Source: Geosiphon pyriformis
Taxonomy: Eukaryota > Glomeromycota > Glomeromycetes > Archaeosporales > Geosiphonaceae
Direction: 5' to 3'
Length of the DNA: 53,479 nt
Assembly (NCBI GenBank): GCA_016748015.1
Contig: JAAOMT010000653.1
Coordinates: forward strand, 24,160-77,638
Translations under genes and position numbers: made by a program
Shown here: positions 1 to 53,479 of the stretch, one piece after another
Position numbering within the stretch: position 1 is the stretch's first letter
Layout of the letters: each line of letters starts with the position of its first letter
The notes under the pieces: model-generated
What the model was told of the DNA's origin: nothing
Seen by the model: only the letters and a program-made list of their open reading frames with translations
Database searches by the model: none

Positions 1-44
1 TTGTAGTACTAGTCTTTGAACTTGCACTTTTTCTCTTTTCTAGA

Positions 45-118
45 ATTTCGGTGAACTAAAGATACATTTCGGCGAACTATGAATTATTTCGGCCAATTTC
101 CATTAATTTCGGCGAATT
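45..118. repeat. Four-copy ~20-bp degenerate tandem repeat
   Basis: Four copies of a motif close to ATTTCGGCGAACT start at 45, 66, 86 and 106, so the period is 20-21 bp. The CGG core is kept in every copy, which is notable in such AT-rich DNA. No gene is seen in 1-330, and the role of the repeat is unknown. Confidence 0.6.
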
Positions 119-330
119 TTTGCTATGTTATATGGTTCAGGGTATTGTGTAAATTGATCATCTCAATTTCTATGGTCCAAATCGGGTTATTGATTAAATG
201 ATGATAATTGCTAATTTGATTAAATAATAAGTGAAATTCGAAACGATAATAATATATGCTAATTAATGATAGGAATTATAAAGGAAATTTCATGCTAATT
301 AATAGCTAAAATTCTACTGGTAACATCGGC

Positions 331-765
331 AACTGTGTTCACCATATTCTCTACATTTGACACACCACTCATGCTGGATTTGTTATTCTCAACTTCACTT
401 CCTCATGATATCTTATGTTTCTCATCGCCCAAATATAATAGAGTGATAGACAGAAGACCAGCAGATAAGTCCACAACTCTACCAGCAATGTCAGATTTCT
501 TAGGTTTCTTATATGATGGACCATGAAAGTAGACACTTTTAACTCACACTTTCTTCTTAATGCCAGACTGGGTTCCCAATCCAGTCAATCCAGAACCAGA
601 ACCACTAGCAGATAAGCTCGCCAGTTCTATTGTAATAAAGAAGAGTGTATTGAGAGAAATAACTGCAAGCTAAAGAGAAGAAAGAGAGAAGAAAAAACTA
701 TTCTATCAGCAAAATATATGTTTTTGTCATGACCAGAGGATTGATGAGAGAAAAAAATTTTTTTT
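331..765 (-). mobile_element. 5' fragment of a LINE (ORF1 N-terminus), decayed
   Basis: Read on the minus strand from about 690 down to 335 there is a long frame with few stops, Gly/Ser-rich and then basic (GTQSGIKKK, then SYKKPKKSDIAGR), followed by an acidic stretch (NVENMVNTVADVTS). This resembles the start of ORF1 of a LINE family I recall from glomeromycete genomes; that match is from memory. The minus-strand 5' end (about 765) has an A/T tract followed by CTCTCATC and then a GTTTTTTCTTCTCTC segment, similar in layout to the 5' leaders of the LINE copies in this window. The rest of the element is missing below about 331. An open frame on the plus strand here (335-526) is probably a shadow. 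Confidence 0.4.
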
Positions 766-1363
766 TTTTAATATTAAAACTATATAAATCTTTTTGTAGT
801 TTTACAAAAAACATATTATAATATATTTTTTTAATATCTTAATCTGATATTTGTTATTATTATTAATTGATACTTATTGTTATTATAAGATAGTATTTGC
901 TATTATTTTATTTATTATTATTTTTAAGATTATTATTATGCTATATTATATTATTTTATAATTTTTTTATTAAATTTTTAAATTTTAATATTATTTTTTT
1001 CTTTCAAGATTTGAATTTTATTAAAATTAAAGTTAATTTTTTTATTAAATTCTAAGCTGTTATAATAATTTAATACTGTACTATTAATTTGTTGTTGTAT
1101 TTTTTAAAATTATAAATTAGTAAATTATCTAATATTATTAGTAATTATTATATTTATAGTTGAATTTAATAATATTTTATAATAATTTTTAAATGCTTTA
1201 AAAATTCTATAAACTGGTTTAAATAAAATTAATTATTGGTTTTTTTAATAAAACTTTTTAATTAGTATATTGTTGTTTTATTAAATACTCTAATTAAATT
1301 TTTAAGTATAATATTTATATGGTTAAATATTTTTTAAGTTAATAATAACAATAATTAATTGGA
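766..1363. other. AT-rich stretch, no gene seen
   Basis: Extremely AT-rich sequence with homopolymer T and A runs. I see no open frame with protein-like composition and no recognisable repeat ends. Confidence 0.6.
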
Positions 1364-1619
1364 AATTTTGTTTTTTTTTTTTTTTTATGTGATTAATGAG
1401 TAAAACCCAACTGCTATCTAGTATATAGAACCAAACTAAGTAGAACAAACCAAACACAGTTTACACACTTGCTACATGTGGCCAGCCACTTAGACCAGAC
1501 AAGGCTATACTACATATCTATGTAGACAAAAACATTACCATCCAAACCAGAAAAAAAATGACACAACTTGCATCTACCAAAGCTAACAGCAAAAGATTTA
1601 ACAACACTAAGCAAATAAA

Positions 1620-4600
1620 CTACTCCATCTGACAAATTAGATACCAAACAATAAACAAGTCTAAGACCACACCACCATCTCTAACCAAGCCAGCCTTCTT
1701 TATATCCACTCTATGCTTAGATCTGACAAGCCATACCTTAGCACAAAACAATTCAACCACAAACCTAACAAATTCAATAACAGTCAATATAGTCTTTTCC
1801 TTCCCCTCAAAAGCCAAAGCAGCTTCAGCATACCAATTCTTTAACACAAAATCCTTGTACACAGCAGTAAACAGATCTGCATCTAAAAAACATGCTAAAA
1901 ATAAGTGCAAAACAGTCGATGTAGGCAAGCAGGAAGAACCCACCAAAAACACCTATCTTTCAGTAGCATTAGCCAAAATGTTATCATAGAGTTCAGCATT
2001 ACCAGAGCAAACAAAAGTATGGTCAGACATCTCCACCTCCCCACACAGCAAACACAGCACTCCAGAATAATTCACATTGTATAATCTCTTCTTGACAGTT
2101 ATGGGCAACCATTTATAAACAGCTTTTATCAAATAAGTGCACATGTTGGCTTAGCTCCTACTAGTAAAACCAAAGAGCATATGAGAGTTAGGATGCCAGA
2201 CCTTTGAAGTAGCCACCCAATTTATTTTCTCAATCATGGCACTTGGAACAATATCATAACCAGGACCAGCCTTCCAACAAGCATAACAAACTGACCAAAA
2301 AAGATTATGAACAAAATGATGAGTATTGCCTAACACAGCAGTATTTTCAGCAACCAAGAAACATTTCTGAATCCCAACAGGTAGAAAAAACAAAGAAGAA
2401 GTGGCTTCTTTAGCCAATTTATTAGCCTTAACATTGCCCAAAACTCTTGAATGCTTTTTAACCTTTACCCACCTAACAAAAATGTTTTTTTCTTGATGAG
2501 ATTGACAATATGTGATTGCTCAATCTAGCATCAATTATAGAAGTCTGGTGTCATAACCAGAGACTTTAACACACAAGCATCAATTGCAGATCAGCTGTCC
2601 AAATACAGAACCACAGAACAAAAGAAGAGAATGCATTCCAAGACCAAAGCAATGGCTTGTAACTTAGCCAAAGTAGAGAACAAAAGTCTCTGGATCCTGA
2701 CCCCAATATCTATGTCTGTAGCTGGGAAATAGGCAGCCGCATCACTCACTATCTTAACTGAACCAGCACCTTTTAAGGACCCATCTGTGTAAACTTTAAT
2801 ACAATTTGACCAAACCTCCAAAAGACCCCCATGAACACAAGCAAAAGCCTCAAAATTCAAGATATTCAGCACTGGTAGTACATAATCACTGACAGATACA
2901 ATTTCCACAGAAGCATGCTCGTTTATAAAACTAGCCGCCAATATGAACTAATAAGATACTGGACTTCTCAGATCCAATCTTTTCTACCACCAAAATGTCT
3001 TCTAGTCCAACACTCTTCCTTTCTTGTCCAGAAGTCTACTACCAAAAGCAATACCAAAACATCTTAAAGAGAGGACAAAATCATAAAATAAGAAATAATC
3101 CAGAATGTCAGATATTGGAAATCTGCCAGAACCATGAAAAGCACTGGGCAAATTGTTTGTCAAAGATAACCCATTTTCCAACAAAATTCTCATCACACCA
3201 GCTAGAAAATTATTTATTGGACTAATCCTCAACTTGACAAAATGCTGCAAAAGATTCAGAGGCAACCACCCCAAAACTTGTAAATCCAAAAATCTATGTT
3301 CAAATAAATGCCCAAGAATGCCACAGGCATTGGAAAAAAAGACCAATAAGGCCAACTTTCTCTCAGATTGTACTTGCTCAAACAGTTTTAAACTATACAA
3401 AGAAGAGTGATATAAAGTCTTATTTGGAAAATCTTTTGGTAATCCAGCCTTAGATCTGAGACTCTTCCTAACCATAATATCTCACTTGTAATACACATCT
3501 AATGAAACATAACTAAACTGTGTTCAATAGCTAACTATAGACTGAAGAACAGCTGAGACCAAGTAAGAGAATTGTTTATCTGTAATAGCTTTTCTGAGCA
3601 CCACATTTGAGAAAAACCTAACATTTGCATGAGCCTGAGTCAAACTAGACTTGAAGAGACCCTCTGTAGACAAAAAAATACCTAAGTACCTGTGTGATTT
3701 GTCTTGTTTAGCAATTAAGATTGGCAAACCATTGATTGAAAGTAAGGCAGTCTTGACACCTTAATTGAATGGAATAGCCACTGTTTTATCATTATTAATA
3801 GAAATGTCATTAACAACAAAAAACCCACTAGCAATATTTAAAATGGCCTGTGTAGAAGCTTAACAGCTCCCAACCCAAATTGTGTTATTGACAAAGGCAC
3901 CAGCAGCCAAAAAAAAAGTTTTTTCTCCAACAGCCTTAACATGGCCAGTTTCAGCCACAAACTTTGTATCAATATAGTAGTCATATAAGTGCTCATGTCT
4001 CCTAACCTTGCACAAAAGAGGGTTGTAGAATATTCACCAAAAAAGAGGAGAAAAAATCTCATCCTAATCCAAACTATCATGTACTATGTAATTATTTGAA
4101 AGACCAAAATCTGTTATCACTCTGTTAATATGATCCTTGTAAATTCCACCAAAAAATTCAATAAATCGACTGTATATCTTGATATGATGCAGACTAGTCT
4201 TCAAATGATGCCAGCCCACAGAGTCATAAGCTTTATGCATGTCTTGTAAAACCAACCAAAGTTCCCTATTCTTTTCCAAAGCATCTTCTACAACTGATCC
4301 AATGGCAAAAATCGGAGATTAAGTAAAAGTACCTTTTAACACTGAAAAATTGTCACCACAAAGAACATTGAACTTGTTGTATGCCAAAAAAATCTGATCA
4401 GAAAGAATCTTAGACAAGATCTTTTGGGCAGTTTCAATTAGAGCAATAGACCTAGTATTGGTCAGGACACCATTCCATTTATAGGATTTGGAAATCATCA
4501 AAACTTATGCTCTCCTTCAAGGAGTCAAAACCACTTCCAAGGTTAAACACAAATTTAGCAGCTTTAAGAAATAAGCTAACATCTCATTACCACAGTGCCT

Positions 4601-6238
4601 CCAAAGTTCATTAGGAATTCCTGATAATCTAGCAGCTTTGTCATTTGGCAAGTTATTAATACACAAAAGCAACTCATCCATATCAATCTCTTTTATCACA
4701 CCAGAAAAAGCATCATCAGAAATATGGTCCAAAAGCATATATTAATAAGACCAAAGAACAGACATCTTTGGAAGAACTGTCTGCTTTCTTGTCTATCTCT
4801 CCATAATTTCATCCACTTTAAGTTTTACTTCATCAGACTCAACCACCAACTCATTATTAACTACCAAGTAATCCAAAACAATCTTGCGAAATGGATGATC
4901 AAGAATACTCTTAATCATAAGCCTCTTGTTAAAACAGAAATTGTTCATGTGCCAGTCAATCACTTTCTTAATAGTTGCATCCTTAGATGCCTTTAACTCA
5001 AGGTACTTAGACTTCTGATATTTCTTCTTAACTATAGACAAATGCTTGACAACCTCCATTGAATTCATACCAACCAGAACCATGTTGGCAGTCTTAGAGA
5101 CCTCTATTTTATCAATTTTTAATCAGACTCTAATGAGACAGTCAAAATTCACAAGATCCTCAGAAACCCAAGCTTTAACAATTTTTGCAATTAGCAATTC
5201 CAATTTGAAAAACTTCAAAAATTGTTTGTTTTTTGAACAATCAAATGCACTATACCAATATCTAGAAAACACCACATCAGCAGCCTGTATTATAATATCT
5301 TTTAGCACCACCCACATTGTATCTAAATTATCATTATATTTTGCACCCTTAAACATATTTGACTTTGTTACCAACTCAGCAGAAACTCATTCTTTAAAAT
5401 GTAACCAAAGGGCCTTATCAGCATGTTCTATCTTAAACTTCTACTGGTTCCAATTGGCTTGTTTGTGAACACTATTTAGATGAGCATTCAAGAGTCCTTT
5501 CAAACCAATCACAACTGAAATTGTCTTATAATCTGTTTCAAAAAATCCTAACACATCATTAATTTTATGCAATATAATAGTAAAAGCAAGATACTTACTC
5601 ACAAAAATAAAATCCAACACCTTTTCAATGCCTCTAGAATTACTCCAAGTAGAGGCTTTGGCTAAAAAATGTCCATTAAAGGTATTGACCAGACCCAAGT
5701 CTGAACAGAACTTGAAGCTAGTACTTCTCTTAGATCTATTTTTATTAAAGTCACCATTAATGACCATGAATGAGCTAGAATTGGCTGCTCTAAAAATTAA
5801 GGAGTTGATAAAAAAAGCTTGGCCAAAACATGTATCAGCAGAAGCACCAGCATACAGGCCCAAGATTGTAACTGAAAGCTTGTCTTTAAATAAAAGACAA
5901 ATAGAGATCAGCTGACCAGGAATTTCATCTACCTTTGAGACATGCCGAGCCAAAGAACTGTTCATAATAATGGCAATCTCAGCACCGAAAAAACCCATAC
6001 CCAAACCAGAAGTGAAAATTCAAACTCCATTAAATTTATTCATAATCCAAGGTCTAACATTAGACCTTAATTTGGTTTCCGTAACAATTGAAACCATATT
6101 TCCTGATTCCTTATGCCAAAAAACAATGTCTTCCTGCTTTACAAGGACATTGATACCTCTAACATTGCACATAACAAATTTCCAAACTAAATCACTTATT
6201 AAAAAGTAGGGGGAACTAATGAACCCAAACCAAAACAC
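1620..6238 (-). pseudogene. LINE copy A ORF2 (endonuclease-RT-RNase H), broken
   Basis: Minus-strand fragments give, in order: AP endonuclease (about 6190-5440; CNVRGINV start, NGDFN at the metal-binding site, STWSNSRG and DFIFVS), linker, reverse transcriptase (about 4740-3520; LVLQDMHKAYDSVGW motif A; the FVDD active site reads FVNN), RNase H (about 2830-2400; YTDGS and LYLDS present, but the usual Glu in the AEL segment reads AKL) and a zinc motif CLLCGEVEMSDHTFVC near 2030. The endonuclease His in the usual DH pair reads TDY. Losses of catalytic residues and several stops show it is inactive. Known role of intact homologues: target-primed reverse transcription. Confidence 0.8.
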
Positions 6239-8080
6239 AAGTGATTCAATTTTTTTAATACCAACTCAATCAATACTTTCAAAGTCACTATTTTGAATTC
6301 CAAACCTTCCACCTTGGTGGTCAGAACCTTAGAACTACTTAAGCTAATGTCAGCAACTGTATTAGTAACAATCACAAGAAAAGGAATGGGATAAATCAAA
6401 GTATCATCCAAATCCATATCCACCACCAAAGATGTAGAAGCAACAGGAGGAGGGACAAAAGGCAAAAACGCCAAAGGCACCAACTTAATATTACTCAACT
6501 TTCTCAAAATATCAGAAACTTGGTCTGCCAAAAGCTTTAAAGAGTGCTCCAGAGAAGACAAACAGTTATGTAAAGCAGAGTCACCAAGGGAAGCAGAGAT
6601 TATCAAAAAAATTCTAGCACCAGAAGACAAACCACTACCAAAAAACATTGAAAAAACCATGTAAAGTGGAGAGCTATCAAAAGAAGAATTAAGTGACATG
6701 ACTTGTGCCCATGACTTGCCACCAAAGGTGGCAGAACAGAAGATAGAGACAGTTTTCTTTACATACAACTTGACTAGCTGAAGACAATGTTCCTCTAAGA
6801 TGACTCTTCTAACAACCTTTAAAGGCTTAGGAGTAAATGCAAGTGGTATGCCACATTTCAAAGCAGAATGGCCAAGAAACCCACACCTCTCACAATGAAC
6901 CAAATTCAGTCTAACCCAAAAAAGTTTGATACCACCAAATATCAGCTCAGTGTGATATGCAGATTCCATTGTATTCTCAGACTTGAAGCCAACTACAGCA
7001 CAGCAAATCTTATTGCCAAAATTCAATGAATGATTTATGATACATGTTTTCCCACCAACTCTTTCCAAAAGAGTGTCCAATTATGAGCAGTTATTCCTAT
7101 AGGCAAAGTAAACAACAAAGTCCTAAACTGGTCTCTTGATGCTCATGTTTTATGATCTCTCACAGCCATAGCCACATGTACTGAGTCCTTCCCAATAAGA
7201 AATGACCATCTTGATGCCAGTTGCTTTGCCTGTTCCTATTCAGTGAATTTTACTACAGCCTTCTGCCACATCCCAATTAGCTGAATCTTATTCAACTTGA
7301 TATCACCAAACTCAGATACTGCAGTGACAATTATCTCCTTAGATGTATCTATGAGAATTTTTTTGATTACTACAGCCCAATCTGAGCGAATTCCTTGTTT
7401 CTTAAGATTGCTGTTTATGTTGATTTCTTTTTCTCTGGCCAATGAAGCAGTTTTTTCCATATTTTTTTCAGAAGTGAAAGTAGATTGGATGATCTCTTCA
7501 AATTTTGAGAAGATAGTGGCCCCCCCAAAACCATTAACTGTTGAAAAAATTTTCCTAATGAACTGAGTCTTTGCTGTAGCAAATTTGCCTTCTATTGCCA
7601 AAAGATTGATATCCAAAGCAAATAACTTTCTAACAAAAACTTCCACAGGCATTTTCACAATTTTAGGATCTATCTATTTCTTTTCTAAAGATATACCAAG
7701 GGGGAGTGGGAGAAGTTCCACTTCTTTTTTCATTTTATAATTGGAGGAGCCAAGAGGAGACCCAAAGATCATGTTAGAATTCACTTTCTTTGTTTTAGAA
7801 GTAGTGGCTGCTAAGCCTAAAAGAGACCTACTGTTAATACCTTCCATGACTATATTGTCTTTATTACAACTAGATTCACTATTTATGTCTGAGTACATGC
7901 CACCAGAACTAAGTTTGACTAAAGAAATGTTTCTTTCATTACTTAAATATTTAACATTACCAAGAACTACCTTCTTCTTTTGGGAGAAAAAACCACCAGC
8001 AAAACCATAGAAAGTACTCTTAAGCACTTTTTTCTTAGACATATCACTACTAGAAGCAGCCTTTAAATCCACAATGAAAG
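6199..8080 (-). pseudogene. LINE copy A ORF1 (gag-like, zinc knuckle), broken
   Basis: Three fragments in order on the minus strand: 8072-7674 (N-terminus, VDLKAASSSDMSKKK), 7658-7236 (conserved central block ending IQLIGMWQKAVVKF) and 7080-6199 (zinc-knuckle block). The last has a perfect CX2CX4HX4C motif (CERCGFLGHSALKC), followed by a Ser-rich region and a predicted helix near the C-terminus (LTTKVEGLEFKIVTLKV). Such ORF1 proteins bind element RNA and DNA. The first ATG lies about 11 codons after the start of conserved sequence, so the N-terminus may use a non-AUG start. Fragments are separated by stop codons. Confidence 0.75.
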
Positions 8081-8126
8081 AGTTATTAGTTAAAGAAATG
8101 TTGATATAAACTTAACAAAAAAAAAT

Positions 8127-8189
8127 AAAAAACTTCTTTTTCAAAAAAGCGCTTTTTGAGGATTTGTGGATGTAAGAAAAAAGTTTTTT
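8127..8189 (-). repeat. LINE copy A 5'-terminal inverted repeat
   Basis: On the plus strand, AAAAAACTTCTTTTTC (8127-8142) pairs with GAAAAAAGTTTTTT (8176-8189). This is the copy A version of the terminal hairpin also found at the 5' ends of the other LINE copies at 24167, 28501 and 38881. Confidence 0.65.
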
Positions 8190-8201
8190 AATTTTGTTTT
8201 T

Positions 8202-8839
8202 AAGTTGTTAAATATGTTTGGTATTAATTTTTTTATTTCTATTTTTTCTATTATTAATGTATTATTTAATATTATTTCTAATTTTTTGATAATTTTATTA
8301 ATGAGCTTATTGTTGTATTTGGTAATAATAATATATATTTTAAAATCATGTTTTTTTTTTGTTTTTAGGCTTTTTATTATTTTTTTTATGTATGTTATTT
8401 TGAAGTTATTAACTGTAATTTCTAAATTTAAATTTAATTATTATAATTTTTTAATTAATTATTGAATTATATTGATAATTTTTTTTGGAATATGTGTTAT
8501 TATTTTACTGGTTTAAATTTTTTTATATAAGTTTTTATGTTTTAAAAATTGTTTTTAGTGTATTTTAAGTTTAATTATCTTTTAAATAATATTTAATTAA
8601 AACTATTGGTTTTAAATCTTATTGAAATTAATTTGGTATTACCAATAATAATTGTGTTTTAATTTTGGGTGTTAGTGTTATTATTATTGGTTTATTGTGA
8701 TATAATTTTAATTAATTACTATATGCTGTTTTTTTAATATTTTTTTAACTAGTTTTAACTTATATGATATATTTTTAAGTATTTTATAAATATAAAATAA
8801 TCTATTTTACTTGTAATTAAACTTTTTATTTTGTTGTTT
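8202..8839. other. AT-rich stretch, no gene seen
   Basis: T-rich plus strand. An open frame at 8166-8465 is all Phe/Ile/Leu/Asn, as expected from base composition alone. I see nothing else here. Confidence 0.5.
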
Positions 8840-11060
8840 TTTAGTTTTAATATAATACAACAATATTTTGTTTTTAATTTTATAGTTAATTATATTATCT
8901 AATAATTAATTATTATGTTTTATTTTTTTGTTGTTTTTATAATTATTTAATATTTTGTACTGTCTTTTTTTTTGTTTTCTAAGATTTTTATTAACTTGTA
9001 TGTTTTTTTAAATAGTGTTTTATGAAATATTGTTTTAATAATAATATTACTTAAATATATTAAAATAATAAATTTAATTGATAATATTGTTTTTTTTTAT
9101 AAATTTATTTAAATATTGTAAATTGTATAATATTTTGTTTCAATGTTTTATATACTAATAGTATTATTAATATAAATAAATTTTATTATTTTTATGTTTA
9201 TTGTTAATTTTGATCAGTAATTTACATAATATATAATTAAACTATTTAATTAAACTATTTGTTTATAAATAATATAATAATAATAATAATTTTTTAATTT
9301 CAAATTTTTGGCTAAGTTTTTTTAATATATTATTTACAAAATATGTATTTTGGTCTAATAGCAGTTTTTGTGAATATTTATGTTAACAAATTAAGTTTTT
9401 ATGTATAAATTAAGCTACTAAAATAATATTAAGTGTTTTAATAATTTTAGTTGTTGGTTATTTAATAAATTATTTAAATTTTATTAATTCTGATAATAAA
9501 ATATATAATTTTATATGATATAATATTTTAATAATTTCTGAAGTTTAATTAGCTTTTCTATTAATATGATTTTATTTAACTATAGTGTTTTTAAGTATTA
9601 TTTAAGATTTTTGTAAAAATAATTATTTATTGTTTTTGTAATAAATATATTGATAATTTTTATGTGTATTTTATTTTTAATAAACAGTTAATATTAATAT
9701 TCTTGATATTTTTTTTATATTTAATAATATTATTATATGGTGTTAATATTTATAATTATTTAATATATTTAGTATTTTTTTGTTATTTAATCAAACCAAA
9801 TTTCTATAATTTGTAATAATATTAAAAATTTGTATTGTATATATGTATTAAAGTGAACACAACTTTAAATTATTACTAAGCATTTTAATTTATATACTAC
9901 ATAGTTTTGTTTTATTGTATTAAGACTTTTACTAATATAAGTAATTACATATTTTTTATTATTGTTGTTTTTTGTAAAAAAAATAATATCAAATTTAGTT
10001 TTAGAGATATTTATAATTAAAATGAATTTTTTGTTAAAGTTTAGATAAATTATTATTGGTAATTCAATAAACTTTTGCTTTAAGTATTTAAAAGCTTTTT
10101 GTTGTGTTTCAATCTATTCAAATTTTATATTTTTAGATAATAGATAATTAAAAAATTTAGTGATATTTAAAAAGTTTTTTTACAAAGCAGCAGTAGTAAG
10201 ATATAAATTCTAAAAAGCTTTTAATTTTTAATATATTTTAGAATACTAAAAAGTTTTTTGTTTTATTTTATTTTTTTTAATTATGTGTTCTAGAAATACT
10301 AGTTCATTTTTTCTAAAAAAACATTTTTTTAAATTTAATTTAAGTTTAGTATATCTTAATCTCTTAAAAATTTGTTGTAAATATTAAAAATAATTTGTAA
10401 ATTTTGGTAAAAAAACTTTGTATTATTCAAATAAACAATAATAAATTGTTACAGAATTTTATAGTAAATTATATTTATTAATTTTTGAAATATTACAAAA
10501 GTATTTGTTAATTCAAATAATATTATATTGAATTTATAATTGTCATTTTGTGTTGTAAATACTGTTTTATATTTGTTTTTTAGGTTTATTTTTACTTGCC
10601 AATATTTATTAGTTAAATCAAGTATAGAAAATTATTTTGTTTTTCCAAAAACATTGAAAATTTTATTAATCAATAATATAAAATATGAATTTTTGGTTAT
10701 TTTGCTGTTTAATTTGCAATAGTCAACACAAATTTTAATTTTTTTTTACTAAAACAACTAATAAAAATTATAAACTTATTAATAATTAAATTATTTTTTT
10801 TCAATATTTTTTGGACTTTTTCTTTAATAAAATTGTGTTTTATTAATAAGATATAAAAAAACATTGTTTTAATATTTAATTTGGCTAATTTTTCTGGTGT
10901 AAATTAATAATATTTTAACAGTTGTTGTTAATTTATTAAAGTAAGTTTATAATAAAGCACAATTTATAGAAAATTTAGAATTTTTTGTAATGTTAATATA
11001 TTTTTTAGCTCTGTTTTAAAATATTCAATGATAATTTTTTTTAAAATATAGATAAATTTT
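8840..11060 (-). mobile_element. Ty3/gypsy pol relic, heavily decayed
   Basis: Minus-strand translation of about 10760-10300 gives a degenerate Ty3-type reverse transcriptase: VDYCKLNSKITKNSYF, ILDLTNKYWQVKIN (motif A, Asp kept), LFELTNTFVIFQKLIN and VYLNNTKFF (the YLDD box has become YLNN). The low end (about 8850-9010) is a degraded copy of the integrase C-terminal region that is better kept at 16017-16289. The order RT then integrase on the minus strand fits Ty3/gypsy. Nearly every frame is broken by TAA/TAG. No LTR was identified. Confidence 0.6.
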
Positions 11061-11489
11061 TCTGTAATATTTGTAATAAAAATTTTTATTTATTGAGTTT
11101 TATTAATTAAAATAAAAAAATTAATAAGTCTTATAAAAAACTATTAAGTTTTTAAATAGTGCTTAAATATTAAGTCTTTTTTTTTAAATTGTTTTTTTAA
11201 TTTTTAATTTTATTTTTTATATAATATAAACATAATAAACTGCTTAATTTTAATTAATTTGCTTTTTTTTTTATTATTTTAACAAAATTTGCTTTAATTT
11301 TTTTTTATCAATCTAAAATTAAAAGTTTTTTGTACAATCTTTTTTTTAGACTTAATAATAATATTAAAAAATTTTTATCTTTTTTCAATATTATTAATGC
11401 TGTTTTGTTGTTAATAAAAGTTTATAAACTTCTAATAAGCTTAATTTTTTTTTTCAAAGTATCTTTTTGTAATTTGAATAGTATATACT
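11061..11489. other. AT-rich stretch, possibly the upstream part of the Ty3 relic
   Basis: Low-complexity AT-rich sequence on the 5' side of the decayed Ty3 pol. It could be the eroded protease and spacer region, but I cannot show this from the sequence. Confidence 0.3.
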
Positions 11490-12190
11490 ATTAAAATTCT
11501 AATGTTTAATTTGATTTAATTTAAGTTTAATTAAATTATTTGAACCAAACCAAACTCAAACAGAAGATTTAACAAAATTTTAAATTTAAACTTAAATCAA
11601 ACTTAAAATTATTGAATTTAAATATATACAACAAGTTTGGTTTAAGTTTGGTTTGAAGTTTATGAACATGTTCAGATTTGATTATTAAAAACATTATATT
11701 ATACTATATTATTATTTAATTTTTCTTTTAATGATTCTTGTATTCATTATTAAAAACACTGTATTGCTTTTATAGTTTTAAGTACTAAGTAAAACTTTAT
11801 ATTTGTAATCATATTTTTATTTGCAAAAAAAATGCATTTAAAAGCAACAAATGATTTTTGGATTGTTAAATAATTACAAGTCATATATACAAGACAAAAA
11901 AATTGTGTTTAATATGCCTAAATATCGAATTATTAATAAAATATTAATTTAGATAAATATTTTTTGTAATATATTTTCTATTATGTTATTATATTCATTT
12001 TTCTATTGGCCATTTTTTCAAAGATATAATAATTAATTTTGTCAAGTTTTTTTTCTTTATTATATTCAAAATCTGTTTTTAATATAAATTATGTAAGTAA
12101 TATTATAGTTTCATTAAAATTGCTATTTAATAAAAAACTGTTATTTAATGTTAGTATAATGTTCAGTGTGTACTCTGTTTCAAAAAAAAT
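11490..12190 (-). repeat. Left arm of a ~700-bp inverted repeat (hAT 3' end, minus)
   Basis: This arm aligns, as reverse complement, with 14878-15580 over its whole length. Shared landmarks include AACCAAACCAAACT near the outer end, ATTAAAAACATTATATTATA, and TTTTGTCAAGTTTTTTTT. Read on the minus strand (about 11900-11740) it encodes a decayed hAT dimerisation segment (CNYLTIQKSFVAFKC). It therefore looks like the 3' end of a second hAT copy in opposite orientation, abutting the 5' end of the plus-strand copy, rather than a simple terminal repeat. Confidence 0.65.
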
Positions 12191-15100
12191 ATTAGAATTC
12201 TAATTAAATTAAATTAAACTAAACCAATTTTTTAAAGTAGATTCAGTTTGAATTTGGCATTAAACTTTTTTAACAAGTCTGAGTTCAGTTTAAGTCTAGT
12301 ACAAAGTTTATGAACTTGTTTAAGTTTGATAAAATTAAAAAAAATATATAACTTATACTACTTATTTATTAATTATTACTTTGTTTAATTTTTATAATTA
12401 GTTAAAAAAGTATATAAAAATATATATGTATAACAATTCTACTTTCCAATTTACCAAAATGAATTTATTGTTGACATTATTTAATATTACTAAAGGTTTA
12501 AAATCTAAAATAATGGAATTTGATAACTCAAATAGTCCAAATATTAATATATTTAGTAAATGTAGTTTTTAGAGTAAAGTATAAAACCATTTTAATAAGT
12601 TTATATAGATAAAAGAAAAAAAACAGCTAAATATACAGTTTTAAAATGTGTACATAAACCATTTTTTTGTAGAACTATAGGCACTACTAAATTCTTATAG
12701 TGCTATTTAGAAACTTCTCACCAGACAGTATATGTTACAATAGAAAAATATTATAAAAAAAAACAAAATATTCAGAAAAATTGCAAATCAATTGAAAAAA
12801 TGGTTTGATAGATAAGATTGCTATTTTTTTTTATGATTTTTAGCCAATTTAACTAAAAAACTGCTCTAGTTTTTTGTAATAACTGTTATTAATATTGATA
12901 ATAAAAAACTTTATAACATAATTACTATTTGGCTTATCAACTGTTAACAATTACTTCTTATAATAAAAAACTTTAAATTAATCAAAATATTTCAATATTT
13001 AAATCTTACTTCTTAATCTGTTTATACTAATATAATTAAAAATAGAATTATAAAACTTTATGTCTTAATAAACAAAAATTAAAAGTAAGCACTATTTTTA
13101 TTATGAAATATCTCTTTTTTTACTTATACTTATAATATAATAGACATATTTAAATATTATTAAATCCAAAATTTTTTTTATATCAGATTTCTGAACATTT
13201 TTCAATAACAAAGCTTTTGTCTCTATTACTACTTATTATATTAATAACAATTGGAACTTTTAATAAACAATAATTAATTTTGGATTAATAAATAAATAAT
13301 ATAATAGAATAAATATTGTGAACAAATTTTTTAAAATATTAAAATATTATAAAATTACATTAAAAGTATGTATATATATTCTTATATAAATTTGGATTAA
13401 TTAATAGCCAATAATAAAATTGGCATACTATACTGCATATTAGTATCATTTAAGATTCAAAGTTATTATAATATCTATATTATTAAAGATTGCATTTTCT
13501 TAATGTTGGCTTAAGTTGGTTTTTATTATTGTCTTAAAACTAAATTTTCAGTATTAGTATTATTTAAGACTTAGAATTATCACAGTGCTCATATTATTAT
13601 TAATTATGTTTTTTCAATGTTAGTTTAAGTTGGTTTTTATCATTGTTTTAGAGCTGAATTTTTGGTATTAGCATCATTTAAAACTCGAAGTTACTACAGT
13701 ACTCATATTATCAAAAACCATGTTTTCTTAATATTAACTTAAGTGGTTTTTATTATTGCTTCGAGCCAAATTTTTAACCAAAAAGATTAAAAAAAAAGTT
13801 TAAGAAAGAATTACATATACACACTTTTTATATGAGTTTACTATTAATTTTATTAGTTATAACTTAATTTTTTTTGATAGCTTCTTGCTATTACCCTCAA
13901 TAATACCACAAATAATAATACTTTCATAAGAGAGTTAACAGAAAAATTAGAAAAAAAAACATTCAATAGAACTCAGAGGACTTTTAATTTCAATGCTTTA
14001 ATTATACTCTAAATTTGACAGTACAAACAACTTTAAATAAAATAAAAAATGATGTTTTCAAGGTATTTATTAAAAACCCAAACCAAATATATTTATTTAA
14101 AATTTTTCTAATATAAACTTTGTATAAATTAAAGATTAAGAAACTTAACTCTGTAATTTGTACTTTGCCTTAATATTTTAAGTTTTTTGAACATATTTGT
14201 AATACATGTCAAATTAAATACCATAAATTCATTCTAAATTGTTTTATTTAATGGAATTTTACTTATAATATGATCAAGAATAAGTTATTTTTTAAATTAG
14301 CAAGTTATTTATTTTTGATTCTATATATTTTAAATACAAAAATTCTAACTATAAATTTATAAACATTAAACACTCTTATTAGTACTTATATTAATATCTA
14401 TTAATATGTTATTTTACATAATTAGTGGGCTGTTTTTGATAAAATTGCTGAATTTTTTGAACTATTTAAGAATATTATAGTCAAAATGTCAGTCAGTTTA
14501 AATAATACTGTCTTTTTAATTATTTTTTTCTTTAATATTATTCTTAATTATGTCAAAGACACAATTAATAATAATGAATTTGGTAAAGCATTATAATCTT
14601 AATTATATTTATTTAGTTATTTATTTAACATATTTAATATTAGATTCATTATTTGTTATAATAGCTAGAACAGTAAGAAAAAAGTTGATTAAATATTACT
14701 CTAAAACAAATACAACTATAATGCTCTGTACTGCATTGAATCCAAAAAAAAATTCTATTATTTTACAAAAAAAAATTTTTGGATGACAATATTAATAAAA
14801 TAAAAGAATTATAAGTTATTAATTTATTCAAATAATTTTATTTTCTAACTTTTACACAATAAATAAATCTTTAAAATATGTATTCTTTTTAAAATAAAGT
14901 ACACATTAAATATTATACTAATATTAAATAACAGTTTTTTGTTAAATAGCAATTTTAATAATATTATAATATCAGTTATATAATTTATATTAAAAACAGA
15001 TTTTAATAATAATAATAAAAAAAAACTTGACAAAATTGATTGTTATATTTCTAAAAAAGTGGTCAATAGAGAAATGGATATAATAGCATAGTGGAAGATA

Positions 15101-15580
15101 TATTACAAAAATATTTATTTAAATTAACATTTTATTAATAATTTGATATTTAAATATATTAAACACAATTTTTTTGTCTTGTATATATGGCTTGTAATTA
15201 TTTGGCAATTTAAAAATTATCTGTTGTTTCTGAATATGTTTTTCTGTAAATAAAAATATGATTACAAATATGAAGTTTTGCTTAGTACTTAAAACTATAA
15301 AAACAATACAATGTTTTTGATTATAAATACAAAAACTATTGAAAAAAAAATCAAATAATAATATAATATAATATAATGTTTTTAATAGTTAAACCTAAAC
15401 ATATTTATGAACTTTGAACTGAACTTAAACCAGATTTATTGTATGTATTCAAATTTGGTTCAAGCTTAGTAATTTTAAGTCTGGTTTAAGTTTAAATTCA
15501 AAATTTTGCCAAATTTTTTGTTTAAGTTTGGTTTGGTTCAATAATTCAATTGAACTTAAACCAAACCAGAATTTTAAAGA
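12190..15580 (+). mobile_element. hAT-like DNA transposon relic
   Basis: Plus-strand fragments resemble a hAT transposase in order: a BED-finger-like segment near 12640-12750 (CVHKPFFCRTIGTTKFL, then CYLETSHQTVY), a central region with no readable frame, then an open stretch at 14550-14786 with YYSKTNTTIMLCTALNPKK, which matches the hAT block where an LDPR-like motif precedes Lys. A decayed dimerisation block follows near 15186-15300 (MACNYLAI, stop, KLSVVSEYVF). Outer ends are rich in AACCAAACC-type sequence. Exact terminal repeats and target duplication were not resolved. No intact gene remains. Confidence rests on the order of three weak matches. Confidence 0.55.
14878..15580 (+). repeat. 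Right arm of the ~700-bp inverted repeat
   Basis: Reverse complement of 11490-12190 with scattered transitions and small gaps. It contains the C-terminal hAT dimerisation block and the AACTTAAACCAAACC outer end of the plus-strand element. Confidence 0.65.
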
Positions 15581-15819
15581 ATAGGTTTGGTCCTTTTACA
15601 TTATTTCTTTGTTCTTGTATTGAATTATGTGTTTATTAATAGTGATTTCTAGACTTGATTTTTGTTGTTGAATCAGTTGTAATAATTGTTATGCAAATAA
15701 GTAGATGTTGTTGGTAATTTTCATCTTTTTTTGTTGTTTTTGTCATGTATAGTGTTTTCTTATATACTGTTTTAGTAGATTAATTCAATGTGTTTGCTTT
15801 AATGATGATGATTGGTTCT

Positions 15820-17040
15820 AGATCTTGTGAAATCTTATCAGGTTTGACTAGTATTCTTTGTACTCCTAGTTGTGGAATATTATTAGTAGATAATAATATT
15901 ATATTGTGGTATGGTTTCAGTTAATCTCTATGTACTGCTTTAACTAAGATTTTATTGTTCTATCTTAGTTTATAAGCTCTATTTTCTAAAATTTTTTCAA
16001 TGTGAAATGATTTATTCTATTTGAAGTTGAATTTTTTATTCCATTGTTTTTTTGGTTTGATATAATATAAGAATATTTTGTCTTTAATTTTGAATTCAAC
16101 TGGTTTGTTTGGTAATTGGTTATTATGTTGTTTTTTTTGTTTTTTTTGTAATCTTTGAATGTTATTAGCTGCTCTTTTTTTTTTGTTTTCCAATATTTTT
16201 ATTAGTTTGTACATTTTTTTTAGCAATGTTTTTTGAAAGTTGGCTTTTGTTATTGGTTTCATTAAATATGTGTTGATGTTTATCTCCACTAATAATATTG
16301 CTGTTTTATCATAAACAAGTTCAAATAATGTTGCTTGTATGATATTTTGCTTTATTGTTCAATAAACAAATAGTACTGATGGTATAAACAAATCACATTT
16401 GTCCTGGTTTTTTTGGCTAATTTTTGCTATTGTTTTATACAATGTTCTGTTAAATCTTTCTATTAAGTCATTTGTTTATGGATAATATAGTAATAATAAT
16501 AGTCTTTTAATTCCAAATTTTTAACTTAATTCTGTTAATATTCTGTTCACAAAATGAGTTTTTTGATTAGATAATAATTCTTTTGGATATTTATGTTGAC
16601 AAATCAAATTTTGGTGAATAAATTTGGCTACAGATTTTGTATTTGCTTTTTGGATTGCTTTTGCTTTTGGCTATTTTGTAAAATAGTCTATAGCTACTGC
16701 TATGTACTGGTTGTTTTTACTGATTATTGTTAATAATCTAACTAAGTCAATTTTAATTTGATCAAATAGTTGTTTCACTTTAATTGGTTTTAGTAATTTA
16801 CTGGTTTTTGTTTCTTCTCTTTATTGACAAGCATTACAATTTTGAACATATTAGATGATATCTAGATATATTTATGGCCAATAATATTTTTTTCTGGTTC
16901 TTTTTATGGTTGTTTCTTTATGGAAATATTCTGTTATTAGATTTGAATACATGTTAAATAGTATTGTTTCTTTTTCTGGTTTTGTGATAACTTTGAGTGA
17001 CTGATCTGGATATTTTCTGTTTTTCTAATATAATATATCT
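15820..17040 (-). pseudogene. Ty3/gypsy integrase fragment
   Basis: Minus-strand translation from about 16860 down gives a Ty3-type integrase: CNACQ (second half of the HHCC zinc finger), KIDLVRLL (first catalytic Asp kept), AVAIDYFTK, LICQHKYPKELLSNQKTHF (second catalytic Asp reads Asn), then NDLIERFNRTLYKTIAKI (catalytic Glu kept). The open frame 16289-16017 is the C-terminal domain (KPVEFKIKDKIFLYYIKPK), followed by IEKILENRAYKLR and VHRD near 15930. It is better preserved than the relic at 8840-11060 and so likely younger. It is cut off upstream at about 17040; no RT or LTR was found beside it. 15581-15819 was not assigned. Confidence 0.7.
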
Positions 17041-17789
17041 TAATAAGTAATAAAATATTTTGATTGTTGTTTTATGTTGTTTTGTTCCTTTTGAGATAAT
17101 TTTTACTAATTTATTATTAATAATAAATGTTTTTAATTTAAAAAAAATTCATTTTAATTATTAAATTATTAACTTTTAAATTAAATCTATATTTTGTTTT
17201 TTTAAAATATTTTTTTAAATTTTTTGCTTTTTCCAAATTTTAAAATAGTTTATACATTCATATATATATTATAATTTATAATTATATATATAATAATATA
17301 TATTGTTTAACAAATTATTATTGTTGTTAAAAAAATTCTCAAATACATAATTTTATTAAGTAATATTAAGTAAAAAAGTTAGAAGTTTAATGCTAAAACA
17401 TTATAATAAAAGTTTACTAATAAAGTAAAATTAGTTAATGCTGGTTTTTTTTGTATAAATATTAATTAATAAATTAGTTAGCACCAAATTTTTACCATAA
17501 ATTACATTACAAAAGTGTTTTTAATATTATTTAACAGCAGAAGAAAATTTTTACAACAATATTTGAATTTGAATTTTATAATTTGAATTAATTAATTATG
17601 TCAATTTTATTGCAAAATATTACTATATTAAGAAAATTATTATTTGATTCATTTTATATATAAATTATTTTAAAACTTTACAAGTTTTTAAAATTGGTTT
17701 GTAATTCCACAAATTAATAACCTGTTGATAATTTGATTTAGTTTTTTAAAATTAGGTTAAAATCTTCAACTTTTTGAAATTCCGGATGA
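17041..17789. other. AT-rich flank of gene island 1
   Basis: Very AT-rich, no credible reading frame. Base composition changes sharply at about 17780, just before the J protein gene, so the last part may include its promoter. No clear core promoter element was recognised. Confidence 0.5.
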
Positions 17790-17819
17790 TCGACTTGTAT
17801 TCTTTACACCATTATCGAC

Positions 17820-19309
17820 ATGGAAGTTAACAAGGATGAGGCACTTCGTTGCTTGCAAATCGCGCGCACACATTTATCTTCCGGAAAGGTTGTTTCAGCA
17901 CTTAGATTTGCCCAGAAGTCTATATCATTGTATCCTACAACGGAAGCGAAAGCTTTCCTAAAAAAAGTCGAAGCCTCGAAAGTCCCAGAAACAGAAGAAA
18001 GTGAACCAAATTCTCCTACTTCACCCTTTACAGGATCTTCCCGAGACCATAATCAGGGGAGGCAAACTAGAGAGTTTACACCAGAACAAGCAGAAGCAGT
18101 TAAGAGAATAAAGGCTTGTGGCGTATACGAGTATTATGAAGTACTTGGATTAAATAAAGATGCCAGTGATGGCGAAATCAAAAAGGCTTATAAGAAGGTT
18201 GGATATTTGGCCCATCGGTAATTAGTGTAATAGTCAACCGTAATGGCCCTTTTTCCTCATTTTGTCCACGACCTTCAAGCTGATTCGAATGACGAATTCA
18301 ATAAGATTATTGTTCAACATTTGTGCTTGTGGATTTAGTTGGCCTTACTGATGCATCCAGACAAGAATGGAGCCCCTGGAGCTGATGAAGCATTCAAAAG
18401 TATATATATTAACTCTAGTTCGGCTTATTTGTGGGGGTGCCTATATTTGCCTACTCTTTTACATTAATAATTTCTAAAAAAAATGGGTTAAACACTTGAA
18501 GAGATTAGCAAAGCGTTTCAAGTACTCAATGACCCTCAAAAGCGTGAAATATTTGATCAACATGGTGCTGATCCGGATTCAAGAATGCCATCTCCAGGTT
18601 TCGGAAATGCAAGGTTTAATGGATTTTCCAATGGAGCCATGTTTGCTGATGAAATCACGCCAGAAGAATTGTTCAATATGTTTTTTGGAGGAGATCTGGG
18701 TGGCGGTATTTATATTATTTTTTAAAATCTTGATAAATCTGAAAGAATGTTTTTCCGTTTTCAAGTTGATATGTTTATAAACCAAATTTTTTAGGGTTTC
18801 ATGCCGGAACATTTGTAAGTCCGGGATTTCGTGCGAGGCAATATGGCCCTCGCAGAGCTCCGAGAAATGCTGAAGAAGGCCAAACCACGCCCTCAACATG
18901 GCTCCAATTTGTCCAACTGCTTCCACTAATTCTTCTTTTTTTATTCTCGTTGTCTTCCAATCTGTTTTCCACAACTCAAGATTCTACCCCTGCATTTTCT
19001 TTAGAGCAAATTCCCCCTTATACCCAAGCTCGATTTACACATTCACTTCAGATTCCTTATTTTGTCAACCCCAAAGATTTTATGTCTTTCGAACAAAATC
19101 CCAGAATATTAAGACGATATGAAGATGCCGTTGAGAACAAATACGTGAGACAATTGCAGCAGCGCTGTAATTCTGAAAAAATATTACAAAAGCAAAGGGT
19201 GAACGAAGCTTTGGGCTGGTATTTTAATCGTAACGAGGAGAAACTGGAAGAGGCTAAATCAATGAAAATGCCGAATTGCGAAAGATTAAACAAACTTGCA
19301 GAGAAGTGA
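17820..19309 (+). CDS. ER membrane J-domain co-chaperone, DNAJB12/HLJ1 type
   Basis: Four exons join in frame: 17820-18197, 18339-18399, 18502-18705 and 18795-19309, giving about 385 residues. The J domain (about 103-165) contains YYEVLGLNKDASDGEIKKAY, the catalytic HPD (MHPDKN, split from helix II by intron 1) and AFQVLNDPQKREIFDQHG. A Gly/Phe-rich linker with the GAMFADEITPEELFNMFFGG block follows, then one membrane segment (about 250-270, LLPLILLFLFSL) and a C-terminal DUF1977-like region ending near MKMPNCERLNKLAEK. This order is typical of tail-anchored ER J proteins that stimulate Hsp70 in quality control and degradation of membrane proteins. The ATG follows directly on a change of base composition. 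Introns are 102-141 nt except the last (89 nt). Exon borders were set by reading frame and GT-AG. Confidence 0.9.
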
Positions 19310-20023
19310 ATCAAGCCCATCAGTCTCAAAAACTTGAAGCTATTTATTCGGCTCGAGGCAAAATAATACTTTCCTCCGAAGTCAAGAACCGTCAATTCAT
19401 AAAAATACGGTCATATTGGCTTCGATGTTTATACAATCATTTCTCATAACTACAGTTTAAGTTTCCCTTAATTTTTAAATTTAGATATTATAAATCCAAT
19501 TATTGTGGTTATCACATATTTATAGAAATTTGCAATTTTTCAAAAGGAAATTGTGACTTCTAAAAGTCATGAGAATACAAACCTACATTAACGACTGAAA
19601 TTCTTTCCAGATATTTTCAACAAAGTGAAAGTGGTGTGTTTATTTGCGACGAGTGGTCGCAATTTCAAAATCTTAAAATTAGATTATTTCGACTTCTTAG
19701 TTGTGTATATTTGCGGAAATATTTTATATCTGATAAAAATAGATATAAATGATACACTGTGTATTTACAAAAATGCGAAGAAGCGAAATAAAATGTAAGC
19801 AGCGACAGAAATGTGAAGGTAATCTATGAACTAAAGATTGATAGAGAATTTTGAAAAGTGCTCCTTATAATTCTAAACGACCCCATATAAAAATGAGGAA
19901 ACACTGCAACAGAGCTGAAACTTTCAAATTTTAATTTCGATGTAATTACTCATGGAGGCAAACCCTTCATATTTCTAAAAAGACTACAAATCCCATCCAA
20001 ACACATCAGCGATACTCGTATCC
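19310..20023. other. Convergent 3' intergenic region
   Basis: Lies between the 3' ends of the J protein gene (+) and the small charged protein gene (-). It holds no open frame that looks coding; it probably carries both 3' untranslated regions. An AATAAA-like signal (AAATAAAATG) occurs near 19787. Confidence 0.5.
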
Positions 20024-20688
20024 TTATTTCTTTGATGAATTATGCACAGTGATATTGAAGTTGATAGTAACGGGCAATTCCACCTCCTTTCCATCGATTT
20101 CAACCTTAATCTTAGCCTTTGTGTGACTTGCGGTCCATCCGTAACTGCCGGTTGAATGCTTGTGTGGTTCCGCGTTAAGTGTAAATAAAGAATCCTCCAG
20201 GGATTCTGATCCATTCTTGATTCCCTTTTTATCCTCGGATTCCTCGTCTTTTGTCTCATCTTCCTCTTGTTCCTCATTAGCTGATTTGTAGATCACAACC
20301 TTGAGATTTTTGGCGTTAGCAAGAAACTCTTTCTGTTTAGGAAGGGTTACGGTATTAGCGATTTCATCCTCTTCCTTTTTCTACAAAAAAAAAATTAGCC
20401 CCTAAGTTACACAAAAACTTGAAAATTTGCTGTATGAAACGCGTTATTTCTTCGCGACATTTCCAAAGATGAGCGCGGATAACCAAATGGACACACCTCT
20501 GTCTTCTTCTTTTTGGTCTTGGGAACAGAAGAGGTAGATGCTGAGGCGGCGGCAGCAGCAGCCTTTGCTTCTTCGGTCTTGGTTTTCGCGGCACGTTTAG
20601 GAGTCGTTTTACGTTCAATCTCCTCTTTTGTATTCACGGCAGCTTTTCTTTTACGCGTACTTTTTTTATCTTCCGTATGTTCTGTCAT
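20024..20688 (-). CDS. Small highly charged protein of unknown function
   Basis: Two exons on the minus strand, 20688-20497 and 20380-20024, joined at GTGTGT...TTTGTAG in phase 0, give about 182 residues. The N-terminal 64 residues are Lys/Thr/Ala-rich with basic clusters (RKRKAAVNTK, KTKKKK) that look like nuclear localisation signals. The middle is acidic (EEQEEDETKDEESEDKK). The C-terminal 50 residues look folded: LFTLNAEPHKHSTGSYGWTA followed by a short beta-like segment rich in Val/Ile. I do not recognise the family. It is transcribed towards the J protein gene. The 116-nt intron has a T-rich 3' end. A plus-strand open frame rich in Ala at 20513 is a shadow of it. Confidence 0.75.
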
Positions 20689-21176
20689 TTTTAAGGGAAT
20701 AAAGCTTTTTGCTTTCTGTAGTTCTGTCGAAAAAACAAAAACCGAGATAAAAAAATAGAGATGTGTAGTAAGCTTTGCCCGTTATCTAGCTTGATAATAA
20801 TAAAAATTCGGACAATACAAACGGAAGCAAGTGGAATAATACAACTTTGTTTATTATTGCCTGCAAGAAAATAGATGATCGCATCCGAACAGTTCTTATT
20901 TTGTTTTTCCCCAGTGTCAGTTTTTTTCGGTTACTCAAAAGTCAAGTGACTTGAGTGCCTGATCCACTGGCCAATGATAAAACGGTTTATAATTTGTAGG
21001 CATATGTTAAATTTTATAAAGTTTTCAGTCAATCATTTATTTCTGATTACCCGATTGTGGTAATAATCGTTTCGTGCACAAAGTTAGGACAGAAATCTAT
21101 TGATAGCCCTTTTTAAGACTTAAAAGTATTAATTCAGCGGGAATGCTTTGATCACTTGCCTGCTCTCATTATTCTC
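20689..21176. other. Intergenic, likely promoter of the small charged protein gene
   Basis: Between the start of the small charged gene and the 3' end of coilin, both on the minus strand. No coding frame seen and no promoter motif recognised with confidence. Confidence 0.4.
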
Positions 21177-23302
21177 TCAATTTACCCTTCGGACCTCCCG
21201 TAATTCAGACCAATGATGTGTTTGAATATTCATTCCCCGTTCTTGGCCTTCAATTAAGAATTCATCTTCTAATCCCTTTAGCTCAAATTTATTTAGGGGA
21301 CGTTCGGAATCATTAGAAGGTTGATTTTTAGGATTAGGCTTAAGCTTCACTAAACCCTGCAAGGCATCAAAAGCTAAAATATTGGACTCCTATAAAAAAA
21401 GGGCTAGGTTTTAAAATGATCGTCAATTGAGATGTTTTGATGACAAGTAAAAGATAATACTGACTTTGTAATCACTCAATTCGGGAGTGAATGATGCAGA
21501 TAATTCCAAGATCTAGAACCCGAGTCAAGAATTTATTTATTAAATTATTAGTGCCCCATTTGTTCAAAGTTGATTTGTTGAAATAGTTACCTTGTAAGCT
21601 ATAGTATCTCCAACACGTGGACAATTACCGTATAATTCCAGTTGAGTATAGTCAATAATATCCCCCTGATCAAATTTTTTAATTTCTTCAGAAATTACCC
21701 CATGTGATTCAACGATCTTTTCACTGTAGCCCTGTTCATGAATAAGATTTTGTTGGGCATTATGTTGCCCTTTTTTCTTTTTTCTGGTTTTCCTTTTCTT
21801 TGCTGCTTGCTGAATATCAACACGAGTAACAATCGCTCGTCCCGGGGGAACATCTTGTGGACTCTGAAAAGCCAGGGAAATATTATCAGTTTCTTTTGGG
21901 CGCTCCTCTGAAAATTTACCATTTGGAAGCGTTTTATTGTTTCCTTTTTCTTCATTGGCAAACCTGACATGATTCGGTGTCAATGCCAACATGCCTTGAA
22001 GATATCCTTTCTTTTTATTCGATGTAGATGATAAAGATAGTGGGGGTTTTATTTCGAGATTACCATAATACTCTTTCGTATATTCGGATGGATCACCATT
22101 AGCTGAAAACTTGGACTGAACACTAGGTGAGTTCATCACTGAACTACTCTCTTGGGCTTCATTCAAAACATTTCCGCCAAGCTCCATTTTTAGGTGCATT
22201 TGATCAACATTATCAACATTTTTCAATTCAGGTTCAGCCATATTTTGTGGCGTAATTTTCAATCTAGTTGCATTGCTTTCGTTTGTGGTTGAAGCTCTAT
22301 GCATTTTTCAAATGAATAAAAATGAGTATTTGGGGGGGGGGGGGGGGGGGAAAACTATGTTTTCCTGGATTCTGTACCTGAGTATTCGTTTTGCCTGAAT
22401 ATCGTCATTTGTAACTGTGTCCCTTTCACTTTTACAGCTAGTTGAAGAAGAATCCGAAGAGGAATCGGAATCTTCAGAACTTGATTCTTTCTTCGTTTTA
22501 TTTTTTTTAATCTTCTTTGAATTTATGAGTGATTTTTGTTTTCCTGTAGTGATGTTCTTTCCTCCGCTATTAATCTTGAATTTTTTGTTTTTACTTCGCT
22601 TATTATTATCCGGATCGGATGATGTGCGACTAGATGTATCCGACTCTGACGTTCTTTCATCGTTAGTCGATGAATCAGAGCTCGAAGAGGAACCCGTTTT
22701 TCTTTTCTTAGTCTGCAAGTCATTTCTCTTAAACTCCCCTTCCTCACGACTCGCCTGATGTTTTCTTTTATTCAATTCAGGGGGAGTCACAAAGCTTTTT
22801 TTCGAAACTTTGTTAACCACTACTTTTTCTTGAGCTTTTGAAGTTGGAACAGCAATAATTTCAGGCCTTTTCTTTTTAGGTGTTTCTATTGACATGAAAA
22901 AATATAATCGATTGAAATCTAAATGTAGTACCTTGATCTGCAATTTTCCCCTCAATCTTGTCATCGATCAGGCGAGGTTTAACACTGCGAAATTAATCAT
23001 AAATCGGAATCCAAGATCAAAATTTATGAAGTCTTCTCAATTTTATGTATCACTCTCAATAAACCAACAAACCAAATCGTGTCATTTTCTCTAAGCAAAC
23101 CGAAGATAGTTCCACTTGGTAGCAACTCGAAAGCGTCCAAAGAGAGATTAAATCCATAAGGACCTTGAGTCTCTAACTCGAAAGCCTGCATAATGCTGGC
23201 TTCGAGGTCTCGAATGGAATTATACTGTTGCTCGGTATCTGAAATTTCGTACCAGCAACACCTTTTAGGCAAAGGTGTCTCAAACACAAGCTTCACACGC
23301 AT
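21177..23302 (-). CDS. Coilin (Cajal body scaffold)
   Basis: Six exons on the minus strand (23302-23073, 22984-22932, 22885-22378, 22296-21591, 21512-21465, 21389-21177) join in frame to about 585 residues. The N-terminus (MRVKLVFETPLPKRCCW; SLDAFELLPSGTIFGLLREN) matches the ubiquitin-like coilin self-association domain. A long Lys/Ser-rich disordered middle carries serine blocks and basic nuclear-signal-like clusters (AKKRKTRKKKKG). The C-terminus (about 486-575) is the coilin Tudor-like domain: NCPRVGDTIAYK, LELSASFTPELSDYK, NKFELKGLEDEFLI. Known role: organises Cajal bodies where snRNPs mature. The start is the ATG at 23302; a TTG two codons upstream is not needed. All introns are GT-AG. 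Intron 3 contains a 19-bp G run (C run on the sense strand). Confidence 0.88.
22332..22350. repeat. 19-bp homopolymer G run inside coilin intron 3
   Basis: Nineteen consecutive G on the plus strand, the only such run in an AT-rich window. On the coilin sense strand it is a C run about 36 nt upstream of the 3' splice site (TGCATAG), where a pyrimidine tract is expected. Length in the assembly may be uncertain. Confidence 0.9.
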
Positions 23303-24160
23303 ATTCAAAAATATAGCGGTAATAAGTGAAATTGTTTGGTTAATTTAATAATCAACTCGTTTCTAACTAGGAAAGCGACTCTTGAATCTGTAACTTGGTA
23401 AGTAAAAAAAATTTTGTTCATTATCTTTTTTTGTGAGAATCACGTTGTCTATTTTATCTTGGCGTATTTAATTTGATTTTTAAATTAAATTACAATATGT
23501 AATTAAATTTTTTTTTTAACAAAATATGGACTTTTTTTTTGGTTTCCAATAGTAACACTACTTAAGAAGCTTTTTTAACTAGAAAACCATTTTATTAAAG
23601 CACTTTTCATAGTAAGCAGTTTTTGGCCTATATTTTTAATTTTACATAGTTTATTGGTTTTTAAAAACAAGATCAAGTTTTTTTAAATACTATTACTAAA
23701 ACTAAGCTTGTAATTTTTTTGGTTTTATTCTACTATTATCTTTAAAATCAGTAAATTGGTTTTAGATTTATAGTTAAATTTGTTTTATTTTTTAGTTTTT
23801 AATTTTTAATTTTATTATTGTTACTTTTGTATTTAAAAAAACTTTTAATAATATTATTATTATTATTAAGATTAGTATTTTACAAAAATATTGTATTTAA
23901 TAAAAAACTCTTAAATATTAATATTATTATAAATATTAAAGTTTAAATTATTTGGCTTTTAATTAAAAAGCTGTTTTTTTGATTTATTAAAGTTTTTTTG
24001 TTGTATTAAAAATTTTTTGTAAATTAATTTATTAATTTAATATTTTATATACAAATAAAAATTCTTAATAAATTTATAAATAGCTTTATTAAAGATTTGG
24101 TTATAATTAAAAAAAAGTGTTTTAATTGGTTTTAATAATAATAAAATAAAAACTATTAAA
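23303..24160. other. Coilin upstream region passing into AT-rich desert
   Basis: About 23303-23460 keeps gene-island composition and probably holds the coilin promoter. From about 23480 it is AT-rich with T and A runs and no credible frame. Confidence 0.5.
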
Positions 24161-24166
24161 AACAAT

Positions 24167-24745
24167 AAAACTTCTTTTTTTTTTACATCCAAAAATTTTT
24201 TAAAAGCATTTTTTAAAAGAAAAAGTTTTTTGTCTCTGTTTTTTTAGTTATATTAATTTTAACATTTTTCAAGTTAATAATTTTTTTGTGGTAAATCTGA
24301 AAACTGTTTTAAGTAATAATATGTTTAAGAAAAAAGTGTTCAAAAGAACTTTTTATGGTCTTATTAGAAATACTTTTTTTCAAAAAAAAAAAGTATTTGT
24401 GAATAATATCAAACATTTTAGTAATGAAAAAAAATTTTTTTGGTCAAATTTAATTTTGGTAATAGTATATATTTAGATATAAATAGTGAATTCAATAACA
24501 GTAAAATTGGTAATATATTATTAAATACTGATAATAGTTTTTTTTTTGACTTAATTGTAATAACTTTTAATGCTAAAATAATTAATGTTGGCTTAAATTG
24601 TGGTTTTTTTATTAATATAATTAACTATAAAATAGATAAAAGTAAGGAATCTCTTTTTTTTTCTATTAATATTTTTCTTAACAAAAAATAAATTAATCTT
24701 AAAATTGTGAAAACTCAAGTTAAAATAACTGTTGAAAAAAACAGT
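24167..24745 (+). mobile_element. LINE 5' fragment: hairpin leader and ORF1 N-terminus
   Basis: It starts with the terminal inverted repeat AAAACTTCTTTT (about 24167) and AAAAGAAAAAGTTTTTT (about 24215-24231). ORF1 begins near TTTTGTGGTAAATCTG (24284) and reads VNLKTVLSNNMFKKKVFKRT, then across a frame change to about 24690, closely parallel to copy C (28628-29031). Homology ends at about 24745, where the sequence switches to an inverted LINE fragment. Confidence 0.75.
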
Positions 24746-24769
24746 ATTATTAACATAAGCCAATAGTAT

Positions 24770-27700
24770 ATATTAATAATACCACAGATTGAAAACACAA
24801 TTCAACACCAATTTTTTTCTTGTCTAATTTTCTATAATTATATTAATCTTAAATTTGACTTTACCAAAATTTAAAACCAATTTATTATTAACAACCAAGT
24901 AATTTAATACTATTTTATAAAAAGAGTGTTCTAATATACTTCTAATTGTATGGTTTTTGTTAACAGCAAAGCTCTTTATTTATTTGTCAATTACAGATTT
25001 AATACATGATTTTTTTGTTCTTAATAATTTAGTAAGTTTAGTAGTATAATATAATTTCTTAATATTAAAAAAAAACAAATCTTATATTATTAAAATCAGT
25101 TTTAGAATTCAGTAAAACTTGAATATTTAAAGCTTTATTACTGTTTAAAGACATTCAGTGGCTCATCAGAAAGACAAACTTATTATTAGTCTTATTATGT
25201 AAAGATTTGGCAATTTTTAACACCAATAATTCCAATTTATAAAACCTAAAAAATTTCTTAGTAAAGACATTGTTAAAATTCTTAAACCATTTTTTTTGAA
25301 TATCTTATTGACTAATAAATTCACTATCTTATAAATAATATTCCACATTGTATCTATATTAAAAAAATTTTTTAATACAACAAACTCATCAGAAAACATA
25401 ACAGTATTGGTTATTATAATATTCTTAAATTTGGTTTATTTAATATTATTAGCACTTTTAAAATTAAATTTCCAATAATTTTTATTTGCCTGCTTATAAA
25501 AAAAGTTCAAATGTATATTCAGCAAGTCACCTAAATTTATAGAAATAAAGACTGTTTAATAATTAGATTTAAAGTATTTTTCAACATTCAGAACATTACA
25601 ATCCACTATTATGTTAATTAAATTTGAAGAAACAACTATGAAATTAATTGTTTTTTTAGCACTCCTAAAATTATTTTATATTAAGACTTTTACAATTAAG
25701 CTTTCTACCAAAGAATTAACCAGCTTAAATTAAGACATTTTTTAAAACTAACACTTTTACAAAAACTATTCTTATTAAAATTACCACTTAAAATTACAAA
25801 CAAAATTTTATTTACAGTCTTTGCAATTAATAAATTAATTTTTTTTGCTTAAGCCAAGTATGTTGCCAGAGCAGCACTAATATACAGCTCCAAAATTAAA
25901 ACAAAGAGTTTATTCTTAAAAAGCAGTTTTATAAACAAAAGCCTATCAGCAATCTTTGAAATTTTGTATATATGTTTTGTCAAACTAATGTTTATAATAA
26001 TTGCAATATCAAAATCCAAGTGATCAGACTTTAAACCAGAAGTAAACATCTAAATACTATCAAATTTGTTCATAATTTATAGACAAATTTTCTCTTTTAA
26101 TTTAGTTTTAATAACAATAAAAATCAAATTATTTATTTTTTTGTATTAACAAACAATATCTTTTGCTTAGTAAGATTGTTTATACTTCTAATATTGCACA
26201 TAGTAATCTTTCAGATCAAATTAGTTATTGTTAAAAAAAAGTATTCAAACTCAAACTTTTGTTATCTACTTTGATTAGCAAACTCATAATCTATATTAGA
26301 TAAATTGTTTATTTTGTCTTTAAATTTTTTAATAATTGATTAATTTAATAACTTTGTTTTTACTACAGTCTTATTACTTGTAACTGCACTTGAACTTTCA
26401 CTTATTACTATATCTGTTCCTGATTTTGTGATAAAAAAGTTATCAACATTAGACATTTAAGATTAAGTTAATTCAAATGTATTTAACTTCTTAGTTAGCT
26501 TGTCAACTTTCTCTACAAAACTAGTAAAACTGCATTTAAGAATGGCAAACCTATTATTTACATCCAAAAAAACCAGTAAAAAAAATTTAGCATCTAAAAA
26601 TAAATTAGCATTAAAAACAATTAAAGATACAATATAAGAAGTGAAACTATCAGCAATTTAAGCCCAAGTTTTTTTTACCAAAAAATACTAGATAAGTAAT
26701 TGATACTTGTTTCTTTTTATATATATTTGTTAAACAAATCTGATCTTAAAAATTAACCACCTACTTACTGTGATTACTCAAATTTTCACTCATTAAACAC
26801 ATACTAGAAACATGACCAAATTGTTTGTATTGAGCATAACAACCAAAGAAAAACCAGTTTAATGCAAATTCACATTCTTAAAAACAGAAATAGAATTAAT
26901 AACAGCTTTTTTTAATGTCTCATTAGCAAAAAAAACCACAACATATTTGTTATGTACATAAAAATCTAGGTTGTGGCCAATAAAGCAAGTCTTTGCATCA
27001 TATAATTCCAATAAATTAGTAAAATCATAAGCAGTAGTGCCAACTAATAGAGTATACTACAAATCCCAATGTTAATTTTTAGATATTTATGTTTGTTTAT
27101 TATTAATAGCTTTTGTTATATAAAAAAAGTTTTTTTTTATGAAAACAGACTACTTGGCTACAACCAAATTGGCAATTTCAGCTGACTCAAACTTTACTAA
27201 GACTTTTTGCCAAAGACTAATTAATTGTATTTTAATAAACACAATTTTACTAAATTTGGAAAAAACTGATTCCACAGCCAATTTTGAAAAATTAGCAAAA
27301 ATTTTCTTAATTATTACTTTCCAATTTATATGTTTGTTTGCTATCTTAATATTATTATTGACTAAAATTTTTTTACTGATTATTATCTTCTTAGTTTTTT
27401 TTAAACTAAACTTAAACAAAAAAAATAATTTAATTATTTCAAAAAACTTTAAGAAAATTAATGTCTTTTAAAACCATCTACACAATAAAACATTTTTTAA
27501 TACTCAACAATTTATTAACAGAAGTTTTGTTAGACACAGCAGAAAGCTCAATATTTAATGTAAAAAATTTTGTTAAATTAAAACTTCATTTTTCTAAAAC
27601 ATGTAATTTGATCAATAAAAATTGCCTAAAGCCATTAAACTTAAGTGACAGAAGCATTAAAATGTTTTTGTTATCATGCAAATTCACAAATAAAAGAGCT

Positions 27701-27900
27701 TTTAGTGAGTTATCCAATATGTATGTTTGAGTATGAGTTTTTTACAGCATAATATTGTTCATATTTTTTGTTAGTCACCAAAGTATTTAAATTTGCATAA
27801 TTGGTCTTTTTGGCAATCATGTTTTTCATATTTTTTATGTTTGATAAATTACTAATACTGCTAATTTTACTATTAACTTTATTTTCTTAAGGCATATTGT
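24770..27900 (-). mobile_element. LINE fragment (ORF1 to RT), opposite strand, strongly decayed
   Basis: On the minus strand from 27900 down: ORF1 core (27700-27150; NIELSAVSNKTSVNKLL, then KLAVESVFSKFSKIVFIKIQ and SLWQKVLVKFESAEIANLV), a degraded zinc-knuckle region, endonuclease (26049-25849; HLDFDIAIIINISLTKH), then linker and the N-terminal RT region (25399-24790). The RT active site and everything 3' of it are missing. The ORF1 core differs from copies A and C and looks like a second LINE family. Many TAA stops; pseudogene throughout. Confidence 0.65.
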
Positions 27901-28500
27901 GAAAATATACACTTTTTATTTGCTTTTGTTGTGGCCAAAAAATTGACAAAAAAAAGATATTATTTTTAAAATTATTTATAATAAAATATTTAACAAATTT
28001 AATAACAAATTTAATACAAATTAATTATAATACTTTTATATTTTATTAAAAATACCAAACAAATTTGCAGACTTTTTATATAACAAACATAATTACAGTT
28101 ATAAAAATATTTAAAAAATATATATTGTTAATACTATTATATAAGAATTTTATTTAATATTATCTATTCTTTAATTTGATTTTAATAATAAAATTTACTT
28201 TATTTTTAAATAATTTTGGCTTTAAAACCAATTTATTGTATTTTATTAATAAATTAAACCTATTTTTTTTAAATTTTTTTTAAAACACTTCTAATAAAAT
28301 AGGTTTTATTACTATTAAATATTTTAATATATTAAATAATAATAACTATAATATAAAAATTCTTAAATATTTTAAATTTAAACATTTTAAAAATTTTATA
28401 TGTTTTTTTACATAAATTAAAGTTTGTTTTAAAGTAAAATTATTAAAGTTTTTTTTAATAATATTTTAAACTTAAAATTTTTAATCAATTTTAATAAGAA
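27901..28500. other. AT-rich stretch, no gene seen
   Basis: Low-complexity AT-rich sequence between two LINE copies. Nothing recognisable. Confidence 0.5.
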
Positions 28501-28571
28501 AAAAAAAACTTCTTTCTTTCTCTCTTCCTAAATATCTCCAAAGAGCACATTTTCGAAAAAAAGTTTTTTTA
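28501..28571 (+). repeat. LINE copy C 5'-terminal inverted repeat
   Basis: AAAAAAAACTTCTTTC at the 5' end pairs with GAAAAAAAAGTTTTTTT (28555-28571). An inner CTCTC / AAAGAGC pair (about 28519 and 28539) could form a second stem, as in copy D. Confidence 0.65.
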
Positions 28572-28627
28572 TTTTTTATTTTTTTTTGTTATCTTTTGTA
28601 AATATTTCTTAATCAAATAATTCTTTT

Positions 28628-30508
28628 GTGGTAAATCTGGCTACTGTTTTAGGTAGTGCTATGTCTAAAAAAAAAGCACTCAAAAGAGTTCTTTATAGTC
28701 TTGTTAGGGGTTTTTTTTCTCAAAAGAAGAAGGTTTCTGTTGATAATATCAAGCATTCTGGAAATAAGAAAGATATCTCTTTGGTCAAACCTAATACTAG
28801 TAGTGGTGTATATTCAAATATGAACAGTATATCCAGTAATAATGGAGATAATAATATTTTTTTAGGTGTTGGCAATAATTTTCTTCTTGGTTTGACAGCA
28901 AACACCCCTAAAGCTAAAAAAGTTAATATTGATTTGGTTTATGGCTTCCCTCTTGGCTCAATCAATTATGGCATAGATGAAAATGATGAGTCCCTCCCTT
29001 TTTTTCTTAAAATTTCTCTTGATAGAAAGTAGGTTGACCCAAAAATTATCAAATCTCAAGTTGAAATATTTGTCAATAAGTCTTTTGCTCTTGATATTAA
29101 TCTTAGTGCTGTAGAAAGAAAATCAGCAATGGCAAAGACTTATTTTATCAGAAATTTTTTTTTTTCAGTCAATAGTTTTGGAAAGACCACTATCCTTTCA
29201 AAGTTTGAAGGGATTATCTGATCTATCTTTACTTCAGAGAAAAGCATGGAAAAGGCCACATCATTGGCCAGTAAAAAGAAGATTGTCATAAACACCAATC
29301 TTAAGAAACAAGGTATATGTTTAGATTAGACTGTAATCATCAAAAAAATTCCCATGAATATACCAAAAAAAATGATTGTTGCTGCAGTATCTAAATTTAG
29401 TAAAATTAGGTCGATCAAGATTCAGTTAATTAGCATATAGCAGAAGGCTGTAGTTGAGTTTGCTGAATTAGATTAGGCTGTGCAATTAGCTTCAAGATAG
29501 TCCTTTTTAATTGGGAAAGACTCTATATGTGTGGCTATGGCCATGGGTAATTGAAAAACTTGGCTGTTTAAGAATTGTTTTAGAGCATTTTTGTTTACAT
29601 TGTCTGTAAAAACAATGGCTCATGATTTGAACACTTTGTTGGAAAAGACTGGTGAGAAAACTTGCATCATAAATCAGTCTTTGAAGTCTAACAATAAGAT
29701 CTGCTGTATTATAGTTTGTTTTAAATCTAATAAAATATTGAAATCTGCATTTTGTATGAAGCCAGTCCTTAATAGAGTGAAACTTTTTTGGGCTAAGATA
29801 GATTTGGTTCAATGTAAAAAATATGGAACAGTTTGGTTATTCAGCTTTTAAATATGAAGTTTTAGATGTGTCTATGCTGCTATCTTTAACAAAGTTTTTT
29901 AAAAAGATTGCTTCAGAGAGAAAGCACTTTTAGTTTACTAAGTTATATAAAAAAAAAAATGTTCCAATCTTTTGTTCTGCTGCCTTTGGTGGCAAATTTT
30001 GGGCCCAAGTGGTCTCAAATATAGGTCCTTCTGGTGGTGTTTGCTTCAATTCTGGTTCCTTTTTTTTGGTGTCTTAAGTTTGGGTAGTGTTTTATATTCT
30101 GTTTCATCAGATATTATATTTTTGAATGCTTGTTTGGCTTCCCTGAAACACTCATTAAAACTTTTAGCAAATCAGGTTTCTGGTGTGGTATGCAAACCCA
30201 GTGACATCAAGTTGATGTCTCTGGCTTCTCCTTCTTCTTTTTATGTTTTAATTGCCTTTATGGCTGCTGATTTAAATACAAATGCAGATATGGTTCTGAA
30301 TGACTTTGGTTTGGTATCTTCTTTTTTTTTTCTTGGTTTCTCTGGTGCTTCAGATTTGGGTCTGAGTAGTTCAAAGATTTTGACTACCAAAATAGGCTTT
30401 TTGGAGTCTAAGTTGGTAATTCTTAAAGCTTTTGTTGGTTTCATCTTGGTAAAGTTAGATCAATTGTGTGCTGACTCAAGTTCTCAAGTGCTTTTTTTTT
30501 CCCAATGA
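28628..30508 (+). pseudogene. LINE copy C ORF1, broken
   Basis: The N-terminal part reads VNLATVLGSAMSKKKALKR from a GTG at 28628, with an in-frame TAA 18 nt upstream and the first ATG 11 codons later. The core block (29040-29480) aligns with copy A but has stops. The zinc knuckle is damaged (VQCKKYGTVWLF, 29810-29845: the second Cys reads Tyr). The C-terminal part (29972-30508) ends with a Ser-rich region, the LTTKIGFLESKLVILKAF helix and a TGA that overlaps the ORF2 ATG. Confidence 0.7.
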
Positions 30509-33070
30509 GTAATTTAGTTTGAAGAATTACTATGTGCAATATTCATGGCATTAATGTGTCAACCAAATAAGAGAATGTTGTGTAGTGGCACATGAATTCA
30601 GATAACATGGTTTCAATTATTACTAAAACCAAATTAAGATCTAGTATTTGGCTCTGGATTGTGAACAAATTTAGTGGAGTGTGTATTTTTACTTCTGGTC
30701 TTAATAAGAGTTTTTTTGGAGCCAGAATGGCAGTTATATTGGACAATTTTCTTACTTGTCATGTGTCTAAGGTGGAGGAAATTCCAGGTCAAATTATTTC
30801 AATTAAGCTTTTATTTAAAGGGAAGTTATCTGTTACAATTTTAGGTTTGTATGTTGGTGCATCTGCTAAGACAAAATATGGTCAAGTGTCTGAAATCAAT
30901 TCTTTTATTATCAAAACTGTTAATTTCAGTACTTTTGCAATAGTAGGTGAAAATTTTAATAAAGATAGTACTAAGAGGAGTGTAAGTTTCAGATTTTGTA
31001 TAGATCTGGAGTTGATTAACTCTTTTCATAAACTTTTATTGGTCAAGACTTCTACTTGGAGCAATTCTAGGAATGTAAAAAAAGTTATTGATTTTATTTT
31101 TGTTATTTACAATCTGGCATCTGTTGTTGCTGGCCATAAAATTGAGCTGGTTTCTGAATTTTTTAATACTAATTACAAAATAGTGTTGATCACAATCAGT
31201 TTGAGTGGTTTTTTAGATGTTTGTCTTAACAATATGCACAAATAAGCAAACAAAAATAGATGAAAATTCCAAATTAAGGATGCTAGTAACAAAAGTTGGT
31301 CCTGATTTAAAGAGTGTTTTTTGAACATATTCTTAAGAAGGATGGTGGCTTTCAATAATGTTAAGTATTATAAGAATTTGAATTCAATGTGAAAGATTCT
31401 AAAGGAGGTGGTAGTGGTTTCTGCTAATAAAGTGTTTTCCAAGTTGTGGTTTTCTGAGTCTAATGTTTTGGTAAATAAGCAGTCATTAAAGTTTGTTAGA
31501 CTTGAATTGCTAGTAACAAAGCTAGTGAAGAGTATAAGCTTTAATTATGTTTTGAAAACCTCTCATCTCATTAACACATAAGTTGTTATTGATAAGGGGG
31601 AAGCTGTTAAAGTTCATGATATGATTAAAGGTAATGTTTGTTCTGGTGTTATCTTACATTATTTGTCATGTATCAAGAAAAGTTACTATAAATCCAAATA
31701 CTATGAATTCAAAGCTGTCAGAGATGATTTCATTAGGAAATCTATTGACAAATGTATGAATAATTTTTGTTCTAATAAGAGAAAGATAATTAAAAGTATC
31801 CTGAATCAGTCTTTTTGAAAAGTGGTGCTTGATTATTTAGTGGTAGATGATAAGCTGGTTTTAGAGTCTCAGTTGGTCAAATTCTAAGTCAATACTATCA
31901 TGAAAGAATGGACAAGAAAGCATTTGGTGTCTAGTTCTACTTTTGTTTGTTGGCTTAATCAGTATGCTTCTTTTAATTATGTTGATGATATAGTCTTTTC
32001 AGGTATTATGTATAATATTGGTTTCAATAAGTTTTTACAGGTCATCAAGTTTTTGCCTGATGGGAAGGCTGCTGGTCTTTTTGGTATTCCTAATGAACTT
32101 TGGAAACATAGCAACCAGCAGATTTTAAGTGGCTTGTTGAATATTTTGAATGTGTATTTAAAGTCTAATATAGTTCTTAAGCAATAGAAAAGGGCCTGGA
32201 TTTCAATAATATCAAAGCCTTATAATTGGAAAAAAACTCTCACTAATATGAGACCAATAACATTGGTTAAGACAGCCAGGAAGATTTTATCTAATAGGAT
32301 TTTCTTGGCTTGTAGCAATTATAATATGCTGTGTGGAGATAACTTTTCGATTTTAAAGAGCACTTCTACTCAAACTTCAATTTTTGATGTTGGTTTTGTT
32401 GTTGAGGATGCACTAGAAAAGGATCATAAGCTGTGGCTAGTTCTTCAGGATATGCATAAAGCATATAACTCAATTGGTTGGTCTTACTTAAGGAACAGTT
32501 TGGTTAGAATCAAAATGTGTTCTTGTTTTATCAAGTTTTTTGAGAGCATATATAATAACTGTGTTAATCAAGTGATAACAAATTTTGGGCTTACAGATAG
32601 ATATACTGTTCATGATGGTTTGGATCAAGATGAGATATTTTTACTTTTGTTATGAAAACTTTTTTACAATTTTTTGCTGCATGAGGTTAAAAGACATAAA
32701 AGTTTGTATGAATACTGGTTGGACTCAAAGTTTTTTACACAAACTGGCAAGCAGAATTACAAGAATAGTTTGACATCATATTTAACTGCAGAGGCATTTG
32801 TGAATAACACTATTTAGATTGAGAATAGCATGGCTGCTACTCAGCATATCTTAAATATAGCTAGCAAATTTTTTTATATTAATAATATTTCAATTTACAC
32901 TGAAAAAACAGTGGCCATACCTATTAATTACAGAATTGAGATTCTTTGTTTAACAATTAGTGGTGCAAACATTTTGATTGCTAAGAGAAGTGAGACTCAT
33001 AGATACTTGGGAATTTTTTTATCTACTGATGGTTTTTCAAAGCCCAGTGTTATTAGTGGTTTTTGTCAGT
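30505..33070 (+). pseudogene. LINE copy C ORF2 (endonuclease + RT), broken
   Basis: Starts at an ATG overlapping the ORF1 stop (ATGA, 30505-30508): MSNLV, stop, RITMCNIHGINV. Endonuclease 30530-31245 (VSIITKTKLRS, STWSNSRNVKKVIDFIF; the catalytic DH reads NTNY). Linker and RT thumb/finger region 31620-32187. RT motif A at 32430-32480 reads LVLQDMHKAYNSIGW. Truncated before RNase H. Stops and frame shifts show it is inactive. Confidence 0.7.
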
Positions 33071-33487
33071 ATTAGAGAACATTTCTTAGCTCAACTAGTA
33101 ATACACATTATCATGATTATGCTACTGACTATAGCATATTATGGGTGTATAAACTATTTCAGTAGATGGGAGAGCAAAAAGAGGTATGAAATAAAGTCAT
33201 TAAAAGTAAAAGAAAGTATTGTCATTATTATTTATTTTTGGACAAGAACCAGTCTTAAGTATTTTAAAAGGAAAAGAGAAGTCACATCTCTTTATATGTA
33301 TCAAAAGTGCAACCAGCAACAAGGAGAAACCAAAACTATTTAATAAAATTGTAACCAGAATTTTTTCAATTAGTTATCGAAAGGGTGTAGTGTTCAAATA
33401 CCCACTTTGAAAATGAAGTTATAGAAATTATAAAAAAAATTATAAAAGTTAAACATAACTGAAATAGATTTTGCTTAAACTGTTTAT
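33071..33487. other. Unassigned sequence between LINE C and candidate LTR
   Basis: No longer alignable to the LINEs. Short frames around 33219-33410 are not recognised. It may be the remnant of another element. Confidence 0.35.
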
Positions 33488-34178
33488 TGTTGAGACCACT
33501 TTCTAACAACATGATATTTTATTACTTATTTTTATATTTAATAACTGATTTGGTAAAACAAAACTTAATGTGAAATGGTGATAACACATGATTTAAAAGA
33601 TCGGAAGTAATAGAACAACTTAAAATGGTGATAACAAGTAAGTAAAAGATTATAAACAATGTAATTCCAAATGATGATAAGAAATATGAGAAAACATACT
33701 TAAGATTGTGATGACAAGTATTTAGAGCATAGAAAAAGGAAAAGAGAGTGTAAGGGTAGAAGAGAAAACTAACTGCTCACTATAAAACTATAGTAAAAAA
33801 TTGGCTCAGTATTAAATTGATGCTTTCCTAAGCTGACAGAGAGGCTGTATATATAGCTAAATTACATCAAATCTACATACTATATTAAGACTATTTAAGA
33901 TACATCAATTATTTATACATTTTAATTTAATCAATTTATAATAAGCTTTATTTGGCATGTTATTTTCTCAGAACTAGTGATTTTTAGATGATCAGATTTA
34001 GATGGCTGGATTTAGAACATTAATTGTAAATTAATAATATCAATTGTAATTATGATCAATGTAATCAGAAGTAGATTAATTGATTACATTTCTTGATAAC
34101 TACTTTTAACCATTAATTGTAGATCTAGAATGTTAAATTGTTCTAATAAGGACATATAAGAATTTTTGGAGCATAACA
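33488..34178 (+). repeat. Candidate 5' LTR of the Ty3/gypsy relic
   Basis: Begins TGTTGAGACC and may end GAGCATAACA (34178), immediately upstream of the gag-like region. It is less AT-biased than its surroundings and contains a TATA-like TGTATATATAGC at about 33847. No matching 3' LTR is visible downstream, so this is inferred from position and the TG...CA ends only. Confidence 0.3.
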
Positions 34179-34199
34179 AAGCCTGTTGTTATCTGGTCT

Positions 34200-37100
34200 C
34201 TCTTGATTTTAAAAGATAATTTCACCATAAATATGGCTATTGAACTTGTCCAGAGAATTAAAGATAATCAAAAAATGCATTTGGAATTTACATTTCTAAT
34301 TTTTGCTTCTGCTTTTGTTATGATTTCTGCTTCTTAAATAACTGCTACTTTTTTTGCTGTCCAAACTTTAAATCTTAATGAACAATTAATAGATAGACTT
34401 ACAACCAATCTTGTTTAACTATTAGAGCTTTTAGCATAAGCAATCAGAAAGAATTAATAAACTCAAAAACTTAGATTTGAATATTATTTTAATTAGTCTC
34501 AACAGTTTTCTTATTAAAAACAGCAAAATTGTGGTCTACCTATGTGCTATTACTGTAAATTAACTGAATATTTTTCCAGAAATTACAACAATTCTTCATT
34601 GTCTCTTTCAGTTCCTAAAAACAATAATACTCAGAACAACAGATTTAATAATAATAACACCTCTAATTAAAAACTTAATCATACTAACATTAATTTCTTT
34701 GAAAAAAATTATTTGGTTAAAGCTACTGTTTATTAGTCTTTAAACTAGTAAGTGTACCTCTAAAAAGTAAGAATGCAAGTCAACCAAAAGAAACTCTTTT
34801 TACACTTTTAACTTAACTAATAATAACCATAATATAGATAAACTGGCAATTAACTTCTTTGATTTAACAAGAAAAAAAAGCCAAAATTAATTTTGCTTTG
34901 GATTCCAATAAAGTTTTTATATTAACTGCTAATAACAATAAGTTACTAAAAATTAGAGTTTTTAAGAATTTTTTAAAGTTAAAATCTTCAGAAATAGTAC
35001 AAAAATCTGGTCTTTATTCTATTATTAAAATCTTATAAAAACTTCAGCACATATAATTTTTGGCCAATTAATGACTCATTTATAGTTTAAAAAAAATTTT
35101 TACAAATTTTTAATCCCAAAGAAAAAAACACCAAAAACTAACAAGCACTTTTACCAAGTTAAACTTGTTGATAATAGAAATATTACTTCTTTAATTTGCA
35201 AAACCCAAGTAACTGGTTATTTTATTGACTTAATTCTAAACAGTAGATTATCTGTAAGCATTATTGTCAACCATTTTCTAAAAACTATTGATAAAAAAAT
35301 TGATAAACTCTTAATTAAACCAATAATCAATATGCATAATAATAAAAAGAAAAAACTTGGTATAGCCAAAGCTGTTTCTGTTTGCATTAATAGTATTAGT
35401 ATTAAAATTAACATAGAGGTTTCTAAAGCTAAAGAATAAATTATCATTGTTGACAATAAATGGCTTAAGAAAGCAAAAATTTTACTTGATTATAAACTCT
35501 ATAAGCTAACTATTAGATGTGGTAAGAAATTTATTATGATTAAGTATTATTATTAAACAACTTTTTTAGTATCTAAGCAAAGTTTAGAAAAACAATCAAA
35601 CAAATCAGATAATAAAAAAAGTGAAAAAAAAGGAAATAAAAAAGAACAAAAAAAAACTACTGAACTTATCTACACTATCTTTATCAGCAATAGCAAGCTA
35701 CTGAATAATATTAAAGCTAACAAAAAAAGAATCATTGTAAATAGCAAGCTAATTTGTTGGTTTTATTATAATATGCTCAGAAGAATCTTTAACAAAAAGT
35801 CTAACAAGAAAGCCAAATACAATTATTGATAATATAGTCTTTAGAGTCAGTGCTAGTGCAATAAACCATTGTATTTTTCTAGTAATAAATACATATCTTG
35901 TTTAATCTATTACAAAAATTGGGAATTTATTAGCCTAATATCCAAAGAAAAATAAAAGAAATACAAAAGTTTTTTAAGAACAAATTATCTGAAATTTAAT
36001 TATCAGCAATAAAACACAAAGAACTTTTTTTTGAAAAAAAAAAATAGACATTGAAAATTTACTGGCTAAAAACAGCTTAGTTATATAAAAAAAAATAATA
36101 CTCTTAGATATACTTATGTAATACAACGTACTATTATTATTAGAGAAACTTATTTTATCTATCTAAAGTTTTATTAGTCCAATTGATACAATAATAAGTT
36201 TATTAAGAAAGAAATAAACCAAATAAAAAACCTTGAATTACAAAAAACAAAGAGTAAATAAGTCTTTTTAATTGTAATAATATTCAAAAAAGGTAAAACT
36301 CTACACTTTTGTATTAATTACTGCCAATTAAATATTATCACTAAAAGAAACATATATCTACTTTTTAAGATTAATACAATATTAAACAAATTCAATAGTA
36401 CTGCTTTCTTTTTAACTATTAACTTAACTGCCAAATTTTGGCAAGTAGAAATGGATCCAAAAAACAGAAAAAAAACTGTTTTTATTATCAAGTATGGCAC
36501 TTATGAATTTATAGTTATGTCTTTTGGTTTCACTAATACTCTTCTCATTTTTTAATACTTAATAGACAAAGTATTCAAATCAGTCAAAGAAAACTTTGTT
36601 TTGGTTTACTTAAATAATATAATAGTATATTTAAGAACCTGAAATAAACATCTTAAACACTTGCAAAAGATTTTTAATCTCCTTAAAAATACTAGTCTTA
36701 AGATTAATCTAATCAAATTTTTCTTTAAATAATAATTTACACAGTTTTTTGGTCATTTTATTACAAAAAATAGAATTTTTTCTGATTCAGCCAAGATTAA
36801 AAAAGTTCAGAATATTAAGCAATTAATAAATGTTTATAAACTACACTTTTTTCTTGGTTTGGTTTTTTATTATTAAAAATTTGTCAAAAAATTTTTTAAA
36901 ATTGCTTCTTTTCTTAATTAGCTACTTAAAAAAAATGTTAATTACTGCTAAGATATATATCAACAAAAAGCATTTGAAACTTTAAAGAAAAAATTGGTTA
37001 CAGAATTTATTTTTATGCAATCTGATCTGAATTGACTTTTTATCTTTTATACTAATGTATTTAACTATAAACTTAGTGCTATTTTTTCACAAAAAGATAA

Positions 37101-38760
37101 AAAAGGCAAGAAATATATTATAATATATGCCAATAGAATACTTTTACCAGCAGAACAAAACTATTCAGTTGCTAAATAGAAATGTTTAACAGTAGTTTGA
37201 ACTACTAATTATTAAGATAAATATTTTTTTGGTGTAAAGTTTTTGATAGTAACAGATCATCAAGCTTTGCAACAAAAAAAAGCTGAAACATAAATAAATA
37301 ATTTATTAAATACTTTACTTGGATAAATTCGACTATAACATTTAATATTACAAAAGAGCAAATCATTAAAATACTAATGTTTTTTCCAAACTTATCATCC
37401 AGTAATAATACAATCTTCACAAACCAAACCAACTTAATTATTAGTAATTTTTTCTTAAACAAACACAATAATAGACTTGGACAACTACTCTGTACTAATA
37501 GAATTTTTAAGTAAAGAACAATATCTACCAAAATACAATTGACAATAAAGAGAACATTTACATAAACAATCAAATTTTTATTTGATTTACCAAAACCAGT
37601 TATATAAAAGAAACAAAAAAAATTCTGATTGCTCTTAGAAAGTTATCAGATTTAAAGAAAAAAAAATTGTAATTTACAACATATATACTAACTTATTAGC
37701 TAAACACTTTGAAAAAACAAAAACAATTCAGAAAACTTTAACTTATTATTATTAGTTTATCTTAAAAAAAAACATTGTTAAACACATTAAAATCTGTAAT
37801 ATTTGCCAAAAAAGAGAAAAATCCAATCACAAGAAAGATATTTATTCAATTTCTGTTGGTCAACTATTTAACAGAATTAGTATAAATATTGTTAAACTTT
37901 TAACAGTAACTCTTAATAACAACAGATATATTATTACAACTATTAACTATTTTACAAAGTGAATAGAAACAAAAACTACTTCAGATTAAACAGTAGTTTT
38001 TATTGCCAATTTTATTTATGAAAATATAATTTGTTATTATGGCTGCTTTAAAGAATTTTTATCTAATAAAAAAAGAATTTTTCTTAGTATACTGGTTAAA
38101 AAACTTTGTAAAAAAATAAGAATATATAATAAACTCTCTTCTTTTATTACTCTCAAACAAATAGCCTAGTAAAATATTTTAATAAAACACTATATAAAAC
38201 CTTAGCCAAAACCAGTAAAAAAATAAACTTATAGAACAAAATACTGCCTTTAGCTTTGTTTACTTATAATGAATTATGACATAACAAGTTATAAATTTTT
38301 TTATCTACTTTTTAAACAAATGGCAATTCTACTAATAGAAACTAATATTGAAACAATATTTTTTGAGAAAATAACAATAAGAAATTACAAAGACATTTTG
38401 CAAAAAAACTTGATACTATTCTTGACTTTTTGGTAAAGACACAAATAATTGCTTTTATAAAGATAAAACAGTTTCAAAAAAAGCTTAAAAAAAAAAGACC
38501 TATAAAACATTTTTTTTAAATGTTGATAACTTAGTTTTGAAATATTACTCAGACAAAAACAATGTCTATAGTAATAAGTTTTCTAGTTAATAGAAAAATT
38601 TTTTTATAGTTAACAAAGTTTTAAACAATAGTTCATATATTCTACAAGATTAATATAAAATAATCTTCAATAATCACTCTGTTTATGGCATACAATTCAA
38701 GAAATATTACAAATAATTTAATTAGTTATCTGTTATAATAATACTGGCCTAAATAATTAA
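34200..38760 (+). mobile_element. Ty3/gypsy gag-pol relic
   Basis: Plus-strand order: gag start (MAIELVQRIKDNQK, 34232), zinc knuckle (34540-34600, CYYCKLTEYFSRNYN; the His and last Cys read Tyr), protease (35210-35300; GYFIDLILNSRLSVS, active D-S-G reads N-S-R), RT (36300-36750; WQVEMDPKNRKKTVF, VMSFGFTNT, VYLNNIIVY with YLDD changed to YLNN), RNase H (37020-37280; VTDHQALQ kept), integrase (37790-38420; CNICQKREK kept, catalytic positions SINIVK and FLSNKK read Asn for Asp). The order is diagnostic for Ty3/gypsy. Many TAA/TAG stops. The 3' end is lost before LINE copy D. Confidence 0.75.
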
Positions 38761-38850
38761 CAAAAATCCAATATAAATAAATACATTATTCTTAAAACAA
38801 AGATATTTTCAATTAACATAAACAATTATTTATTGGATTAAAACATTCAA

Positions 38851-38875
38851 AATGTTTTTAATATTTAAATAAATA
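38851..38875 (+). repeat. Candidate target-site duplication of LINE copy D, 5' side
   Basis: AATGTTTTTAATATTTAAAT just before the LINE 5' end resembles AATGTTTTTTATATTTTTTA (45623-45642) immediately after the A tail, with a few differences. This is consistent with an aged target-site duplication, but AT-rich DNA makes chance similarity possible. Confidence 0.4.
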
Positions 38876-38880
38876 AATAA

Positions 38881-38951
38881 AAAACTTCTTTCTCTCGTTC
38901 ATCCCAAATTCCCAAAAAGAGCCAAAATAATTTTTTGAAAGAAGTTTTTTT
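38881..38951 (+). repeat. LINE copy D 5'-terminal inverted repeat
   Basis: A perfect 12-bp inverted repeat: AAAACTTCTTTC (38881-38892) and GAAAGAAGTTTT (38937-38948), with a 44-nt loop. Inside it, CTCTC (38892-38896) can pair with GAG in AAAGAGCC (38915-38922), giving a possible second stem. Confidence 0.75.
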
Positions 38952-38984
38952 CTGTTTTTCATTATTTAGTATGCTAATTTCAAA

Positions 38985-40829
38985 CTATTTGTGCTTGATT
39001 ACAAGGCCACTGTTGGCCCTAGTATTGCAGTTATAAACAAGTCTATTATGGAGCTTAGCTTTAACATTGGTGTCAAGTCTGCTGAGTCCAGAAAGAAGAA
39101 AAGAGGTGGTGCTTTAGAGAATAATATTGGTAATAGAAAATTTGCTGCTGTTAAGATATCAAATGGTTATTCTTAAGATTCTAAAACCAGTAATATTACT
39201 GAATCTAATAGTGTGGATATAAAGGAGGAATGTTTAGTTAAGGAAACTAGTTTTGATCATGAAGATGGTGAAGTCTTTGCTGGAAAAAACTCAGAGCAAA
39301 CATTTAAAAGTTTGAAGATTTTCACCAAGAAGATGCTTGGAAAACCACTGGGAAAAATTGACTTCTTAGATGATAATACTGATGATGTACTTTTGAACAA
39401 ACCTGTGATTTTTCCTCCCTCTTTAAAGAACTTGGTCAATGTTTCTGTCAGGAAGTTTTTTGCTTTGGACATTAACTTGGATAATATTGTTGAGAAATCT
39501 GCTCAGAAAAAGCTTGTGGTTGTCAGAAAATTGTTTTCAAAAATCAATGGTTTTGGGAGAGCCTTTACCCTCTCAAAATTTGCTGGGATTGTCAAAGCAA
39601 TGTTCACTTCTGAATTAAGTTTGGTGCAGACTTCTAAAAAGGCTGAAGAGGTGAAGATTTTGGTAAACTCCGATCTCAAAAAACCATCTGGACATTCAGA
39701 TCTGGCTGTGGTATTAAAGGAAATTCCAATTAGTATTTCAACTAAGGCTGTGTGTGCTGCGCTATCCAAGTTTGGCATTATTAAGTTGATCAAGATGTAA
39801 TTGGTAGGGCTGTGGCAAAAAGCTGTAGTTGAATTTGAACAGATTAAGCATGCTGATTTGGTTGCAGCATGCTGGTCTATTCTGATTAGAAAGGATGCTG
39901 TATGCATTGCTAGATCTAATGTAGACAAAGAATCATGAGATGCATGCAATGTTTACAAAACTCTTTTGTACATTCTGCCAATGGGAACCAATGCACATGA
40001 TATTTGGGATTATGTTGCTTCAGTGGGTGGGAAAACTTGTGTAATTGACTGTCATCCAGTTTTTTATGTCTGGACCAGGTGCACTACTGTTTGTTTTAAC
40101 TCTGCTGAGTTATTAGATGCTATCATAGAAACCATGCCAGTGCTAAAAGAGGCCAATCTGCACTAGTCTCATCTTGTTTTAGCCAAGTGTGTTGGGTGTG
40201 GGAAATTGGGCCATACATTATTGGCTTGCCCTGTTGGTAGGAAAAAGAGTGTTCCTTCTAGTGCTTTATTGCAAAAAACCTTTTTGAACTCAGATAAAAG
40301 CAGACTGGCTGCCATTTATGCCAAACATTTAGCTCCAGTTACTCGTTCTGTTTCTTTTGGTGGTGTTTCATGGACACAAATTGCTGGTGGGTCTTTTTTT
40401 CCTTCTCCTCCTGTTCAGAATGTTTTGTTAAGAGCTGGCTTCTTTTCGGAGATAAAGCCTACCATGCTGGTATCTTCAGAATTGAATGATAGGTTTGCCA
40501 CTCTTGAGTGCAGTTTTACCAGCCTCGCAAAGTGTGTTAACATGCTGGCTATGAGGTTGGACACACCTAAGCCAACAGTTTCTCAGCTTAGTTCTGAATG
40601 TTAGCCATTGATAACCCCTTTATCACAGAATCAAGGAGTGGATATAGTGATAAGTAAGGGTTCAGGTGTGGCCACTGGTAATGAAACTGTTGTGGGAATG
40701 ATGGTTTTTGATCCTATAATTATTTTGAAATTGAAGGAAACATTGAACAATCTTTTGATTACAGTTATGAGTCTTTCGGCTAAAATGAACAATGCTGGTT
40801 CAGTTTCTACCTCTCTTTTTTCTCAATGA
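38985..40829 (+). pseudogene. LINE copy D ORF1, nearly intact
   Basis: Reads VLDYKATVGPSIAVINK from about 38989 with no upstream ATG; 38991-39176 and 39213-39800 (Lys/Asp-rich, then KFFALDINLDNIVEK and SKINGFGRAFTLSKFAG), then LWQKAVVEFEQ, then 39966-40166, the zinc knuckle at 40188-40230 (CVGCGKLGHTLLAC, perfect CX2CX4HX4C), a Ser-rich region, and 40608-40829. Five or six single stops (for example TAA 39174, 39798; TAG 40164, 40602) interrupt it. The final TGA overlaps the ORF2 ATG. Confidence 0.75.
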
Positions 40830-43800
40830 GTAATATGATCTGGAAAATCATGACTTGTAATGTTAGAGAAATGAACAATCCTGTGAAACAAGATGATATT
40901 ATTTGTTGCATAAGGAAAAAAACAATTTAGTTTCTATTTTTATGGAGTCAAAATTGAAAGGAAAAGTTTGCTCCTGGATTGTCAATAAATTTGATGATGT
41001 ACAGGTGTTTACCTCTGGTTTAGAATCTGGTTATCTGGGTGCTGGTGTTGTGGTTGTCATGAACTCTTCTTTGGCAAAACATGTATGTAAAGTTTCAGAA
41101 GTGTCTGATTGGCACCTGTCTATCAAGTTGCTTTTCAAAAATAATCTTTCTGTATCAATTTTGGGGCTTTATGCTGGTGCCTCTTTGGTGGCCCAGTTTT
41201 CTCAGGCAGGCAATATCAATTCTCTTATAGCAAAAGCTGTCAATGAATCTTCTTTCGTCATTCTTGGAAGTGATTTTAATGAAGATGGTTCTCATAAGTG
41301 TGCAAGTTTCAAGAAATGCCTGGATTTTGGTTTGGTCAATGCCTTGGGTGGGAGCTCTTGTAAGAAATCACCAACTTGGTCCAATTCTCGAAATGTTGTT
41401 AAGACAATTGATTATGTGCTCATTTCTTTGAACTTGATCAATGTGGTAGTGGGTCGTAGCATGTTTGGTGTTGAAAAATACTTTAATACTGATCATCAGA
41501 CTGTCTTAGTGTTGGTGGGTTTGGGTGGTTTGCTTGATGTCTGCTTAAATTTTGTTTACAAACAGACAAATAAGGATTGTTGGAAGTACAATTACAAAAG
41601 TGCAGATGGTATTAAATAGGCCAAATTTAAGGATGATATGGCAGCAAATGCTGCTATGCTACATGATGACTTTCTTGCAGCTGGTATGCACTCAAACCTG
41701 GATGCAATGTGGGTTGCTCTCCATAAAGTGTTATGTCTGTCTGCTGAAGCAGTTTTTAAGAAGAAATGGTTCAAGAACTATGATCATGTTTTTGTTAAGG
41801 AGTCATCCAAATTTCACAAGCTGAAGCTTTTGGTGTCAAAGTTAGTTAAGGCATCTTGTTTGGATTCTTTTGGAGAATTTACATTCTTGCTTGGCAAGTG
41901 AGAGGGTTTGGATTCAGTTAATGCTTCTATGGTGAAGTCTCTTTTTCTGTCAGGTTCCTTCTTTGATGCCATATGATCAGTTTTGTCCAAAGTTAGGAAG
42001 TTATATCACTCCTCCAAAATGTCAGAAGCAGAATGTGTTAGGAAATCTAGAATTAGGTCAGCAATAGATAAAAGGATAGAAAGTTTCGAATTGAACAAAG
42101 ATCATACTATTAGAAATGTACTAGAACATCCTTTTTACAAAGTGACTTTGGATCATTTGGTCATGGATAATAAATTGGTTTTGGAACCTGATCTGGTTAA
42201 AACCAAAGTAGATGTGATTATGGAAGGGTAGACTAGAAAGCACAATGTGGTTTCTGTTGTCTCTAGTGTATAGTATCACTAATATCAGCTTTTGGAGTAT
42301 ATTTTTGATGATGCTTTTTTTGATGTAATATGCCCAATTGACTTTGATAAGATGTCTAGTGTTATCTCAAATCTGTCTGATGGGAAAGTGGCTGGTTTTT
42401 TTGGTATCTCAAATGAGTTATAGAAACATTGTGACAGATCAGTTTTGAATATGCTTTTGGTGCTTTTGAATTCTTGTTTGAATTGTGAATCTGTTCCTGG
42501 GCCTTGGAAGGAGGCTTGAGTGTCAATGATCCCCAAACCATATGAGTGGAAGAGTGTTCTCATGAACACCCATCCTATTGTTTTGATTAAAATGGCTCAC
42601 AAAATCTTTTCCAAGATTCTTTCAGACAGGATTTTTTTTGTGTGCAGTAAGTTTAATGTTCTTAGAGGGAATAATTTTTCTGTTCTAAAAGGTATGACCA
42701 CACAATCTCCTATTTTTGCTATTGGATCAGTCATTAAAGATGCTTTGGAAAAGAACTGTGAGCTGTAGCTGGTATTGTAGGATATGCAGAAAGCTTATGA
42801 TTCTGTTGGCTGGGAGCATCTTAGGGAGAGTTTAGTCAAGATAAAGATGTGTAACAAGCTTATTTGGTTTTTTGGTGGCATTCATAATGGTTGGGTCAAC
42901 AAAGTTATGATGAATTTTTGGTTGACTGATGAATATCAGGTGCATGATGGTTTGGACCAAGGAGAGGTGTTTTCTTTTTTTCTTTGGCGCATATTTTATG
43001 ATCCTCTTTTGTGTGAAGTCAAGAAACAAGGAAGTGTATGTGGATACAGATTGAACTCTCGCTTTGTAACTGGAACTGATTGCTCTGAATCTTGAACTGG
43101 TTTGACTTCTTTTCTCACTGCAGGTGTTTTTGTCAATGACACTATTTGGGTTAGTAACAGCCAGACTGCTACGCAACATATTCTCAATGTCACTAGTGAA
43201 TTTTTTTGGATTAATAACATTTCAATCAATAATGACAAAACAATAGCTATTTCCATTAATTGTAGAGTCTCTGAGCCTTGTTTGCTGATCAGTGGTTTGC
43301 CTATTTTAATAGCCAAGAAAGGGGAGTCTTATTGGTACTTGGGCATTTTTCTGTCTATTGAAGGTTTGTCAAAGCCTAGCTTAACTAGGGCCCATCTGGA
43401 TGTCCGGTTTTTTACCAATCTTGTGCTGAGAAAGACTGTTTTTGACAAACAGTTCTTGTATTTAGTGTCAGCAGTTCTTTACCCCATTATTGCATACAGG
43501 ACTCAGTTTAGTTTTGTTTCTATTAATATGTGTGCAAAATAGGACACTATAATTCACAAGAGTTTGAAATCCAAATTTGGCTTGCCACATGACTTTCCCA
43601 ATAATGCTATTCACCATCCTTTTCTGTATGGTTTGAAGTCTTTTGAACAGATCCAAGCTAAAAGCAAGTCAGCTTCTGTTGTTGGTTTCACCAATTCTGT
43701 TGGTATCTTGGACTATTTGTTTGCACATAGATCACATGACTTGCAGGTCCTCAGCTGGCACCCTCGCCACCTCCTGCTTTTTCCTTCTTATATTAATATC

Positions 43801-45492
43801 AATCCTTCAAATAACTTTTTGGCCAGCATTGTCCGGATTTTTTTGGAGTGCAATTTTTCTCTGAGTGGTCTTATAATCAATGCTTTTCATTTCCCAAGTG
43901 GAACTCTTATGTCTGTCATTCTTGGTGAGCTCATCTTTTATAATTGTGTTTCTTCACTTTGACATTATGGAATTGGTTTTGTTGAGCAGCTTTGCAGTCG
44001 TACTGGTTCTGTTTTCGAATGGAGAACTTTCAAGCAGTAGAAAAAATTGGACTTTTGGGGTCCAGTTCCTTATTGGTTTGATGTTTCTGTTCATTATCTG
44101 AATGATTCTGGGCTGCTTTTTATTTGTAATTCTCTGTTGCCATACAATGGTTTGTTCAATATTCTTAAGTCTCATGAGTTTAAAGTTGTGTGCAATCGTC
44201 TGTTAAGGGTTGATTCTGGTTGTTTCTTTTTGTTTACGAATAGTTCTCTGAGTGGGCTGGGTACTCTTGGTATAAAAACTGGTGCTGCTGTTTTTTTTGA
44301 GGACATTAATTTGGGTTTGGGTGTAAGAGTTTCCAGGTTAGTTTCTTCTACAATGGCAGAATTGTAGGCCATTGCTTTGGCTCTCAAGTGTGTTCTTCCT
44401 TCTTATTCAGTCAATTTGTTTTCAGACAGCCAGGCTGCTTTAGATGCATGCAAGTTAGAATCTTTATTAACTCATCTGGATTTCAGGAATCAGTATTGAA
44501 TTGAGCATTGCCACATTGCTAATGTCATTCGATGCAAAAATTTGAATGTTAATTGGGTTAAAGTTAAAAATCATTCTGGTGTCTTGGGAAATAAACATGC
44601 TGATGCTTTCACTGAAGCTGTTGTATTCTCTAATATGTGTCTTTCTTATATGATTAATGAACATTTTCTCAAGACTGGTGGTACTGCAGTATCTGGTAAT
44701 TCTAGGCATTTTGTTCATAACATTTTCCAATCTGTTTATCATGCATGCTGGGAGGTTGGTTCTGGGTCCCGAGTCTTGGTAAATAGCCTGTGTGCTGATG
44801 TTAATTGGTCTAAATCTTCTTTGGTGTGGCATCTGGACTTTCATTTGGCTGTTGATTTCACTAATGCTCAGATTGCTGACTTGTAAACATATTTTATAAA
44901 GGCATTGCATCATTGTCTTCTGGTTGCTGTGCATAAGCATCTTTATAATAAGAGTTATCCCAGTGTAATATGTCTATTCTGTGGTGATGTTAAGGTTTCG
45001 GACCATGTGTTTTCTTGCCCATTTGATGCTGCTGGTTGTGCTTGGTTGGTGGAGGTTTATGTATCTACTTGGGAGGCATGTTCGGGCTTATCTCGCTCTT
45101 TTTCGTGTGTTTCGCAGTTGCTTTCTACTTGGTACAGCTCTGTGTAAGGACTTTGTTTTCAAGGAGTAGTATTGTGAATCTGTTGCTGTTTTTAAAGACT
45201 CTAAGATTGCAGCTCAGAATATCATGGCCTTTGTATATGAACTTTGTCTTGTGTTTCATAATAATGTTTGGCTAGTATGTGCTAAGTACTGAGTGGTTAT
45301 GGAGAAAAATGGCATGATTCCACGTGATGATTCTGTTTCTGTTTCTGTCTTTGGTCTTTCTTTGGTGCTTTTGGCCAGTGTGGTTAGGTTGTTAGGTATT
45401 GTGGACACATTTGGTGTTTGTTTTAGGTTTTGTAAATCTTGTTTATTTTTTTTTGGTTTAGGTGATATGGTTTCAATGCATATAAGTGCTTA
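40826..45492 (+). pseudogene. LINE copy D ORF2 (endonuclease-RT-RNase H-zinc), few breaks
   Basis: Starts MSNMIWKIMTCNV at the ATGA overlap. Endonuclease 40850-41560: MESKLKGKV, GSDFNEDG, TWSNSRNVVKTIDYV and an intact TDHQ. RT 42230-43540: KPYEWKSVLMNTHPIVL, DMQKAYDSVGW (motif A), FVNDTIWVS (FVDD box with one Asp to Asn), YLGIFLSIEGLSKPS. RNase H 44210-44640: first Asp reads Asn (FTNSSLSG), FSDSQAALDA and GNKHADA kept. Zinc motif CLFCGDVKVSDHVFSC near 44970-45020. In-frame TAG codons at 42766 and 42778 stand where copies A and C have Trp and Gln. About ten such lesions occur in all; otherwise the reading frame is preserved. Confidence 0.8.
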
Positions 45493-45624
45493 GTATTGTC
45501 TTGACTAGCCTGAATAGCTGGTCACGTGTAGAAAATACATGATTCACACCTAGTTTAGATTATCTGTATGATGTATTGTACTAGACAGTGTTTGGACTTT
45601 ACTCATTAAATCAGAAAAAAAAAA

Positions 45625-47990
45625 TGTTTTTTATATTTTTTATAAGTATTAGATCAAAAATTATCTAAATATTACTTTGACTATTAGAAAACAGACCACT
45701 ATAACTAATAATAGTCGAATACATACTATTATTAGACCAAAAAATACAACTATCAGAAGAGAAAAAATTAATAGCAAAATAAATAAATATTTGTTGAAAA
45801 GTATAACAATAGTAATACTTTCATCTTCTATTACAATCGAAAAAACAATCTTAGAAATTTTGTTTATAAACAAAAACTTATTATATAGAAAACAACTGAA
45901 GCTTTATAGTTGTCTTAGTAAAATTATAAAAAACATAAAGTTTTTAAAGAAAACAATTTTAGAAATACAAATTTTGAATATTATATAATTAAATATTCTA
46001 AAAGTTTTGACTATTGTTAAAAGAACCAAAACTTTTATACAAAAACTTGGTTTCTTAGATACAAATCTTATTTTACTTTAGATATTATATATTTTATCTA
46101 TAAAAAGTTTTAACAAACTAATTAGCTTTAAGTTAGACAAAACTCTTCAAATAAATTATTTTATGAATAGTTTAATTTTGTCAGAGCTTAATTTCTTTGG
46201 AAAAAATAATATTATGATTGAAACTCATAGTTTTTATTAGTTATCACATATATTAGTCACTAATATTATATAATTAACTATCTTATTTTTAGATAGTAAT
46301 CATTAATCTAATCAATAATCTAATTATTAATTTGATCATTAACCTGATTATTAACTTAATTGTTGATTTAATTATTGACCACTTTTAATAACTATATAAG
46401 TAATAAATTTCTCAGATGTAGCAAAACATATAGTAATTGATCAAGAATAAATAAAATAACAACTATTATCTCAATTCTTCTTTTATCACTTATTTTTTTT
46501 TTTTATCTTTAAGTATCTGAACATCTTAGATTAAAAAATTATTTGTTGGTATTTATTTATCTTTTTTTTGACTCATATAATTGTAGCATTTGAAGATTAT
46601 TGAATAAAACATGACTAAAAAATATATTTAATACCTAATATTAAATTTTAAAAACATCAATATAAGACATAGAATTATATTAGTGTATTATTATTTATTG
46701 ACAGTACAAACTATTTTTCTATCTTTAGATTTCCTAATTATTTTTTGAAAAAAATAGCAATTAAAATATTTTATAAGACTAATCTTATACATTAAATCTA
46801 TACTTATTTAATTCATTTTTTGAAGTTAAATTTTCTTTGATTAATTTTATTATTCTATAATTTTGTTCTTTCTGTTATTCATTAGCTTGTTATTCCAATC
46901 TGTAACAATATTAAAGATATAAAAAAATTGTTTTTTGGTTACTCTGATTATTTAAGCAATAATAAAACAAAAATAACTTGTTTACTAATTTCTTATTAAA
47001 TACTTTAAAGTTTTTAAAAAAACAAAGATTATATTAAAACTATTTTGACTACTTTAAAAAAATTTTAAAAAAAACAAACTTTTAATTAAAACAAAAAAGA
47101 TGTTTTTAAAATAATAAAAAATTGCTTAACTATAATTTATTTAAAAAAAGCATTTTTATAAAGTGTTATTAAATAGTTTTAATAGCTATTAGTGTTTTAT
47201 TAATAAAAAAATTATTAATTATTTTAAGTAATAAAAGAAATATCAAAGATATAATTATTTTATTTTCAGTTTTAGTTATAATTATAAAAATAAAAATAAA
47301 TTTTTTTTTAAATATTATTAATATTATTATATAATAAAATAATATTAAACTTATTTTTAAATTTTAAATATTTTTTAAATTATTAATTAATAAAATAATT
47401 TTTTAACAAAATATATTTTTTTTAATATATTAAAGTATAAAATGTTATTAATTTTAATTAAAAAAAATTCTTTATTTTAAGTTTTAAAACCTATTATTTT
47501 TGCAAAAACTTTGGCAATTTTTTTTAAAAAAATTATAAATTTTGCATATTACAAAATTTTCAATTTAATTGTAACATTTATTATACCTGTAAATTACACA
47601 AATTGGATTATTAATTAAAATAATAGTTATAAATAAAAATTAAATAATTAATGCTAAAATATAAAACCATAGTATGTATTAATTAATAATAAAATTTAAG
47701 AAATAATTTTATGCTAATTTTTGGGTCAAATTTTAATTTGTAAAAGATAAATTTAATAATAATATTATTTGTTCAAAACCAATTTTTTTGTTTTAATACT
47801 TTTAACAAAAAAATATATAAAAAAAGTGAAAAAACACACAAAATAAATTAAGATTTATTTTTAATATTTCAATTGAAATTGACAAAGAATTATTAACTAG
47901 CAAAGTCAAAAAACTACTCTGGTAAAAATATTCAGATTCCTAGTATTATACTTCTGGGAACAGGTCAAAAAAAAAGGAGCCATAGGCTTT
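45625..47990. other. AT-rich desert, unidentified relics
   Basis: Open frame 45677-45988 is Ile/Lys/Asn-rich and not recognised; it could be an eroded transposon. The remainder up to about 47940 is low complexity. No gene can be supported. Confidence 0.45.
46302..46380. repeat. 12-bp degenerate tandem repeat, about 6.5 copies
   Basis: Successive 12-bp units: ATTAATCTAATC, AATAATCTAATT, ATTAATTTGATC, ATTAACCTGATT, ATTAACTTAATT, GTTGATTTAATT, ATTGACC. Differences between units are almost all transitions. The period is a multiple of three. Confidence 0.75.
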
Positions 47991-48099
47991 GCAGAATCAA
48001 CCATGCATGCTTTAGAAAATGATTGACCTGTATTAAAAAGACTGAAGAATTTATCATTCCTATAAACAATACGCTAACCTCATAATTTCTGAGAACTAG

Positions 48100-48306
48100 C
48101 GCAGAACGTCAGAAAGATTAAACCCTTTGCCGATCCTGTGAAGTTTAAAGAGAAAGTCGCCAAGATGCACGAACAAACTGGCTGATCCGGCAATTTAGCA
48201 GAAAAAGCCCACCGTTAATTAATCCCAAAGAGAGATCTTCCAGCTTGGACAATTTGGGCAACAATGGCGATGACGGTGATGTTTTTAGTGCTGAAGAAAA
48301 GAATGT
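48100..48306 (+). other. Possible exon remnant at the edge of gene island 2
   Basis: Base composition changes to gene-like at about 47920. One plus frame (48170-48306) reads RQFSRKSPPLINPKERSSS followed by LDNLGNNGDDGDVFSAEEKN and ends at a donor-like GTGTAAGA; the adjacent frame just upstream reads FADPVKFKEKVAKMHEQTG, as if one exon were frameshifted. It could be a gene fragment. The product is not recognised. The minus-strand frame 48348-48145 is a shadow. Confidence 0.3.
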
Positions 48307-48486
48307 GTAAGAAATAACCACTAATTTCATTAGCGTGACATTAACCACTGCGCGTGGACTTCATATGTTCACTTTGTCTGCCCATTTGAAATATACTCGC
48401 AAATCAGAGCTTTTATATCTCAAAAATTTGCATTTCTGAAAATCACTAGTAAATTAAGACCAAAGCCGAAAATTTACTGGAATAAT

Positions 48487-48789
48487 TCATTCCGAAGTGT
48501 TTTTCTCTTTATCTTCCTGCATCAATACGTTGTCCGACGGTTCTATAATATCAAACATTGGGATTTTCTTCTGCTCTTCACCTAGAAAAGCTATGAAAAA
48601 AAGGATGGATAATTTGAAAATGCCTAATTCAATTAAATCAAGCGAACATATATCCTTTAAAGAAAACCCACTTCGCCTATAAAGTATAGGTGTAATACCG
48701 ACAATTAATGGGATCGTTACAATAATGGTGGTCCATCTGGAATATGGATAATTGTGATCATGGTAAATGTGACCATGGAATTCATTACT
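48487..48789 (-). other. Open frame without ATG, possible last exon(s) of a membrane protein
   Basis: About 100 codons without a stop on the minus strand, ending TGA at 48487. It reads RWTTIIVTIPLIVGITPILY (hydrophobic segment), a linker RRSGFSLKDICSLD, LGIFKLSILFFIAFLG (second hydrophobic segment), then a polar acidic tail ending EDKEKNTSE. TTTCATAG and TTTTCTAG near 48593-48603 could be a 3' splice site instead. No start or family could be assigned. It could equally be a decayed gene. Confidence 0.3.
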
Positions 48790-49031
48790 TCAAAAAAAGG
48801 TCTTGCCTTATGCGTTGAATGTTCCACTTTGGTTTCTTTATTTGCATTTTTTTTTGGCTTATTTTATAGCTTTTGTAAGTGCCAAAATTTCAAAGTTACT
48901 TTACTTTGCCACCTTACACAGCTATGGGATTAATTAGATTACCAGGGTCTAGGCCAGGCCGGAAACCAGGAGGCGCAGAATATTGGGTTTAATTTTAATT
49001 TTCCTTTATAGTACGAAGCTTTCGTCTTTCA

Positions 49032-50027
49032 ATGACAACTACTAGTTTATCGTCGTTTGAAGAATGCCTAGAAGAGTGGGAACGCCTGTGTTTTAGGTTT
49101 TATAGCAAGAATGATGAACTGGCAGGAATAGTGATCAATCTTGTGGAATTCTCCACTCATGCAAAGGATCAAGTAATGATAAACTGGAGTGTCTTTGACA
49201 GCCAAAATCCACAAACGCTCAAAGTTGATGAGTTGCTTGTCAAAATTGGTTTTTTAAATGGCATTATGCGTTTCCCCCAAAAATATGAAGCGTATATAGT
49301 CGCCAAACGCAAAGTACGCGTTGATTGGCATCAAAAAAAGGCTCGGGATTTAAACAGAGAACTTGATAGATTACTTCATTCAAAACCTGCCCAATATACT
49401 CGACCCCATCGTATTTCCGCACTAAAAACTTTTCTAGCTCAATACAAATCTTCTTTGGGGGGTGGACCGTTTATTAAGGGTCTTTTCTGTGCTTTGAACC
49501 TTCAAATTGATCAAAATAATCTTGTCTCTTGGACGTTTTTGGATGGTAAGTTCTCCCAGATTTCGCAATATAAGAAATTAAAAAAGATTGATAAATTTAA
49601 ACTTGCATAAATAGACACTTTCACACAAAACGAAGCAGATTTTATGCGTGCATCTGTGAACTTGCTGACCAACGTGTTGGGCTTAACACATACTGTCCAA
49701 GAAGCCGATGAAAGCGGTGAGCAAGCTAGTTTGCGCACATGGTACATGAACAGCGCGCTTGATGACGCCGAAATAAGATCTTTAATTAAATTATTTCCAA
49801 AGAGAAATTCAATTGTCAATGTGAGGGCTACGGGGACCATACAGTTGTCATCGCAAACCCGACCTTTAGAAATGGTTAGTAGACGCTATAAAGTAATAAC
49901 TAATTTATGCAGACTGCCCATCAAGGTCGCGTTGCTTTTGTACTTTGTGTTGCGTTCATGGGCTAATCATGGAATTGAGGTTTTTTCCTGGCGCAAAAAA
50001 TATGGTGAATCTCAAACTTCTGCTTGA
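49032..50027 (+). CDS. Hypothetical fungal protein, two exons
   Basis: Exons 49032-49545 and 49615-50027 join in frame across a 69-nt GTAAGT...AATAG intron, giving about 308 residues. The intron removes the in-frame stop at 49608. The protein is mostly helical and polar (SFEECLEEWERLC, KARDLNRELDRLL), has a Gly-containing centre (SSLGGGPFIKG) and a hydrophobic stretch near the C-terminus (LPIKVALLLYFVLRSW). RTWYMNSALDDAEIRSLIKL looks like a conserved block, but I do not recognise the family and assign no function. A splice-acceptor-like CCTTTATAG at 49012 suggests a 5' untranslated exon upstream. The gene converges on the ChAPs gene, with 208 nt between the two stop codons. Confidence 0.7.
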
Positions 50028-50235
50028 TTTAATGAGAAATAAATCTTATTCTACAATAACAAGAGATACAAATACGAGTACCCCATATTTTGACAAAAAT
50101 GTATATCCCAAATTACTTTAAAATATTTCCAGAGAAATATCCAAAACGCTAAAATACTTATCCTTGTAAAAATTGTATGGTCTTAAATTTACCTTTTCCC
50201 TGAGAATTGTCCACCTATGTCTGGAATTACATTGA

Positions 50236-53200
50236 TTAAAAATCTGATCCAGGAATTTTGAACGTTTCAGCAAGGATCATATATCTCGAAACCAATTTGT
50301 CAACGGCTGGTGATAAGTTCATTGAGATAAGGTTGTAGTGTATCTTGGAAAGTCCTTGAACTCTGATTATTTTGTTAAGATTATGACAAACGGCGGTTGG
50401 ATACTAAAAATTTTTGTATGGTTCCCAATGGAGGAATTTTGAGTGCATAATTTTGTGAATTAAAAGACAAAAAGCTCAAAATTCTTACAATTATCTCATG
50501 ATACCACCGTTCATGATATACCGTCAATTTGACGACAGCTGTTAATGTACGTTGGACATCCCCTTCTTCGGCATAATATTCTAACAACTTTAACCAAGCT
50601 TTAGGCGAAAATTTGAAATCGAGGCAGCGTTGGTATGCTTCTTTAGCTTCTTCCTGTGGAAAAAAATAGGAACCATGAAATCAGGATTGATATAGGTATT
50701 TTCCAGAAGATTGAATACATGACTGACCTTATGATGCAGTCTAGAAGCCAAATCGCCCAAAATTTCCCATTCTGCCCCAGCCTTGCGATACAATAATTGG
50801 TGAGCTTTGTAATGGGACATTTCGGACCGCCATAGAGTGTATACTCTTAAATCCTAAATAAGTTGCTTTCGTTATTATACAGCGCGCTAAAAAACAATTG
50901 ACCATTGCGTTCCAAATAACACTCACTTCATATAAAACCATGAATAAATTATCAAGCCATCTAATATTATGAAAATTTGTTATAATAATCTTAGAAACCC
51001 GGTTGAGAAGAATTAATACACACCTTTCACATAAACGTTTATTATTAAATGAAAATGCGTAATCCTTTTTGGTCACTGTCTCCTGGATAAATGAGAATTG
51101 GATAGGTGTAGATGTTTTATGATCATAAGGAGCGAAAGGATTTTGTGGTTGGTTTTCACACCTTATTGGGTTCTTCATGTTGGCTCGGAGAATCGTTTTT
51201 TTCCTCGTTTGCCGCTTGCAAAGGTTTTTCCAATTCAGGTCCTTTAAAAGATATAGGTTCCGAAACGGAAGTTTCTTCAAAACTCTTTTTTTCTGATGTT
51301 TCCTTATCATCTTCTAAATTAACTTCTTCTAATGCTTCTGAATCGGTCGAATGTTCATCGACCACTGTTGATTCTCCAATTTCTTGCAGGGATCGTGATT
51401 CTCCTGTCGTCGATTCCAAAGAATTAACTTCTGCCGGGACCTCATTGTGGTTAGGAAGAGACGTCTCAAAAGTTTCATCAGCAGATGTCAAAGACTCGAC
51501 AGCATCATCTTTCTGCAATTTCTTCTCTGAAGAAGCATTACTGTCCTCATTTTCCTTGTCCTCATCTGACTCCCCGGAAATAGCAATTTTGGGAATAGAA
51601 TAATTTAAATTGTTGACCCCATTAGTTTTAACCTCGTTGATGGGGTCGGCAGAAGGAGGTGGTTTTGTTTCATTATCAAAGGCTGATTTTTGATTTTTTT
51701 TATGATGTTCTTCCTCAGCAGCTTTCTGCAGCCTATACTCTTCTTCCATTACAAAAACAGAAGATCGGCATTTCAAAAGTTCATCCCAACCAATCTTGGC
51801 CACTAAACGTGTTAATAATGAATACGCTTTCGAGAAAGTGCCACGGAGGGACGGTGCTGGTAAACGGAGGAGCGCAACGTCCACCTTTATTTTTTATTAG
51901 TTAAGAAAACGTGATTAAAAGAGTGAAATTGGCAAATGGGGAATTCTTCGGAAGACAAGATAAAGTGGAAAATGACCAAAACCTCGTTATCCCGCCCGCT
52001 ATCTTCATCCAGGCCTGCATTTACAATTTCCGGTTTTATAGGAAGATGAGTTTTAGCAGGAGTAGGCATGCGATGCATGTCTCTTTCATTGTATGTAAAC
52101 ATGGGACAAGAATTCAATGTCAATAGTGCCTTTAGAAAATTTGATATACACATAAATAGGAATCAAAGATTATGATTTAGTAAATTATCTAATAAATTCA
52201 TAAAAACTTAATTATTTGACACCTACAGATTCATAATCACCCAGAGCAATATAAACCTCAGTCAGCTTTGCCCAAGTCACAAATTCAGATGGAGCACAGT
52301 TTACTGCTTGTTTGGCCAGTTTCAAAGCGTATTCCGTTTTACCCTGATTTATTGATTAAAAAAATGATTTCTATAAAAAAATGAAAAATAAATAATAAAG
52401 AAAGTTTTAATCTAACCTTGGTCAATAAGAAATCAGCTTGCACATGTAATAAAGCATAGCTCATGGAATTTTGTTTCAAAGCTTCGTATAGTATGTTGAC
52501 TCCTTTAATTTCCTCATCTAAAATAAAATAAAATTATTAGAATAAATAAACCAAGTATGTAAAGTAATAGAAAGAACGCACCCATCCCAATGTAAGATTT
52601 AGCTAATAAAGCAGCTACTTCAGGATCTTTACGATACAGTGAGAATGAGTTATGGAATAGCATTGAAATATTAAGTATAAGCAAAAGATTGGCGAATTGC
52701 CAAAAGGATATATTTTTCAAAAAGATTGACAGCGGGACCATATCTGAAATTTTCACTGAAATATTTCATAATTCCTGCCGTCAGATGATTGCTTACGACA
52801 GTTGCCACTTGAATTTCGGGATCTGAGCCCAATTGCCACCCTATATGCAAATTTTAGGGATAATTAGATAGAATTTCTTACAAGATCGATACCCATCATA
52901 AAAACCTTTGAAAAACAAAGCTTCAGCCGCTTCAAGAAAATGAGTCTCAGCTTCGATATTTGGAATAGGATCTAATTTGCGGAAACCAGCCAATCGATAA
53001 TTGACATCATCTGAATAAAGAATAGAGCGAAGCAAAGCGGAAGTATAGGTTTCTTGCCAAATATCTGAGGTGGCTTCATGCCTGTATTTTTTAATAGTTT
53101 TGTTGTTGTTGTTATTGTTGTTATATTTACAAAATTTGAGATAAGACGAACACTTGCACCAAAAAATATATCATCTTTCCTCTCCCCGCGTATATCAACA

Positions 53201-53419
53201 ACGTAACTTTCGACACTTCCGGGAATCTTCACCTCAACTCTCACATCCACACGCGAAAAAGCATTAAAACAGCTGATGAAATTAATTAATAAATCTAATT
53301 AGATACAATAGTAAAAAACCACGAACCCACAGACGTATCGAAAAATAATTTAATCACCAATATATCCCCGAGCGTATCCTCCAAGCGGGAGATTTTGAAA
53401 ACCAAGCATGATTTTCTTC
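50236..53419 (-). CDS. ChAPs family protein (Chs5/Arf1-binding, exomer subunit), 5' partial
   Basis: Fourteen exons on the minus strand join in one frame to about 730 residues; the start lies beyond the window (the bases after 53419 are intron). Exons: 53419-53358, 53272-53160, 53073-52882, 52840-52712, 52638-52582, 52517-52417, 52343-52227, 52129-51983, 51884-51162, 51082-51024, 50960-50927, 50853-50728, 50653-50489, 50403-50236. Family blocks: NAFSRVDVRVEVKIPGSVES, WQETYTSALLRSILYSDDV, TPR-like repeats (LYRKDPEVAALLAKSYIGMD; ALKLAKQAVNCAPSEFVTWA), KDYAFSFNNKRLCERWLDNL, VKLTVYHERWYHEI and the C-terminal IPGSDF. In yeast Bch1/Bud7-type ChAPs work with Chs5 and Arf1 to carry chitin synthase and other cargo from the trans-Golgi to the surface. 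Exon 9 adds a long acidic Ser/Glu-rich insert. The exon 2 donor is ambiguous (G|GTGCAA or A|GTGTTC, both in frame). Intron 4 is AT-AC. Confidence 0.92.
51255..51720 (-). other. Acidic Ser/Glu-rich low-complexity insert of the ChAPs protein
   Basis: Within exon 9, after VMEEEYRLQKAAEEEHHKK, roughly 150 residues are rich in Glu, Ser and Asp (ESDEDKENEDSNASSEKK, DEHSTDSEALEEVNLEDDK) before the conserved KDYAFSFNNKRLCER. It is likely disordered, with many acidic Ser sites of casein kinase 2 type. The opposite-strand Ser-rich open frame (51112-51603) is its shadow. Confidence 0.75.
52639..52711 (-). other. AT-AC U12-type (minor spliceosome) intron
   Basis: This 73-nt intron of the ChAPs gene starts ATATCCTTTT and ends CTCAC on the minus strand. 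Removing it joins LFEK to LYRKDPEVAALL in frame (T + TG). TTCCATAACTC, one mismatch from the U12 branch consensus TTCCTTAACTC, lies with its branch A 11-12 nt before the end, the spacing expected for U12 introns, and there is no pyrimidine tract. There is no GT near LFEK and no AG at the 3' border, so no GT-AG intron fits this junction. Confidence 0.88.
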
Positions 53420-53479
53420 CTAGAAGAAATTAGAAACAAAGTTGAGCGATGTTTTACGATTCGGATCATGGAGACTAAC

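Follow-up and report, generated by a model that had tools for sequence, protein, structure and literature searches.

In the window, that is, the whole stretch of DNA analysed (53,479 nucleotides from Geosiphon pyriformis), the single-copy gene for the exomer cargo adaptor ChAPs very probably contains a genuine U12-type AT-AC intron, which would be removed by the minor spliceosome as proposed in the original prediction. The intron occupies positions 52639..52711 of the minus strand, is 73 nt long and interrupts the reading frame in phase 1. The genome encodes U11, U12 and U6atac snRNAs, a U4atac candidate, and the proteins CENATAC and TXNL4B. Both the splicing of this intron and the machine carrying it out are inferred from these sequence features.

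A probable AT-AC intron in the ChAPs gene

The intron has the layout ATATCCTTTT...TTCCATAAC...AC, and its full string reads ATATCCTTTT ... TTCCATAAC TCATTCTCAC (minus strand, 52711-52639). The limits named in the original prediction proved to be exact, as position 52711 is the A of ATATCC and position 52639 the C of the terminal AC, the latter representing the 3' splice site (52639..52640, minus strand) as judged by motif. Branch sites of U12-type introns follow the consensus TTCCTTRAC, from which the branch-site element TTCCATAAC (52649..52657, minus strand) deviates at one position (8/9), and its last C is separated from the intron end by 10 nt. The 5' splice site ATATCCTTTT (52702..52711, minus strand) was assigned by motif match and by pairing with U11; the donor ATATCCTT is identical at 8/8 positions to RTATCCTT, the U12-type donor consensus (PMC2846911; here and below, the cited papers are covered in part).

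On both strands of the window RTATCCTT occurs at four sites, and only the ChAPs donor has a branch-like element in the 3 kb that follow it. A loose motif set (RTATCCTT, TTCCNTRAC and A[C/G], gap ≤300), which leaves the in-frame join out of the count, was found once in the window and was present in 6 of 300 dinucleotide-shuffled windows. Hence, the motif alone carries moderate weight, and the in-frame join adds more.

The gene part was modelled by hand over positions 51156..53272 (minus strand) and comprises 8 exons and 7 introns. Apart from the AT-AC intron, all six introns within 51156-53272 are GT-AG introns, in line with the expectation that the others would be ordinary; this includes the ambiguous one at 53153-53074, for which the acceptor was picked as the one giving FFGATTSDIWQETYTS. 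The joined protein matched the Pfam family PF09295 with 428.3 bits (E 3.6e-128, cut-off 20) over profile positions 55-395 of 395, and yeast BCH1 (4in3_B) with E 1.2e-37. PF09295 also gave matches in 3 of 14 control genomes, two of them above cut-off; therefore, lone weak pieces mean little, while the full-length match carries weight.

At the AT-AC intron itself, the exon directly upstream (52712..52840, minus strand) lies in an open frame (52671-52853) that matches PF09295 with 38.7 bits. The exon directly downstream (LYRKDPEVAALLAKSYIGM; 52582..52638, minus strand) matches PF09295 only within the joined protein; its open frame by itself yielded no ChAPs match in the PF09295 profile search. 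The join, GAA AAA T/TG TAT CGT (the slash marks the splice), translates into FEKLYRKDPEV. Indeed, the local piece spliced in this way scored 105.3 bits against the Pfam ChAPs profile, unbroken over positions 153-247, which bears out the predicted in-frame joining of conserved ChAPs sequence. When the intron is kept, the frame continues for 13 codons before reaching a stop, and the truncated piece scores 35.0 bits, a fall that reflects in part mere shortening. When the 73-nt stretch was shifted by -12 to +12 nt, 3 of the 25 placements yielded the ChAPs protein, namely AT...AC itself and the shifts by -2 (AT...TC) and -1 (TA...CA). The stretch contains neither a GT nor an AG.

The window ends where its contig (C236) ends, and the N-terminal ChAPs coding sequence lies outside the window on a second contig (C84), where profile positions 3-32 of PF09295 were matched. 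Over its final 3289 bases (50191-53479), the window is 100% identical, in reversed orientation, to the end of C84. Thus, the ends of both contigs overlap without having been joined, and a single ChAPs locus was counted twice. A second ChAPs copy on C84 as a paralogue was considered and rejected, since the 3289-bp identical overlap of contig ends denotes the same locus, and the C84 copy consequently provides no independent evidence of conservation. By eye, a long acidic low-complexity tail (51156-51893) is seen after the conserved ChAPs core, followed by further ChAPs-like C-terminal frames down to ~50380.

Minor-spliceosome components in the genome

The original prediction held that the organism has a minor spliceosome, and had named a genome devoid of any minor snRNA as the outcome speaking against it. 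Rfam models were searched one at a time in the genome and in 14 control genomes. Single matches above the respective cut-offs were obtained for U11 (80.9 bits, cut-off 39), U6atac (70.9 bits, cut-off 33) and U12 (55.1 bits, cut-off 53). U4atac likewise gave one match, a candidate scoring 43.7 bits and thus below its cut-off of 53. None of the minor snRNAs was detected above cut-off in the 14 control genomes; in one of them U11 appeared below cut-off (E up to 1).

The U4atac candidate can pair with the U6atac encoded at another place in the genome, at 9/10 positions of stem II and at 7/7 positions of stem I. In comparison to the Rfam consensus, both partners have changed in two pairs (GC to AU, UA to CG) and an unpaired UU has become GC, while one pair is lost and one has turned into GU. 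None of 5000 shuffles attained the duplex energy of stem II, and 35 of 5000 attained that of stem I; a longer duplex spanning both stems was matched in energy by 24 of 2000. Given this compensatory pairing with U6atac, U4atac is probably encoded despite the score below cut-off.

Pairing of these RNAs with the intron differed in distinctness. The pairing of the U11 5' end with the ChAPs donor was equalled by 14 of 2000 shuffles, whereas that of U6atac with the same donor was less distinct (263 of 2000). The predicted pairing of U12 with the branch element was weak and no better than expected by chance, being attained by 777 of 2000 shuffles.

In addition to the snRNAs, two proteins linked to AT-AN introns were identified. 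Three pieces of CENATAC (PF14968) scored above cut-off on one contig (C355), covering profile positions 1-37, 249-295 and 298-329 of 330, and the family was found in 0 of the 14 control genomes. The DIM1 family gave matches on two contigs. The gene on C367, assembled by hand from three open frames, matched TXNL4B with E 5e-63 as compared to 3.4e-26 for human U5-15kD/hDim1 (TXNL4A); the gene on C197, inspected by eye, we take to be TXNL4A. In human cells, AT-AN minor introns are retained upon loss of CENATAC, whose strongest interactor is TXNL4B (PMC8280824). As in this human CENATAC-dependent AT-AN system, both CENATAC and its partner TXNL4B are encoded here. Taken together, the three snRNAs above cut-off, the paired U4atac candidate, CENATAC and TXNL4B uphold the prediction that a minor spliceosome is present.

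Further AT-AC candidates

A strict AT-AC pattern returned 4 further matches in the genome and 1 in the control; the ChAPs intron is not among them because its branch element misfits the strict pattern. The corresponding strict GT-AG pattern returned 1 match in the genome and 4 in the control, and the subtype that is commonest elsewhere has thus no support here. This single GT-AG match (C241) was rejected as an intron, with 42 aa spliced versus 64 aa kept, no Pfam match and the 4 matches in the control.

Including the ChAPs intron, the five AT-AC candidates span 73-89 nt (one up to 93 nt via another acceptor). When the longest frame through each site was compared, the spliced form was longer for C354 (138 aa versus 107 kept), C389 (134 versus 74), C258 (219 versus 201) and C272 (160 versus 155; here the kept frame is a different one, and the upstream frame stops at 53). 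Accordingly, frame length clearly supports the candidates on C354 and C389, weakly supports those on C258 and C272, and speaks against C241.

The host on C354 (L017, C354:1014000-1016400) is a four-domain cation channel that aligns with NALCN across the join (E 8.3e-16). Voltage-gated channels are classic minor-intron hosts in animals. The candidate intron in this gene sits just before an EF-hand-like region. The host on C272 (L020) is XPG/ERCC5-like, again with an alignment across the join (E 8.8e-7). For C258 (L019), three acceptors fit, of which the first was taken; the host contains an LsmAD domain (ataxin-2-like, PF06741, E 4.6e-14) downstream of the join, which is thereby placed in frame with the preceding exon, and its PDB matches were no better than E 0.16. 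Matches of the C389 host were weak, none being better than E 0.0045; we assume it to be NRDE2-like. A limited literature search on XPG, ATXN2 and NALCN found no minor intron in these hosts, and the words 'ataxin' and 'XPG' are absent from the portions of text covered of PMC2846911 and PMC2831892.

Among human minor introns, 26% are of the AT-AC type (PMC10639083). The share of 4/5 among the strict matches exceeds this value (binomial p 0.018, 95% interval 0.28-0.99), but strict patterns favour introns with strong consensus and the two used here allow different gaps (30-60 and 25-55), so that an excess of AT-AC among the minor introns of this genome is only hinted at. With these reservations, we tentatively envisage a reduced set of minor introns, mostly or only AT-AC, that might be kept by a machine retaining CENATAC and TXNL4B. 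As part of the same speculative reading, GT-AG minor introns may have been lost or converted, while AT-AC introns, being hard to turn into U2 introns, may have stayed. If the excess is true, the fungus offers a direct test of AT-AC minor-intron persistence versus GT-AG loss, and CENATAC function becomes testable outside animals.

Alternative readings, proposed mechanism and relation to known systems

AT-AC ends alone leave undecided which machine acts on an intron (PMC2831892), and the ChAPs intron might be a substrate of the major (U2) spliceosome, like intron 21 of SCN4A; the weak pairing between U12 and the branch element would agree with this. However, the donor carries C at +5 and +6, whereas U2-type AT-AC introns of sodium channels have G at +5 (PMC2831892), and the minor snRNAs are present in the genome, all of which renders U2-dependent removal very improbable. 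Absence of splicing altogether, with an insertion or an assembly error having broken the ChAPs gene, is scarcely credible: the inserted stretch carries minor-intron signals at the right spacing, other genes carry the same signals, and two overlapping contigs agree over 3289 bp, albeit representing the same locus and hence no independent biology.

The true intron could also be a longer one of the GT-AG type, the AT-AC frame being incidental, as eight frame-keeping open GT-AG alternatives cover the stretch. Yet each of these deletes at least 13 codons, and the 3 of 8 that were scored against the Pfam ChAPs profile reached 76.2, 72.8 and 70.5 bits versus 105.3 bits for the AT-AC intron, which leaves this explanation next to no chance of being correct.

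For the preferred U12-type AT-AC intron, the following mechanism can be proposed. The ATATCCTTT donor and the TTCCATAAC branch element would serve as recognition sites for the U11 and U12 snRNPs. U4atac/U6atac.U5 would join along with CENATAC as well as TXNL4B, and removal of the intron would link FEK to LYRK. As retention of the intron ends the frame early, the minor spliceosome should be required for making ChAPs protein of full length. This dependence of ChAPs expression on the minor spliceosome is deduced from sequence.

Minor introns are already known from early-branching fungi, and the ChAPs case is a further example. For Rhizophagus irregularis, 205 minor introns have been described together with the complete set of four snRNAs, Basidiobolus has 249 minor introns, and ~20 and ~4 are found in Phycomyces and Rhizopus, respectively (PMC10639083). 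The signals described here resemble those of these four fungi in that the same kind of donor and branch sequences occurs together with minor snRNAs in the same genome. In contrast to these fungi, matches to the strict consensus are few here and GT-AG ones are unsupported. In Phycomyces, 8-9 AT-AC and 8-12 GT-AG minor introns were reported, and thus AT-AC introns make up a large share there, too (PMC2846911). The AT-AC subtype prevails in Blastocystis, where it accounts for 196 of 253 minor introns (PMC10639083), a likeness that is only hinted at here. Unlike the present fungus, with candidates of 73-89 nt (one up to 93 nt), Blastocystis is a stramenopile whose minor introns average just under 42 bp.

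What the ChAPs intron adds is one firm case, accompanied by snRNAs and two AT-AN-linked proteins, of fungi outside Ascomycota and Basidiomycota keeping the minor spliceosome, and it places a minor intron in a trafficking gene. By its function, ChAPs presumably belongs to the class of vesicle-mediated transport. This class is enriched among the minor-intron genes of Rhizophagus (PMC10639083). ChAPs is not named as a minor-intron host in the parts covered of PMC10639083 and PMC2846911, and a limited literature search joining exomer or ChAPs with minor splicing found no ChAPs minor intron.

Elsewhere, the window is AT-rich, with a GC content of 16-37% per 5 kb over positions 1-50000; the lowest 5-kb bin is 10001-15000 (16.3%), the others ranging from 22.9 to 37.2%. 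This AT-richness and the presence of a ChAPs gene are compatible with a fungal origin. An open frame at 40897-41616 gave a weak match, below cut-off, to endonuclease-reverse transcriptase (PF14529, E 0.0052) and is perhaps the remnant of a retroelement.
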